NCBI GenBank assembly: GCA_021399345.1
Contig: JAAFKI010000154.1
Coordinates: forward strand, 1 to 64,000
DNA from: Candidatus Heimdallarchaeota archaeon
Lineage (GTDB): Archaea; Asgardarchaeota; Heimdallarchaeia; Heimdallarchaeales; Heimdallarchaeaceae
Direction: 5' to 3'
Length of the DNA stretch: 64,000 nucleotides
Part shown: piece by piece, positions 1 to 64,000 of the stretch
Numbering within the stretch: the first letter of the stretch is position 1
How the letters are laid out: the number at the start of each line of letters is the position of its first letter
Translations under genes and position numbers: made by a program
Notes under the pieces: generated by a model
Databases searched by the model: none
What the model was told of the DNA's origin: nothing
What the model saw: only the letters and a program-made list of their open reading frames with translations

Positions 1-267
1 ATCTAGCATCATGTAGGTAGAATCAATTTCATTTTGAAGAGTACTAAATCTATCTGAAATTGGAATGCTTATTACCTTTTGTTCTTGTTCATGGGACATA
101 TAAACTAATAATTCAATCTCCCTATTTATTCTGTTATTCCATCTGCTTAAATTTAGCAAACAGCGTGAAAGAACATCTAGTCTTTCTTGTCCCCCTACGA
201 CTGATTTTATCGTTTTTTTAGTTGTGCTTCTTATGGTTGAAGAAGGAATCAAAAAGATTAATTTCAA
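1..267 (-). CDS. Partial CDS (runs off window start); possible SPOUT-type TrmY-like (DUF358) RNA methyltransferase N-terminus
   Basis: Manual minus-strand reading from a TTG at 267: MKLIFLIPSSTIRSTTKKTIKSVVGGQERLDVLSRCLLNLSRWNNRINREIELLVYMSHEQEQKVISIPISDRF..., open to the window edge. The GGxxRLDVLxRC element resembles TrmY-type proteins. Not in the ORF track. Confidence 0.4.
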   Translation of the reverse strand, partial: MKLIFLIPSSTIRSTTKKTIKSVVGGQERLDVLSRCLLNLSRWNNRINREIELLVYMSHEQEQKVISIPISDRFSTLQNEIDSTYMMLD

Positions 268-319
268 ATGTTGTTCCCCCAGCTTAAGAAAAGAATAAAA
301 GAAGAAGATTGAAGAGCTA

Positions 320-592
320 TCAGCCTCTTCTATCACTTTTAGATCTTATGTTTGTCCTCCCTCTATGAATAGAGCAAGAAATACAATAATATGCAATCTT
401 CTTTTGACGAGGAATATAAGCTCCTTCATCTCTAAGTTCTTTAGCTAACCGGTAATCTACTGCACTGGAATAGACGCTGAATTTTTTAGCTTTATCAGTT
501 GGAACTAATTTTCCGCAAGAATGACATTGAACTGATGTGGCTCTACCTCGTTTTCCTCCAGACCTTCCTCCCGATTTTCTCTTTTTAGGCAT
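320..592 (-). CDS. rps26e: Ribosomal protein eS26
   Basis: 90 aa, basic N-terminus, CHSCGK...YYCISCSIHRGR zinc-ribbon pattern typical of S26e. Confidence 0.93.
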   Translation of the reverse strand: MPKKRKSGGRSGGKRGRATSVQCHSCGKLVPTDKAKKFSVYSSAVDYRLAKELRDEGAYIPRQKKIAYYCISCSIHRGRTNIRSKSDRRG

Positions 593-678
593 GTTAAATA
601 TTCACCTTCATTATACTGTACCTAAAACAGAAACAAAGTTTGAACATTTAAATTTGTTGAAAAATGAGCGAGAAATGT

Positions 679-1065
679 CTATAAATCAATTTCTTTTGAA
701 AATAGCTTCTTATAGATATGTTTGAGATATAGTTCTGCTTCATCCATCACTTCCTCACCAAATTTAGTGATTACATAGTATTTTCTGTCGATTCTTTCAT
801 CACTATTTCGCATTTCTGTTTTTTCAACCAAACCTTCTCCTTTAAGGAGATATAGTATTGTATAATTTGTTACAGTAGCCGGACTGAAACCGAATTTTTC
901 TTGGATTTCTTGTTTCAACTGATAAGCATATTTCGGTTCCTCTCTTAGCAGTTTCAAAACCCATATCCAAAGTAAATCAATGGTTAAATTCTTTACTAGA
1001 CGCTGAAAAGCATTAGAAGCTTTAGAATCTTTGGAATTTTCGATTGAATTATCAGAACTCATCAT
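679..1065 (-). CDS. PadR-family winged-helix transcriptional regulator
   Basis: LWVLKLLREEPKYAYQLKQEIQEKFGFSPATVTNYTILYLLKGEGLVEK...RKYYVITKFGEEVM is a PadR wHTH pattern. Confidence 0.85.
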   Translation of the reverse strand: MMSSDNSIENSKDSKASNAFQRLVKNLTIDLLWIWVLKLLREEPKYAYQLKQEIQEKFGFSPATVTNYTILYLLKGEGLVEKTEMRNSDERIDRKYYVITKFGEEVMDEAELYLKHIYKKLFSKEIDL

Positions 1066-1114
1066 TAAATGACATAGTATGCTTACTTAAAAAATTTCAG
1101 TAGAAAAGAAAAAA

Positions 1115-1537
1115 TTATTTTAATGGAACATACAGTGAGGATCTTGTTGCACCAATACCTGGGGCTCCATGACGAACTACTTTTGTACTTGGTGAGAATT
1201 CACCTAAGAGGTGCCCAATCATTTGAGGTTGAATTTCAATTTCTAAAAATTCACGACCATTGTAGACAGCTACTGTTGCACCCACCATTTCTGGAAGAAT
1301 AGGCATATCTCTAACATGAGTACGGACTATAAGTTTTTCTCCTCTATCTCCAGGTTCCATAGCCTTTCTAATATCCTCTAATAATTTCTTTCTACGTGGT
1401 GTCCAAAATTCTTGACGAGATAAGCTCCTTCTTCTTCTTGAAGGTAATAAGTTTAATATTTCATCCATGGACATTTGTTTTAATTCTTCCAATGTATATC
1501 CTCTATACCTGAATTTACGAGAAGACACCTTATTCAA
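1115..1537 (-). CDS. rps19: Ribosomal protein uS19
   Basis: [28 protein letters not shown]...[35 protein letters not shown], archaeal S19 signature. Confidence 0.97.
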
Positions 1538-1616
1538 CCGAGTTAATTGCCTTGAGAGTCATTTTAAACCTTTTGATTTTTGTTCGTATTCTATTCATGT
1601 TTTAGATAGTTACAAC

Positions 1617-2495
1617 TTAAAAAAGATATGTTGAAAATAACCACCCAATCAGAACTAGGATAAGAGAAAGAAAAACAGGTATTGGTAATCCTGGAAATTT
1701 ACCATATCTAAAAAGCATATTTTCTGTAATTTTAATTCCAACTAGAATACCAATTATAGAAACAAAACCAAGAATTGGGTCTAATTCTTTTGTTATGAAA
1801 GTGACCAAGGAAGAATAAAAGATAAAATCACCAATACCAATTGCAACTGATTGACTGACTTCGTGTTGAGTATTTGATGAAACAGATAAATTTGTTTTCT
1901 TGAATATCTTACTAATAGGTCCCTTAAAGACAGAATATATATCGAACAATGAAATCAGAACTATAAGAGTTATGAATGTAATAAAGGAAAACATCATGCC
2001 AAATATGGTCCCCATAGCAATCCCTAGAAGAAAAACTACTGTATTTTTTACTTTAACACCTCCTTTTCCTAGAATGAAGGACCAAATAGCGAAAAACCCT
2101 ATAATTCCACCTAGTACTGCTGTGACAATCTCAACCCAGAAAACATTCTCAAGGAATGTGACTTCAAAGAGATAGCCATGGATCCATAACATACACACAG
2201 AGGATGTAAAAAACGATAAAGCAAAGAATAACTTCAAAACTAAGATTAGATGTTTTTTTAAAGCAAAAACAATCAGAAAGCCAGAAGCAATAGCCACAGA
2301 TACCAGAATTAAGCCCTCTAAAATTTGAAACGAGTACTCTCCTTCACCAGAAGGAAACAAAACGAGAAGAGTTTCCAAATTTGAATAGAGAACGCCGATT
2401 AAATAACTTATCAGAATAACCGGTAAAACAACAAGAGAAATTGGTTGTTGTGCTTGGTAAGCAATTAATAAAAACCGACCTTTGAATTCTGACAT
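1617..2495 (-). CDS. Presenilin / signal-peptide-peptidase family intramembrane aspartyl protease (archaeal type)
   Basis: Polytopic; Asp in a TM segment (SLFDIYSVFKGP), GxGD motif (AIGIGDFIFYS), PALP-like PGLPIPVFLSL near the C-terminus. Confidence 0.82.
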   Translation of the reverse strand: MSEFKGRFLLIAYQAQQPISLVVLPVILISYLIGVLYSNLETLLVLFPSGEGEYSFQILEGLILVSVAIASGFLIVFALKKHLILVLKLFFALSFFTSSVCMLWIHGYLFEVTFLENVFWVEIVTAVLGGIIGFFAIWSFILGKGGVKVKNTVVFLLGIAMGTIFGMMFSFITFITLIVLISLFDIYSVFKGPISKIFKKTNLSVSSNTQHEVSQSVAIGIGDFIFYSSLVTFITKELDPILGFVSIIGILVGIKITENMLFRYGKFPGLPIPVFLSLILVLIGWLFSTYLF

Positions 2496-2527
2496 ATCTC
2501 ATTCACTTCATTAACTATTTCAATTTT

Positions 2528-2950
2528 CTATCCTGTGTACTGCAGTTTGATTCTATCATCTTCCTCTAAATAATAGTTGCTAATTCCATAAGGAGAATAT
2601 TGCCAATCATCTATTAGATAATCATAATAATAAAATGCCCAATAATCAGGGAGTACTTCGGTATACCCATTTACACCCTTTACATATGATCCAAATGAGA
2701 AATTTGTTAATTCTAAATCTGCAATTAAGGAAAATGCAACAAGAGAAGAAGTACCCCCTTTAATAGTGACATTATATTCTTCATGGTTGTTTGTGGTTTT
2801 CAACGAACCGTAGTTAATAATTACTAAAACTGTAATATCATCCCCATTCTCATTAGGTTTTGTATTTTTGATATAGAATGAAAGAGCTACTGATATAATT
2901 GTCAGAATTATGATGGCTATTGTAAGAAAAATTATCTTTGATTGTTTCAA
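2528..2950 (-). CDS. Membrane-anchored DUF4430-like protein
   Basis: N-terminal TM, then a DUF4430-like domain ending WAFYYYDYLIDDWQYSPYGISNYYLEEDDRIKLQYTG. Confidence 0.65.
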   Translation of the reverse strand: MKQSKIIFLTIAIIILTIISVALSFYIKNTKPNENGDDITVLVIINYGSLKTTNNHEEYNVTIKGGTSSLVAFSLIADLELTNFSFGSYVKGVNGYTEVLPDYWAFYYYDYLIDDWQYSPYGISNYYLEEDDRIKLQYTG

Positions 2951-3609
2951 GTTTTACCACCTTCAGATACAACAGATGTAATAGTTTCCTCATCATAGAT
3001 AGAAGGAATCATTAGCTGTTTGATTCCTCTTGCCTTGAAGGCTGAATATATCCAGTTTATCATAGTCTTTGTGAAACTAAACAAAACAAAATTACTGACT
3101 ACATGGGCTATGGTAAAAATAATGCCACTACCAAGAAGTACTAACAAATATTGGAAAACAAAATCACTTCTAATGACTACAATTTGATATCCGATTGTAG
3201 TTGTTATATCATAGATAATTGCAAAGAAACTTCCAAAGACACCTAATTCCCAATAAGAAAGCCTTAGAAATATTTTTCTCATTAAACCTGTAACCACAGC
3301 TAAACTAACATAGCATATTAATTTAAAGAAAATTAAATAACCAGCTGACCCTATTATTGCTATTATAATAAACTCATAAACGACAGATACTGAAACAGCT
3401 ACCATCAAACCATAGTAAACCCCAAACAATATCGAAACGAGAAAAATAGTTACAGAAATGAACTCCATATTTGGGACAAAAACAACAATAGTGGAAAGAA
3501 CAATTCCTAGGCTAGCTAACGATGCAGAAATAGACATCTTAAGGATAATGTTAATTCTATTTTTAGGATTTTTTAGATGATTTTTCACTCTGTTTATCAT
3601 TCTTAACAT
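2947..3609 (-). CDS. ECF transporter S-component-like membrane protein
   Basis: About six TM segments of S-component type; 4-nt overlap with the downstream DUF4430-like gene. Confidence 0.65.
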   Translation of the reverse strand: MLRMINRVKNHLKNPKNRINIILKMSISASLASLGIVLSTIVVFVPNMEFISVTIFLVSILFGVYYGLMVAVSVSVVYEFIIIAIIGSAGYLIFFKLICYVSLAVVTGLMRKIFLRLSYWELGVFGSFFAIIYDITTTIGYQIVVIRSDFVFQYLLVLLGSGIIFTIAHVVSNFVLFSFTKTMINWIYSAFKARGIKQLMIPSIYDEETITSVVSEGGKT

Positions 3610-3767
3610 CCAATGTTAGTGCTTTGCTAAAAACCAATTAGCAGATTGATATCGTTTAAAGGTAAAAGTATTAGTGCTTTTCCTTCCATAATAATATCCA
3701 CCTTAGTTGAAAAAACTACGATGGAGACTAACCTAACATTTTTCAATATACTATAAGCAGTATTCTC

Positions 3768-4253
3768 ATGGAAAATAGTTCCTTTTCAGAAGATACAAAA
3801 CTGCTTAAAGTGATCAATATAGATGTGCTTACAGCTAGTCCAGATGTTTTTACAGCTGAAAAGGATTTAAATGGGATTGAACATGCTGAAATTCCATTAT
3901 TGAATTTTGAACTTGAAAATGGTGAAAATTTCCTAATGGCAAGTATCCCTATTTCAATAGCTATTGATATTTCAAGGATTATTAGTGGAGTTAATGGTAA
4001 TGATTCACGACTTACACTAGCAGAACTTATCCCAGAGATTTGCGTAGTTGACAAAATCATAATTGATTCCATAATTCCTTATTCAAATGCTTATCAAGCA
4101 ACTGTTGAAATTAGATTGGAAGGATTTTCAGATGTCCAACATTTTCAGATGATTCCAAGTCACGCTACACTGTTAGCCCTGATAGCTAATGCCGACATTT
4201 ATGTATCTGACAATATTATTAGAACAATTGATAATTTAGAGGATGAAGACTAA
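3768..4253 (+). CDS. Bifunctional nuclease (BFN/DUF151) domain protein
   Basis: MASIPISIAIDISRIISG...IDSIIPYSNAYQATVEIRLEG...IPSHATLLALIANADIYVSDNII matches BFN layout (polar-to-hydrophobic strands, xPSxAxxLAL...PIYV). Confidence 0.65.
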   Translation: MENSSFSEDTKLLKVINIDVLTASPDVFTAEKDLNGIEHAEIPLLNFELENGENFLMASIPISIAIDISRIISGVNGNDSRLTLAELIPEICVVDKIIIDSIIPYSNAYQATVEIRLEGFSDVQHFQMIPSHATLLALIANADIYVSDNIIRTIDNLEDED

Positions 4254-4354
4254 ACATCAATCTGTAAAACTTATAAAATTGACATACTATAAAATATATA
4301 AGTGAATTACAAAAACTACTATCACCATTTAAATCCGATAAGAGAAGTGAACCA

Positions 4355-4525
4355 ATGACAGAAAAAAAGAAAACCAAAGTAGCTGAAGAGGAGAAGAGTG
4401 AAATTGACACTGAAATCGAAGAAGAAGAGCATGGAAATCGTGATTGGAAGAAGGTTCTTATTGGCATACTATTTGTTTTGATTGTAGTTGTATTCTGGTA
4501 TGTTATTGAATATGCGGCTAGATAA
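4355..4525 (+). CDS. Small single-TM protein, 56 aa, with charged cytoplasmic N-terminus
   Basis: Manual translation: MTEKKKTKVAEEEKSEIDTEIEEEEHGNRDWKKVLIGILFVLIVVVFWYVIEYAAR*. Below the ORF-track length cut-off; fills the gap between two + strand genes. Confidence 0.65.
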   Translation: MTEKKKTKVAEEEKSEIDTEIEEEEHGNRDWKKVLIGILFVLIVVVFWYVIEYAAR

Positions 4526-4584
4526 TTAGTGTGTTGAGAAAAGAAAAATGATTTAAGTGTTTAGAATATCACTTCTTTAGTCTC

Positions 4585-5340
4585 ATGGTCGATAATCAGA
4601 TAATTGTTAGTAATTTGCTCAAATCTTATTCATCTAAAGCTGAAGAGTTAACAGTATTACGGGGGATAAGTTTTGAAGTAGCTAAAGGGGACGTAATCTG
4701 CTTACTTGGTGCTTCAGGTTCGGGAAAAACAACAACATTAAATCTTCTAGCTGGTATCGATAAACCAACAGCTGGAAAAATATATTATGGTGGTAAAGAC
4801 ATCAATGAATGGTCTACTGATCAATTATTTGAATATAGACTAAAAGAGATTGGCTTTATTTTTCAGGAATTTTATCTTCTTGAGCACCTTAATGCTTTAG
4901 AAAATGTAATTGTCCCCATAATTTTGCAAGGGGAATCAGAGGAAATTGCTCAGGATATCGCTCTCCAATTGCTAAACAAAGTTGATTTAGGGAGAAAAGC
5001 TCTAAATTTGCCTCAAGAATTAAGCTCAGGTGAGAAACAAAGAGTTTGTGTTGCTAGAGCAATAGCAAATAATCCATCAGTTCTAATTGCCGATGAACCT
5101 ACAGGTACTTTAGACAGTAAGACAGGAGATAGTATAATGTCACTTCTTTTGAGCTTAGCAAAGAAAAATAAAATGGCTATGATTTATACTTCACATGACC
5201 CTTATTTTACTAAAATGGCTTCAAGAATTTTTGTACTTCAAAAAGGGATGATTGTTGAACATAATCCTGAAGATTTTGCAGACATAGGTTATGATAAATC
5301 GAAATTTGAATTTCTATTCAAGGGTGACAACAATGAATGA
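4585..5340 (+). CDS. ABC transporter ATP-binding protein (LolD/MacB type)
   Basis: Walker A GASGSGKTT, signature LSSGEKQRVCVARAIANNPSVLIADEPTGTLDSKTG. Confidence 0.95.
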   Translation: MVDNQIIVSNLLKSYSSKAEELTVLRGISFEVAKGDVICLLGASGSGKTTTLNLLAGIDKPTAGKIYYGGKDINEWSTDQLFEYRLKEIGFIFQEFYLLEHLNALENVIVPIILQGESEEIAQDIALQLLNKVDLGRKALNLPQELSSGEKQRVCVARAIANNPSVLIADEPTGTLDSKTGDSIMSLLLSLAKKNKMAMIYTSHDPYFTKMASRIFVLQKGMIVEHNPEDFADIGYDKSKFEFLFKGDNNE

Positions 5341-8239
5341 ACTAGATGACTATATTGGTACAGAAAAAAAACAAACCTTTCTTGAGAAACTTTTAGCTGG
5401 ATTTTCATTTAACTTGAGATTAATTTGGAAGAACATTAGTAACAGAAAAAAAAGCATGATGATAATAACAATAGGGTTAGTTTTTTCACTATCTATTCTT
5501 TTTACTTCATCTATTTGGACTCAAACATCCCAACTAATAATCGCAGACGATTATATAGAAACTTTAGATTATGAAATGTATGTTTCAACATACCTCACAA
5601 ATGCTATGGATTCGGTGTATGCTTATACAGTAAATGATTATCTTGTGAGGCAGGTTGACTGGTATTATCCTACTGTTGCTCTGTTTAACTTCGAAGATAA
5701 AGGACCATATTATAGGTGGTATCCGGAAGATCAACAAGAGAATATGAGTAACCCAGTATCATTAACATCTGCTCATCTTATTTCATCAAGAGCTATTGAT
5801 AGAATCAAACTGAATTTAGAAATTGATGGAAACGCTTCTCTGAATTCTGGAGAAATCTTAATGAGTTATACACAAGCAAAACAACTGGAAGTAATTTATA
5901 ACAAGACCATTTCTCCTGGTGATGAAATCAATATTGCTATATCAAGAAGAATCCCCAACACAGATATTGGGGAACATCAAATGCGATTTTACGATATTAA
6001 TGAAACGATTTTTACTAACTATACGATAACGGGTATTTACAAATATGTAGGATATAACACTGCTATAGCTAAACTACTAGGAGGGCTTGAAAACACAGGG
6101 GGAATGCTTCTAGATTCTATTTTCTTCCCTTTGGAAGACCTATCGGGCATTGATCGGTTCATTATAGATTCGAATGGGCTTTTACCAAGATTACTTGTTA
6201 AAACTAATGCCCAACAGCTAAGAATAAATGGGATATCTCAAATGCCTGACACCCTTCATGCACTCAGTGAAAGAATAAAAATCAGATTCTTTCACGCTTA
6301 TTGTTATATTCTTTCTCAAGAAATTCAAACAATGGCCAACGAATATGCAAGAACTTTCAGCTCAACAGCATTATTTACACCCGCAATCGTTGCTACAATT
6401 TTTCTAACCATTCTAGCATCACAAATGACTGTTAAGAAAAGAAAGGAGGAAATAACCTTTCTACGATCAAAGGGAGCTGTTAGTAGCCAGATTATAGCAA
6501 TATTTTTTGGTGAATTTATACTAGTTAGTACGTTGTCCCTGATTCTGAGTATTGGAACGGGAATTCTAATGGCAGCTCTCATCCCTTCTCTTGGTCATGA
6601 GGGATTCTTTAGTAAATCACTTTTTACGAGATATTTTGAATATCTAACTATATCTCCATATGATATCGAAATTTATTCTGTTTTAGTTTTAGGGATATAT
6701 CTAGGAATGACGTTGATCAATGTTGTTTCCTTTGTTAGGAAGGATATTCATGAATCTATGATCATAACAGTAAGAGGACAACGTCTTATAGGAATGTGGA
6801 TAAAACTCGCTGCCTTCGCATTAACACTCGCAGGTTTTATTTTTCTGATAGTAGACTATACTAGAGTAGCCAGGAGCAGTTACAGTTTTGGATATGGCTC
6901 AATAGGAGCTAGTTCGAATGCACTTTTAGCTTTTATAGCAGTACTGTTCTTTCTAAGTTATTTTGTTTCGATTGGAATCAATTATGTTCTTAGAACAATT
7001 AAAAAGGCTTACAAATTTGTTTTTAAGCAAAATTCATTTCTAATTTATAAAAACATTAAACGACAAACTAAGAGCTTACAAGATTTAACATTCTTCTTAA
7101 TTCTTATAATCTGTCTACTTACTACATTTGTAACCATTCGATCAACAACGATGTACAATAATACTATCGAAGATGCATACAGAAGGGGTTCTGATATTAG
7201 AATTCAATCTCTTGTCGCCGTAAACATTACCGAATTTGAAGAGAAGTTGGGAGGAATTGAGGGTATAGATGAAATTATGGGTTTTCAAACAATTGAAGCA
7301 ATTGTTGGATCACTAAATGTAGATGTATTTGGAGTTGACCCTTCTAAATTCTTGAGAATTGGGAGATGGACGGATAACAGTTTTGCTGAAATAGACCCAG
7401 AATCGGCTCTTACAACGCTTGAAGAGTCTCCTTCTAGTATAATTCTCAGTGATTACATTGTTGATAGGCTTGAGTTTACTATTGGTGAAAATATGTCTGT
7501 AACAGACTTCAGAGGAGGACCATTTACCAAGGAGTTTAATGTTTCTGCAATGATAAAATCAGCTCCAGGATTAGGAATAGCTCATGGATTTGATCCAAAA
7601 ATGAACAGAGAAAATTATGAATGGGTACTTCTCAAAGAGGATATTCTTATCAATGATTTGGGGGTTCATAATGGAACTTTATTCTTAGCTACAGCTAAAG
7701 AAGGAGCAGATTTAAACCTCATTAAAGAAGAAATAGAGGCATTATACCCATTAATGACTGTCAATCCTCAACAGATCAATCCTGATTATATTGGGTATTT
7801 TATTGTAAAATATATTCCTCACGTATCAATTACATTGCTGATGGGGGCAATAGTTCTGAATGTTATTGGTGTTGTTTATATTTTAATATCAACTGACTTT
7901 ATATTAGGACAAAGACGACGAGAAAACGCAGTTATACTAGCACTTGGAGGAAATCAAGGTAAAATACGGAAAATGTTAGTGGGTGAAATATCGGTTTTCT
8001 TGATATCAACACTGTTGATTGGAATTCCTCTAGGATTCTTGAGTTCATTATTAGCTTTGACATTCTTGAAACCACTTTTGATACCACATGAAGTAATTAC
8101 ACTGACTATGCATATTGATTTTGGTCTTTTAGCGATCATGATAGTGACATTGTGTGTTGCTGCATTACTGGGTGCAATACCAATAATAAGAAAGCAGATG
8201 AAATATGAAATAGTTCAAGAATTACGAGCAATTGTTTGA
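5333..8239 (+). CDS. FtsX-like ABC transporter permease
   Basis: Start refined to ATG 5333 (MNELDDYIG), overlapping the end of the ATPase gene; large extracytoplasmic domain plus two FtsX-type TM blocks. Confidence 0.9.
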   Translation: MNELDDYIGTEKKQTFLEKLLAGFSFNLRLIWKNISNRKKSMMIITIGLVFSLSILFTSSIWTQTSQLIIADDYIETLDYEMYVSTYLTNAMDSVYAYTVNDYLVRQVDWYYPTVALFNFEDKGPYYRWYPEDQQENMSNPVSLTSAHLISSRAIDRIKLNLEIDGNASLNSGEILMSYTQAKQLEVIYNKTISPGDEINIAISRRIPNTDIGEHQMRFYDINETIFTNYTITGIYKYVGYNTAIAKLLGGLENTGGMLLDSIFFPLEDLSGIDRFIIDSNGLLPRLLVKTNAQQLRINGISQMPDTLHALSERIKIRFFHAYCYILSQEIQTMANEYARTFSSTALFTPAIVATIFLTILASQMTVKKRKEEITFLRSKGAVSSQIIAIFFGEFILVSTLSLILSIGTGILMAALIPSLGHEGFFSKSLFTRYFEYLTISPYDIEIYSVLVLGIYLGMTLINVVSFVRKDIHESMIITVRGQRLIGMWIKLAAFALTLAGFIFLIVDYTRVARSSYSFGYGSIGASSNALLAFIAVLFFLSYFVSIGINYVLRTIKKAYKFVFKQNSFLIYKNIKRQTKSLQDLTFFLILIICLLTTFVTIRSTTMYNNTIEDAYRRGSDIRIQSLVAVNITEFEEKLGGIEGIDEIMGFQTIEAIVGSLNVDVFGVDPSKFLRIGRWTDNSFAEIDPESALTTLEESPSSIILSDYIVDRLEFTIGENMSVTDFRGGPFTKEFNVSAMIKSAPGLGIAHGFDPKMNRENYEWVLLKEDILINDLGVHNGTLFLATAKEGADLNLIKEEIEALYPLMTVNPQQINPDYIGYFIVKYIPHVSITLLMGAIVLNVIGVVYILISTDFILGQRRRENAVILALGGNQGKIRKMLVGEISVFLISTLLIGIPLGFLSSLLALTFLKPLLIPHEVITLTMHIDFGLLAIMIVTLCVAALLGAIPIIRKQMKYEIVQELRAIV

Positions 8240-8257
8240 TATCTACATAAAATTGCT

Positions 8258-9382
8258 TTAAGCAAGGAGCAATTCTCTTCTTGCTTTTTCAAGAACTTGT
8301 GATATCATAAATTCTTCAGAATCTTTCCAAGACTGCTCTATAAAGGAGTAATTATCCGGATTAAATTCTTTTGTAACAGTTGTGTGAGGATCTAACATCA
8401 TAATTTTAAGATCAGGGAACAATGACCATAAAATGTTGAATAACTCTAATTTCTCCTTTGGAGGTAATAATATCTTCCACAAGAAACCTCTTACTGTTTC
8501 ACGAAAATCGGATTCAAATGGTAGAGTCAATTCACGAAGTAGATAAACTATCTTTGACATTGCTCTTTGACTGCATATAGCTTTGAAAACTAACTCATCT
8601 TCTAATCCAAAAAATGATCTATCAAATTCTACCAAATAATTACGTATAACATTTTTACTCAGGAATTTTTTTCGTCGAGATAAAGTATATTGTGGCACAT
8701 CTAGCTGCTTTGAAACATCAGCATACTTTTGAGTGGAATCATGTGCTAACTCTTTTAAAATTTGAAAATCAAGATATTTTAGCTGATTGAGAACATTTCT
8801 TGGTTTTTCTCTCGATATCTTTTGATAATAATCAAATTTTGAAACATAATCAACTACATCAATATTTTTCTTCCACATATCCCATTTAAAGAACCATTTA
8901 CTATTAGTGGGGTCCCAGTATGAAAGGTCAATTCTTGTTTTAATTCCTTGACCAATAGTTGAGGAAAGGACTATTTCTTCTACCAAATCACTGTCAACCA
9001 AATAATTAAGGAAATTATTGAAATTATTCAAAGAGCCTATAGGAATATGAATTTTTAGGAAAATACCAGTAATTCCTCCATAGCACCTTTGTCGAACTAC
9101 CAAATATGGATGGAAATCTAGAATTTTTTCAACGATCAAATACTTGTCTATGGAATTGATCTTTAAAAGATAGATATGGCTTTCCAAGCCTAATGATTCA
9201 GGGTGATATTCTGCATGAAAACTACTAATTACATTTTCTCCTAGAAGTGAGTCTATACGTTTTTTTATGGTAGGTGAGGACAATTTGATTTTTTCCGCCA
9301 ATCTACTGTAGGATATAATTGGATCTTTTAAGATGTGTTTAAGTATAAGATATTCATCGTTTCTGAGACTCAATGTACTCAA
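8258..9382 (-). CDS. Transcriptional regulator with two Lrp/AsnC-like HTH modules
   Basis: ILKDPIISYSRLAEKIKLSSPTIKKRIDSLLGENVI and ILKELAHDSTQKYADVSKQLDVPQYTLSRRKKFLSKNVI. Confidence 0.7.
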   Translation of the reverse strand: MSTLSLRNDEYLILKHILKDPIISYSRLAEKIKLSSPTIKKRIDSLLGENVISSFHAEYHPESLGLESHIYLLKINSIDKYLIVEKILDFHPYLVVRQRCYGGITGIFLKIHIPIGSLNNFNNFLNYLVDSDLVEEIVLSSTIGQGIKTRIDLSYWDPTNSKWFFKWDMWKKNIDVVDYVSKFDYYQKISREKPRNVLNQLKYLDFQILKELAHDSTQKYADVSKQLDVPQYTLSRRKKFLSKNVIRNYLVEFDRSFFGLEDELVFKAICSQRAMSKIVYLLRELTLPFESDFRETVRGFLWKILLPPKEKLELFNILWSLFPDLKIMMLDPHTTVTKEFNPDNYSFIEQSWKDSEEFMISQVLEKARRELLLA

Positions 9383-9441
9383 TAGAACTTAATGTAATGT
9401 AGTTAAAAAATATTCGTTTAAAAAAAAGAAAGATTGAGCGG

Positions 9442-10320
9442 TTATTTTTTCTTTCTTCTAAGAACTAAACCGCTAGATATTAACGAAACTGCCGCAATTG
9501 GAACCAACCACGGAAAGTTTGTTGGGGTTGGGGTAGGCGTTGGAGTTGGTGTATATGGTGGAGGTGGTATGTAAAGACCATATTTGATATCCACATCAAA
9601 ATTATCCACATATCCATACTGTTCAGCCATCGAACGAATTGTTATTTTGAAATAATCAAACAATCCTGATGTTGCATTGTAAGCTATTGTAGCATTGAAT
9701 TTGAAGTCACTTATATTTGTAGGAATTGTAATTGGTAGATCTCCAGAATCAAATCCTGCCATCAAACCAGTTAGAGTTGTTTCATTTAAAACTGTAGCAA
9801 ACAAGTCTAACTTACCATACAAATAGTCTTCATTATAGATAGAATATACATCCATATAGGTAATGTTACCAAAATCTGTCATGTTAAACAAGAGATCTCC
9901 AAGCATCATACTAGGATCTGTCCCATTGATAAATTGACCAAAAGCATCCAAATAATCAGGTATCGAACCGTATGATAATGGTAAAGCTATTGGCAATCCT
10001 TGAGGCATAACAAACGTAACACCTTCAGCTACTTCAACTGGTAGAAAAACGGTTGAATTCGGAGTAATTGTACCTTCAAAATCAATCGCATTATAACTAT
10101 ATCCAGTATCGTTGGAATCTGTAAATACAATTTTCATAGTTGTATTTTGTTTCAACATTAGGGAATAATCTGTACTATACATGTTTAGTTGTTTCAACTC
10201 GAATGCATAAGTCTTATCAGTCTCAAACCCCCAGGTTGCGTTGGCTTTCACAGGAGATATTAGAGCCATTGAGAAGATAAGCAAAAGAACCCCGCTTGAG
10301 AATATCAAATTTCTTTTCAT
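9442..10320 (-). CDS. Secreted surface protein with Pro-Thr stalk and C-terminal TM-RRKKK sorting-like tail
   Basis: Signal peptide MKRNLIFSSGVLLLIFSMALISPVKA; C-terminus PPPPYTPTPTPTPTPTNFPWLVPIAAVSLISSGLVLRRKKK. Confidence 0.8.
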   Translation of the reverse strand: MKRNLIFSSGVLLLIFSMALISPVKANATWGFETDKTYAFELKQLNMYSTDYSLMLKQNTTMKIVFTDSNDTGYSYNAIDFEGTITPNSTVFLPVEVAEGVTFVMPQGLPIALPLSYGSIPDYLDAFGQFINGTDPSMMLGDLLFNMTDFGNITYMDVYSIYNEDYLYGKLDLFATVLNETTLTGLMAGFDSGDLPITIPTNISDFKFNATIAYNATSGLFDYFKITIRSMAEQYGYVDNFDVDIKYGLYIPPPPYTPTPTPTPTPTNFPWLVPIAAVSLISSGLVLRRKKK

Positions 10321-10469
10321 TTTATCACCGGTTAAGCATTCCGCTTAACTACGTAAAATACGATATTTTCATTTATATACTATTCCTTAATACTAATTCT
10401 CTTACTACTTCGAAAAAAACCGAACTAGGTCTTTTTTGTAATTCTTAATCTACCAAAAGTGAGTAACTT

Positions 10470-12281
10470 TCAGTCATCGTACGGAGATTTAAGTAAAGAT
10501 TTTTGAGCTAATGATAAAATCTGGTTTACAATCTCTTCGTTTACTGATAATAGTTTCTTTAAATCTTCAACTTCTGCTTTAGCAATTTTTTCAATAGTAC
10601 CATACTCCAACATTAGTTTTTGCACCTTAGTTTTACCTATACCTTTTATTTTTTCAAAAATGGAATCTTGAATACTTCTTAATCTTAGGATTTTATGATA
10701 GTTTATAGCAAATCTGTGAGCTTCATCTCTGACATTCTGAACCAGTTTCAAAACTGGCGAATTTCGTTTAAATTCAATTGATTCATCTGACCACTCAACA
10801 AAAATTTCTTCATTTTTCTTGGCAATACTAACAATAGGAACGGATATTTTCAGTTTCTTTAGCACTTTTAATGCAATGTTTAACTGTCCTTTTCCACCAT
10901 CAATTATTAGAAGATCAGGTTTAGGGTCTGATTTCAATGTTTCAGAACTATATCTTCGACCAATTACTTCCTCCATCATTGCATAATCATTTGGTTCTGT
11001 ATACGTTTTTCTAATTCTAAACCGTCTATACAATTTCTTCTGAGGAACACCATTTTCAAAAACCACACAAGACCCTACAGAATGCTCTCCTTTAAGTGTA
11101 GAAATATCAAAACCATGTATTATAATTGGTATCTTTGTTAATTGAAGATCATTTTTCATTTCGTCTAATATCTTCTCGAAGTCCTTTTGATATTGGATAT
11201 CTCTTTTGAATTTTTGTAACTCGTTTCGAGCGTTTTTTTCTGCAATTTCAATTAATTGTTTCGCAATGGTTGTTTTGAATGTTCTAATGTTGAAATCCTT
11301 TGTTTCGAGAAAACGTTCGGTGAATGCTAGACCCACTAGAATACTGTATTTGGGTTTTTCTTCACCATAGATGAAGGTAATAACTTCTCCGGTGGTTCTA
11401 AGAGGATGGCCTTCCTCTTTTGAATAAAGGTAGTTAGTGATATTGTGTATACGATGATTTCGCATCTCCAATTTACTTAATGCTATGTCGCCTTCATATT
11501 CTTTAAACGCCAATACATCAATATTCTTTTGCTTAGAGTGCAAATCATCCTGAATATTCAAAATAGTTCGAACAGCGTGAGTTAGATCACGTAAATTAGC
11601 AGCTTTCTCAAAATTAGATCCCTGAGAGGCTAACCACATTTCTTCCTCAATGCTATCTAGTAAATCAGCTACATTTCCTTTCAGAAAGGATATAACATTT
11701 TTCACGATTTTTCCATATTCCTCGGGAGATATGTTGTTCTTACATGGTGATAAACACCTTCCCAACCTTTCTCTCATACATCTCGCAGATGAACCTTTTT
11801 TAGCTAAACGTTCCATTGTTTTTCCACAATTACATATAGGAAATAATCTTGCAACTAATTTAGCAGTTTGTTTTACCATCGTATCTTTGGGAAAAGGCCC
11901 AAAGTAAACACTCTTGCTGACTCGTTGGTCTGTTTCTCTTGCAAACAAAAGCTGAGGATATTCCTCTTCCATGGTTATTCTGATTAGCAAATGCGATTTA
12001 TCGTCTTTCAGCATACTGTTCAGTTTCGGAGACAGTTGTTTAACCAATTTTTTCTCCAAAATCAAAGCTTCAGATTCATTTCTAGTTATAATCCAATCTA
12101 CACGATGTGCTAGTTCCTGTAATTTATCTTCTTTAAGATTAATAGTTGTTTGAAAATGTTGCTTTACTCGATTCCTGAGATTCTTAGCTTTGCCGACATA
12201 AATTACCTTCTCTTCTTTATCTTTTATCAGATAAACGCCTGGTTCAGTAGGGATTTCTTCAAGATCGGAAAAAAGACTCAT
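10470..12281 (-). CDS. uvrC: Excinuclease ABC subunit C
   Basis: GIY-YIG start (PGVYLIKDKEEKVIYVGKAKNLRNRVKQHF), UvrC core PDLLIIDGGKGQLNIALKVL, C-terminal HhH. Confidence 0.97.
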   Translation of the reverse strand: MSLFSDLEEIPTEPGVYLIKDKEEKVIYVGKAKNLRNRVKQHFQTTINLKEDKLQELAHRVDWIITRNESEALILEKKLVKQLSPKLNSMLKDDKSHLLIRITMEEEYPQLLFARETDQRVSKSVYFGPFPKDTMVKQTAKLVARLFPICNCGKTMERLAKKGSSARCMRERLGRCLSPCKNNISPEEYGKIVKNVISFLKGNVADLLDSIEEEMWLASQGSNFEKAANLRDLTHAVRTILNIQDDLHSKQKNIDVLAFKEYEGDIALSKLEMRNHRIHNITNYLYSKEEGHPLRTTGEVITFIYGEEKPKYSILVGLAFTERFLETKDFNIRTFKTTIAKQLIEIAEKNARNELQKFKRDIQYQKDFEKILDEMKNDLQLTKIPIIIHGFDISTLKGEHSVGSCVVFENGVPQKKLYRRFRIRKTYTEPNDYAMMEEVIGRRYSSETLKSDPKPDLLIIDGGKGQLNIALKVLKKLKISVPIVSIAKKNEEIFVEWSDESIEFKRNSPVLKLVQNVRDEAHRFAINYHKILRLRSIQDSIFEKIKGIGKTKVQKLMLEYGTIEKIAKAEVEDLKKLLSVNEEIVNQILSLAQKSLLKSPYDD

Positions 12282-14254
12282 CTAGTTTCCACCATTTTCT
12301 CAAGTTCTTTAATTTTATCACGATAAAGTGCAGCTTTTTCAAAATCTAAAGCTCCAGCAGCTTCAGCCATTTTTTCCTTCAAATCATCAATTACATAAAG
12401 AATATCTTGACTAGTCAAATCATCAGGAACTTCTATTTTCTCTTCCTCTTTAGGTTCAATTTGCATCAATGTTTCAACAATGGATCTTATTTCTTTACGA
12501 ATAGTTGTAGGTTTGATACCATGTTTTTCATTATATTCTTGTTGAATTCTTCTTCTTCTATTATTCTCTGTTATAGCTTCTTTCATAGAACCTGTAAGAT
12601 TATCGGCATACAAAATAACGCTACCATGAACGTTTCTGCTAGCTCGACCCATAAGTTGAATTAGCGAACCTTTAGAACGCAAAAATCCTTCTTTATCTGC
12701 ATCAAGTATTGCAATAAGAGCTACTTCAGGAAGATCCAATCCTTCTCTTAGAAGGTTAATTCCAACTACCACATCATATTTGCCTAATCTAAGTTCTCTT
12801 AATATCTCAATTCGGTCCAAAGTGTCTACCTCATGATGTAAATAAACTGACTTAATATTCATTTCCAGAAGATAATCAGATAGCATCTCTGCACTCTTTT
12901 TAGTGATAGTTGTAACCAAGACTCTTTCTCCCTTACTTACTCTTTGGTTTATCTCGCTTACAAGATCAGTTATTTGTCCATCAGTTCCTCTTACATCTAT
13001 CTTTGGATCTAAAAGACCAGTTGGACGAATGATTTGTTCTACAATTTGCTCAGATATATCATATTCATAATTTCGAGGAGTGGCACTTGTGAAAATAACG
13101 TTGTGCATATATTTCTCCGTTTCTTCGAATCTGAAAGGACGATTATCAAATGCAGAAGGAAGTCTGAAACCATGTTCAATTAGATTCTTCTTTCTTGAGT
13201 AATCTCCACCATACATTCCACGAAGTTGAGGGATAGTTAAATGTGATTCATCAATGATAAACAAGAAATCTTCGGGGAAGTGGTCAAGCAAAGCAAAGGG
13301 TTTTTCACCAGGTTTTCTTCTATCAAAATGACGAGAGTAGTTTTCTATTCCAGAGCAGCCACCTGTTTCTCTTAATAATTCCAAATCATATAGTGTCTTT
13401 TGCCTCAATCGATGTCTTTCCACTACCTTGTTATCCTTTTCAAATTCAGCTAAACGCATATCTAGTTCTATCTTTATATCTTCAAGAGCTGATTCAAAGA
13501 AAGCATCATTTGCAAGATATTGGGTTCCTGGATAAATAGACATTGCTTCATATTCTTTCATCATTTCTCCTGTAACTGAATGTCGAGAAGTTAAACGTTC
13601 TATCTCGTCTCCAAAGAACTCAATACGATAAACGCAATCACTATATAATGGAAAAATATCAATGGAATCACCTCTAACTCTGAAGGTTTTACGATCCAGA
13701 TTCACATCGTTCCTTTCGTATTGGTTTTTGACTAACTCTAACATTAAATCCTGCCTATCTAAAGAATCACCTACTTTCAAAGCTATTCTTCTAGAACGAT
13801 ATACATCAGGAGGACCAGTACCATAAATACAAGAGACAGTTGCACAAACAATTACATCGTCACGAGTAGCTAAAGCTTCAAGAGCTGTATGACGTAAACG
13901 CTCAATTTCTCGATTTATGTCAACATCCTTCTCAATGTAAAGATCTTTAGAAGGAAGATAGGCTTCTGGCTGATAGTAATCATAAAAACTGACATAATAG
14001 CACACTGCTGCAGAAGGAAACAAGGTTTTAAATTCACCAAAAAGCTGTGCAACAAGAGTTTTATTAGGACCCATAATCAAAGTAGGTTTCTTGATTTCAT
14101 CAATAACAGAAGCCATGGTAAAAGTTTTTCCAGAGCCAGTAACACCTAGAAGTGTTTGATGTTTATGCCCTTTGTTTATTCCTTCAATCAATTGAGCTAT
14201 TGCTTTAGGTTGATCTCCCTTTGGAGTAAAAGGCGTTTCTAAATCTAATGGCAT
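12278..14254 (-). CDS. uvrB: Excinuclease ABC subunit B
   Basis: LLGVTGSGKTFTMASVI, YYQPEAYLPSKDLYIEKD, GINLLREGLDLPEVALIAILDADKEGFLRS; 4-nt overlap with uvrC. Confidence 0.98.
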   Translation of the reverse strand: MPLDLETPFTPKGDQPKAIAQLIEGINKGHKHQTLLGVTGSGKTFTMASVIDEIKKPTLIMGPNKTLVAQLFGEFKTLFPSAAVCYYVSFYDYYQPEAYLPSKDLYIEKDVDINREIERLRHTALEALATRDDVIVCATVSCIYGTGPPDVYRSRRIALKVGDSLDRQDLMLELVKNQYERNDVNLDRKTFRVRGDSIDIFPLYSDCVYRIEFFGDEIERLTSRHSVTGEMMKEYEAMSIYPGTQYLANDAFFESALEDIKIELDMRLAEFEKDNKVVERHRLRQKTLYDLELLRETGGCSGIENYSRHFDRRKPGEKPFALLDHFPEDFLFIIDESHLTIPQLRGMYGGDYSRKKNLIEHGFRLPSAFDNRPFRFEETEKYMHNVIFTSATPRNYEYDISEQIVEQIIRPTGLLDPKIDVRGTDGQITDLVSEINQRVSKGERVLVTTITKKSAEMLSDYLLEMNIKSVYLHHEVDTLDRIEILRELRLGKYDVVVGINLLREGLDLPEVALIAILDADKEGFLRSKGSLIQLMGRASRNVHGSVILYADNLTGSMKEAITENNRRRRIQQEYNEKHGIKPTTIRKEIRSIVETLMQIEPKEEEKIEVPDDLTSQDILYVIDDLKEKMAEAAGALDFEKAALYRDKIKELEKMVETR

Positions 14255-14346
14255 TCTTGTTTCTCCTATCTTTTAATTGTTAAAAAGTATGCTTATTAGT
14301 CAGAAAGATTTCCTTTTAAAAACTAGGAAAAAAGAGAAACTAAATT

Positions 14347-14670
14347 TTGATCCAGAATCCTTACCTTGACCAGTTATGTAAGTTTTTTTCTAACAAGCAG
14401 TACAAACGTATTAGTGATGTATTACAACACCTAAAGAAGCAATTCCACGGTTCTAGGTATATGGAATTCAGAAACTATTTTGATGTTCCACGTGAAGAAA
14501 TCGATGAAAAAGGTGTTATGAATTACCTTGAGGGACTTTACAGGAAAATTGGAGCTCCAAAGGGAAGGATAAGGGCATGGTACTCTTTACCTCATGAAGA
14601 CAAGGAGATAAAAAGAATTTGCGTTTTTTATTCTGTTGATGAAATTCAAGAGAAGCAAGCAGTTAGATAA
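14347..14670 (+). CDS. Hypothetical protein, 107 aa
   Basis: ORF with TTG start; coding-like composition, no recognised family. Confidence 0.5.
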   Translation: MIQNPYLDQLCKFFSNKQYKRISDVLQHLKKQFHGSRYMEFRNYFDVPREEIDEKGVMNYLEGLYRKIGAPKGRIRAWYSLPHEDKEIKRICVFYSVDEIQEKQAVR

Positions 14671-14755
14671 TATCAGTTCTATCTTACAATAAGCAAAGAG
14701 GGCTAACAGCAATTTTGTCGGTCTTAAATACTGAAATGTTTATTTTAAAGCAAGT

Positions 14756-15016
14756 ATGGTTTCAACTATTAGTACAAAACAACTCGTTTTTGATGAGTTA
14801 AAATTTATACTACCTCATCAAAAAAGAGCTCTTCTTCTTTTAAAATCGGACATCATTAGGGAAAGAATGAAGGGATACGCATTACTAACTACATGTTTTC
14901 GGATGAGTTCTCCTGATATTCAAAATTATATTCGCAATAAGTGGAAAGAGGAAAAAGATTTGAAAGACTTAAAAAAAGCATTTATCGTGTATTGTGAACA
15001 AACATTTCTAGGATAG
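14756..15016 (+). CDS. Hypothetical protein, 86 aa, helical
   Basis: ATG ORF in an intergenic slot; no recognised family. Confidence 0.5.
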   Translation: MVSTISTKQLVFDELKFILPHQKRALLLLKSDIIRERMKGYALLTTCFRMSSPDIQNYIRNKWKEEKDLKDLKKAFIVYCEQTFLG

Positions 15017-15021
15017 ATACA

Positions 15022-15795
15022 TCAGTTGTTTTCTTCCTGCAGGGGAAAGTAAACAGGGAATATAAGACGCGCAAAATTTTGGTATATTTCAACACTATAA
15101 TCCTTCTGTTCGATTAAGCCTTCCAGTTTTACAATTTCAGATTCAGTATAACCTTTCATATCTGGAAATTCACTTTGATTACCATAATCCATAACTTTGC
15201 AAATTATTTCACCGACTTGCTCTAATTCTAGATATGATTCAATCAGGATATGGATATGAGGAGTTAGTTTTTGTGATTGCTCTTCCTCTTTAACTGAATC
15301 AGCTATTCTTATTACAGAAAGGATTGCAGCTCTTCTTGTAATATAGTCCTTTGCATAAACTACATTTTTCAATGGATAAAGAACGTCTGCATCATCTAAG
15401 TAACCTATTGCCCTAATAGCTGCATACTGAAGATCATAATCACTTTCTTCTAGTATTTTTACTAAATAAGGTTTGGACGCATAATCCTTTAAATGACCTA
15501 AAACTTCCAAAGTAGATAGTTTAATAGCCAACGAACTTCGTTCTATAAGATCATGAAGATAGCTTAAGATTTTTTCTTTAAGCTCTGGAAATTCTGAAGC
15601 ATATTCAACTATGGTTGAAGCTGCAGCATTTCTTACATTCCAGTCAGAATCTTCTATTAGTGGATAAATTTTGTTGATACTCTTTGCTTTACCATTCTTC
15701 TGTAAGAATAAAGCAAAACTAGCTCGATCTAGGGGATCGTCGCTTTTTTGTTTTCTACCTATGAATAATCCTCTAAAGAAATCTACTAAACTCAT
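15022..15795 (-). CDS. HEAT-repeat protein
   Basis: Tandem helical repeats DSDWNVRNAAASTIVEYA, SSLAIKLSTLEVLGHLKD, ESDYDLQYAAIRAIGYLDD, AKDYITRRAAILSVIRIAD; ATGA overlap with upstream gene. Confidence 0.82.
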   Translation of the reverse strand: MSLVDFFRGLFIGRKQKSDDPLDRASFALFLQKNGKAKSINKIYPLIEDSDWNVRNAAASTIVEYASEFPELKEKILSYLHDLIERSSLAIKLSTLEVLGHLKDYASKPYLVKILEESDYDLQYAAIRAIGYLDDADVLYPLKNVVYAKDYITRRAAILSVIRIADSVKEEEQSQKLTPHIHILIESYLELEQVGEIICKVMDYGNQSEFPDMKGYTESEIVKLEGLIEQKDYSVEIYQNFARLIFPVYFPLQEENN

Positions 15796-17396
15796 AATTC
15801 AAACAACCCCTCTTTAATGAGATAGCTTATAGCACCTCTTTGTGGTTGAGTTAGTTTTCTAAGAAATGTATAATCTATTTTTCTAACTTCAAACCTTTCT
15901 TCCTTTTCCTCATCTAAATCAAACTTGTAAGCGTCCTTCCTTTTTGTAACTTGAACAGCTCTTGTAACTACAGGAAGGTTATATGGCGACAAAGATTTGT
16001 ACTTTGCTTTATGAACTGCAAATAAGGTTGCAACATGAATTCCCCCTATTTTCTTGAAAACGATAATATCTGCAAAAGCTGGGAGAATTGTTTTAAAATC
16101 ATCTCTATACAATGCCATATGATTATGTAAAATGACTAACTGATCAATTCCTACACCGTACTCGTTAGCTTCAAACACATATACCTTCTTATCATCCACT
16201 TTTACATATCCTTTTGAGGAAATTCTAGAATTATCATCAAGTAGTTGCCCAAAGGTGGAATATTTTCTTCTAAACACCTTACTTACGTATTCTTCAATTT
16301 GTCTCCAGCCATATGCATAAACAGACCATATATCTGTCCATCTACTTCTGGAAGAGTGCCAATGTTCAACCACAAACTCAGAATGAGCGTTTTTGTTAAC
16401 AGCTTGTAAATCCTTAATATCATTCCATGAAAACTCTTCAAGGAATTCTAAATCAGACTTAAATGAGAAAAGCTTCTGAAATACTGTTTTCTCATCAGAG
16501 TACTTCGCAACAAGTTTATTCATCGCAGCAAGACTAAATTTACCTATAGGGGGTGCAAGGAAAGCTTTTAATTCTTTTGGATACATAATTGATTTATCGT
16601 CGTGTCTTTTTGGAAGCTTATACTCGTCCTTCTCCAGTAAATAATCAATTGCTTTTTTCTGAATGTAATGTGCAAAACCCTCACCTATAAGTTCATGGAG
16701 ATTCTTCTTTCTTACAACCTTAGCCCTTTCATTTATCAGATTAATTGCTTCTATTGAAAAATTATTGAAAAGAGTATATTTCCTAGCATCTTCTGGAGGA
16801 GTATAGAAATCTTCTACTCCTGCTTCTGTAAATAGTCGAATTACGCCTATCAAATCTTGGAAGTATTGCCAAGCCCAAACATGTTTATTTTGTGAAGTTT
16901 GGTTCAATTGAAATACATTGTTTGTCATTAGTTCTTTAAGAACTAAGTCTAATTGGTATAATTGAGCTAAAATTCTTGGTGAATTAGACTCAGTTTTTTC
17001 ATTCAAATAAGCATGAGCAAATGCATGTATAAGCATAACTCTTAGAGTTAATTCTTGTTCCTTAGTAAGTTCTTCTGGAGGAACAGAAAGATAAACAAGA
17101 GTTGGTAAAGAGTTATAGACAGTCTCCTTTCCAGTTGGAAGGAAATCGCTAATCCTAGCTGACCGAAGGTTTGTAATTTGTTCAGAAGTGAGTATAGCTT
17201 GTGGAGTCCCTGTTACCTCTACAACTCTATTAACAGAGATATGCATCTCAGGATTAATGAAAATTAATATTCTATAATTCTCAGGTGTTTCTCCAACTAG
17301 AGTTTTAAAGTCCTCCCTAGCACTGTTGTAAACTTCGATTACGTCACTAAGTTCCTCTTTAAGCATGAAGTATACTCTCCCGTAGTATTTGCTCAC
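15792..17396 (-). CDS. Uncharacterised 534-aa protein with gluzincin-like HAFAH...EGFAHY pattern (possible pseudo-metallopeptidase)
   Basis: MLIHAFAHAYLNEKT (codons about 17013-17027) and ELIGEGFAHYIQKKAI (about 16665-16682). First ATG at 17396; alternative start 17366. Overlaps the VWA gene. Confidence 0.55.
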   Translation of the reverse strand: MSKYYGRVYFMLKEELSDVIEVYNSAREDFKTLVGETPENYRILIFINPEMHISVNRVVEVTGTPQAILTSEQITNLRSARISDFLPTGKETVYNSLPTLVYLSVPPEELTKEQELTLRVMLIHAFAHAYLNEKTESNSPRILAQLYQLDLVLKELMTNNVFQLNQTSQNKHVWAWQYFQDLIGVIRLFTEAGVEDFYTPPEDARKYTLFNNFSIEAINLINERAKVVRKKNLHELIGEGFAHYIQKKAIDYLLEKDEYKLPKRHDDKSIMYPKELKAFLAPPIGKFSLAAMNKLVAKYSDEKTVFQKLFSFKSDLEFLEEFSWNDIKDLQAVNKNAHSEFVVEHWHSSRSRWTDIWSVYAYGWRQIEEYVSKVFRRKYSTFGQLLDDNSRISSKGYVKVDDKKVYVFEANEYGVGIDQLVILHNHMALYRDDFKTILPAFADIIVFKKIGGIHVATLFAVHKAKYKSLSPYNLPVVTRAVQVTKRKDAYKFDLDEEKEERFEVRKIDYTFLRKLTQPQRGAISYLIKEGLFEL

Positions 17397-18744
17397 CCAA
17401 ATTCTTTATTTGAGCAGGATCTATTAAGATGGGTTTGGTAATCCCTTTGAGCATTCTTTTTGTATGGATAAAAATCTCTTTGTTCCTTAGAGCTTCAGTT
17501 CCCATTAAAAAGTAAGAAATATTCCAATTCCTGGAACGATCAGCCTTTAAAGAGCTGAATATTGCGTTCAATTGTTGCAAACATTCTCTTGTATCTGCAT
17601 TTGTTTTTGTTTCAACTTCATCGAAGTATTTCTTAAGTTCTTTACTCTTTTTGAAACTAAAAGGATAGACAGGAACGTTAGGCATACCATCTGTTACTAT
17701 AGTTAATTGAACATCAATGTCTTTGTCTGTATGCTGTTTCTTTGCATGTTCAATAGCTTTCAGGATGCTCTGAACCATGTGTGTCTTTCCTCGCGCTTCA
17801 GCAGTGAGAAGAAGTTGTTCCATTTTCTTATCATCATCAACCACAAAGGGATTCTTAATTATAGGAACAACTGCTAGCTTAAACATATCAAATCGCTTTC
17901 TTTTTCGTCTATTAATCATTTTGAAATAATAATAGAGACTAAGACTTGTTAAAAGAGCTCCATCCAATCTAGACATTTTTCCTTCAAACACATTTTTTTT
18001 CATGGATTGACTCATATCAACTATCAGATAAACTAAGGAACGACGATCCTTCTTTATCCTCATAATATCTTCTTGTTTGACTTCTGTTGGAGGAATAGTT
18101 TGAGAACTAAGAACAGCACTCTTGTAGGTCTCTTTCAAACGAATTGTACCATGTAATCTTTTTTGAACTTCATCAATAGGTGCTACAGAAATCTGCTTCA
18201 TTAGATATCTACCTAAAATCTTTCCAAGAAGATCCATAACACTTTCCCGAGAAATTCTTTTCTTCCTACCAAATGCGTCAGTTATTTCTATATCCACAAT
18301 TTCTGTTAATTGACTTAATTTCTCTGCTAATTGTTGAAGATCTACAGTTCCTTCTTGTTTAAGTTCTTTTAAAAGATCTTGAATATATTTGAGAATATCC
18401 TCAACAGTCTGTAACTCGTTTCTGTTAACTCTCTCCAGGACATCAGGTAAAATTCGTTCTCCAATGAACCGAAGGAGTTTCATTTCATTAACTAAACGTT
18501 CTTCTTCTTCAGCTATTAGAAAAGTGTTCATGATTTTCTGAACAATATTGTCTACGGCAACAGCATTTTTCGCTGCAATAGATAAGACTGCACCTTCACG
18601 AGAACTTCTTCCAAGATGCGGATTCCTCCATAAGCGTAGCACTTGTGCTGCATCCTCGAATTCTAATACAAATTCTTGATTAGAATAATGCTGCAAGGGA
18701 TCAACAAATTCTGCTTCTGTTACGAAATATATACGATGGGGCAT
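17359..18744 (-). CDS. von Willebrand factor A domain protein
   Basis: MIDAS motif LVYLIVDMSQSMKKN (DxSxS), later TIVTDGMPNVPV; adjacent to a MoxR-type ATPase. Confidence 0.85.
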   Translation of the reverse strand: MPHRIYFVTEAEFVDPLQHYSNQEFVLEFEDAAQVLRLWRNPHLGRSSREGAVLSIAAKNAVAVDNIVQKIMNTFLIAEEEERLVNEMKLLRFIGERILPDVLERVNRNELQTVEDILKYIQDLLKELKQEGTVDLQQLAEKLSQLTEIVDIEITDAFGRKKRISRESVMDLLGKILGRYLMKQISVAPIDEVQKRLHGTIRLKETYKSAVLSSQTIPPTEVKQEDIMRIKKDRRSLVYLIVDMSQSMKKNVFEGKMSRLDGALLTSLSLYYYFKMINRRKRKRFDMFKLAVVPIIKNPFVVDDDKKMEQLLLTAEARGKTHMVQSILKAIEHAKKQHTDKDIDVQLTIVTDGMPNVPVYPFSFKKSKELKKYFDEVETKTNADTRECLQQLNAIFSSLKADRSRNWNISYFLMGTEALRNKEIFIHTKRMLKGITKPILIDPAQIKNLGEQILRESILHA

Positions 18745-18781
18745 TTTATCATCTCTAAAAGTTACTAGAAGAGTTTTAGGA

Positions 18782-20332
18782 TTAGATATAATCTACTCTG
18801 AGTAACAGTTCATACGATGGTTTTAGTTTTTCCACAACTTGCTTTCGAATGTTTTCTTTGTATTTGTCTAAACCTTCAAATTTCACAACAAGTTCAGCTA
18901 ATTCGGCATCGCTTAATGCTTTCATTTTAGATATGTCTTCGGATATATCTTGAACACTAATTGATACGTCTGATTCTTTGATAGATGTACGTAAAACAAT
19001 CTTAAGTTGCTGCAGTGCATCGTTAATCATTGAAACTGGAACATCATAAGCATTCATTGTATTTCTTATTCTTTCTAATGTAATGACGTTAATATCGGTT
19101 ATTTCATCTTCTCTTGCTTGAAGTAATACTGTTTCCCCAATGATGTTATTCATTGTACGAAGATCAATATGTGGGTTTCTTTGAGGGTCGTGAATTTCAT
19201 CTAAACCAGTATAGAAATCTGCTCTAGCCATTCTACTCTCAGAACGAACACCTTTTGCTTTGAGATTGCCAGGTAGGGAATTGTCACCTAAGAAAGCTAG
19301 AAAATCAACAGCTAATCGACTTACGAAATCAGTTGTTTCTTTTTCTAATTCATGGAGTTGAATAATGGAGGGGTTAGCAGTAATTTTTCTTCGAGAAAGA
19401 ACAATTTGTTCATCAAACATATCTTTAATGATTTGTTCTCTGCTTTCCACAGAACGAGCGGGCCAGAGAACTTCAGGAATACGATTAATGATTGGTTGAC
19501 TTTCTTCTCCAAATACTGTCAAAGGAGCATTCGATGTGAAAAGAACTGCACCATCAATATAAACTGGCTCTCCTTGAATATTGTATTTGATAACCATTGG
19601 TTCTTCAAGAAAACCCATCAAAGATTCTAGCAGGCTTAATGGAAGTCTTTGTATTTCATTAACTACAATGAAACCATGTGATAATATTCCTACTTTGTGT
19701 GAAGTTGCTGCATATGTAGTTGAAGTTTCTTTTCCAAATAATTCTTCTAAATTCTCAACACCAGCAAGAAGCATGGATAAGCTCTCAGGGTCGGTTCTAG
19801 GATCTAGTTGAGATCTTCTAACTATAGTTTTAGAAGCTTCAAGTTTTCCTAAACGACTAACAACTTCCTTTGGAGGAATGGATAACATACTATTTGTATT
19901 ATCCAAATCGACAGAGTTGTCATCTGTTGAAAGTATGGCTTCAATATTTTTTCTACAATATGGACAGAGAGATTGCATCACACGAATTCCAGCAAAGGGA
20001 TTAGCTGGGAAATTGTTCATTACATCTACTATATATCCAGCATCCTCTAAAAAGGGACATCCTTCAATATGGTATTTGGAATTATTAATTTCTCTAACAA
20101 TATGATCTAGCAAAATTCTAGCAAACAATGATTTAGCTTCTCCTGTTGGACCAGTAAGTAGAACCTTTCCACCTACGGCTAGTTTATCCATTACCAGATT
20201 TTTACCAACATCATTTCCTCTAACGCTGACGTCTTTTGAAACTCTTTCACGGAATTCAGGATTCATAAGGATTGATCTAACAGAAAATCCATCATAACCA
20301 TCCTTCATTAATTTCTGTATTGTGAGTGTCAT
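18782..20332 (-). CDS. MoxR-like AAA+ ATPase
   Basis: Walker A GPTGEAKS (MoxR GxxGxAK[ST]), GFIVVNEIQRLPLSLLESLMGFLEE, VLFTSNAP sensor; internal CPYC pair. Confidence 0.88.
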   Translation of the reverse strand: MTLTIQKLMKDGYDGFSVRSILMNPEFRERVSKDVSVRGNDVGKNLVMDKLAVGGKVLLTGPTGEAKSLFARILLDHIVREINNSKYHIEGCPFLEDAGYIVDVMNNFPANPFAGIRVMQSLCPYCRKNIEAILSTDDNSVDLDNTNSMLSIPPKEVVSRLGKLEASKTIVRRSQLDPRTDPESLSMLLAGVENLEELFGKETSTTYAATSHKVGILSHGFIVVNEIQRLPLSLLESLMGFLEEPMVIKYNIQGEPVYIDGAVLFTSNAPLTVFGEESQPIINRIPEVLWPARSVESREQIIKDMFDEQIVLSRRKITANPSIIQLHELEKETTDFVSRLAVDFLAFLGDNSLPGNLKAKGVRSESRMARADFYTGLDEIHDPQRNPHIDLRTMNNIIGETVLLQAREDEITDINVITLERIRNTMNAYDVPVSMINDALQQLKIVLRTSIKESDVSISVQDISEDISKMKALSDAELAELVVKFEGLDKYKENIRKQVVEKLKPSYELLLRVDYI

Positions 20333-20349
20333 GAGCTTTACCTTTTTTA

Positions 20350-20952
20350 TTATATATTTTGATTATTTTCTTCTTCTGTAGCAAATTGCACTTGCACAGG
20401 TTTGATTTTTTCTAATAGTTTTTCTTTTTCTTCCCAAGACTTAATGTGTCCAATATGGATTACTCTCTTCAACCATTTTAGAGCTTCAAGTTGAGAAGAG
20501 ATATCGGGTATGTCAAAAAGATTCCATAGTCTATCAGTAAGACGAATGAGAGAGAGATTCTCAATTAACTCTCCACGAGACAAAGCACCTTGGAGATTTG
20601 AGTTATATGCACAGATCGCAATTGGAAGATTTTTTGTTTCAGAATCCCAAGCTATCTTTTCCCAGAAATAGTTTCTTTCATGTTTTATCATTTCTTCTTT
20701 GGTTGCATCAATAAGATATAACAACCCTTCAAATGGAACAAATTGTTTATGTTTGAATTTGAACCCTAAAGAATATGGTAATTCAGTTAGAGAACTATCT
20801 ATTATGAATTCTGAGAGAGATGTATTAGACCTCATCAGTAGAGTTCTGTTTCTAGTTGCAGGAGTATTATCTCCCAAAACTAGTATAGATACTTCTGGGG
20901 AACCTAGCTTTCTTCTAAGAGAACTTTTCAGATTCTGAATAAAGTTAGTCAT
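20350..20952 (-). CDS. Arf/Sar-like G-domain protein lacking canonical GTP-binding motifs
   Basis: VSILVLGDNTPATRNRT at the P-loop position; FEGLLYLIDATKEEM...LPIAICAYNSNLQGALSRGELIENLSLIRLTDRLWNLFDI...LEALKWL follows the Arf template LIFVVDSNDRE...LVFANKQDLPNAMSxxEIxDKLxLxxLxxRxW...GLxWL. Confidence 0.7.
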   Translation of the reverse strand: MTNFIQNLKSSLRRKLGSPEVSILVLGDNTPATRNRTLLMRSNTSLSEFIIDSSLTELPYSLGFKFKHKQFVPFEGLLYLIDATKEEMIKHERNYFWEKIAWDSETKNLPIAICAYNSNLQGALSRGELIENLSLIRLTDRLWNLFDIPDISSQLEALKWLKRVIHIGHIKSWEEKEKLLEKIKPVQVQFATEEENNQNI

Positions 20953-21058
20953 TGGGTTTCGTTAAAAAGCAACCTATGTGCATCTTTATCAATTTTTTGA
21001 ATAAGAAGTTTTTAGAATAAGAGTAAAAGTTTAGAACTTCAATAAAAATGAAATAGTA

Positions 21059-21553
21059 ATGAGTCAAAAAATTCTAAGCATAGTTGTCGCTGGTATTGAG
21101 TATAATAACAAGTGGTTGTTTATCAAACGTGAAAGAGGAGATTATCAAAAGAAATGGGCTTTAGTTGGGGGGAAAATGCATTTTGATGAAACAATAAAAG
21201 AATCAATTTTAAGAGAAATAAAAGAAGAAACGGGTTTAGAAGTTGAGTGGGTTGGAATCAAATCTATCCTAAATGAAAAACTCAAAGAGAAAAATTCTGG
21301 AGAAACAACACAACATTTCATTATTATTTTATGTTTAACAAAAGCAAATAGTGACGAGGTCAAAGAAACAGAAGAAGGAGAATTATGCTGGTTCACTAAA
21401 CAAAAAATCAGAAATAATGAAAATGAGATCATTCCCTCTGATTATCATATGATGACAAATTTGATTATGAAAGAATCATTAAACCAGATTGTTGAAGTGG
21501 AACTATTAGAAAAAGAAGATGAATTATCTCTTGGTTTATTTGAAGAATATTAA
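21059..21553 (+). CDS. NUDIX hydrolase
   Basis: Complete Nudix box GKMHFDETIKESILREIKEETGL. Confidence 0.95.
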   Translation: MSQKILSIVVAGIEYNNKWLFIKRERGDYQKKWALVGGKMHFDETIKESILREIKEETGLEVEWVGIKSILNEKLKEKNSGETTQHFIIILCLTKANSDEVKETEEGELCWFTKQKIRNNENEIIPSDYHMMTNLIMKESLNQIVEVELLEKEDELSLGLFEEY

Positions 21554-22503
21554 TTAATTATTTTCTCAAATTCTTCTGTATTTATTTTAGAACCACTAAT
21601 AACAAGAACAACTTCACTCCCTTGGAATTTCTTAATCTTTTGAATAAATGATGCAACAGACAATACCGCAGCACCCTCAACTATCAGTTTGTGTTCTTTG
21701 AAAAGCAACCTTAAAGCGTTTTTAATTTCTTCTTCTGAAACCATAATGTATTCATCTACATATTTTTTGCAATAATCGAAAGTAATAGAATCGGGTTCTA
21801 TCCCTCCAGCAGTTCCATCAGATAATGTGGGTTTTGATTCGTAATCTATTATTCTTCCTGCCTTAATTGATTCATACATTACTGGAGAATTAATTGGTTG
21901 GCACCCAATGATTTCAATTTCCCCAAATTTATTCTTCAAATAGCTTGCAACACCTGAAATCAAACCTCCTCCTCCTATGGGAACTAAAACAAAATCGGGT
22001 TTCCTTAATTGTTTCTCTAATTCTATTCCTATAGTTCCTTGTCCCGCTATGATCTTCAAATTGTTATAGGGAGAGATAAAGTCTATCATGTTTTTCTGAG
22101 CATATTCACGTGCAAATGTTTCAGTTTCAACACAATCATTTCCGTAAAATTCTATCTTAACATTCTGCTCTTCTAATGCCTTAATCTTAGTTTGGGATGC
22201 GTTTTTAGGTAGGAATATAGTTCCTTTCAACCCTAAAATATCGGTTCCATGAGCGAAAGCTGCTCCATGGTTTCCAGATGAAGCGGTTATGAATTTATCC
22301 TTGTTTTTTGTAGTACTAAGGAAAATCAGACTATTCATTGCTCCTCTAATCTTAAAAGATCCAGTAACCTGTTGATTCTCTAATTTGAGATATACTTTGC
22401 AATTTCCCATTTTACTTAGAACTGAAGAATACTCTAAGGAAGTCTCTCTAATATATGGTCTAATTCTCTCTTGAGCTTCTTGAATTTCTCTAAGTATATC
22501 CAT
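21550..22503 (-). CDS. Threonine/serine dehydratase-like PLP enzyme
   Basis: KLENQQVTGSFKIRGAMNS, ASSGNHGAAFAHG, PIGGGGLISGVASYLK. Confidence 0.9.
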   Translation of the reverse strand: MDILREIQEAQERIRPYIRETSLEYSSVLSKMGNCKVYLKLENQQVTGSFKIRGAMNSLIFLSTTKNKDKFITASSGNHGAAFAHGTDILGLKGTIFLPKNASQTKIKALEEQNVKIEFYGNDCVETETFAREYAQKNMIDFISPYNNLKIIAGQGTIGIELEKQLRKPDFVLVPIGGGGLISGVASYLKNKFGEIEIIGCQPINSPVMYESIKAGRIIDYESKPTLSDGTAGGIEPDSITFDYCKKYVDEYIMVSEEEIKNALRLLFKEHKLIVEGAAVLSVASFIQKIKKFQGSEVVLVISGSKINTEEFEKIIN

Positions 22504-22711
22504 TTGTTTCTAAGGAATATTCTCCAATTTCTATATAAACTTTAAACCCAATCTTCTGATTCTTTATCATCAATTTTTTTGGAAAAAATCTGAAGAAGAA
22601 TTAGTAAGGAAATTAAATCCGAATGTTTTAGAAATATCATTTCAGGAAAGATTTAGACACTTTCTAAACTTTTCGAGAAAAGGTTTTTACTGAAAACAGA
22701 AATGATATACT

Positions 22712-23782
22712 ATGGCAACTAGTTCTTCCAATGTTGTAAATGAAGATATAATATCAACTAGAAAAGAAAAAGAAGTGGTACAAAACAAAGCATCCAGATA
22801 TCTTTCCATTGATGTTTTCAGAGGTCTAGCAATAGTTGCAATGATTTTTGTTAACGTGATAGCTCCTTTCGATAAAGTTCCGGCATGGTCAAAACACGCC
22901 CTTGATTATGGTTTAACCTATGTTGATCTAGTTACACCTTTCTTCATCTTTGCAATCGGCTTAACTTACACAATGTCTTTTAATCGTTATTTCGAAAAAA
23001 ATGGTTGGTTTCAAACATTCCTAAGATTCTTACGAAGGTATGCAGCATTTTATGGCATGGGAATGATAGGAGCTATGTACCTCTTCACAGACAAAGGAAT
23101 AGTTTTTTCTTGGGGAGTCTTACAAGCTATAGGCTTAGCAGGTATTTTCACCTTATTCTTTCTAAAGTTTCCAAGAATTGTGAGATTTGCAGTTGGTATC
23201 GGTTTATTAGTTGCATATCAATATATTCTGACTATACCTGTAGAAGTAGGTATAGATACTATATCCTTAGCAGATCTAAATTTAGATGATGTTCATGGTG
23301 GAATAATTGGAGGTATTGGTTTTTGCATTCTATTGCTTTTGTGTACAGCAATAATTGATGACTTCCGTAAAACAAACAAATGGTGGATTCTGGGCTGTGG
23401 GGGAATTTTTACTATAGCTGGAATTATTTTGCATTTTGTTTGGAAATCAACAGGTTGGCCTTTATACGGGGGAATCTCCAAAGAGAGGGTCACCGCATCA
23501 TATATCCTCCTCACTGTTGGATTAGGTGCAATTCTTTTCTGGTTATTATGGTTCATCTATGATAAAAAACAGATTACGAAAAACAGAAGTATTTTACAAC
23601 CAATTGGGAGAAATTCATTTTTTATCTATATAATTCATCCCATAATGATCCTATTAACACAGTTAATCTTACCAATTGACACCCACTTTGCACTTGTACT
23701 GTTTCTAGGAATAGTTAGTGTAGCTATTTTGTGGTCTGTATCGTTCTTTCTTGATAAGAAGAAGTTCTACATAGTAATATAA
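22712..23782 (+). CDS. HGSNAT-like membrane acyltransferase (DUF5009/DUF1624-type)
   Basis: SRYLSIDVFRGLAIVAMIFVN N-terminus and polytopic membrane layout. Confidence 0.8.
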   Translation: MATSSSNVVNEDIISTRKEKEVVQNKASRYLSIDVFRGLAIVAMIFVNVIAPFDKVPAWSKHALDYGLTYVDLVTPFFIFAIGLTYTMSFNRYFEKNGWFQTFLRFLRRYAAFYGMGMIGAMYLFTDKGIVFSWGVLQAIGLAGIFTLFFLKFPRIVRFAVGIGLLVAYQYILTIPVEVGIDTISLADLNLDDVHGGIIGGIGFCILLLLCTAIIDDFRKTNKWWILGCGGIFTIAGIILHFVWKSTGWPLYGGISKERVTASYILLTVGLGAILFWLLWFIYDKKQITKNRSILQPIGRNSFFIYIIHPIMILLTQLILPIDTHFALVLFLGIVSVAILWSVSFFLDKKKFYIVI

Positions 23783-23795
23783 CAAATGAGGTTTA

Positions 23796-24713
23796 GTGAT
23801 GAAAGTAGTAGAAGATATTACACAACTCATTGGAAAAACTCCTTTAGTAAAACTAGGAAGACTCTTTCCAAACTCCGAAATTTATGGCAAATGTGAATTC
23901 ATGAACCCTTTAAGTGTAAAGGATCGTCCAGTTCTGCAAATCTTTAACGATGCTGAAGAACAAGGTTTGATTAAACCAGGAGATACTGTGATTGAATGTA
24001 CAAGTGGGAATACAGGAATGGCAGTTTCTTTAATTGCGGCAATAAAAGAATACAAAGCAATACTAGTCATGTCAGAAATACAAAGTATTGAACGACGCCA
24101 AATTCTCAATGCTTTGGGAGCTGAATTGATTTTGACACCTGCGGAATTAGGAACTGAAGGATCCCGACAGAAATTAAAGGAACTATTAGAAGAGAACCCT
24201 GATTACTTCTATATAGGACAACATGTTAATTCTTCAAACCCCAAAGCGCATTATCTATCAACTGGTCCTGAACTATGGAAACAAACAGAAGGAGAAATAG
24301 ATATTCTAATTGCAGGATTAGGTACAGGAGGAACAATATGTGGCGCAGGTAAATACTTGAAGGAAAAAAATTCAAATGTACAATTGGTCGCGGTTGAGCC
24401 TGTTGAATCACCTTACATCTCCAAAGGAATATTCAAACCTCACAAAATGATGGGGACAGCTCCAGGATTTGTACCTGAAACACTTGACAAGGATATAATT
24501 GATGAGATATTTCTGGTTAAACAAGCTGATGCTTTTGAGATGTGTAGAAAAATGGCATTAATAGAAGGTATTCTAATTGGAATAAGCTCAGGAGCAGTAT
24601 GTGAGGCAGCAAAACAAATTTCGAAAAGAGTAGAGAATAAGAAAAAGAAAATTGTTGTTGTTTTAGCGGATACAGGACAAAGATACTTGAGTGTGGAAGG
24701 ATTATTTGTTTGA
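23796..24713 (+). CDS. Cysteine synthase-family PLP enzyme
   Basis: IGKTPLVKLGRLFP, NPLSVKDRPVLQIFNDAEEQG, ECTSGNTGMAVSLIAA, GLGTGGTICGAGKYLKEK, GISSGAVCEAA. Confidence 0.9.
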   Translation: MMKVVEDITQLIGKTPLVKLGRLFPNSEIYGKCEFMNPLSVKDRPVLQIFNDAEEQGLIKPGDTVIECTSGNTGMAVSLIAAIKEYKAILVMSEIQSIERRQILNALGAELILTPAELGTEGSRQKLKELLEENPDYFYIGQHVNSSNPKAHYLSTGPELWKQTEGEIDILIAGLGTGGTICGAGKYLKEKNSNVQLVAVEPVESPYISKGIFKPHKMMGTAPGFVPETLDKDIIDEIFLVKQADAFEMCRKMALIEGILIGISSGAVCEAAKQISKRVENKKKKIVVVLADTGQRYLSVEGLFV

Positions 24714-24726
24714 TTTAAAAGAGGAG

Positions 24727-24804
24727 TGGTGGGGCAGGGCGGATTCGAACCGCCGACTTCCTCCACGTCAAGGAGGTATCATAGCCAGGCTAGATCACTG
24801 CCCC
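24727..24804 (-). tRNA. tRNA-Val(GAC), CCA encoded
   Basis: GGGGCAG/CTGCCCC acceptor, CCTCC-TTGACGT-GGAGG anticodon arm, GGCGG-TTCGAAT-CCGCC T arm, A73 then CCA. Confidence 0.93.
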
Positions 24805-25153
24805 CTTTTATTGATAGGTCTTTCTTCGTTCTCTTCTTTCTTGTTTTCTTTAAATATTTTTTGTTACAAATCTTTGTTTCACCAATATTTGATATTTTTT
24901 TCTTTTTGGTTCATTAAAATCTTCTTTTTTTTCATTCTAATTATTAATTTGATTTCTTCAAATTTGCTTGTTTTCTTTAATATTTTCTCCTTAAGATACC
25001 ATTTTGTCAAACTTTCGTTTTTTTCCGACTCAAAATCATATTCCAATCCTTGTTTCTTTTTTAAATATCACTAGGTAACATTTATAAAAACTTCAACAGA
25101 CAATCTATCAAAGGAACAGTGATAAACTATTCTGTTCACTCGAGTGATTTATT

Positions 25154-27769
25154 ATGGATAAAAGTGTAGCAATGTCTCTAAAAATTGTTGGTTTTCTCCT
25201 TATTCTTACTTCTGCCTGGGCACCTATATATACAATTACATTTGATGCAACAACAACTGAACCTGAACCAATTATTCTTGTTGGTTCTCAGAGCATTACT
25301 GGAGTCCTTAATAATGTATATTACGAAAATAATCTAGCATTTGTAGTAGATTCAGATACAGGGTTAAGTATTGTAAATGTAACTGATGCAACAACACCTG
25401 AGATTATTGGGACATACAATATTGCAAATGGGGCCAATGGTATATTCGTGAAGGATAACTATGCTTACATTGCAGATACGGTCACAGGATTACAGATTGT
25501 TAATATTACTGACCCTACTTCACCAACACAAGTTGGTACATATAGTATTACAGGAGGGGCCACTGATGTATTTGTATCAGGAAATTATACTTACATTGTA
25601 GATTCAACAATAGGGTTTCAAATACTAAATATTAGTGACCCAACAACACCAACACAAGAGGGTGTATTTAGTATTTCAGGGGAAATAAACGGTTTAATTG
25701 TAAAAGATGAATTCGCATATATTGTAGATTCAGTAACTGGTTTACGTATTCTAAATGTTACTGACGCAACTTTACCAAGCTTGGTTGCAACCTTCGATGT
25801 AAACGAACCAGTATATGATGTAGCTGTTTTAGGAAGTTATGCTTACATTGTTGGTGAAAATATTGGCATACAAGTAGTAAATATAAGTAATCCTCAATCT
25901 CCCGTTCTCACTAGTTCTTATTATATTGAAGGAAATGTCAATGGAATACATATTGAAAATGAACATGCATATATTGTTGATTCGACTGTTGGAATACAAA
26001 TTGTTTCAATTATAAATCCAGAAGAACTAACTATTGTAGGCTCACAGGAAATTACAGGAGAGATATATGGAATATTCGTAAAAGACGGATATGCATATGT
26101 TGTAGGATCAGATCTAGAAATCTTTAGAGTAAGACCCAGATCTCAGTATGATTCATCAGGTACACTAGTACGAATCTTCGGTTTCAAAATCGATTATAAA
26201 ATGTTAACTTACAGTAGTGCAAACAACATCGCTCAAGAACGATTCCTGGAAGCTGAAATACCTAGTAGTGTTGTTATTCTTGCTGCAGCTTTGTGGTTTA
26301 TACTAATCTTTGCCGTAGTTGCTGTTGTTCTAGGTCAGGTTTTCCAAAGTGGTGGCTTTAAATCGAGGGGTACATTTGCAGATATTGCTGCAGGTATTCT
26401 TTTACTTATGGCCCTGGTAATCGCTATTCTATCAATGAGCCGGACAATGGCTATAGCAGCTGAAAGATATCAAGCTTTAGTAACGGGACAAACTGCAGCC
26501 TCAACGGCGCCTGTTACGTTTAACCCGAATGATACTTCACCATCTTACTTTGACATTGGTTTAACAGGTTTAATTGGACCTGGATTCTACATATTCACTA
26601 TTGGAATATTAATGATGGTAACTGGTATTTTTCTACCAGTCAATTGGCAACAAACAACCAGCTCCAAAATGTCAAGAAGAATTGGTGATACTGGTGTTCT
26701 TAGATGGGTAAAAAACATAGCATCATTAAGATTAACTACTTACGTTACCCGTAGATTATTAACTCTTATTCCTCTCTTCATTGCAATATGTGTGATGACG
26801 TTTGTAATGGTAAACGGAATGGGTGATCCAGTAGCCTTGTTACTACTTGGAAAACAAAGAGTAACGGAACAAGATAGGATAAATCTTACTAAAAAACTTG
26901 GTTTAGATCAGCCCGTTTATGTTCAATTCGTGTCCTGGTTTTACAACCTCATACGTGGTGATATGGGTATAAGTTTCCAATCAGGTCAATCAATTAATAA
27001 TATGATTGGTGGATTAATTTGGGAAACTCTAAAGCTTCAATTAGCATCATTTGCACTAGCTTTGATTATTTCGATACCTTTGGGTGTTTTGGCAGCAAAG
27101 AATCAAAACACATGGATTGATTCAGCCGCTAGTTCTTTCGCACTCTTAGGTCTCTCAATGCCAATTTTTGTGTTTGGTTTATTATTGATTTATATATTCA
27201 GCGGATATGGTTTAGGATGGTTCCCAGCTGCAAAAGCTCACCGAATACCGACGCCGACGCCTGTATTTAGTCAAACGAACTGGCAATTATTCTGGTCAGG
27301 GCAGTGGGGCGGTGTTGGTGGATTTTGGAATAATGTAGGTGTAAGATTAGGGGATTCACTCCTTCATATGGCTTTACCAACTATTACTTTGACATTCGCT
27401 TTCTTAGCCCTATATACTAGATTAGTTAGGTCAACAATGCTTGAAGTTCTTAGACAAGATTATGTCTTATCTGCAAGAGCAAATGGATTATCTGAAAGAA
27501 CCATTACATGGAAACATGCATTCAGAAATGTTTTGATCCCTGTAGTAACCTATATTGGGTTGTTTATGGCTACAGCTTTAGCTGGGGCCCCAATTACTGA
27601 AACACTCTTCACATGGCCTGGCTTAGGATTCAAGTATGTAGGTGCGGTGCTTCTTTTGGACTTCCCAATGGTCTTGGGTACGACGGCAGTCCTAACGTTA
27701 CTTATCTTACTAGGTAATTTGATAACAGATGTTGCTTACGTTGCGGTAGATCCTCGTATAGAACTATGA
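25154..27769 (+). CDS. Fusion: LVIVD-repeat beta-propeller plus DppB-like ABC permease
   Basis: N-terminal signal/TM, seven or so NAYIVDSxxGLQIxNITDPTxPxxxGxY repeats, then TM segments and a DppB core (YVTRRLLTLIPLFIAICVMTFVM...TRLVRSTMLEVLRQDYVLSARANGLSERTI). Confidence 0.93.
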   Translation: MDKSVAMSLKIVGFLLILTSAWAPIYTITFDATTTEPEPIILVGSQSITGVLNNVYYENNLAFVVDSDTGLSIVNVTDATTPEIIGTYNIANGANGIFVKDNYAYIADTVTGLQIVNITDPTSPTQVGTYSITGGATDVFVSGNYTYIVDSTIGFQILNISDPTTPTQEGVFSISGEINGLIVKDEFAYIVDSVTGLRILNVTDATLPSLVATFDVNEPVYDVAVLGSYAYIVGENIGIQVVNISNPQSPVLTSSYYIEGNVNGIHIENEHAYIVDSTVGIQIVSIINPEELTIVGSQEITGEIYGIFVKDGYAYVVGSDLEIFRVRPRSQYDSSGTLVRIFGFKIDYKMLTYSSANNIAQERFLEAEIPSSVVILAAALWFILIFAVVAVVLGQVFQSGGFKSRGTFADIAAGILLLMALVIAILSMSRTMAIAAERYQALVTGQTAASTAPVTFNPNDTSPSYFDIGLTGLIGPGFYIFTIGILMMVTGIFLPVNWQQTTSSKMSRRIGDTGVLRWVKNIASLRLTTYVTRRLLTLIPLFIAICVMTFVMVNGMGDPVALLLLGKQRVTEQDRINLTKKLGLDQPVYVQFVSWFYNLIRGDMGISFQSGQSINNMIGGLIWETLKLQLASFALALIISIPLGVLAAKNQNTWIDSAASSFALLGLSMPIFVFGLLLIYIFSGYGLGWFPAAKAHRIPTPTPVFSQTNWQLFWSGQWGGVGGFWNNVGVRLGDSLLHMALPTITLTFAFLALYTRLVRSTMLEVLRQDYVLSARANGLSERTITWKHAFRNVLIPVVTYIGLFMATALAGAPITETLFTWPGLGFKYVGAVLLLDFPMVLGTTAVLTLLILLGNLITDVAYVAVDPRIEL

Positions 27770-27786
27770 TAAACAGGTGATATGAG

Positions 27787-29064
27787 TTGCAAAAAACTAA
27801 GAAAACACAAAAAGGGTCTTTTTCTAAAAGACTTAATAATTACTTAGTAGAAAAAAGATTACCAAGATCTATGTCTTGGGCCGGAGCGCTAGCTGTGCTC
27901 TGGCAGCACTACTACCTTAACTATATCGTACAATTCTTAGGTATTTTCTTAATATTTGGAATTGGATTACCATATGGTCTTATGGCATTCGGAGTTTCCA
28001 TGAGTGTAGACGGTGTTCGACTAGGACCAATTGGATCTCCATACGCGTATTTCATCTATGTAATAATTGTTGCATTAGTATGGGTTGGTGTAAAGGTAGG
28101 TTGGAGGTATTACAAGAAGGTAACTGGTAAGAAGGAGATGATTATTGCAAAAGATGGAACTCTTCGAGAAAGAAGTCCTTCTCAATGGACACTTGTTTGG
28201 AGAAGATATAGGAAAAACAAAGTTGCAGTCTTATCAGCTACTCTCGTAGTTGGAATTACACTTTTAGCAATTATTTATCCAATCTTGATGCCTTTTAGTC
28301 CTGTAGGAACTACCCCCCTGTTTGATGCATGGAATGGCGGTGGTTCTTTAGCTAATCCAAATCTAAAGTATCCTGGAGGAACAGATATTCTTGGAAGAGA
28401 TGAATTCTCAAGGTTACTCGCTGGTAGTGAAGTATCCTTAACTGTAGGACTATTCTCAACTGTCATGTCTGTTTTAATAGGGGTGACATTAGGTGCCCTT
28501 GCTGGATACTATAGAGGATGGACTGAAGAAGTAATTATGAGAATTACAGACATGTTTCTTGCTCTACCATTTCTTGTAATAGCAATTCTAGCAGTTTCAT
28601 TCATCAGAAGAGGAAGATTAGTATTTTTGAGACGGATACCACAATCAATAGTTATTATAATTGTACTGGGAATATTTGGTTGGGCAGGATTATGTAGGTT
28701 AGTTACGGCTAACACGAAGCAGATATACAACTTAGATTATGTAAATGCTGCAAGAGTATTAGGAGCAAGTAATCGGAGAATCATTTTGGTTCATATACTA
28801 CCTAACATTTTAGCCCCCATCATCGTTATTGCAACAATATCTATTGCTGGAGGAATTCTCTCAGAAGCAGGATTGACCTTTTTAGGTTTAGGGAGTCCAA
28901 CGACGATCTCTTGGGGACAGATGGTTAATGAAGCACAAACGGTTCTGAAAACGAACCCAGAATTAGCGCTTCTACCAGGATTCGCAATATTCTTTGTTGT
29001 ACTGGCATTTAACTTGCTAGGAGACGCATTAAGAGATGCGCTAGATCCAAGGTTAAGAGAGTGA
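27787..29064 (+). CDS. dppC: Dipeptide/oligopeptide ABC permease, DppC type
   Basis: TTG start; GTDILGRDEFSRLLAGSEVSLTVGLFSTVMSVLIGVTLGALAGYY, EAGLTFLGLGSPTTISWGQM. Confidence 0.93.
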   Translation: MQKTKKTQKGSFSKRLNNYLVEKRLPRSMSWAGALAVLWQHYYLNYIVQFLGIFLIFGIGLPYGLMAFGVSMSVDGVRLGPIGSPYAYFIYVIIVALVWVGVKVGWRYYKKVTGKKEMIIAKDGTLRERSPSQWTLVWRRYRKNKVAVLSATLVVGITLLAIIYPILMPFSPVGTTPLFDAWNGGGSLANPNLKYPGGTDILGRDEFSRLLAGSEVSLTVGLFSTVMSVLIGVTLGALAGYYRGWTEEVIMRITDMFLALPFLVIAILAVSFIRRGRLVFLRRIPQSIVIIIVLGIFGWAGLCRLVTANTKQIYNLDYVNAARVLGASNRRIILVHILPNILAPIIVIATISIAGGILSEAGLTFLGLGSPTTISWGQMVNEAQTVLKTNPELALLPGFAIFFVVLAFNLLGDALRDALDPRLRE

Positions 29065-29068
29065 TACA

Positions 29069-30106
29069 ATGGCACAAAATAAAAAAATACTAGACTTACG
29101 AAATATTTACACCTATTTTTACACTGAATCAGGTGTCGTTGAAGCCTTAGATGGTGTTTCCTTCGATGTTAATTATGGTGAACCAGTTGGTATTGTTGGT
29201 GAATCAGGCTGTGGTAAAACTGTCACTGCCCACTCCACTTTGCGTATCTTACCTAAAAATGGTAAAACTGTTGCTGGTGAAATAATTTACAAGGGTGTAA
29301 ACCTTCTTGATTTACCTGATCTTCAAATGAGAAGGATACGTGGTAAAGAAATAGCTATGATTTTCCAAGATCCTATGACAAGCTTGAATCCAATCTTCAA
29401 AGTATCTGATCAGATGACTGAAGTCATTGCTTTGCATAGAAGATGTGATAAGAAAGAAGCTCTAGAGATTGCTATTGAAACTCTGGATCTAGTAGGAATT
29501 TCTGAAGCTGAAAAACGTATTACTGATTATCCTCACCAATTTAGTGGAGGAATGCGTCAGAGAATCCTTATAGCCAGAGCACTTGCTCTTCAACCCAGTC
29601 TTTTGATTGCTGACGAACCTACAACTGCTTTAGATGTTACAATTCAAGCACAGGTTCTTGAAATCATCAAAGAGATGCAACAAAAGCTAGGGTTAGCTAT
29701 GATGCTCATTACTCATAATCTTGGAGTTGTTGCAGAAACTACAAAACGAGTTCATATTTTCTATGGTGGTCGTGTGGTTGAATCTGGGCCAACAGATGAT
29801 ATATTCCTTGATCCCAAACATCCATACACATATGCACTCTTTGAGAGTATTCCATCTCTGGAAAAAGACAAGACACGTCTTGAAACAATTCCTGGTAATG
29901 TACCAAGATTGATTAATCCCCCAAAGGGATGTCGTTTCCATCCAAGATGTAAATATGCAACTGAAATTTGTTCTCGTGTTCGACCTCCTGAATTTAAGTT
30001 CGGCAAGGGTCGTCGTGTTGCTTGTCATCATTTCGAGGAACTAGATTTGCATATAGATATGGAATCTATACGTGAAAGTAGAAAAGCTGTAAAGGAGGAA
30101 GCATAA
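29069..30106 (+). CDS. dppD: Dipeptide/oligopeptide ABC ATPase, DppD type
   Basis: GESGCGKTVTAHS, FSGGMRQRILIARALALQPSLLIADEPTTALDVTIQAQ, C-terminal CRFHPRCKYATEIC. Confidence 0.96.
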   Translation: MAQNKKILDLRNIYTYFYTESGVVEALDGVSFDVNYGEPVGIVGESGCGKTVTAHSTLRILPKNGKTVAGEIIYKGVNLLDLPDLQMRRIRGKEIAMIFQDPMTSLNPIFKVSDQMTEVIALHRRCDKKEALEIAIETLDLVGISEAEKRITDYPHQFSGGMRQRILIARALALQPSLLIADEPTTALDVTIQAQVLEIIKEMQQKLGLAMMLITHNLGVVAETTKRVHIFYGGRVVESGPTDDIFLDPKHPYTYALFESIPSLEKDKTRLETIPGNVPRLINPPKGCRFHPRCKYATEICSRVRPPEFKFGKGRRVACHHFEELDLHIDMESIRESRKAVKEEA

Positions 30107-31144
30107 ATGACTTCACTTGAAGAATATGAAACAATTGATCTCTTCTCCAATTGGGACCAAAAAACACAATCTATATTAACACTTGATAACCTAAAGAAAT
30201 GGTTTCCTGTAAGTCAACAGTCAATCCTTTTCTCTCGAGTGGTTGCAAATATTAAGGCTGTTGATGGTGTAAACCTATTTCTTAACAAGGGTGAAACTCT
30301 GGGTCTAGTTGGTGAATCAGGCTGTGGCAAAAGTACAACAGCCAGAGTTGCTGTCAAGTTAGAAGAACCTACCGAGGGTTCTGTTTATTTCAAAGGAATA
30401 GACATCTTCCAACCTATGTCTCGTGAAGAAGAACTAGCTGTTAAACGTCAATTACAGATGGTTTTCCAAGATCCTTATTCCAGTTTGAATCCAAGGAGAA
30501 TGGTTCTTGATCTAATCAAAGAGCCTTTTGATATACATTATCCAGATATGCTCTATGAAGAAAAAGAATCAAGAGTCCTTGAAATTCTTGCAAAGGTAGG
30601 ATTAGAAGATTACCATGCTTTAAGATATCCTCACGAGTTCAGTGGTGGTCAAAGACAAAGATTAGGTATTGCAAGGTCTTTAGCAATTCATCCTGAAGTA
30701 ATTTTATTAGATGAACCAGTTTCAGCTCTTGATGTCTCAGTACAGGCACAAATCTTGAATCTTCTACATGATTTGCAAAAGGATTTCGATCTAACTTTCA
30801 TGTTTATTGCACATGATCTCAGTGTTATCAAACATGTTTCAGATAGAGTAGCCGTAATGTACCTAGGAAAAATCATGGAAATGTGTCCAACAGGAGAATT
30901 GTTCCGTAAGACAGCTCATCCCTATTCAGTATCTTTGCTATCAGCTATTCCTCGTCCAGATCCTCGTATAAAGATGGATCGTATAATTCTTGAGGGCGAT
31001 GTTCCAAGTGCAATTAATCCTCCTACAGGATGCCCATTTCACCCAAGATGTTACAAGGCTCAAGAGATATGCTCGAAAGTTACTCCTGAATTAGAGGAAA
31101 TAGAACCACATCACTACGTTTCATGTCATTTTCCAGAAATTTAA
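30107..31144 (+). CDS. dppF: Dipeptide/oligopeptide ABC ATPase, DppF type
   Basis: [65 protein letters not shown]. Confidence 0.96.
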
Positions 31145-31235
31145 TTTATTACTTTTTTCTTTTCTTTTCTTTTTATTTTTGAATTAACTCTGAACAATAG
31201 AGAGTCTTTTAACTTTATTCGATAAAAACACCCTA

Positions 31236-31814
31236 ATGCATGGGTCACAATATTTCAAGAAACGAATTTATACTTTCAAAGCATTCAGGCGAGATGCTTC
31301 CAAAATATTCAGAAATAGATCTCAGATTAAAGAATCTAGGAAATCAGAGAGACTGTCTCCACAGTTCAGAGAGCGAATTATGTTAGCTGTAACAGCTGTT
31401 TATGGTTGTAGATATTGTGAATGGGGTCATACAAAATCAGCATTAAATCTTGGGTGTACAGAAGAAGAGATAGAACAGATTATGAGGTACGATTTCGGCT
31501 CTTGTGACCCTGATGAAGTTATAGGTCTTGCTTATGCCCAACACTATGCTGAATCAGGTGGATCACCAGCAGAAGACGCAAAACAGAAATTATTGGAATT
31601 TTATGGTGAACAAAAGGCTCGAGACATTCAACTATACATAGATATGGTTACAATAGGGAACTTACTTGGAAATACAGTAGATGCTTTTGAAAGTAGACTA
31701 AAGGGTTTACCACCAGAGAATGGATCGTTTCTATTTGAGTTGTTACTCTATTCCTTAGGTTTTCCTTTTGTTATTATCTTCAATAGAAAAGAGAAAAAGA
31801 AACGTAAAAATTAG
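31236..31814 (+). CDS. AhpD/carboxymuconolactone decarboxylase-like protein
   Basis: YGCRYCEWGHTKSALNLGCTEEEIEQIM (CxxC...H) AhpD-fold pattern. Confidence 0.8.
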   Translation: MHGSQYFKKRIYTFKAFRRDASKIFRNRSQIKESRKSERLSPQFRERIMLAVTAVYGCRYCEWGHTKSALNLGCTEEEIEQIMRYDFGSCDPDEVIGLAYAQHYAESGGSPAEDAKQKLLEFYGEQKARDIQLYIDMVTIGNLLGNTVDAFESRLKGLPPENGSFLFELLLYSLGFPFVIIFNRKEKKKRKN

Positions 31815-32845
31815 TAGCCTTCTTCAAGATTTACCTCATTCAAGAATTTCTTTTTACCTTTTGCAAATCTACGTATATTTTCTATTTGTTCATCCCATCT
31901 TTTTAGATCACCCATAGGTGATGCACCTCTATGAGGGGACAAAATGACATTGTCTAGTTCATGAAAAGGATATGAGGAAGGATATTTTTTCCCTTTGTCA
32001 TCTTCTTCTGGTTGATAATTATACCAAACATCGATAGCAGCACCAGTTATTTTGCCTTCCTTCAAGGCTTCAAATAAGCTCTTCTCATCAATGATTGACC
32101 CTCTACCTACATTAACAAGTAAACTATCTTCCCCTAGTAATTCAAGTTCTTTTTCTTGGATTAAACCTTCGGTTACAGATGTTAAAGGTAAGGCAACAAC
32201 TAGAATATCAATTTCTCTCAGGAATTTCGGAAGGTCCTCAAAAGAATACTGCTCTGCAGGAGTGACTAAAGGTTTTATTTGTTTGCTCCAATTATTTCTT
32301 AGAATGGAAAAATCGATATCGAATCCAGACAGAAAAGTGTGTACTAATCTATTAACTGCTCCATATCCTAGTAAACCTACTTTTCTTCCACGTAGAGGTA
32401 TAGAAGTAGCAAATGAATCACCTCTTCTCCAATGACCCTCAACCATCCAATTATGGTGAAGAATCACCTTGTTCATTAGAGCCAATAAGATTGCTACAAC
32501 ATGTTGTGCAGTAAAGTAGGCATTACCATGTCCATTGACTAAAGTTATCTTTCTATTTGTTGTTACTTCTCTGAAAAGAGGAACAAGATGTTGTACTCCT
32601 GCTCCTGGATTAATGAAAAGTTGAAGCTTGGTAGCTGCATTAAGTAATTCTTTAGAGGGACGCCACCCCATTATTATATCAGCTTCTGGAACAAGTTCTA
32701 GCAAATTTTGTTCAGAAAGATCTTCAGGAAAAACTAGATTGACATTGGGATATACTTTTAGTCCTTCTTCCAGATAATTTCTTAAAATATCGTTTGGTTT
32801 CCAGATACAAAGAACACTTACTTCTTTTTCACTCATTATTGACAT
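31811..32845 (-). CDS. D-isomer-specific 2-hydroxyacid dehydrogenase
   Basis: GRKVGLLGYGAVNRLVHTFL NAD-binding motif; LLVNVGRGSIIDEKSLFEALKEGKITGAAIDVWY. Confidence 0.92.
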   Translation of the reverse strand: MSIMSEKEVSVLCIWKPNDILRNYLEEGLKVYPNVNLVFPEDLSEQNLLELVPEADIIMGWRPSKELLNAATKLQLFINPGAGVQHLVPLFREVTTNRKITLVNGHGNAYFTAQHVVAILLALMNKVILHHNWMVEGHWRRGDSFATSIPLRGRKVGLLGYGAVNRLVHTFLSGFDIDFSILRNNWSKQIKPLVTPAEQYSFEDLPKFLREIDILVVALPLTSVTEGLIQEKELELLGEDSLLVNVGRGSIIDEKSLFEALKEGKITGAAIDVWYNYQPEEDDKGKKYPSSYPFHELDNVILSPHRGASPMGDLKRWDEQIENIRRFAKGKKKFLNEVNLEEGY

Positions 32846-32992
32846 GAAAAGATTACTTGATTTTAACCTTTAGTTTATAACTGCCTTTTAGTTTATAACT
32901 GCCTATGTATCTTACTAATTGATAACTAGAAGAGTGTATGAAAATGTCAAGGGTAAAGATATCTGTTATTAAAAATAGTTCAGGTGATTAAA

Positions 32993-33841
32993 ATGAAATT
33001 TGGTTATACATTAGAAAACTTTGACATGAATTTAGAAAGAGATTTATTAATTGAAACTGCTAAAATTGCAGAAAAAGCAGGTTTTGAATCTCTTTGGACT
33101 GTTGATCATATCATGCAATCTGATGAAAAAGGTTTGACAATCTATGGAAATACTACTACTGCACTCTACAATAATATTGCTGAACCCTTAACAACGATAG
33201 CTTTTCTCGCAGGACATACAAATAAAATTAAATTTGGAGTTTCTACTCTAGTTCTTCCTATAAGGAATCCCATTATTGTTGCTAAACAGTTAGCTACTTT
33301 AGATTATTTAACTAATGGAAGAATTGTAATGACATTCGGTGCGGGATGGAATGAATCTGAATTTGGCTTTCTTGGAGAAAATTACAAGAAACGAGGAAGC
33401 AAACTTCGAGAATGTCTTCAGATTATAAGAGCCTTATGGAATGGTGAAACTTCATTTGAAGGAAATTATTATCAATTCCAAAACGTATGTTTCCAGCCTT
33501 TAAGACCTGAACTTTCCAAATTACCCTTAATTGTCGCAGGAACATCTGACTATATGATAGAAACAGCAATAGTATATGGTGATGGGTTACATCCAGCTGG
33601 TGCAAGTGGGCAGGAAATCAAACAGATAATTGCACCTTATCAAGATAGATTAAATGGTAGAGATTTCTATTTATCAGTTCATGTTGACATTTACAGAGAT
33701 ACGAATCTGGAAAAATTAGTTAACGATTATGAAGAAAATGGAATTCATAGAGTCATTTTTGATCTATCCAGAGGAGATATCAAGCCAGAAGAAAGAATAG
33801 AGTTTCTAGAACGATTAAGTGATTATGTAAGAAACTTTTAA
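32993..33841 (+). CDS. LLM-class (F420-type) flavin-dependent oxidoreductase
   Basis: MKFGYTLENFDMNLERDLLIETAKIAEKAGFESLWTVDHIM...GRIVMTFGAGWNESEF; start refined to ATG 32993. Confidence 0.9.
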   Translation: MKFGYTLENFDMNLERDLLIETAKIAEKAGFESLWTVDHIMQSDEKGLTIYGNTTTALYNNIAEPLTTIAFLAGHTNKIKFGVSTLVLPIRNPIIVAKQLATLDYLTNGRIVMTFGAGWNESEFGFLGENYKKRGSKLRECLQIIRALWNGETSFEGNYYQFQNVCFQPLRPELSKLPLIVAGTSDYMIETAIVYGDGLHPAGASGQEIKQIIAPYQDRLNGRDFYLSVHVDIYRDTNLEKLVNDYEENGIHRVIFDLSRGDIKPEERIEFLERLSDYVRNF

Positions 33842-33868
33842 ACTATTTGTGAATCAAATGTCATTTAG

Positions 33869-35164
33869 ATGATGTTTGATAAAGAATTAATTGAGCAAAT
33901 TAGAACAGCCTTTCCTAGAGCAGTTTCTGATTTCAATGGACGGAAGCGTGCTTTCTTTGATAATGGTACAGCAACACTTGTTGTTGATAAAGCAGCAAAA
34001 GCTGAAACTGAAGCTCGAATCAATTGGAGTGCTAATGTAGGTGGTATTTTTGACGAGTCCAGAAAAGCAAGTGAAATTATCCTTGCGGGGAGACAATCGG
34101 TAGCAGATTTCTTAAACACTCCCGACCCATCAACTATCATCTCTGGAGAATCTGCGACTTCATTGCTCTTTAACTTAAGCTACGCTCTTGGCAAAGAACT
34201 TACTGGTAATGAAAATGTTGTTACAACAGATTATGAGCATTATACTAACGTAGACCCTTGGGTAGAACTGAATAAACGTGGAAAAATCAAGAAGGTTCGA
34301 TTTGCCAAGCTGAACATGGAAGAAGGTACACTCAATATGGATCACTTACAAGAATTGATAGATTCTAACACAAAAATTGTTACCATTACAGCTGCTTCGA
34401 ACATGCTGGGAACAAAAAGTCCTTTAGAAAAGATTGGAAAATTGGCACGAGAAGTTGGTGCACACTTTATAGTGGATGCAGTACATCACATTCCTCATGG
34501 CCCAACTGATGTTCAAGCTTTAGACTGTGACTTTCTTGTTTTTTCAGGATACAAACTCTTTACTTCTCATGGTAGTTTTCTCTATGGTAAAAAAGAGCAT
34601 CTTGAAAATCTTCAACCTTTCAAGGTAAGAACAGCTCCCAAAACTTCTCCTGGCAAATTCGAGTGGGGAACTAGGAATCAAACAACATTCGCAGCTTTTA
34701 GTGGTGTTATTGATCATTTTCTTTGGTTATCAAAAGAAGTTCAATCCAAGTACGAAAATGAATTCTCGAATTTTGATGAAAATAAGCGTGCATTGAAGAT
34801 TGCAATGGATGCAATAGAACAGTACGAAACAGAATTTTCCAAAGCCATCCTTACTGGATTTGATGACATCCCAGGTTTGCTAGACATGCCAAAAGTAACA
34901 GTATACGGATTGACTGACCTAAACCGATTAGACGAAAGAGACCCAACCTTTTCCTTTGAAGTAGAAAACATTCCTGAAGAAGAAGTAGTTAAACGCCTTT
35001 GGAAGGAAGGAGGGATAGCTGCTCGCGCAGGTCACTATTATTCATATGCTCAAGATATCTATAATAAGCAGAAGATTATCAGAATTAGTTTAGTTCACTA
35101 CAATACAATAGAAGAAATCAGGCTATTCTTGAAAACCTTGGATTCAATATGCAAATCAAGATAA
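33869..35164 (+). CDS. Class V aminotransferase, cysteine-desulfurase-like
   Basis: TAASNMLGTKSPLEKIGKLAREVGAHFIVDAVHHIPHGPTDVQALDCDFLVFSGYKLFTSHG; ARAGHYYSYA where SufS has RxGHxC. Confidence 0.85.
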   Translation: MMFDKELIEQIRTAFPRAVSDFNGRKRAFFDNGTATLVVDKAAKAETEARINWSANVGGIFDESRKASEIILAGRQSVADFLNTPDPSTIISGESATSLLFNLSYALGKELTGNENVVTTDYEHYTNVDPWVELNKRGKIKKVRFAKLNMEEGTLNMDHLQELIDSNTKIVTITAASNMLGTKSPLEKIGKLAREVGAHFIVDAVHHIPHGPTDVQALDCDFLVFSGYKLFTSHGSFLYGKKEHLENLQPFKVRTAPKTSPGKFEWGTRNQTTFAAFSGVIDHFLWLSKEVQSKYENEFSNFDENKRALKIAMDAIEQYETEFSKAILTGFDDIPGLLDMPKVTVYGLTDLNRLDERDPTFSFEVENIPEEEVVKRLWKEGGIAARAGHYYSYAQDIYNKQKIIRISLVHYNTIEEIRLFLKTLDSICKSR

Positions 35165-35194
35165 CACTCAACTCTAACAGAAATAAGTTAGATG

Positions 35195-35313
35195 GAAAAA
35201 GGAAGCTAGCGCTACTAAGCTTGCCATATCATTAATAAGAATGCAACGTCTGAACCACCAAGCAGAGTAGGCAAGCTAACTTCAGAAGGATATGAAGAAA
35301 AGAGTATAAAAAC
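35195..35313 (-). ncRNA. Candidate small RNA, copy A of the GCTAGC-stem family
   Basis: GAAGCTAGC (35202-35210)/GCTAACTTC (35275-35283), one mismatch; inner AGCTTGCC (35218-35225)/GGCAAGCT (35270-35277); T-rich box 28 nt upstream on the minus strand. Confidence 0.5.
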
Positions 35314-35354
35314 ACAAAAAAATTGAAACAATAATTGTAATTAAGAAGGAAGGA

Positions 35355-35431
35355 TGGCGCCGCTGGTAGGATTTGAACCTACGACCGATCGGTTAACAGC
35401 CGATTGCTCCACCAGACTGAGCTACAACGGC
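35355..35431 (-). tRNA. tRNA-Asn(GTT), CCA encoded
   Basis: GCCGTTG/CAGCGGC acceptor, ATCGG-CTGTTAA-CCGAT anticodon arm, GTAGG-TTCAAAT-CCTAC T arm, G73 CCA. Confidence 0.95.
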
Positions 35432-35503
35432 ATCCTTTTGGTTACATTCGTTCTACTTCCTTTTTCTTTTTAAACCTTTTTTTCTGTTCTCTAATTTTAT
35501 TAA

Positions 35504-36772
35504 CTAAGTTTTTTCTAGAGCATTGTAAACTAAATCAGTAATTCTGAAAGTTTCAATTGGAAGTATCCAATTATTGTCAACTGGGCAGTATTGTGTCATA
35601 ACAACCGTAACCAACTGATTTGTTGGATCTATTCTGAAAAGGACATTTAAAGCTCCAGCCCAACCATATTCACCAATAGCGCATTTATGCATATTTTCAG
35701 CTGTTTTAACTACTACACCTAGACCAAAACCAAATCCTTCATTTCGCTTAATTATCTCAGAATCTTCAGGTTGAAAGAATTGCATTTCTAGATAACTCTT
35801 ACCATCAGGTAATTGGTTTGATGACATCAGGTCAATTGTTTTCTTTGAGATGACTTTATTACCATTATACTGTCCGCCATTTAACATCATTATACAAAAT
35901 TTAAGATAATCTTCTAAAGTTGAAACCAAACCTGCTCCTCCAGACAAGAATATTGGTTTGTGGTTATAACCCTCTGCTATAGAATCAGTTATTTCAATTA
36001 AGTTGCTTTCCTGATCTTTTGTATATACTTCCACAAATCTATCTTGTTTTTCAAGAGGAACGTAAAAATCTGTATCCTTCATACCAATCTTATCAAAAAT
36101 ACGTTCTTTAAGAAATACGTCAAATGCCTTTCCAGAAAACTTTTCGATTAATAAACCCAAGACATCATGGCCAAAAGCATACCAGAAACGTGATCCTGGT
36201 TCTGAAATTAAAGGAAGACTCGCTAAACGTTTGCCAAAATTCTCTAAAGTTCCAATTCTTTGATGTTCTTCTAATACAGACTTTATTCTATTCTCGCCAG
36301 TAAAACCAAACTTCTCCCCATATAGTTTGTCAGCGGGTATACTAGGATAAAAACCATAGCTAAGTCCAGATGTATGTGTGAAAAGCTGTTTTATAGTTAT
36401 GGGATTCTTAATATCTTCTAATTCAATTTCACCCGTTTCATGGTTATATGATTTTAGTATTTTCATATTCTTGAACTCAGGAAGATATTTTTCTAATGGA
36501 TCATTTAACTCATATTTTCCCTCTTCGTGTAGTATTAATGCTGCTAAACATGTAATTGGCTTAGTCATAGAATGTATTCGGAAGATATCATCGAAGGCAA
36601 TAGAAATTTTATCTCCTTTGTCTTTCCAACCAAATTTGTTACAATAAACCAGATCTCCCTTCTTGTAAACGGCACATAAAATTCCTCCAGTATCATCATC
36701 ATCTATGTATTTTTGAAATTCAGATGTTAAATCTGTGAATGATTCTGGATTTCTTACTTCTATTTTCATCAA
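35504..36772 (-). CDS. Beta-lactamase-family serine hydrolase
   Basis: FRIHSMTKPITCLAALIL (SxxK), FWYAFGHDVLGLLIE (YxF/H-type motif). Confidence 0.88.
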   Translation of the reverse strand: MMKIEVRNPESFTDLTSEFQKYIDDDDTGGILCAVYKKGDLVYCNKFGWKDKGDKISIAFDDIFRIHSMTKPITCLAALILHEEGKYELNDPLEKYLPEFKNMKILKSYNHETGEIELEDIKNPITIKQLFTHTSGLSYGFYPSIPADKLYGEKFGFTGENRIKSVLEEHQRIGTLENFGKRLASLPLISEPGSRFWYAFGHDVLGLLIEKFSGKAFDVFLKERIFDKIGMKDTDFYVPLEKQDRFVEVYTKDQESNLIEITDSIAEGYNHKPIFLSGGAGLVSTLEDYLKFCIMMLNGGQYNGNKVISKKTIDLMSSNQLPDGKSYLEMQFFQPEDSEIIKRNEGFGFGLGVVVKTAENMHKCAIGEYGWAGALNVLFRIDPTNQLVTVVMTQYCPVDNNWILPIETFRITDLVYNALEKT

Positions 36773-36874
36773 AAATAATGTTATTTCTTCTTTTTTATAT
36801 CCTTTTGCCTAATTTTTTAGAATTTCTCATAGGAAGAATTATCAGCAAGGAACCGTCAGTTTACTAGAGTAAAT

Positions 36875-37549
36875 ATGGATATTAGTGCTCAGGAAGAGTT
36901 GTTTGAGAAGAATTGGGAGCATTATAGTAAAATTCTGTTAGAAGATAGAGTACCTCTTTTTGATGATAGTGTAATCTACTCTGGAAAAAAACTCTATGAT
37001 AAAAACAATCCTCCTTTTCTAGCCTCTATTGTTAAGGTTCCTCATTCCCTTTGTGAAAACCTCCAACAAATTCAAGCTGCTTTCGATAGGATTGATCACA
37101 GACATACTTATTTTCATCCCATATATTTTCACATTACTCTAAAAGAATTTGGCTGGGAGGACCAAGTAGAAATCAAGGAAATCAGTGAAAAAATGACAAG
37201 GGTTGCAAATAATTTTTCACCTTTTGAATTAGAAATCAAAGGAATTAATTGCTTTGAAAGAATCATTTTTGCACAAGTGTTCGATAAGAATCAGGTTCTA
37301 GAATCTATCTTTAATAAGATTTTTGAAGAGTTTCCACATTTGGAAAAATACTTCCCATTTTATATTCCCCACATATCTTTAGCTAGAATAGAAACAACTG
37401 AAGCCAGAAATTTAATTCATGTGATAAATGAAAAATATAGAAATATGGAAATTGGATTTATGCGAGTAGAAGATATTCAGATTGTAGCGGCTAGACCTTA
37501 TCTAACGGTTGGAAGGATAGATATCCGTGAGAAAATCAGTCTTGGATAA
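36875..37549 (+). CDS. 2'-5' RNA ligase-like 2H phosphoesterase
   Basis: YFHITLKEFGW and FYIPHISLARI, two HxT/S motifs. Confidence 0.8.
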   Translation: MDISAQEELFEKNWEHYSKILLEDRVPLFDDSVIYSGKKLYDKNNPPFLASIVKVPHSLCENLQQIQAAFDRIDHRHTYFHPIYFHITLKEFGWEDQVEIKEISEKMTRVANNFSPFELEIKGINCFERIIFAQVFDKNQVLESIFNKIFEEFPHLEKYFPFYIPHISLARIETTEARNLIHVINEKYRNMEIGFMRVEDIQIVAARPYLTVGRIDIREKISLG

Positions 37550-37610
37550 AAGATAGTAACAATCAAAATATTTTTTATACGAATATCATCAAAACTCCTT
37601 GCAAAGTATT

Positions 37611-37685
37611 GCCTCGGTAACTCAGTGGTAGAGTGATTGACTTGTAATCAATTAGTCGAGGGTTCAATTCCCTTCCGAGGCTCCA
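37611..37685 (+). tRNA. tRNA-Thr(TGT), CCA encoded
   Basis: GCCTCGG/CCGAGGC acceptor, ATTGA-CTTGTAA-TCAAT anticodon arm, T73 CCA. Confidence 0.95.
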
Positions 37686-37706
37686 TCTTTTTCTTCTATT
37701 ACTTCA

Positions 37707-38240
37707 TTACAGTTTACTCTTTGCTTTTTCAATTATGTTTTGTATGAAATCTGATTTGCCTTCTGTATATTTTTCTCTATCATTTCCATATTTAAGAACT
37801 AATTTCTGTTTAAGTTCAGAATATTGTTCTACTTCTTTTGGATGTTTTCTCAAAAAATCTCTAAACAGAATATGTTTATCCCATTCATAATGACCTTTTA
37901 GCATAACATGAAGATGATGGGTTCTATAATTCTCTCCCCCTTTCACAAACATATGTCTATCTGGGATTCCCTGCTCTCCCCTATAGATAAAACCAACATT
38001 TTTTAGAGGAATAATGATTTTCTCAATATTATCAAGTGAATCAATAGCAACAGCGATATCTATTATTGGTTTAGCTACAGAGTTTGGAATGGCAGTGCTT
38101 CCAATGTGTTGGATATCAACTAGAAAATCAGCTATCACTGCTGACATTAACTCTTTTTCCTGTTTGAAAAAATCTTTCCACTGTAGATTATATGGTTTTA
38201 ACAGAACTGTACCACGTTTTAAACCAATCATCAAACCCAT
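37707..38240 (-). CDS. GrpB/UPF0157 family nucleotidyltransferase-like protein
   Basis: LLKPYNLQWKDFFKQE...DIQHIGSTAIPNSVAKPIIDIAVAI...HHLHVM. Confidence 0.92.
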   Translation of the reverse strand: MGLMIGLKRGTVLLKPYNLQWKDFFKQEKELMSAVIADFLVDIQHIGSTAIPNSVAKPIIDIAVAIDSLDNIEKIIIPLKNVGFIYRGEQGIPDRHMFVKGGENYRTHHLHVMLKGHYEWDKHILFRDFLRKHPKEVEQYSELKQKLVLKYGNDREKYTEGKSDFIQNIIEKAKSKL

Positions 38241-38333
38241 TTTAAAAACAGTTTATTTAGATTTTTTCATCGCTCATAATAGCAAAATGATGATGACTCC
38301 CTCCCTTCGACAGAGACCTTACTTTGTTTGTTC

Positions 38334-38654
38334 TTATGAACTATCAGCTGTTACTATTTCCATTAATCCTAATATTTCGAGTAACTTTCTTTCTAAATCG
38401 ATTCCTACTACGCCTGCTAATGCTAAAGTACTGAGAAGACTCTCAATTAATTCATCCTCAATAGTTGGATCACATTCTAAACCTTCACAGTCATCTAATA
38501 TTTGGCTAGCAAAAGCATTCAACATTTTTTCTCCCATTATTCTGCTTGGAGTTTTTGGAATATTCATTACATCTAATTGTTTTACACTGTTTCTACTGTT
38601 AATGAGTTCAAGCAGTTTCTTTTGTGCCTCGCTAATTGTTACCATCATCATCAC
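38334..38654 (-). CDS. Hypothetical protein, 106 aa
   Basis: Coding-like ORF; no recognised family. Confidence 0.5.
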   Translation of the reverse strand: MMMMVTISEAQKKLLELINSRNSVKQLDVMNIPKTPSRIMGEKMLNAFASQILDDCEGLECDPTIEDELIESLLSTLALAGVVGIDLERKLLEILGLMEIVTADSS

Positions 38655-38759
38655 CTATTCTTCGGAGTTTTTCCTATTTATACAGAGATAATATTTACTT
38701 TTAAAATCATCTAATATATTTACTTAATGATTCATTGTTCCACAAGAAATCTAATAGAA

Positions 38760-38930
38760 AAAATTATTTTTTCCTTAGATGTGGATTCGTTAAGAAGAGG
38801 GGCTGAATCTCCGAAGAACCACCATTTCCATTGGAAACTATGGGGCGGGGCTTTAAACGGCTGAAAGACAACTAATCATTAAATTTAGGATTTTTGTCGG
38901 GAGTCTGTAAACTGATTTTTGTCGGTAAGT
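38760..38930. other. Structured/repeat-bearing intergenic segment, possible ncRNA
   Basis: Locally GC-rich; hairpin CCAT-TTCC-ATT-GGAA-ACT-ATGG (38822-38843); GATTTTTGTCGG repeated at 38889-38900 and 38914-38925. Confidence 0.3.
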
Positions 38931-39051
38931 GTAATACCAGCCTATTATCAAAAAAAGTAGTTTTCACTTAAATTTTCAAAGGTTTATACTAAAACAAATC
39001 TTTTCGATATCGAAATGTTAAAAAAAGGAGGAAGGGAAGACAATCCAACAT

Positions 39052-39127
39052 GGGCCAGTAGATCAGTTGGGAGATCGCATCGCTTGCACCGATGAGGCCT
39101 CGGGTTCAAGTCCCGACTGGTCCACCA
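39052..39127 (+). tRNA. tRNA-Ala(TGC), CCA encoded
   Basis: GGGCCAG/CTGGTCC acceptor with G3:U70, CATCG-CTTGCAC-CGATG anticodon arm, A73 CCA. Confidence 0.96.
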
Positions 39128-39193
39128 CCTTTACCTTTCAGAGTTAATGATTAAAGAAAGGTTTTTGTTTTCAAATAGAATAAGGATTTTGAA

Positions 39194-39919
39194 ATGATGG
39201 TTTCTGCAATTATTCCAGTCCATAATGAAGAAGGTAACGTTATACCTGTATACCGTGAACTAAAAGAGATATTGCAGAAGGTAACAACTGATTTTGAGAT
39301 AATCTTTGTAGACGATGGGTCGAAGGACACTACCTTGGATAAGCTTCTTTCACTTAAATCTAAGGAAGAAAAACTGCGTATTATTCAATTTAAAAAAAAC
39401 TATGGTAAAAGTGCAGCTCTTTCAGCTGGATTTGACAATGCAGAAGGAGATTCCATCATCACACTTGATGGAGATGGCCAAGATGACCCAAATAACATTC
39501 CTAATCTAATCAGTGCCTTAACAGAAGAATATGACTTTGTTTGTGGTTGGAGAGTTAAACGTAATGATAAATTTCTTAAAAAAACTAGCTCGAAAATTTA
39601 CAATTTTCTAAATAGGGTAATTAATCGAAGTAAAATCCATGATAATAATTGTATGCTGAGAATTTACAGAAAAGAAGCTGTTTCGGATTTAAAATTAACA
39701 AAAGGTGCACATAGATACATCCCAACAATTCTTACCAGTAAAGGTTTCAGAATTGCAGAAATAGAAGTCAATCATAGACCAAGATTAACAGGAAAATCAA
39801 GTTACGGTTTCAAACGGCTTTTTGTTGGATTCTTTCATTTATTCAGATTTCGTTCTTTTACTAGAATTAAGCAAAAGTCAGTATATGTAATAGAAAAGAA
39901 ATATGGTTTTGAGGAATGA
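39194..39919 (+). CDS. Family 2 glycosyltransferase (DPM1/DPG-synthase-like)
   Basis: VSAIIPVHNEEGNVIPVYRELKEIL, EIIFVDDGSKDTT, DGDGQDDPNNIP. Confidence 0.93.
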   Translation: MMVSAIIPVHNEEGNVIPVYRELKEILQKVTTDFEIIFVDDGSKDTTLDKLLSLKSKEEKLRIIQFKKNYGKSAALSAGFDNAEGDSIITLDGDGQDDPNNIPNLISALTEEYDFVCGWRVKRNDKFLKKTSSKIYNFLNRVINRSKIHDNNCMLRIYRKEAVSDLKLTKGAHRYIPTILTSKGFRIAEIEVNHRPRLTGKSSYGFKRLFVGFFHLFRFRSFTRIKQKSVYVIEKKYGFEE

Positions 39920-39930
39920 TATCAAATAAT

Positions 39931-40920
39931 TCATACTAGCTTCTGATCTTTCATCCAGTTAAAGGCATCTTGAAAAGAATCTTTAATAGAATATTCAGGT
40001 TCAAAACCCACTATCTGGTTAATTTTTTCTAAGCTATATACTCTTGTCCTACTGAATTGATTTACTCTTCTACGGGATATTTTTGGAGTTGATTTCTTTA
40101 TTTTAGCCATTGTTTCACTAAAAACAGCTGCAGTTATCGCTAGTGGGAAACTTATTTCTTCAAATACAGGTTCTTTTCCAGTAATTTCTCCTGCCATTTC
40201 AAATAACTCCCGAGCAGTACAAGTTGAACCAATAACATGAAAAGCTTCACCATTAGCTTTTTCTGTAGCTCCACACATAACTAAAGCTCTAGCTACATCC
40301 TTATGATGAACAAAAGAAACAACAGCTTTACCAGTTCCAACAAGAGGTATCTTTCTTTCCTTCAGGAGGTAATTAAAAATTTTAGGTGCTACTTGTCTAT
40401 CCTTGGGGCCAACAATGTAAGGTGGTCTAACTGCTGAAGCAAAAAAACCATGCTCTCGTGCATACTTGAAAACTAATTTCTCGGCTATCCATTTAGTTTC
40501 ATGATAAGGGTGATCAGATTTTTTTGGATGATCCTCTTTTATTGGTTGATTTTTTACCTTGTAACCATAAATGCCAACTGTACTTATATGTAAGAATTTT
40601 TTCCCATTGTTCTCAATAAATGCTTCAAGCAAATTTTTTGTACCTGTCACATTAACATCGTAATATAATCTTGAGGGAATATTATCTCTAGCTTCTCCAG
40701 CAGCATTATAGACATCATCTATTCCACTTAATGCTTTTAGTAGAGATTCTTTGTCCGTTAAATCTCCTTTAACGAAACTGATACCTAACTCTTCTAAAGC
40801 AGGATATTTTTTGTCTGACCGAGTTAATGCTTTGATTTCTGTTTTTGGATATTCTTCTCTTAATTTCTTAGCAATAAAATATCCCACTGCACTAGTAGCT
40901 CCAGTTACCAATATAGTCAT
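39931..40920 (-). CDS. NAD-dependent epimerase / 3-beta-HSD-like protein
   Basis: ILVTGATSAVGYFIAKKL, DVNVTGTKNLLEAFIENNGKKFLHISTVGIYG, YHETKWIAEKL. Confidence 0.9.
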   Translation of the reverse strand: MTILVTGATSAVGYFIAKKLREEYPKTEIKALTRSDKKYPALEELGISFVKGDLTDKESLLKALSGIDDVYNAAGEARDNIPSRLYYDVNVTGTKNLLEAFIENNGKKFLHISTVGIYGYKVKNQPIKEDHPKKSDHPYHETKWIAEKLVFKYAREHGFFASAVRPPYIVGPKDRQVAPKIFNYLLKERKIPLVGTGKAVVSFVHHKDVARALVMCGATEKANGEAFHVIGSTCTARELFEMAGEITGKEPVFEEISFPLAITAAVFSETMAKIKKSTPKISRRRVNQFSRTRVYSLEKINQIVGFEPEYSIKDSFQDAFNWMKDQKLV

Positions 40921-41044
40921 TTTCTTCTATCTAAAATAAAACGGGTTCTATATATTTTTTTAGAGTGAAAAAGGACTAGAAGCTAAATTATTTTAACTTC
41001 TGTTAAAGCGAAACGCTTTTTTAAGCCGATTTTGTAACTAATTT

Positions 41045-42478
41045 ATGATAAAAATTTATAGCACTCTTACACGTCTACTTGAAGAGTTCAAGACTATTAA
41101 ACCTGGTGTTGTGAAGTGGTATAACTGTGGACCAACAGTTAATGGTCTCATGCATTTAGGCCATGCTAGATCTGCTATAGCCTTTGATACTATTCGAAGA
41201 TATCTTGAGTATAAAAAATACAAGGTGGTATATGTAATGAACTTCACAGATATCGAAGATAGAATGATCGAAGTAGCAAATAAAGAAAAACGAGCAGTAT
41301 TAGAGGTTGCTGAAGAATATTTAAACTATTTCCGACGAGATATGGCTAATTTAAATCTCAAAACTGCCACAGTACATCCTAGAGCTATGCTCCACATTAA
41401 CCAAATGATTGAGTTCATTGAGGGGTTAATAGAAAAAGGATATGCGTATGAGAGTAATGGGGATGTCTATTTTGATGTCAGAAAGTTCGAAGAATATGGA
41501 AAACTATCAAATCAGAAGTTAGAAAATGTTCTTCAAGAGGGAACAGAAGATACCAAAAATCCCAATAAAAGGTTTCCTGCAGATTTTGCACTATGGAAGA
41601 ATGAAAAACCAGGTGAACCAAGTTGGTCATCACCTTGGGGTAAAGGAAGGCCAGGCTGGAATCTAGAATGCTCTTGCATGTCCAGAATCTATCTTGGTGA
41701 CACTTTAGATATCCACAGTGGTGGTCAAGATCTCATCTTTCCTCATCATGAGAATGAAATTGCTCAATCTGAATCACTTACAGGAAAACCATTTGCCAAT
41801 TATTGGCTCCATAATGGTTACATCAATATCGATAAGGAAAAAATGAGTAAATCTCTAGGCAATTTTGTTAATATTGTGGATTTACTCCAACATTATTCTA
41901 CAGATGCTGTGCGTTTGTTTGTCCTTCAAACCCATTACCGTAGTCCAATCATTTTTACTGAGGATGCAATAGATCAAGCTCAAATAACATCGGACAGGTT
42001 GTTTGATGTTATTTTACTAACCAAGAATTATGCAACCGAAACAACAGTGAATAAAAGTGCTCTATCGGATTTAGATAAAGAGTTACTAGAAAAAATCACC
42101 AAAGCTAGAGAGGATTTTGTCAAAGCGATGGATGAAGATTTCAACACATCTAATGGTTTTGCTGTAGTCTTTGATTATTCTAGGGAAGTTAATGATTATC
42201 TTCGAAAAGCAGACCAAATTAATGGAGCTGTTATTAACAAAGCTGATGAACTATTCAATGAATTCAGATCAGTTTTCGGCTTATATGAAGATTTTAACAG
42301 TTACCTATCAATGGATTTAGTTGAAAAACTAGTTAAACTTCTTGTTGAAATCCGTGGTGAATATAGGAAAGAGAAGAACTGGGAAATGAGTGACAAAATA
42401 AGAGATGAGCTAAAGCATGCTGGTGTCACCTTAGAAGACAATCCAAAAAGAATTCTCTGGAAACTTAGTGAAAACTAG
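41045..42478 (+). CDS. cysS: Cysteinyl-tRNA synthetase
   Basis: YNCGPTVNGLMHLGHARSAI, SGGQDLIFPHHENEIAQSE, KEKMSKSLGNF. Confidence 0.98.
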   Translation: MIKIYSTLTRLLEEFKTIKPGVVKWYNCGPTVNGLMHLGHARSAIAFDTIRRYLEYKKYKVVYVMNFTDIEDRMIEVANKEKRAVLEVAEEYLNYFRRDMANLNLKTATVHPRAMLHINQMIEFIEGLIEKGYAYESNGDVYFDVRKFEEYGKLSNQKLENVLQEGTEDTKNPNKRFPADFALWKNEKPGEPSWSSPWGKGRPGWNLECSCMSRIYLGDTLDIHSGGQDLIFPHHENEIAQSESLTGKPFANYWLHNGYINIDKEKMSKSLGNFVNIVDLLQHYSTDAVRLFVLQTHYRSPIIFTEDAIDQAQITSDRLFDVILLTKNYATETTVNKSALSDLDKELLEKITKAREDFVKAMDEDFNTSNGFAVVFDYSREVNDYLRKADQINGAVINKADELFNEFRSVFGLYEDFNSYLSMDLVEKLVKLLVEIRGEYRKEKNWEMSDKIRDELKHAGVTLEDNPKRILWKLSEN

Positions 42479-42557
42479 GTACTTCCTCCTTTTTATTTTT
42501 AATTTCAGACAAAATAATCTAAAATGATTTATAGTCCATACTTAATTAACAAAGTTA

Positions 42558-42977
42558 ATGACTAGGATGTTTGGAACACCTGAAGATTACAAAGTATACA
42601 TGTACACTGCAGTAGGTATGGTACTTGCTGGTGTTGTAGCTTTTGTTGTTTTTCTGATAATTGGAATTGCAGCTTTGATTTCAGCAAGTATAATTACTAT
42701 CGGATGTGGTTTCACTATAGCTGCAGCAATGGGTTTTGGCTTTCTTAGAAAGAAGAAGAAGGACACTAACGCTGACTTCAAAATTACAATACTAATTAGA
42801 ATTCTGTTACTTCTAGCTTTTGCTGTGAGTACCTATTTAATCGTATTCGCAGGTTATTATGTAGAAACTGACCCATTCTCTACTAATATGCTTATCACTC
42901 TGACAATTGCACTTCCAATAGTTATTATATCACTAATTACTTGTGACCTATTTCTAAATCGAAAGAGGAATAATTAA
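42558..42977 (+). CDS. Small four-TM membrane protein
   Basis: Four hydrophobic segments; no recognised family. Confidence 0.65.
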   Translation: MTRMFGTPEDYKVYMYTAVGMVLAGVVAFVVFLIIGIAALISASIITIGCGFTIAAAMGFGFLRKKKKDTNADFKITILIRILLLLAFAVSTYLIVFAGYYVETDPFSTNMLITLTIALPIVIISLITCDLFLNRKRNN

Positions 42978-44570
42978 TCATCTGGCCATAAAAATTAGTT
43001 TTTTTCTTCTGAGACTTATAGCAGATACTACAAATAGTGGTATCACTAAATATAATGGCTGAAATCTTGATTTATTTACAGTTTCTGGAGGATTCTCTGA
43101 TATTTGTACGTTGATTTGTTCAGTGTTTTGATGCCCACTCTCATCTTTAATAACTATAGTTAGATTGTAATTACCATCTTCTAAGTAGCCTAGATCTACA
43201 CTCAATGAAGTTGGTTGCCAATACTTCTTGAAATCAAGTTCAGATTGTTCTATTAATTCCTCCTCGAAATATAGTTTATAGCTGCCATTCATTGGATATT
43301 TATTTCTAAAGTTGTAGAAAGCTTCCCAGTTTATGATTGTTTTTTCACCAGATTTTATCCAATACAATGGATCTATTTGTATTATTGGTGAAAGTGATAC
43401 TCTTTCCATTCTGTAAACTCCTCCTGCAATATCTCCTTCTTTTGGAAAATACATCTCCCAAACAATTTCTGATTCGCTATTTACTTCGACCAATCTTGCC
43501 CCAATTGTAGTTTCTCCTTCATGCCCGTGTGTCCCGAATGTTCCTAATTTATTACCATTGGGTAACAGGTCTGCGTCACCCCACCAAGCAGTATGATAAT
43601 TCTTAGGAGATGAAAATTCATAAGTTGTATTAGCAGTCATTGTATTTTCATCAATAATAATCTCAATAATCCTCGAATGATGATTCAAATTGTCTGTCTG
43701 ATTGTGTTCATCATTATCAAAATAGATGAAGGAATTTTCAGATGTTATCTCTAGTGCATGACCATGATAGAAGAGGATGTCTTTTATGTTTCCATAAATA
43801 TCTCTCATTGTAAAGTCTCCATGCTCTCCTAGAGACCAGAGTAGAGAACCTGTTTTATGATCTATCTTGTAAAAAGTGTTAGTATTTCTACAACTGACAT
43901 AAATTACATCTTGATCTTGATCGTAGCTTATTGAATTTGCATGTGTGACATCAGCAACCCCTCCAATTTCTAAGTCCTCATAAGGACACCAATGACTAAA
44001 GGGTATAAAATCGCCCATATTCACACTCCAGACCAAAGTTCCATTAGGAGTATATTCTGCTATTTGATCATACAAATATTCTGTTCCTTGGTTTTCAATT
44101 ATATAAGGATGCAGAGTAAAATAAGTGTCATTTGCTTCATTTCTTTCATATTCATGGTGCCCTTTGAATCCTAATTGTTCGGTCTCATCAGTTTCAATAT
44201 TCCACAAGAAAGCTCCAAAATAATTACCATATAGAAGAGTTGTTGAATTGAGAAATTCAACGCTCATGAAACCATCAAGTCCTATATCTTTTTCTATGAT
44301 GATATTGCCTCCCATATCTGTTAAATAAAGAGTTTTATCCACAGATGTATAGTCAACCATACTCCTTCTTTCAATAATAAAAAGATTATATGCATCAAAA
44401 TAATCACCATTAGAAATTATTACAGGATTTCCACGAATACTAGTTGTATCTGTTAATTCTTCTATGCTTCCCTGGCTAATCATTACGTTTGAAGTAAGGA
44501 AAAGCAAGATTAGTACTGATGGATATATTTTGGAGGTTATTGAAGTATTGAGCATAGATAGTATCTCCAT
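42978..44570 (-). CDS. Secreted arylsulfotransferase (ASST)-like protein with C-terminal membrane anchor
   Basis: VTHANSISYDQDQDVIYVSCRNTNTFYKIDHKTGSLLWSLGEHGDFT...FYHGHALEITSENSFIYFDNDEHNQ; C-terminal TM then RRKK. Confidence 0.78.
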   Translation of the reverse strand: MEILSMLNTSITSKIYPSVLILLFLTSNVMISQGSIEELTDTTSIRGNPVIISNGDYFDAYNLFIIERRSMVDYTSVDKTLYLTDMGGNIIIEKDIGLDGFMSVEFLNSTTLLYGNYFGAFLWNIETDETEQLGFKGHHEYERNEANDTYFTLHPYIIENQGTEYLYDQIAEYTPNGTLVWSVNMGDFIPFSHWCPYEDLEIGGVADVTHANSISYDQDQDVIYVSCRNTNTFYKIDHKTGSLLWSLGEHGDFTMRDIYGNIKDILFYHGHALEITSENSFIYFDNDEHNQTDNLNHHSRIIEIIIDENTMTANTTYEFSSPKNYHTAWWGDADLLPNGNKLGTFGTHGHEGETTIGARLVEVNSESEIVWEMYFPKEGDIAGGVYRMERVSLSPIIQIDPLYWIKSGEKTIINWEAFYNFRNKYPMNGSYKLYFEEELIEQSELDFKKYWQPTSLSVDLGYLEDGNYNLTIVIKDESGHQNTEQINVQISENPPETVNKSRFQPLYLVIPLFVVSAISLRRKKLIFMAR

Positions 44571-44645
44571 ATATTGTTCTCTTCAATAAATCTATCTTTA
44601 TTTCTTAATCGTTAAAACTTATATTAACTTGTGAAGATAAATGGT

Positions 44646-45383
44646 TTAGATTTCTCTTGCCAAAATCATATTCACTAGATAATATGGGACTTTGGTCTTT
44701 CTTCCCTCTTTGTTTCCCAAAGTCATATCTAAATCATAAGAAAGTGACCAGTTCTCTACAATAGCTTCCTCTCTGATTTCAGTAGATATAATCTTCCACT
44801 GTGTCCCAGGTTTCAACCCTTTTTCCTCTAATTCAATATAAACTTCTTGTAGAGTTGCTTCATGAGGAAAATGTCTAGCAATAGCTCGCTCAATTATTTC
44901 TACAATTTCTATATTTCTTCCTGAACTAAAAAGAGCTAGTGGTTTATTCGTTTCTGTTTTAGTTTCAGTGCCTTTCTTTTGGGGTATTGTTGCCCCATAT
45001 GGTGTTTTCTCTGGTTTCAATTTTTGTTCGATCATTTCTGCTATTTCATCAGTTAGAACATGTTCCCATTTACATGCTTCTTCATGTATCTTTGACCATG
45101 GAACACCTAACCATTCAAGAAAACTTTCAGATAGCCTATGCTTTCTCACAACTTTTCTAGCAGTTTCCTCTCCCTCAGAGGTTAACTTGGCACCATAATA
45201 TGGTTTATACTCAATAAATCCCTTTTTTGATAATTTCTTAAACATTGAAGTAACTGTACTCGGATCTACATTCATCATTTCAGCTATTTGGTTGGTTTTA
45301 ACGTTTTTAGTACCATATTCAAAAAACCAGAAGAAAGTTTCTAGATACTCCTCTTCTGCAGCTGTTACTTCTGTTTGATTCAT
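44646..45383 (-). CDS. DtxR/MntR-family metal-dependent regulator
   Basis: VTAAEEEYLETFFWFFEYGTKNVKTNQIAEMMNVDPSTVTSMFKKLSKKGFIEYKPYYGAKLTSEGEETARKVVRKHRLSESFLEWLGVPWSKIHEEACKWEH. Confidence 0.92.
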   Translation of the reverse strand: MNQTEVTAAEEEYLETFFWFFEYGTKNVKTNQIAEMMNVDPSTVTSMFKKLSKKGFIEYKPYYGAKLTSEGEETARKVVRKHRLSESFLEWLGVPWSKIHEEACKWEHVLTDEIAEMIEQKLKPEKTPYGATIPQKKGTETKTETNKPLALFSSGRNIEIVEIIERAIARHFPHEATLQEVYIELEEKGLKPGTQWKIISTEIREEAIVENWSLSYDLDMTLGNKEGRKTKVPYYLVNMILAREI

Positions 45384-45410
45384 GGGAAACCCTATAGGTT
45401 GTTATAGATA

Positions 45411-46202
45411 TCATTCACCTTTGAATTCAGGCTTTCTCTTTTCAAATACAGCTTTTATTCCTTCTCTTATATCTTTAGTCCTAAAACAAGTTCGTGCTCC
45501 CTTCCTTTCAGCACTATAGCCACTGTCTAGAGAAGAGTACAATCCTTTCTTGATTGCTTTCTTAGCTTCTCTTAATCCTATTGGTGCATTTTTAACAATT
45601 ACTTCTGCCTTCTCTATGGCTTTTGCTTTTAATTCTTCTAGAGGAACCTTTTCAATAATCAATCCCATCTCAAGGGCTTCATCAGCTGAGAATTTTCTTC
45701 CAGTCAGAATGAGATCTTTTGCAATACTTAACCCAACAACTTTAGGAAGATGATAAGTACCACCCCAACCTGGATTCAAACCAATCGTTGTTTCAGTTAA
45801 TCCAAATAAAGCATTATCTGAAGCTATACGTATATCACAAGAGAGAGCTAATTCCATTCCTCCTCCAATAGCATATCCATTAATAGCTGCAATCACAGGT
45901 GTGGGATGATTTGCAATTTGGGAAAAAACCTTTTGACCTTTCCTAATTACAGTCATAACTCTCCAACCAAGAGACGCAGTCCATTTGAGATCCACACCAG
46001 CTGACCAGCTTTTGCCTTCAGCATAGAGGATTATCGCTCGAACAGTTTTATTTTCTTTTAATGATTTGAGTAAAGAAGACAATCCATCTAGCATCTTGTC
46101 ATTGAAAGCATTCAAAGCTTTTTGACGATTAAATGTAATTAATGCAATGTTGCTTTTTTCACCCACATAATCTAGTAGAAGTATAGAGTTGTTCTCAGCC
46201 AT
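45411..46202 (-). CDS. Enoyl-CoA hydratase/isomerase family protein
   Basis: NHPTPVIAAINGYAIGGGMELALSCDIRIASDNALFGLTETTIGLNPGWGGT. Confidence 0.93.
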   Translation of the reverse strand: MAENNSILLLDYVGEKSNIALITFNRQKALNAFNDKMLDGLSSLLKSLKENKTVRAIILYAEGKSWSAGVDLKWTASLGWRVMTVIRKGQKVFSQIANHPTPVIAAINGYAIGGGMELALSCDIRIASDNALFGLTETTIGLNPGWGGTYHLPKVVGLSIAKDLILTGRKFSADEALEMGLIIEKVPLEELKAKAIEKAEVIVKNAPIGLREAKKAIKKGLYSSLDSGYSAERKGARTCFRTKDIREGIKAVFEKRKPEFKGE

Positions 46203-46432
46203 GAACTAACTATCCCTAAGTCATATCTAAATTTTATGCAGTGTATTGTTAATATATTTAGTGAAAGTAGAAAAATGCAGTGGAAAATAACTTAGGAGCT
46301 TTAGACTGTACAATTCAAAAGTGAATAATACTAAAATAATACGATAAACATATATTTATCCGGCAAAAAAGGCAGCACTTCAGCTGATGATGGAGAGAAG
46401 TTTCGTGTAGAAATTGTTATGTCACCAAATGG

Positions 46433-48013
46433 TTAATCCACTTCATACCCACCGCCACCTGGAGTCTCAATAATTACTATATCACCCTTCTTAATTTCCT
46501 TGGTGATTTTAGATGGAAGACAAATTGATTCACCATCTTGTCTCAAGATATTGCGACCTTTAGAACCAGTTCCTCCACCCAGTAATCCAAAAGGAGAATG
46601 CTCTCTTCTTTCACTTTGTATTGATAGTACAGCTTTTTCTGCTAACAACTCAACTGAACGACGGACACCATTACTCCCTTGCCATTTTCCTGAGCCACCA
46701 GTATTAGGTATAATTGAGTATTCATGTATTCGCAAAGGATAATATCGTTCTAGAACTTCCACTGAAGTATTCCTAGTGTTTGTCATATGGCTGTGTTTAG
46801 CATTTGGAGGGACGTAATCCTTTCCTGCACCAATCCCTCCTGCAATGGTTTCATAGTAAGTAAATTGCACACCTTTAGGATTAATTCCACCAATAATTAT
46901 GTTATTCATCGTTCCACTACTTGCAGCAGGTACTTCTTCTGGGAACAATTGTGCAAATGATCCAATCATAACATCTGTTATTCTCTGACTTGTTTCTACA
47001 TTCCCAGCAGCTACTCCAGCAGGTGGCAAGGGATCCACTAAGGTACCTTTTTTGGTGATTACCTCTAAAGTTTCATAGAGCCCATAGTTTGTTGCATAGT
47101 CTCTAGAAACTAAACAACGAAGAATGTAATATGTTGCAGAGAGCGTTACTGCATAAGGAGCATTGATGTTTCCATCTACTTGAGGGTCAGTTTTACTATA
47201 ATCAACAATAAGTTTGTCACCCTTTCTTTGCACTTCAGCTGTAATTGCAATTGGTTCTTCCGTCACTCCATCATTATCCATATAATCAGTATAGGTTACA
47301 ATTTCATTCTCAGGAATGGTTTTCACAAGATCCAAAGAAGCACTTCTTGATCTTTTATTCAAGAAATCTATTATTTTCTGAACCCTATCAAGAGAGTATT
47401 TTTTCAAAAGAGCATGGAATTTTTTCTCACCAATCTTTGTAGAAGCTAATTGAGCTTGTATGTCTCCCTTCCGTTCATTTGGAACGCGAATATTGTCAAG
47501 AAAATAATCAAACCATTCTTGATTTAAAACACCATCTCTTTCCAGTATGGTTGGATCTATGACAAATCCCTCTTCCTCTAAAGTGTACTTTCCACTGGGC
47601 ATAGAGCCGGGGACTACACCTCCAACGTCCGCATGATGGCACCTATTTGCAATATAACCTACCAATGTTCTTTCAAAGAAAATAGGTTTAACCACAGATA
47701 TGTCTGGAAGATGTGTTCCACCCAAATAAGGATTATTTGCAATGTAAATATCCCCATCCTTGATGTTATCCTCACCAAAATGTTTGATTAAAGCTTTAAC
47801 TCCCTCTGGCATTGCACCAAGATGAACTGGAATGTGCTCTGCTTGAGCAATTAATCTGCCTTTGTGATCCATTATAGCACTTGAAAAGTCTAATCTATCT
47901 CTGATATTGGGGGAAAAGGCTGACCGTTGAAGAACGATACCTGTTTCTAAAGCTACGTTCTTCAATGACTGATTAATGACTTGTGCCTCAATGAGACTAA
48001 ATTTAGAACTCAT
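46433..48013 (-). CDS. hyuB: Hydantoinase B / oxoprolinase-type subunit
   Basis: [46 protein letters not shown]...GGVVPGSMP; pairs with HyuA upstream. Confidence 0.95.
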   Translation of the reverse strand: [526 protein letters not shown]

Positions 48014-50085
48014 TTTCTCTCCTCCATTATTATGTATCCTAAACTGTTTATCCGCCCAAGTACTGAAGGTGGAATTACAGTAGTGGTATCAAGTTGATCA
48101 ATAATACAAGGTCCGCCTAGAACATTACCTGATAGCAATTTTTGCTTATCATAAACTGGAATATCTATCCATTCTCCATCAAAATTAACCCTTCGGTTTG
48201 TTTTAATCGCATCTTCAGGTGGATTTTCAGAACCCTTAGCTAACTTTGTGAATTCTATTCTTGGTACTTTGCCAACTCCCCTTACAGATAAGTTTACTAT
48301 CTCAACTATGAGTTCTTTATCAAACCAAGAATAATTCTGATTATGTAACAACTGAAATTTTTCAGTTACAGATTCTAGTTGTTTTTTATCAATTGGGAAT
48401 GTAACAGATAAGGTTAGAAAGTCAGATTGACCTACATATCTCATATCTAAGGAATAATCAAAGAATTGATCTTCGCTTCCAACCTCTTCACTTGTAAGAA
48501 CTTTTTTCAGATCTTCCTCGATTTCCTTAAGTTTTTCATTCATCTCAGTAAAATCTACTTCATCTTTAGTTTGAAGATAGGATTGTGTATGTTCGTGTTT
48601 AATGTCTGAACAGACAAGTCCAAAAGCTGACCAAACACCAGGGAAGGGTGGAATAATAACCCCGTCCATTTCAAGCTCTTGAGCTATTTCCCAAGCTTGT
48701 AGAGGACCAGCTCCACCAAACCCTAGCAGAGCAAAATCTCTTGGGTCTAATCCTCTTTGTATTGTCACAACCCTGATTGCATTAGCAATGTTATTGTTTA
48801 GTATCTTCCTGACAGATAATGCTAGTTCATCTATGGTCACTATTTCAAGAGGGAATGGTGATGACTTGATTTCATTTAATAGATTATTGAGTTGTAGAGT
48901 TGCTTTATCTTTATCTATATTCAAACTCCCTGCAAAATTATCTTGATGAACATAACCCAGATACAGATTTGCATCAGTTAAGGTTACCTTATCTCCTCCT
49001 AGAGAGTAGCACGCTGGACCAGGATTTGCCCCCTGAGACTCTGGTCCAACAGATAATAAACCATCTTTAAAGTCTGCAATTGATCCACCACCACTACCTA
49101 TTGTTTCTACATCCACCATACTTGCAACTAGTGGGAAACCTCTAAATTCTCTTGATCTTAAAACAATTGGACCATTTATTAGAGCTGCAACATCAGTAGA
49201 TGTTCCCCCTATATCAAGAGAAACTAAGTGCGTTCTGTTTAAGTGTTTAAGACTATCAGCTGCAGCTAAGACTCCACCCGCAAGCCCAGAATAAAGAGTT
49301 TGTATACCCAATTTACCTATCGAAACAACATCTGCCATTCCAGTATTGGATTGCATAATAAGTAGAGGAGATTCCACTCCTAGATTTATTAGCTTACTTT
49401 TCAATCTCGATAAGTATGAATTGACCACTGGGCTAACTTTAGCATTAACGATTGTTGTAACAGCCCTTTCATACTCCTTGATTTGAGGACTTATCTCATG
49501 AGATGTAAAAACATTGTAACCCTTCTCCGAAAAATATTCAGCAACCCTCTTCTCATGTTCTATATTGAGAAAAGAAAAAAGAAAGGAGATGGCTAAGTTC
49601 TTAACTGACTTTGACTCAAACATCTGTAAAGAATTTTCCAACGAACGAAGATCAAGAGATTTGACAATCTTTCCATTACTGTCAACTCTTTCTTCAACCT
49701 CGTAAAGAACATCTTTTTGAAAATTAACTGGATATTTCTGATTGAATTTAAGATTATAGAGTTCTGACCTTTGTTGTCTTCCAATTTCAACTATGTCTTT
49801 GAATCCTTTTGTAGTTAGGAAAGCAATAGGGGGACATTTGTCCTCTAGAAATGCATTTGTTCCTATTGTTGTCCCATGAACAATCACTTCCACATCATTT
49901 TTTTGAAAGTGATGCTTTTCCATAATTTCGTTGAAACCAAAGATTATACCCTCACTTGGATCAGTAGGAGTAGTAGGAGTCTTCCATGCAGAAATATGTC
50001 CGTTAGTTACAATAACATAATCTGTGAAAGTCCCGCCCGTATCAATTCCAATTCTAACTTGTGATGACAGATTGTCCCCGTTCAA
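48010..50085 (-). CDS. hyuA: Hydantoinase A / oxoprolinase-type subunit
   Basis: VRIGIDTGGTFTDYVIV...HGTTIGTNAFLE...SLDIGGTSTDVAAL...GAGGAGPLQAW-type motif; TTG start. Confidence 0.95.
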   Translation of the reverse strand: MNGDNLSSQVRIGIDTGGTFTDYVIVTNGHISAWKTPTTPTDPSEGIIFGFNEIMEKHHFQKNDVEVIVHGTTIGTNAFLEDKCPPIAFLTTKGFKDIVEIGRQQRSELYNLKFNQKYPVNFQKDVLYEVEERVDSNGKIVKSLDLRSLENSLQMFESKSVKNLAISFLFSFLNIEHEKRVAEYFSEKGYNVFTSHEISPQIKEYERAVTTIVNAKVSPVVNSYLSRLKSKLINLGVESPLLIMQSNTGMADVVSIGKLGIQTLYSGLAGGVLAAADSLKHLNRTHLVSLDIGGTSTDVAALINGPIVLRSREFRGFPLVASMVDVETIGSGGGSIADFKDGLLSVGPESQGANPGPACYSLGGDKVTLTDANLYLGYVHQDNFAGSLNIDKDKATLQLNNLLNEIKSSPFPLEIVTIDELALSVRKILNNNIANAIRVVTIQRGLDPRDFALLGFGGAGPLQAWEIAQELEMDGVIIPPFPGVWSAFGLVCSDIKHEHTQSYLQTKDEVDFTEMNEKLKEIEEDLKKVLTSEEVGSEDQFFDYSLDMRYVGQSDFLTLSVTFPIDKKQLESVTEKFQLLHNQNYSWFDKELIVEIVNLSVRGVGKVPRIEFTKLAKGSENPPEDAIKTNRRVNFDGEWIDIPVYDKQKLLSGNVLGGPCIIDQLDTTTVIPPSVLGRINSLGYIIMEERK

Positions 50086-50393
50086 AGTTATTCAGATTAC
50101 AGAGAATCTGAACCAATTTAAAGTTTAGCGGAAAACCATTTGACCGTTAGTAACTAAGGAGTGAAAAGTTAGCCAATCTTACCAGAGCACCAGAAAAAGA
50201 ACGTTTGAGACCAAACTCCTCCCTATCAACCAAGTAGAGCAGCAGTTGGGTGGAAGACAATTGGTGGTAGATATGATTGCCCTCGTTACTTCTTTCGCAG
50301 GAAGGCTACATAGACAACGAAGAGGGAAAGCTCCGATGACGGGATGAGTTCTTGCCTTTAAATATCATTTTGCGGATTAGATAGTGAGACAAA

Positions 50394-52322
50394 ATGGTCA
50401 CACACACAGCAACCAACCTACAAGCTCTCCTTCCCAACACGTCAAAAGGAGTGATGAGAAGTTATCAGGTGGTGCTCAGATGTGCGGACCAAACCCAACG
50501 AGAAGAGATTAACCAGAGGATAAGAACACTAGAAAACCAGCAAGAACACTTACTCACCCCTCAAATTATCAAGCAAGCTGTGAATCTTTACCGAACTAAT
50601 CCGAAAGAAGAATTCTTCACTCGACAACTCTGTAAAACAGTGGGAAAAAGTCCGAATATAGCAGAAAGTGCCTTTCATTGGTTGTACATTGCCATCAAAG
50701 GTAAGATCAACAAGGAGAAGAAAGCACAAGGATTACTCAATTTCTTGTTGAAGAATCCCCAACAGTTAGTAGAATGGGTGATTTTTGGTCGGTCACCTTA
50801 TACTGAACGAAGCTTAGAAAATTATTGGAGATTGAAAAGGAGATATATCATTAACCTTCTTACCAGTACGAGAACTCAAACCGATTCTTATTGGAGAAAG
50901 AAGCATAAAACTAATTTTCATGCCCAGATCTTACAACTTAATACTCACCTTCCACACTGTACTCAATGTGAAGTACTTCAAGCTCTAGATGATGCCTTGT
51001 TCTATCATCAGCACGAATTCTCTCTCATCCCACAACTGACCAAGAATCAGCAAGCGTTTCTGAAGAAACTGCAACTTTTGAAAAAGGAACAGCACGTAGT
51101 TGTTCCTTTTCTCACCTCATGGATCAATAGTCCTCAAAATTCTCGATGGAAAAGTCTCAAAGAACTCTCAGAACAACTCACCATAATTATAGGTAAACCT
51201 TCCCGAAAACTCTTTTCTGTTGTTAGGCAGATAGTCGTTTTCACACTCTTTGATCATTACATGCAGAGTGTCCCTCAGTTAGTTCAGGTACTCCCTATAT
51301 CCAATGTTGTTCCCCCACCATTTAAACGAAAAAAGAAAGGAAGATTGCCAATAAAATTGTTAATGAAGAAAAATTATGTTATCACCCGCCAAGGGAATGC
51401 CCAAGAAGTAACAGATCAGATCAAGAAGCAAGGCTGGACCGAACTCGGTTTTCCGCAAAAAGGAAAACAAAAGTTAACTGCGCAAGTTCACTTTCCACCA
51501 AAAGTAGTAGAATATATTAAAAGTGGAGCACACATCAAAGTCCTTCAAGTAAGTAGTGGAAAAGCACCTAGGTTCAAACCTCGGGTGGATGTGGTTCTTG
51601 AAGGAGCACATGCTTGTTTCCATTCCTCTACACTTCTTCATCGTTATCTTAAAAAGATTTCAGCAAAGAAAACCTCTATCCTTGGACTAGATATTAACCG
51701 CCTAGGCCAATATATGATTGTGTTTAATGTCCCTGTATCACTCCCTCAAGATTTACTCAACTTGACAAAACAATATGAACATCTCAGTACAAAAGTTATC
51801 GACGAGCTGAACAGAGGGTTTCTCCGAAAACGAAAGGAGTATGATGCTCATGGAAGTTGTAAACTTAAAGGCGAACTCAATCGCGTCTATACTCGTCGTC
51901 ATAGACTCCTTAGAGAAATTGTCAGTCTTCTCCCTCACTTTCTCGCAGCAGTGCTGGTGAAAAAGAAATGCACAGTACTCAAGATTGAGCACCTCTCTAC
52001 AGACGCTACTGGCACCAAAGGCGCCTTAGCTAAAGCTATTTACACCATGCCCGATAGTTTGCTCATTTACAAGAAAGCGGTTTGGTTAGCTTCCCTAGAA
52101 TTAGGCTATGATATTCTCTTAAAAACTGTTCCTCCCTATCACACTAGTACTCGTCACTACAAGTGTGGAGGTACTGTTGTTCGTCAACCAGGACAATATG
52201 ACATAGCTCTATGTAAGAAGTGTAACCAACAGATTAATACACATAGTAATGCTGCTCACAATATCGCTTCCCTTCCAGGTACTCTCCTTCCTAATGATTC
52301 CTTCCCCTCACCGCACGTGTAG
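50394..52322 (+). CDS. TnpB/IS605-OrfB-like RuvC protein, 642 aa, with long N-terminal extension
   Basis: RuvC-I SILGLDINRLGQYMIVF, RuvC-II LKIEHLS, zinc-ribbon HYKC...CKKC, RuvC-III-like NTHSNAAHNIA. Confidence 0.8.
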   Translation: MVTHTATNLQALLPNTSKGVMRSYQVVLRCADQTQREEINQRIRTLENQQEHLLTPQIIKQAVNLYRTNPKEEFFTRQLCKTVGKSPNIAESAFHWLYIAIKGKINKEKKAQGLLNFLLKNPQQLVEWVIFGRSPYTERSLENYWRLKRRYIINLLTSTRTQTDSYWRKKHKTNFHAQILQLNTHLPHCTQCEVLQALDDALFYHQHEFSLIPQLTKNQQAFLKKLQLLKKEQHVVVPFLTSWINSPQNSRWKSLKELSEQLTIIIGKPSRKLFSVVRQIVVFTLFDHYMQSVPQLVQVLPISNVVPPPFKRKKKGRLPIKLLMKKNYVITRQGNAQEVTDQIKKQGWTELGFPQKGKQKLTAQVHFPPKVVEYIKSGAHIKVLQVSSGKAPRFKPRVDVVLEGAHACFHSSTLLHRYLKKISAKKTSILGLDINRLGQYMIVFNVPVSLPQDLLNLTKQYEHLSTKVIDELNRGFLRKRKEYDAHGSCKLKGELNRVYTRRHRLLREIVSLLPHFLAAVLVKKKCTVLKIEHLSTDATGTKGALAKAIYTMPDSLLIYKKAVWLASLELGYDILLKTVPPYHTSTRHYKCGGTVVRQPGQYDIALCKKCNQQINTHSNAAHNIASLPGTLLPNDSFPSPHV

Positions 52323-52389
52323 GGGACCCACACAAACGACGGTTAAACGCCCCCTGGCAAGTTTAACCAAGTTTCATAACGTGCGTTAT
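52317..52389 (+). other. Three consecutive hairpins at the 3' end of the tnpB-like gene (candidate element right end / guide RNA scaffold)
   Basis: GTGT-A-GG/CC-ACAC (52317-52333), GGTTAAAC/GTTTAACC (52341-52368), ATAACG-TG-CGTTAT (52376-52389). Confidence 0.45.
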
Positions 52390-52727
52390 AAAATTCAAAT
52401 TTCTTCTGCTCTGCTTTATTCTCTAAGGTATACTTCCAATCCTTCTCAACTTTCTCCATTCTTGCTTTAGTCTTATTTTCATTCATTATCTATCACCTAT
52501 ACTACTCACTAATTCATCTAATTTCAGATGCTAGGCTCATGTCACCAGCAGTGACTTTCTCCCTGTATCCTACAAGTAAGCTAGATATAAAAACACCAAA
52601 AACAAATTGCGAAGAACTGTTGAAAGTTATACTAGTATTTTCTTAATTCTAGAAATTGTCAAAGAACAAGCATTAAAAATCAAATGTTCCCATTTTTACC
52701 ATCAAAAATAATTCTGAGCTGAAATCG

Positions 52728-53723
52728 ATGCCATACTTTTTACGAAAAATCTGGAATGACTCAATCTTTCAAGGTAAGAACAAAAAACGGAATTACTTTG
52801 AAGGATGGTATTTCAAAATAATAAATTCTACAAAAGATGAGATTTATGCAATTATTCCTGGGATTTCCTATGATAATAATGGAAATGGAATAGCTTTTGT
52901 TCAATTCTTTGATGGAATAAATGCAGAAACTACTTTCTTTGAATTCGATATCTCTGCGTTCAAGTTCTCAAAGAAGGAATTCGCTGTTGAAATCGGAGAA
53001 AACTATTTTAGCTCTGAAAAGATTAAACTCAGTCTATCTTCAGAGGGAAAAAAAGTGGAAGGAGAGATTGGAATAGGAGAATTAGTACCTTGGTCTAAGA
53101 AGAAGTTATCTTTAGGTGTAATGGGTTGGTATAAGCTAGTTCCATTTATGGAATGCTATCACGGCGTTCTAGGTTTTGATCATTCTATTGAAGGAGAACT
53201 TTCAGTAGATGGAAAGAAAATCGATTTCACAAATGGCAAGGGGTATATGGAAAAAGATTATGGTAAAAGCTTTCCTCACTATTATATCTGGATGCAATCA
53301 AATACTTTCGATAAAGAAGGTGTTTCTCTCATGGCTTCATATGCAAAAATACCTTGGTTAGGTAATTCTTTTGATGGCTATCTAGTAGGTTTTAGACACA
53401 ATAAAGAACTATACAGATTTACAAATTATACTGGAGCAGAAGTTACCAAACTTCAACTAAAAGAAAAGGAGATTATACTTCATGTCACTGATAAGAAGTA
53501 TAGGGTTGAAATAACGGCTTTTAAATCCAAAGCAGTTAATCTTCATTCTCCAATTGATGGTTCTATGGTCGGAAGAATTTTGGAAAGCAATACTTCTGAA
53601 CTTAAAGTTCGTTTAATCAAGCTCAGTAAAAAAGAGGGAGAAAGTATACTTTTTGAGGGAACTGGCAAAAATGCAGGTCTAGACATAGGTGGAAGGGTTG
53701 AAGAAATAAAGGAAATTTATTGA
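52728..53723 (+). CDS. Tocopherol-cyclase-like / AttH-type lipocalin-fold protein
   Basis: NYFEGWYFKIINSTKDEIYAIIPGISY...GYMEKDYGKSFPHYYIWMQSNTF is the tocopherol cyclase-like signature. Confidence 0.8.
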   Translation: MPYFLRKIWNDSIFQGKNKKRNYFEGWYFKIINSTKDEIYAIIPGISYDNNGNGIAFVQFFDGINAETTFFEFDISAFKFSKKEFAVEIGENYFSSEKIKLSLSSEGKKVEGEIGIGELVPWSKKKLSLGVMGWYKLVPFMECYHGVLGFDHSIEGELSVDGKKIDFTNGKGYMEKDYGKSFPHYYIWMQSNTFDKEGVSLMASYAKIPWLGNSFDGYLVGFRHNKELYRFTNYTGAEVTKLQLKEKEIILHVTDKKYRVEITAFKSKAVNLHSPIDGSMVGRILESNTSELKVRLIKLSKKEGESILFEGTGKNAGLDIGGRVEEIKEIY

Positions 53724-53747
53724 AAACCTATCTTTTACCATAGAAAT

Positions 53748-54539
53748 TTAAATAGTTTTTATTGTATAGATAGCAGATAATGCTGCTAGCCAACTCGTTT
53801 TTGGGTTGGTTGGTGAAGGGTTGTTCTCGAAAAGGAAATTATATTTTCCAACTTCAGATTCAATTTCGATTGCATGAATGTTTTTTGAAATCGATGGATC
53901 AGCGATTATTTCAACTAATGTTTTTTCAGGACCTAATGTTGAGAGAGCTAAGCGTGCAGCAACATTAATACTCCTTGGAAAATATGTAGCGGCTAGTTTA
54001 GCATTTCCTTTGAATATGACCACTGGTGAATGTTCGTTTAATTTGATGTTGTTTGATTCAATATAGCTGTTGTTCCTAAAGGCTCTGTTTGGTTTTCTAG
54101 TTTGGAGCTTAGCAGATTTTATGCCTACTAAGTTAATTGTTTCTACACTATCAAATCCACCAATAGCACCAGAGGGAAGAATAATGTTCTTTTTCTTTAT
54201 TTCAGTTAATTTTTGGTATTTAGAAAATAAACCAGGGAAAGATACGAAAGCACCAATACTCATAGGAACGAAATATTTGCCACTTCTTATTATTTCATCA
54301 AATACTTCAGCTACTACTTGTTGAACTGCACATTCTACAACAATATCACAATCTTGGAAATCAGTTACATGTTGCATTAGTCTGATTGAAGGATGTTTTT
54401 CAGCAACATCTTTCATTTTTACATCGTCAATATCATATACAGCTTGGATGGTCAGATTTTCATTTGCTTCTTCACTTACAGCATTCAGAATAGTAGTTCC
54501 TATGTATCCCAGTCCTATTAATCCTATCTTTTTTGTCAA
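53748..54539 (-). CDS. L-aspartate dehydrogenase-like NAD-binding protein
   Basis: KKIGLIGLGYIGTTILNAV Rossmann motif; LPSGAIGGFDSV...TRKPNRAF...AATYFPRSINVAARLALSTLG. Confidence 0.85.
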   Translation of the reverse strand: MTKKIGLIGLGYIGTTILNAVSEEANENLTIQAVYDIDDVKMKDVAEKHPSIRLMQHVTDFQDCDIVVECAVQQVVAEVFDEIIRSGKYFVPMSIGAFVSFPGLFSKYQKLTEIKKKNIILPSGAIGGFDSVETINLVGIKSAKLQTRKPNRAFRNNSYIESNNIKLNEHSPVVIFKGNAKLAATYFPRSINVAARLALSTLGPEKTLVEIIADPSISKNIHAIEIESEVGKYNFLFENNPSPTNPKTSWLAALSAIYTIKTI

Positions 54540-54558
54540 TGAATCATGCTCCTGAACA

Positions 54559-55542
54559 TTATCTAATACTCTCGTAATCAGCTACCCAGTCAGATGCTTC
54601 GTTTAATCTCTTTATTTCGTCTTCATCTAGTTTAACTTCTAAAGAAGCAACATTTTCTTCTAATTGCTCAACTGAATTAGCACCGATAATTGGGGCTGTT
54701 ATGAAGTCCTTTGCTAGTATCCAAGCAATTGCAACTTGTGTCATCTTAACTTCCTTGCTCTTAGCAATTTCCTTTACTGTGTCATGTATTTTCCATCTCT
54801 TTTCAGTAAAGTATCTCTTCTGTGCCCCTTCACTTCTTGGAGTATCTGGAAGAGGACCATCAGAAGAATACCTGTCTGTTAGGAAACCACCAGCTAGAGG
54901 ACTATAAGGAATGACACCAAGGCCAAATTTCTTGATTACATGTTCCATTTGATGTTCAACAAGCATTCTTCTGACAATACTGTAGGGTGGTTGAACTGTT
55001 TCAAAACGAGCATATCCATTCTTTTCGCTTACCCAGAAGGATTCTACCAACATCCAAGGATGTATATTTGATGCCCCTATGTAGTTTACTATTCCTTTTT
55101 CTACAAGTAGATTCATTGCATGTAATGTTTCTTCAATAGGTGTATCATTATCAAAACTATGAATCTGATAAAGGTCAATCCAATCAGTTTGCAATCTCTT
55201 AAGACTATTAGTAATTGCTTGATGTACGTGTCTTCGTGATAATCCTCGATCATTAATATCGTCAGACATGGCACCTCGAAGTTTAGTTGCAAGAATTAAA
55301 TCATCTCTTGTACTCCTATCATTTAACCATCTTCCAATTATTTCTTCAGTTTTACCTGCATGGCTGTTTTCAGCCCAGTAACTGTAAACATCTGCAGTAT
55401 CAAAACAATTGATACCTAATTCTAGAGCCCTATCCATTATCTTAAATGACTCTTCTTCGTCTACTCTCCATCCCATTTGCATAGTGCCTAGAACAATAGG
55501 TGATACTTTTATCCCTGTTGTTCCCAATCTTCTGTATTCCAT
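54559..55542 (-). CDS. Aldo/keto reductase
   Basis: MEYRRLGTTGIKVSPIVLGTMQMG...NCFDTADVYS...DLYQIHSFDNDTPIEETLHAMNLLVEKGIVNYIGASN. Confidence 0.95.
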   Translation of the reverse strand: MEYRRLGTTGIKVSPIVLGTMQMGWRVDEEESFKIMDRALELGINCFDTADVYSYWAENSHAGKTEEIIGRWLNDRSTRDDLILATKLRGAMSDDINDRGLSRRHVHQAITNSLKRLQTDWIDLYQIHSFDNDTPIEETLHAMNLLVEKGIVNYIGASNIHPWMLVESFWVSEKNGYARFETVQPPYSIVRRMLVEHQMEHVIKKFGLGVIPYSPLAGGFLTDRYSSDGPLPDTPRSEGAQKRYFTEKRWKIHDTVKEIAKSKEVKMTQVAIAWILAKDFITAPIIGANSVEQLEENVASLEVKLDEDEIKRLNEASDWVADYESIR

Positions 55543-55586
55543 AATGAAAGTTAATACAAGTTAGTTAAAAGAATTGTTTTTCTCTC

Positions 55587-55859
55587 TTAAATAGAGAATA
55601 TTTTTTTAATTGTAACTAGAATCTTTGTTAGAAGAGTTTCTTGCTTTTCTCCTTTTACTGCTTCTTTTGCCCAGTAATCTTGTCTATCGTGAACTAATCT
55701 GTGTTCACCTTTACAATGTGGGTGTAATGGCATTTTACATTTATTACAGATCGCCCAAGTTGCACCACAGGTCTTCTTTCCAGAATCTAAAGATTTTCCA
55801 CAATGCCCACATTTTCCCATTAACGGCATAGGTGGATATGCACAACAAACACTTATCAA
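55587..55859 (-). CDS. Cys-rich zinc-binding small protein
   Basis: CGHCGKSLDSGKKTCGATWAICNKCKMPLHPHCKGEH, two zinc-ribbon/RING-like Cys/His clusters. Confidence 0.65.
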   Translation of the reverse strand: MISVCCAYPPMPLMGKCGHCGKSLDSGKKTCGATWAICNKCKMPLHPHCKGEHRLVHDRQDYWAKEAVKGEKQETLLTKILVTIKKIFSI

Positions 55860-55872
55860 TATAGCGCAGATA

Positions 55873-56364
55873 TTAGAGGTTTATTATCACATCTTTTGCT
55901 CTCTTTCCGCTCATGTATTCAATATCGATTTTTCCTACAGCAACTCTAGAAATAGATTTCTCAGTTAATTGTGCCTTTTCAACTTCTTCTGGTTTATTAT
56001 CTAGTTTCCTTATCATGGCTTGTAAAGCAGTTTTCTTCTCCTCAAAATCTTCAATGAAAGTAACTTTTCCTTTGAATTGAGTTGTAGCATAAAGATGATC
56101 ACAAGAACCTTGAACGTAGCCTTCATCCATAAGTGCTTGGCCCCAAATATTGTTGTTGTTCTTAAGAATATCAATTTTCTTCCCCTCACTGGCACAATGG
56201 AAGTAAATACGATGTTGCTCAGGGTCATATCCATGACTTAAGGTCACTAAATAGGGAACATTGTCTTCACACATAGCAATAGTTATGTGTTTAACTGTTT
56301 GGAGAATGTATTTCATCTCTTCAATACTCTCTATTGCTTTTTCTTTACGTCTCATACCTCTCAT
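55873..56364 (-). CDS. Pyridoxamine-5'-phosphate-oxidase-related (NimA-like) FMN-binding protein
   Basis: MCEDNVPYLVTLSHGYDPEQHRIYFHCASEGKKIDILKNNNNIWGQAL. Confidence 0.85.
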   Translation of the reverse strand: MRGMRRKEKAIESIEEMKYILQTVKHITIAMCEDNVPYLVTLSHGYDPEQHRIYFHCASEGKKIDILKNNNNIWGQALMDEGYVQGSCDHLYATTQFKGKVTFIEDFEEKKTALQAMIRKLDNKPEEVEKAQLTEKSISRVAVGKIDIEYMSGKRAKDVIINL

Positions 56365-56419
56365 TTGAGTATCACTTGAAGAAAAAAATCTTCATACGTT
56401 ATATCTTTTTGGTAAAGGA

Positions 56420-56540
56420 GAAGAAAGTGAAGCTAGCAAGAGAAATGAAGGGGTGGAAGCAATGCGGAGGTGAAAATCACCAGGCAGATATATTAGCTAG
56501 CTTCAGAATAAATACTGGTTTTATGCTTAAAAACCTAAAA
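56420..56540 (-). ncRNA. Candidate small RNA, copy B of the GCTAGC-stem family
   Basis: Perfect 9-bp GAAGCTAGC (56429-56437)/GCTAGCTTC (56496-56504); inner hairpin GGTGA-AAA-TCACC (56469-56481); T-rich box 28 nt upstream on the minus strand. Confidence 0.5.
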
Positions 56541-56588
56541 AGAAGAATTGCTAATTAAAGGCAATGAATAATTTGAAGAAAGAAAAAT

Positions 56589-56677
56589 TGGAGCCCAGAG
56601 CGTGACTTGAACACGCGACAACAGGATTTCTGAGAATTCTCTTCAGTCCTGCGCTCTCCCAGCTAAGCTATCTGGGC
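56589..56677 (-). tRNA. tRNA-Phe(GAA) with probable 13-nt intron in the anticodon loop, CCA encoded
   Basis: GCCCAGA/TCTGGGC acceptor, GCGTG-TTCAAGT-CACGC T arm, anticodon stem CAGGA/TCCTG enclosing 20 nt CTGAAGAGAATTCTCAGAAA; intron about 56628-56640. Confidence 0.8.
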
Positions 56678-56797
56678 ATCCTTGTTATATCCTTTTTGTT
56701 CTTCTTCCCAATAAAAGTTTTTTGTTTCGTTTCTTTGTTTTTTTGTGAATGCTAACATATAATAATACCCAAGATTGACTTGATTTGATGATATATT

Positions 56798-57361
56798 ATG
56801 TCACAAGATCGTTATTATTCAAAAAAAGACTATAAAGGAGATTATTCTGCTTTTGGTACTGCTTTGGTTTTTACAATTGTTGGTATTGTGTCACTTGTTC
56901 TGAAGTACGCTGCCCCTGCCCATGATTTTTGGGGAATATCTAACTGGGGGTATTGGATGTTTATACCTGCCTTCTTCATTTTTATTGGAGCAATTAGTCA
57001 TGTTGATGCTGATCGAAGGATGAGAAACAACGTTCTTGCATCTGTTCAGAATCGTAGTGGTGCAGTAAAAATAGAAAACTTGGCCTCTGAAGCAGGAGTC
57101 AAACCACAACAAATTCTACGAATTCTAGTTGATTTACGTGTAAGAAATAACATTAAGTATAGTTATGATGCTAATACAGGAGAGATTCTGTTAGGAGAAA
57201 CAGTTTCATACGATAAAGCTCTTGAATTTGTTGCTCCCTTACCTAAGAAACAAGCTGAAGTTATCTTTCCCTCTGAAAAGGGAAGTTACTGTCCTTACTG
57301 TGGTCACAAACCTCCTGAAGGGTCTAAGTTCTGCGAAAGCTGCGGCTCTAACCTTGCTTAA
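56798..57361 (+). CDS. Membrane protein with wHTH-like middle and C-terminal zinc ribbon
   Basis: Two TM segments, then IENLASEAGVKPQQILRILVDLRVRNNIKY and YCPYCGHKPPEGSKFCESCGSNL. Confidence 0.75.
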   Translation: MSQDRYYSKKDYKGDYSAFGTALVFTIVGIVSLVLKYAAPAHDFWGISNWGYWMFIPAFFIFIGAISHVDADRRMRNNVLASVQNRSGAVKIENLASEAGVKPQQILRILVDLRVRNNIKYSYDANTGEILLGETVSYDKALEFVAPLPKKQAEVIFPSEKGSYCPYCGHKPPEGSKFCESCGSNLA

Positions 57362-57383
57362 AACTCCTTTTTCTTCATTTTTT

Positions 57384-58316
57384 TTATTTGTGGAAAGTTA
57401 AATGAACAACATCGTTATCATGTAGTTCGTAAGTTATTCCAACCCTTTTTTTTCTTCCAGTTGGACCACCTTCAAGGATTACAGCATCTTTGAATATGTC
57501 TATTTTGCTTTTACTTATTTTGTTTACAACATCTTCAACTATCACTGTATCGTTGAAAAACACTACAGGTTGATCTTGAATTTCATTAAATGAGTTCATA
57601 GTGAATATCCTTATTGGTTTGCTAATTTCAAACATGGTTTTCTTTATTTCATCAAGATTATTAACAAACACATTCTTCAAATTGTTATAGGATATAAGGC
57701 CTAAATTTTCCTTTTTTACCAAAAAAGTTGGAATTCTTCTTGGACTGGTTTGAGCAAAACCATCACCCAACCTTTTCTCGATTAATTCAATATTCTGCTC
57801 CTCTAACTCAGATAACACTATTGTAAAATCTTCAAAAGATTTACCTAGAATTAATAGGCAATCTGTAGAGTGTACTAACGCTAGAGTCGATTTGTCGTAA
57901 ATCCAACCTCCTTCGCTTATTGCAGGAAGCTCTACAAGTTGGAATTTTATTCCTTCATATTCTAAGGCACCATATTGTGGTTCTGTTGTAGTGTATTCAT
58001 AGTCTCCTACAGGGATTTCAGTGCCGCATAGATTGTTAATCAAAGTACTTTTACCACTATTTGTTGTACCTATTACAAGGATTTGCGGTGTTTCTTTTTT
58101 GGTTTTAGTGCTTTTTCGGGAAGCTTTTTTTGCTTGTTCTACTATCTCGATTTCATTTAATTCGCGTCTTAGTTTATCCTTTATTTTCCTATAGTCTCCT
58201 ACATCCCATTGTATTTCCTTTAGTATTTTTCTGATTTCTTTTGCTCTTTCTTCCCCTACTTTTCCTTTTAGAGCATCGTTTATTTCTTCATTAATTACGC
58301 TATAGGGTTTAGGCAT
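57384..58316 (-). CDS. DRG/Obg-type GTPase with C-terminal TGS domain
   Basis: ILVIGTTNSGKSTLINNLCGTEIPVGDYEYTTTEPQYGALEYEGIKFQLVELPAI; C-terminal TGS-like KKRVGITYELHDNDVVHLTFH. Start refined to MPKPYSVINEE; longest ORF reaches 58379. Confidence 0.85.
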   Translation of the reverse strand: MPKPYSVINEEINDALKGKVGEERAKEIRKILKEIQWDVGDYRKIKDKLRRELNEIEIVEQAKKASRKSTKTKKETPQILVIGTTNSGKSTLINNLCGTEIPVGDYEYTTTEPQYGALEYEGIKFQLVELPAISEGGWIYDKSTLALVHSTDCLLILGKSFEDFTIVLSELEEQNIELIEKRLGDGFAQTSPRRIPTFLVKKENLGLISYNNLKNVFVNNLDEIKKTMFEISKPIRIFTMNSFNEIQDQPVVFFNDTVIVEDVVNKISKSKIDIFKDAVILEGGPTGRKKRVGITYELHDNDVVHLTFHK

Positions 58317-58362
58317 TGTCCACGACCTGTTTTCATTTTGATATGTCTTGTTTGAGTGCTTA

Positions 58363-59235
58363 TTAACTTTCTTTCTCAATAGCTTTTGATACTAATCTTC
58401 CACTCAATTCCCAGAGATAATCTTGATTTTCTATAACTTTAGTCATTTTTGCAGTTTTTGTTTCCTTGCAGTCAGTAAGATATTTTCCAGTTACACCTTC
58501 TAAATCATTTGAAGCAGCTGCATAAACTGAAGTCTCTGCACCTTGTTCAGGAGTTCGACGATTAGGTATTAGATTCGACATTGTATTCATCCATTTTGGA
58601 AGTCCTTCTGTTGTCAATTGTGTCTTAATATGTCCCGGATTTACTGTAAATGCTGATACTCCCGTTCCTTCTAATTCTCTTACTAACTTATTGGTAAAAA
58701 GAACCATAGCTGTTTTAGAATTACTATAGGCTTGTTGTCCACTATATCTTTTTTCCAGTAATGGATCTTTCAATTTTATTTTGAAGAATTTGTGTATATC
58801 AGAAGAGAGATTTACAATCCTAGAGGGAGAACTCTTCCTCAACAACGGAAGCAAAAGCTTGGTTAGATAGAAGTGAGCTAAATAATTTACTGCAAAAGTG
58901 AGTTCAAATCCATCCTCAGTTACAGTTCTCTTCATTCGGAAAACTCCCGCATTATTTATCAGAACATGTAAACTTGAGTATTTCTTTAGAAACTCATCAG
59001 TAAACTGTTTTACTTCATTTAATGATGATAAATCACAGATTAGAAGATCAACATTCTGATTATTAGTTTTTTGAATAATTTCCTTACGAGCTGCTTCTCC
59101 TTTTTCTAGATTACGACAAACCATTACTAAATGAGCTCCTAGAGCAGCTATCTTTCTTGCTGTTTCTTTTCCAATACCTGTATTTGCTCCAGTTATCATG
59201 CAAGTTTTCCCATTTATCCAAGAGTTATTCGGCAC
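58363..59235 (-). CDS. Short-chain dehydrogenase (retinol dehydrogenase-like)
   Basis: TCMITGANTGIGKETARKIA, LINNAGVFR, YSNSKTAMVLFTNKLVRE. Confidence 0.93.
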   Translation of the reverse strand: MPNNSWINGKTCMITGANTGIGKETARKIAALGAHLVMVCRNLEKGEAARKEIIQKTNNQNVDLLICDLSSLNEVKQFTDEFLKKYSSLHVLINNAGVFRMKRTVTEDGFELTFAVNYLAHFYLTKLLLPLLRKSSPSRIVNLSSDIHKFFKIKLKDPLLEKRYSGQQAYSNSKTAMVLFTNKLVRELEGTGVSAFTVNPGHIKTQLTTEGLPKWMNTMSNLIPNRRTPEQGAETSVYAAASNDLEGVTGKYLTDCKETKTAKMTKVIENQDYLWELSGRLVSKAIEKES

Positions 59236-59319
59236 AATATCACATCATAAAATGTTTCTGTACATTTATACCTATACGTTCAAGTAAAAACTTTATCCGA
59301 ATCTTTTATTAATAACTCA

Positions 59320-60540
59320 ATGTCTACTCTTTTCATGAGTTCAGAAAAATCAAAAGTCTATTTCGGTTCTGTTCAACATGGAAGAAATTCCGCTTTTGCT
59401 TCTTTTGCTGCAAAGGTTGACAAAATCACAGAACTTTTACTTGAAGAAACACCCATTGAGAAGAAGGATAAGGTTGCTGTTAAAATGCACCTTGGTTTCA
59501 ACGATGGTTATCAAACTGTTCCTGTTTTTTTTGTTCGTAAAATAGTAGAAGCTGTTAAAAAACGAGGGGGATATCCCTTTGTTACAGATAATCCCACTTC
59601 TGTTTATAATGCGGTCAACAGAGGGTACACTCAAGAGACATGTGGTTGTCCTATTATTCCAATAGCAGGTGTAAAAGATGGTTATACTACTCCTGTAGAA
59701 GTTAATTACAAAGGAATAGATACACTAGATCTTGCTGGAGCTTTGAAAGACGCAGATGTTTTAGTTGATTTGTCCCATGCTAAAGGTCATGGAGCTTGTG
59801 GTTATGGTGGTGCAATCAAAAATCTAGCCCTTGGTGGTTATTCAGGTCCAACCCGTTGGAGGAAAATCCATGGGGCATCCCACGTTGATGAATATTGGGA
59901 CAAAGCTAAAGGCAATCCAGAACTAGCAAAGAAGCTTGTTGAATCATGTCCTTACGGTGCCCTTCGATATGATGAAGAAAAGGATGACCTCAAAAGAAAT
60001 TATCACGACTGTCGCCAATGTATGACCTGTTTACAAGTTGATGGAGGTCTAGGAGCCGTTAAACTTCCACGTGAAAGCTATACTGCATTTAATGAAATGA
60101 TGGCAATCGCAACAAATGAAGTATTGAAAACCTTTGATCCTGCCAAAGTAATGTATATCAATTTCTTGACACAAATAACCATTTATTGCGATTGTATGGG
60201 TTTAGGCCAACCACCATTTATTAATGATATTGGTGTTGTTGGCAGCAAGGATATTGTTGCAGTTGAAACAGCCACACTTGATTTAATCAAAAAGGAAGAA
60301 ATAATAGAGAAAAACATTCCTCCTTACTTCAAACATGTCAACCTTAATCCCGATGAAGATCTTCACCCATTCACAAGAGTTCATGGACCATACAAAGATC
60401 CTTACGAAACAGTTGTTTTCGCAGAAAAACTGGGCTTGGGTACTTCCAAGTATGAATTAATTGAAATCTTATCTGCTGAAGAAACGATAAAGATGAAACC
60501 TCCAGACAAAGTGTTTGAAGGCGAACCCACCTTCTTTTAA
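59320..60540 (+). CDS. DUF362 domain protein
   Basis: VAVKMHLGFNDGYQTVPVFFVRKIVEAVKKRGGYPFVTDNPTSVY...SHAKGHGACGYGGAIKNLALGG...CRQCMTC. Confidence 0.88.
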   Translation: MSTLFMSSEKSKVYFGSVQHGRNSAFASFAAKVDKITELLLEETPIEKKDKVAVKMHLGFNDGYQTVPVFFVRKIVEAVKKRGGYPFVTDNPTSVYNAVNRGYTQETCGCPIIPIAGVKDGYTTPVEVNYKGIDTLDLAGALKDADVLVDLSHAKGHGACGYGGAIKNLALGGYSGPTRWRKIHGASHVDEYWDKAKGNPELAKKLVESCPYGALRYDEEKDDLKRNYHDCRQCMTCLQVDGGLGAVKLPRESYTAFNEMMAIATNEVLKTFDPAKVMYINFLTQITIYCDCMGLGQPPFINDIGVVGSKDIVAVETATLDLIKKEEIIEKNIPPYFKHVNLNPDEDLHPFTRVHGPYKDPYETVVFAEKLGLGTSKYELIEILSAEETIKMKPPDKVFEGEPTFF

Positions 60541-60553
60541 TTTTAATCTTTCT

Positions 60554-60937
60554 TTATTTTTCCTTTTTCTTTCCAAGCCATGTTGCAATTAAATCAGTTA
60601 TAGGACCATAAGCTATACCTGCCACAAAGGTTGTAAAGCTGAGATGAGGATCCATTAGCAGAACAGCTGCAGAAGTAATTAAACCAAAAATTGTTCCTCT
60701 AATTCCAGCATTTAACCATTTTTGCCATTGTTCTCCTTTGATAATTGTTATTCCATCAGCTAATCCAATGAGCATTCCTAAAACAACTCTCATTGCCCAA
60801 ATACCCATAAGGTAAACAATATTTTCAGCATAAGTTCCAGGAATACGTTGTCCCACACCAATTATACAAGCTACTCCTAATATGGCGCCAGTAAGTGTAG
60901 ATATCCAAAGACGTTTGTAATTAACCATTTTTCTCAA
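60554..60937 (-). CDS. Small multi-TM membrane protein
   Basis: Hydrophobic segments; no recognised family. Confidence 0.65.
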   Translation of the reverse strand: MRKMVNYKRLWISTLTGAILGVACIIGVGQRIPGTYAENIVYLMGIWAMRVVLGMLIGLADGITIIKGEQWQKWLNAGIRGTIFGLITSAAVLLMDPHLSFTTFVAGIAYGPITDLIATWLGKKKEK

Positions 60938-61047
60938 CTTTACTTTATTGAAAGTAGCATAAAAATTCTACGTATAGACAAGAGTTTACAAAAGAGCTTG
61001 CAAGTCACATCGAATATTTTTTAAATCTTCATTACACTTTTGACCAA

Positions 61048-61986
61048 GTGAGCAAAATGGATTTGAAAGGTAGATCACTTCTATCATTAGAGGATTTCAC
61101 AGCAGATGAAATCCGTTTTCTTCTAGATGAATCTAAACGTTTGAAAGCTGATTTTAAGGCTTATAAAAGAACTAAACCACTTTCTGGTTTAACTTTGGGG
61201 ATGATTTTCCAGAAACGTTCAACTCGTACTAGAGTTTCAACAGAGGTTGCAATGTATAACCTAGGAGGGCATGCAATTTTCCTGAGTTCAGCAGATATTC
61301 AACTAGGCGCCGGTGAATCTATTAAGGACACATCCCGTGTTCTTGCAAGAATGGTTAACGGCATACTTGCGCGAGTTTATGCACATGAAGATGTTGCAGA
61401 GTTAGCTAAACATTCTACTGTTCCAGTTATCAATGCACTCTCAGATAAATACCATCCTCTCCAGATTCTTGCTGATCTTCTTACTATTGAAGAACATAAA
61501 GGCAAACTAGCTGGTTTAAAACTTGCATGGGTTGGTGATGGAAATAATGTTTGTAATTCATTATTAATTGGATGTGCAAAGATGGGTTTAAACATGTCAG
61601 TAGCTACACCAAAAGGTTACGAACCACCTAGTGATATTGTGGGAAATGCTGAACATTATGCAGAGGAAACTGGTGCCGAAATCACAATAACCAATGATGC
61701 TATTGCAGCAGTAACAAATGCAGATGTTGTTGTAACAGATACATTCATCTCTATGGGAGAAGAAAAGGAAGCAGCAGCTAAGCTCAAGGCTTTTGAGAAC
61801 TATGTTATCACCGAGGAACTTTGTGCTAACGCTAAATCTGATTATCTCTTTATGCACTGTTTACCCTACAAACATAAAGAAGCAACAGAAGAAGTTTTTG
61901 AAAGTGGAAATAGTGTAGTTTTTGATGAAGCTGAAAATAGATTACATACAGTTATGGCTGTTCTAAACGCTTTAATGGGAAGTTAA
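61048..61986 (+). CDS. argF: Ornithine carbamoyltransferase
   Basis: FQKRSTRTRVSTEVAMYNLGGHAIFLSSADIQLG, NALSDKYHPLQILADLLTIEEHKG, FMHCLPYKHKEATEEVF. Confidence 0.96.
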   Translation: MSKMDLKGRSLLSLEDFTADEIRFLLDESKRLKADFKAYKRTKPLSGLTLGMIFQKRSTRTRVSTEVAMYNLGGHAIFLSSADIQLGAGESIKDTSRVLARMVNGILARVYAHEDVAELAKHSTVPVINALSDKYHPLQILADLLTIEEHKGKLAGLKLAWVGDGNNVCNSLLIGCAKMGLNMSVATPKGYEPPSDIVGNAEHYAEETGAEITITNDAIAAVTNADVVVTDTFISMGEEKEAAAKLKAFENYVITEELCANAKSDYLFMHCLPYKHKEATEEVFESGNSVVFDEAENRLHTVMAVLNALMGS

Positions 61987-62093
61987 AATTCCTCCTTTTT
62001 TTCATATTTTTAAACCATTTTCATAAACCATAATTAACTCAACTACATTGTTTTATACTGTCAACTTCTCAAAACAGAATATAGGTTGAGATG

Positions 62094-62180
62094 GAGGAAG
62101 CTAGCAAAAAGTGCCTTTATGAGAATTATGTTAACGTTGTCTTGCTAGCCTCAAATATATAATATCGATAATTGTTTAAA
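62094..62180 (-). ncRNA. Candidate small RNA, copy C of the GCTAGC-stem family
   Basis: GCTAGCAA (62100-62107)/TTGCTAGC (62142-62149) extended by GAG/CTC; T-rich box 29 nt upstream on the minus strand; flank homologous to copy A. Confidence 0.5.
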
Positions 62181-62205
62181 AACACAAAAAAAAGTGACAT
62201 ATAAA

Positions 62206-62388
62206 TCATCCAAAGAGGTTTTCAAAAGAAACTTGAGTCCAGTCTATTAAACTCATTATAATACCAAAAATAATTGCAAAAATGAGTATAGCTATGCCAA
62301 TTAGCAAGATCTCCTCTAAGATAGGGCCACCTTTTTTGTTCTTCAATCTTAAACTTTTCAACATTCGAAAGAGTAACATTTTAGTCAA
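62206..62388 (-). CDS. Short type IV pilin-like protein (class III signal peptide)
   Basis: 60 aa: ...LRLKNKKGGPILEEILLIGIAILIFAIIFGIIMSL; KKG|GPILEE cleavage-like site followed by hydrophobic helix. Confidence 0.65.
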   Translation of the reverse strand: MTKMLLFRMLKSLRLKNKKGGPILEEILLIGIAILIFAIIFGIIMSLIDWTQVSFENLFG

Positions 62389-62464
62389 AGGTAGTACTCA
62401 AGGTTAATATTTAAACTCAACAAAATATTGAAAGAAAGAAATGAATCTTATAAAGCAACCTTTG

Positions 62465-63349
62465 TCATGAAGTAACAATCTGTAATTCTGTTTCAACAAC
62501 TTCTTTTTCTGATGTAAGTTCTCTATCTGTTACATGTTTCCCCGCAATTATCTGTGATGCAATACCTGAAACAACCTTCTTTTTGATTTTCTTAGAACGT
62601 TTTGTTATCCAGATTAATGGTCTAAACATCTTTGGTCGTATGAGGTTTTCTTTTGGTTTTAGTATAAGTTTAACAATTTCTTGAGCCAATTTTGCAACTT
62701 TATATCCTTTGAACGATGTTTTTCCAATATTCGCTACTTGGTTAAATTCAGTATTATAAGGTCCTGGTAAAACAGTTGAAACCAATATTCCATGTCCTAG
62801 CATTTCTTCTCTTATACAATCATCAAATATTTTTACAGCTGATTTGGTGGCAGAGTAAACAGCGAATGGATATGTTGGAAGCATTGCCAAGGTAGAAGAT
62901 AAATTGATAATGTGCCCATGCCCTTGTTCTTTCATCACTTTTGCAGCTTTTTGAGTTAGTTTGATTAAAGAAACAATGTTTGTATCTATTAGTTCATTAA
63001 TTTCTTCCTCAGGTTGTTCTAGAAACAGATTTACTTTTCCTAATCCCGCATTATTAATGAAAACATCAATCGAACCAAAGGCTGTTATTGAAAAATCTAT
63101 AATTCTATTTCTATCATCACTGTCTCTAACATCAGCTGTTATTGGTAATACTTTCAGACCTAGTCTTCTCAGATCCTTTGCTGTCTGCATTAATTTTTTC
63201 TTTCTTCTTGCAACAATCACTATTTTTGGTTTATGTTCTGCCAAAGCAAGTGATACTGCTTTTCCTATTCCAGAAGAAGCTCCTGTAATAACTACCACTT
63301 TATCTCGAATAGGAGAATCCTTTACCTCTTTTACCCTAACATTATGCAT
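62465..63349 (-). CDS. Short-chain dehydrogenase/reductase
   Basis: VVITGASSGIGKAVSLALAEHKPKIVIVARRKKKL, FINNAGLGKV, YSATKSAVKIF. Confidence 0.94.
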   Translation of the reverse strand: MHNVRVKEVKDSPIRDKVVVITGASSGIGKAVSLALAEHKPKIVIVARRKKKLMQTAKDLRRLGLKVLPITADVRDSDDRNRIIDFSITAFGSIDVFINNAGLGKVNLFLEQPEEEINELIDTNIVSLIKLTQKAAKVMKEQGHGHIINLSSTLAMLPTYPFAVYSATKSAVKIFDDCIREEMLGHGILVSTVLPGPYNTEFNQVANIGKTSFKGYKVAKLAQEIVKLILKPKENLIRPKMFRPLIWITKRSKKIKKKVVSGIASQIIAGKHVTDRELTSEKEVVETELQIVTS

Positions 63350-63442
63350 AATATCAGTAATGTTTCTAAAAAATTCTATAAAAACCCAAAAAATACGCTT
63401 AAGGGGTCAATGGTACAGAAATCGATCTTTGCTTTCAAAAAT

Positions 63443-64000
63443 TTAAATGAGTACGTGCTCTTTTCCTAAATCTTCCAACATTTCAATTGTATTCTTTCTT
63501 TGTTCTGATCTTGCTCCTTTCTTATCTATCAATGCTCCCACAGGTGATTCAATTGTTTTTTCAAACGCCTGTTTTAGAACATCTTTTGTCAAATCATCCA
63601 AAGAATGTTTAGCTGCTATGTGACTAATAAAGACATCTGGATTTTCCATCAGATATTTGTGAAAGCGGTAAGCATAGTGATTTCCCCCAATTCCAATGTA
63701 ACTTCGATTATCAAAATTTCCTCGCTGTATAAAACCTTGAGCTGTTTCAACTATAGCTTCAGCTACAGCCGTGGCACCTGTTTCATGCACCCAATATTCT
63801 TCACTACTGCCGAGTTCCATGAAAATAAGAGGGGTTGTTAATTTTGTAGGACCATGATGAGTTACTTCTAGGTCTACCTTAAATTCATCTAGTTTGAATT
63901 CTTCTTGTTTCTCTTTTAATTTCCTCAACCCGTAGTTCAAAGCCCAGCTTGAAGTGTAGGAAAGCTCAGATTCTCTACCTGCTAAAGTGATTTTTGACCA
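63443..64000 (-). CDS. dtdA: Archaeal D-aminoacyl-tRNA deacylase DtdA, partial (runs off window end)
   Basis: VDLEVTHHGPTKLTTPLIFMELGSSEEYW, YIGIGGNHYAYRF; reading frame stays open upstream of 63940 to 64000 (...WSKITLAGRESELSYTSSWALNYGLRKL). Confidence 0.92.
   Translation of the reverse strand, partial: WSKITLAGRESELSYTSSWALNYGLRKLKEKQEEFKLDEFKVDLEVTHHGPTKLTTPLIFMELGSSEEYWVHETGATAVAEAIVETAQGFIQRGNFDNRSYIGIGGNHYAYRFHKYLMENPDVFISHIAAKHSLDDLTKDVLKQAFEKTIESPVGALIDKKGARSEQRKNTIEMLEDLGKEHVLI

What the first reader, a model, noticed from the sequence alone, without database searches (positions are those of the whole stretch)
50394..52322. Large TnpB-like nuclease with His in place of the RuvC-III Asp and a HxxC/CxxC zinc ribbon
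Seen: RuvC-I GLDIN and RuvC-II KIEHLS are present, but the C-terminal motif reads NTHSNAAHNIA where TnpB has DxN (RDVNAAxNI), and the zinc ribbon is HYKC...CKKC. At 642 aa it has a roughly 350-residue region before RuvC-I. Known: TnpB and Cas12 are RNA-guided RuvC nucleases, and some RuvC-fold nucleases use His in the active site. Inference: a divergent, possibly domesticated RNA-guided nuclease or a nicking/binding variant.
Basis: partly seen in the sequence, partly recalled or inferred. Interest (0 to 1): 0.7.

Follow-up and report, generated by a model that had tools for sequence, protein, structure and literature searches.

The report
Histidine-variant TnpB with mini guide elements
A mobile element in Heimdallarchaeota (Asgard archaea) carries a large RNA-guided TnpB nuclease whose third catalytic aspartate is histidine in 77 of 80 relatives (glutamine in three, aspartate in none), and the same genomes hold tiny gene-free copies of the element that look like free-standing guide RNAs for it.

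Summary
The 642-aa ORF (50394-52322) is a divergent TnpB with D433 (RuvC-I), E532 (RuvC-II) and H617 exactly where TnpB/Cas12 have the RuvC-III Asp, plus an HxxC/CxxC zinc ribbon. It is not a decayed copy: of 80 distinct Asgard relatives 77 have His, 3 Gln, none Asp; D and E are kept; median dN/dS is 0.145; His uses both codons. It is not domesticated: the gene lies in an IS607-type transposon (50148-52386) ending in a structured omegaRNA whose pseudoknot covaries. The same site is empty, 100% identical over 260 nt, in a sister genome. The window copy has lost tnpA, so it probably moves in trans.

Following the omegaRNA uncovered 350-400 bp mini-elements with the same ends and no genes: promoter-like box, covarying 5' RNA domain, omegaRNA. 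They occur only in genera that carry this TnpB. A motif of their 5' domain is also embedded in the tnpB ORF under strong synonymous constraint.

Best reading: a catalytically competent D-E-H TnpB that retains its element and, in trans, the mini-elements. A natural D-E-N Fanzor cleaves DNA; Cas12m with an H-D-D site only binds. Cleavage is untested. New variant of a known kind.

The parts
50148..52386 (+). IS607-type element (2239 bp, one copy of the GT core included at the right end)
   Evidence: Ends found by comparing copies; joined flanks 100% identical over 260 nt to the empty site in G011
50143..50147 (+). Left-flank motif ACCGT (candidate TAM; GT = crossover core)
   Evidence: AC[ACT]GT at this place in 33 of 41 insertions (counted by hand from its list)
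50166..50184 (+). Conserved left-end sequence AAGTTAGCCAATCTTACCA
   Evidence: 2 mismatches to the consensus of other left ends
50165..50344 (+). Remnant of tnpA (IS607 serine recombinase), 60 codons
   Evidence: phmmer with intact TnpA of L013, E 2.3e-13; the intact TnpA is NF033518 transpos_IS607, 170 bits
50357..50364 (+). TATA-like box TTTAAATA in front of tnpB (promoter inferred)
   Evidence: Conserved in the upstream sequences; similar context in the mini-elements
50394..52322 (+). tnpB, 642 aa
   Evidence: TnpB/Cas12f profile matches
51690..51692 (+). codon of D433 (RuvC-I, GLDINR)
   Evidence: invariant in A4
51987..51989 (+). codon of E532 (RuvC-II, KIEHL)
   Evidence: invariant in A4
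52155..52223 (+). zinc ribbon H588xxC591 ... C607xxC610
   Evidence: invariant in A4
52242..52244 (+). codon of H617, in the place of the RuvC-III Asp
51204..51383 (+). Stretch of tnpB with strong synonymous constraint (codons 271-330); inside it hairpin 51243-51249/51265-51271 and TGTCCCTCAGTTA 51269-51281 shared with the mini-element 5' RNA domain
52304..52386 (+). omegaRNA scaffold core: stem 1 52304-52308/52321-52325; stem 2 52341-52347/52362-52368; pseudoknot 52312-52318/52379-52385
   Evidence: covariation
52387..52406 (+). Presumed guide (flanking DNA, about 20 nt; length assumed from known TnpBs)
   Evidence: position follows from the element end; guide role inferred

Best explanation
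The ORF is the tnpB gene of an IS607-type transposon of Heimdallarchaeota. Its protein belongs to an Asgard-wide TnpB clade in which the RuvC triad is D-E-H (D-E-Q in one lineage) and the zinc ribbon is HCCC. The 3' end of the mRNA with the right end forms an omegaRNA whose scaffold ends at the GT core, so the flanking DNA becomes the guide, and the RNP recognises the empty target site next to an ACCGT-like TAM. I think the D-E-H site still cuts or nicks DNA: D433 and E532 hold the metals and His617 acts as a neutral ligand or base in place of the Asp. Cutting the empty site would let repair copy the element back (retention). Gene-free 350-400 bp mini-elements with the same ends and omegaRNA would be moved by TnpA in trans and supply further guides to the same TnpB. 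Shown by sequence: family, conservation, element ends, omegaRNA structure, mini-elements, empty sites. Inferred: cleavage, the TAM, retention, trans guiding.
For: Family and triad. Purifying selection (median dN/dS 0.145) and both His codons. IS607 TnpA beside relatives, including divergent ones. Ends and empty sites. omegaRNA with covarying pseudoknot (97.8% of cells paired, 9 double changes against 1.7 in shuffles). The same pseudoknot arrangement is needed for ISXfa1 IS607 TnpB: PMC10711439. A neutral third residue can be active: GtFz1 has Asn there and cuts, D606N raises SpuFz1 activity: PMC11423790. Mini-elements confined to genera with this tnpB.
Against: No activity data. Cas12m with an H-D-D site binds one Mg and does not cut dsDNA (PMC10442227), although there His replaces the first Asp. 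D-to-N in TnpB and Cas12 did not raise activity. AlphaFold models were too poor to show the metal site. The mini-elements may be plain non-autonomous copies.
Confidence: 0.6

Rival explanations
1. Binding only: the D-E-H site has lost cleavage and the RNP is an RNA-guided roadblock or regulator that serves the element, for example by occupying or silencing the empty site (works like Cas12m or TldR).
For: Cas12m with H-D-D or N-D-D sites binds but does not cut (PMC10442227; PMC11013384); [quoted passage not shown]
Against: D433 and E532 are never lost in 80 sequences, which a dead site would not need; the gene is in a mobile element; a D-E-N Fanzor is active.
Confidence: 0.22
2. The catalytic carboxylate has moved: D603, nearly invariant in the zinc ribbon ((Y/W)D), takes the place of the RuvC-III Asp and H617 is structural. 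Fanzors and their TnpB kin show that a RuvC carboxylate (the Glu) can be relocated.
For: D603 is the only other nearly invariant acid in this part of A4; relocated Glu in Fanzors (PMC10711439).
Against: One divergent member (L086) has His there; no reliable model places D603 at the site; the His itself is as conserved.
Confidence: 0.12
3. Decayed or pseudogene copy of an ordinary DED TnpB.
For: tnpA is degraded in the window copy.
Against: The His is clade-wide, no relative has Asp, selection is purifying.
Confidence: 0.01
4. About the mini-elements: they are ordinary non-autonomous deletion copies whose omegaRNA is kept only because TnpA needs the right end; they do not guide TnpB.
For: They carry the same ends and the same target motif, as any non-autonomous copy would.
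Against: They keep a full omegaRNA, a promoter-like box and a separate 5' RNA domain with strong covariation (23 doubly changed cells against 8.1 in shuffles), more than transposase ends should need.
Confidence: 0.35

Closest known systems
IS607 transposons with TnpB and reRNA (ISXfa1, PMC10711439; ISFba1, PMC11061315)
   Same: IS607 TnpA in relatives, dinucleotide-core insertion, right-end RNA with a pseudoknot between the stem 1 loop and the bases before the guide, RuvC plus zinc ribbon at the C-terminus
   Different: 642 aa instead of about 390; triad D-E-H instead of D-E-D; zinc ribbon HCCC; left flank ACCGT instead of AGGAG/GAGGG; RNA is not RAGATH-18 in Rfam
Fanzor, in particular GtFz1 with a D-E-N triad (PMC11423790)
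   Same: Third RuvC residue is naturally not acidic
   Different: Fanzors have DPG at RuvC-I and a relocated Glu; here RuvC-I is DIN and the Glu is in the usual place; His instead of Asn
Cas12m (type V-M CRISPR, PMC10442227, PMC11013384)
   Same: His in a RuvC site
   Different: His is at the first position (H-D-D); no CRISPR system known here (not searched for); this gene sits in a transposon
TldR (TnpB-derived transcription regulators, PMC13418256)
   Same: TnpB kin with altered catalytic residues
   Different: TldRs are phage-encoded regulators; this family keeps D and E and is mobile
Other TnpBs of the same genome (L096-L112)
   Same: TnpB family; RuvC-III motif at the same place
   Different: Those aligned (14 of 17) have Asp at RuvC-III; 8 of them form a separate branch in the tree

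Membership tests
IS607-family transposon | IS607 serine-recombinase TnpA | tested here: met
   NF033518 above cut-off for two relatives; window copy has only a 60-codon remnant
IS607-family transposon | Insertion by a matching dinucleotide core, no long target duplication | tested here: met
   Shared GT at both ends, empty sites in sister genomes
IS607 TnpB (RNA-guided endonuclease) | RuvC fold with D-E-D triad | tested here: not met
   D433, E532 kept, third residue H or Q
IS607 TnpB (RNA-guided endonuclease) | C-terminal zinc ribbon of the Cas12f1-like_TNB type | tested here: met
   PF07282 in 26 of 30 members, E down to 1.2e-9; window protein 25.5 bits, 0.8 below the cut-off by hmmscan and 29 bits in the genome search; first ligand is His
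IS607 TnpB (RNA-guided endonuclease) | NCBIfam IS607_TnpB model NF038280 | tested here: inconclusive
   15 of 30 members match at E <= 0.01, best 1e-7; the window protein does not
IS607 TnpB (RNA-guided endonuclease) | Right-end omegaRNA/reRNA with pseudoknot | tested here: met
IS607 TnpB (RNA-guided endonuclease) | Guided DNA cleavage | not testable with these tools
   needs an assay
Fanzor / pro-Fanzor TnpB | DPG at RuvC-I and Glu six residues before the zinc finger | tested here: not met
   DIN; E532 is 56 residues before H588
Cas12m | His, Asp or Asn at RuvC-I with CRISPR array | tested here: not met
   RuvC-I is Asp; a CRISPR array was not searched for
TldR | Loss of RuvC catalytic residues in a host- or phage-fixed regulator gene | tested here: not met
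   D and E kept, mobile, several copies

The most novel reading that the evidence does not exclude
A two-tier transposon system: a D-E-H TnpB nuclease encoded by a few IS607-type elements is shared in trans by gene-free mini-transposons that are stand-alone guide RNAs with their own promoter, and part of the guide-RNA scaffold is also written inside the tnpB open reading frame.
Probability: 0.45. Interest if true: 0.85.

Novelty: new variant of a known kind. Interest (0 to 1): 0.66.

Why it matters
A clade-wide D-to-H change at the third RuvC residue, in elements that still move, is a natural test of which residues RNA-guided nucleases need for cutting; it complements the active D-E-N Fanzor and the non-cutting Cas12m. 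If the mini-elements guide TnpB in trans, one nuclease holds many non-autonomous copies in a genome, a separation of guide and nuclease genes like that seen in CRISPR systems. The hosts are Asgard archaea, the archaeal relatives of eukaryotes, which themselves carry the TnpB-derived Fanzors.

Tried and rejected
Decay: rejected, no relative has Asp. Domestication: rejected, the element is mobile. Fanzor-type active site: rejected for this family. Structure: two AlphaFold runs with the permitted shallow alignments were too poor (mean pLDDT 47 and 49); the best-scored part puts H617 in the first turn of the last helix, where RuvC-III residues sit. Rfam: no match in the seven loci searched (six with mini-elements, one with the window element) except a neighbouring tRNA. 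The first count of orphan omegaRNAs (12 in the own genome) includes contig ends where an element is merely cut by assembly; only copies of mini-element size were counted. The 2023 PNAS census of TnpB (doi 10.1073/pnas.2308224120), which may already list this clade, is not held. One search was a wrong query of mine.

Full report
What is there. The ORF at 50394-52322 encodes 642 residues. Library scans of the protein give only weak C-terminal TnpB/Cas12f matches (PF07282 25.5 bits, just below the cut-off). A profile of 30 relatives (A4) finds solved TnpB and Cas12f chains at E down to 3e-11, aligns D433 with RuvC-I and E532 with RuvC-II, and puts H617 opposite the RuvC-III Asp of 8hr5 (in the best hit, 8iaz, the aligned letter is Ala, probably a dead mutant). 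The genome is a Heimdallarchaeota MAG, judged from the titles of its nearest relatives, with four intact copies; the other three are 70-83% identical to the window copy.

Conservation. Twenty-two more loci lie in other Heimdallarchaeota, and 37 of 231 Asgard genomes have a match. In 19 intact close copies 232 positions are invariant and the median dN/dS is 0.145. H617 is CAC in 12 and CAT in 10 copies, so it is the residue that is conserved. Over 80 distinct sequences, down to about 20% identity, it is H in 77, Q in 3 (genomes G089 and G093) and never D; D433 and E532 are kept wherever they are covered. In A4 the invariant columns include D433, E532, H588, C591, C607, C610 and N619; D603 and H617 are nearly invariant. 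The same genome has 17 other TnpB loci; the 14 that were aligned have Asp at this place, and a tree with 8 of them separates them from this family with full support.

The element. Several copies have an IS607 TnpA upstream (NF033518, 170 bits), and so do divergent members in other families. The window copy has only a 60-codon remnant. Left ends share a sequence like AACTTATCCAATCTTACCA and right ends AAGTTTCATAACGTGCGT; 33 of 41 insertions have AC[ACT]GT before the left end (my count). Joining flanks at the shared GT restores reading frames in interrupted genes, for example L006, L013, L016 and L019 (my reading of the sequences). The joined window site is 100% identical over 260 nt to genome G011 and 94-96% in three others; that of L006 is 90% identical in G012. 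So the window copy inserted in this lineage, or left G011, recently. As it lacks an intact tnpA it probably moved with TnpA supplied in trans (inference; the order of tnpA loss and insertion is not known).

The omegaRNA. The right end folds into stem 1, stem 2 and a pseudoknot between the loop of stem 1 and the last bases before the guide. On 19 copies 97.8% of cells pair, with 9 doubly changed cells against 1.7 in shuffles; 0 of 500 shuffles reach it, and sliding the partner drops pairing below 50%. The same arrangement is described, and its pseudoknot tested, for the ISXfa1 IS607 TnpB, where the right-flanking nucleotide belongs to the scaffold (PMC10711439).

Mini-elements. A covariance model of the omegaRNA hits 12 times in the own genome and up to 27 times in relatives, more than there are tnpB copies. 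Some hits are contig ends, but 21 entries have the two ends 300-378 bp apart by its measure (from the inner left-end motif), and the 20 orphan loci, which include ten of them, have no tnpB match except a short 3' piece in L153. For 20 of the 21 the left end is clear; L175 is doubtful. The mini-elements hold a TATA-like box in a context like that of tnpB (CGAGTTTATATAGGAAAGTGCGGATA against CGAGTTTAAATAGCATTTTGCGGATA), a 5' RNA domain, and the omegaRNA. In the 5' domain 98.6% of cells of two helices pair, with 23 doubly changed cells against 8.1 in shuffles (0 of 500); one whole RNA folds with z = -3.9. The domain is found in 17 of 231 Asgard genomes, all in the two genera that carry the close tnpB family, and not in G009 (no tnpB match) or in G012 and G015 (only a distant subfamily). 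Six genomes of the genus show none. The mini-element L141 has an empty site in G011 at 91%.

An RNA module inside the gene. The frequency of identical codons along tnpB is mostly 0.50-0.71, but 0.77-0.88 over codons 271-330 and 0.92 in the last 12 codons, where the omegaRNA begins (the first 15 codons also reach 0.77). The inner peak holds a perfect 7-bp hairpin followed by TGTCCCTCAGTTA. This DNA is kept in seven relatives of about 60-70% protein identity; the same motif follows the inner hairpin of the mini-element 5' domain and occurs once in the 64-kb window. It is absent from the more distant subfamilies. I infer that the mini-element joins two RNA modules that lie about 1 kb apart in the tnpB mRNA. 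The hairpin in the gene hardly varies, so it has no covariation test, and its role is unknown.

Mechanism. That this is an IS607-type, omegaRNA-guided TnpB system is well supported by sequence. Whether D-E-H cuts is not shown. For: D and E are never lost; the elements still move; the Fanzor GtFz1 has Asn as third residue and cuts, N658D lowers its activity and D606N raises that of SpuFz1 (PMC11423790); in RNase HI the third Asp holds the looser metal A, near a conserved His (PMC8900815). Against: Cas12m with H-D-D binds one Mg and does not cut dsDNA (PMC10442227), though there His replaces the first Asp. Of the readings listed, I put D-E-H catalysis at 0.6, binding only at 0.22 and a moved carboxylate (D603) at 0.12.

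Novelty. The element and TnpB are known kinds. The D-E-H clade with its HCCC ribbon, and omegaRNA mini-elements with a structured 5' domain, did not turn up in the paper searches, but only open-licence papers are held and the main TnpB census is not among them, so an earlier listing cannot be excluded. Hence 'new variant of a known kind'.

Noticed in passing
L139:1541-1878, L141:1765-2099, L147:1843-2221 and others listed (own genome G000: C41 and C16): Gene-free 350-400 bp mini-elements with the ends and omegaRNA of the tnpB element, a TATA-like box and a covarying 5' RNA domain with no Rfam match; candidates for stand-alone guide RNAs.
   Followed up: yes
window 51204-51383: Strong synonymous-codon constraint inside tnpB, with a hairpin and TGTCCCTCAGTTA, a motif shared with the mini-element RNA.
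   Followed up: partly
L061-L071 (subfamily A6, 37-47% identical): These His-type TnpBs have no IS607 TnpA within about 1.2 kb upstream; whether they are still mobile was not tested.
   Followed up: no
L089, L090, L091 (genomes G089, G093): Lineage with Gln (NTQxNAP) instead of His at RuvC-III, D and E kept.
   Followed up: partly
L096-L112 (own genome): 17 other TnpB loci; in those read the RuvC-III Asp is present, but a Glu lies 6-7 residues before the zinc-ribbon Cys (or the Cys at its place), as in the Fanzor-type arrangement, with DLG at RuvC-I.
   Followed up: partly
L161 (G007:C21): The mini-element 5' RNA domain lies about 270 nt upstream of a complete tnpB, possibly a recombinant or ancestral form.
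   Followed up: no
L158:431-504: A mini-element sits directly in front of a tRNA gene (Rfam RF00005), 7 nt from its right end.
   Followed up: no
window 56589-56677: ARAGORN reports a tRNA with an odd four-base anticodon (aaga); not examined.
   Followed up: no
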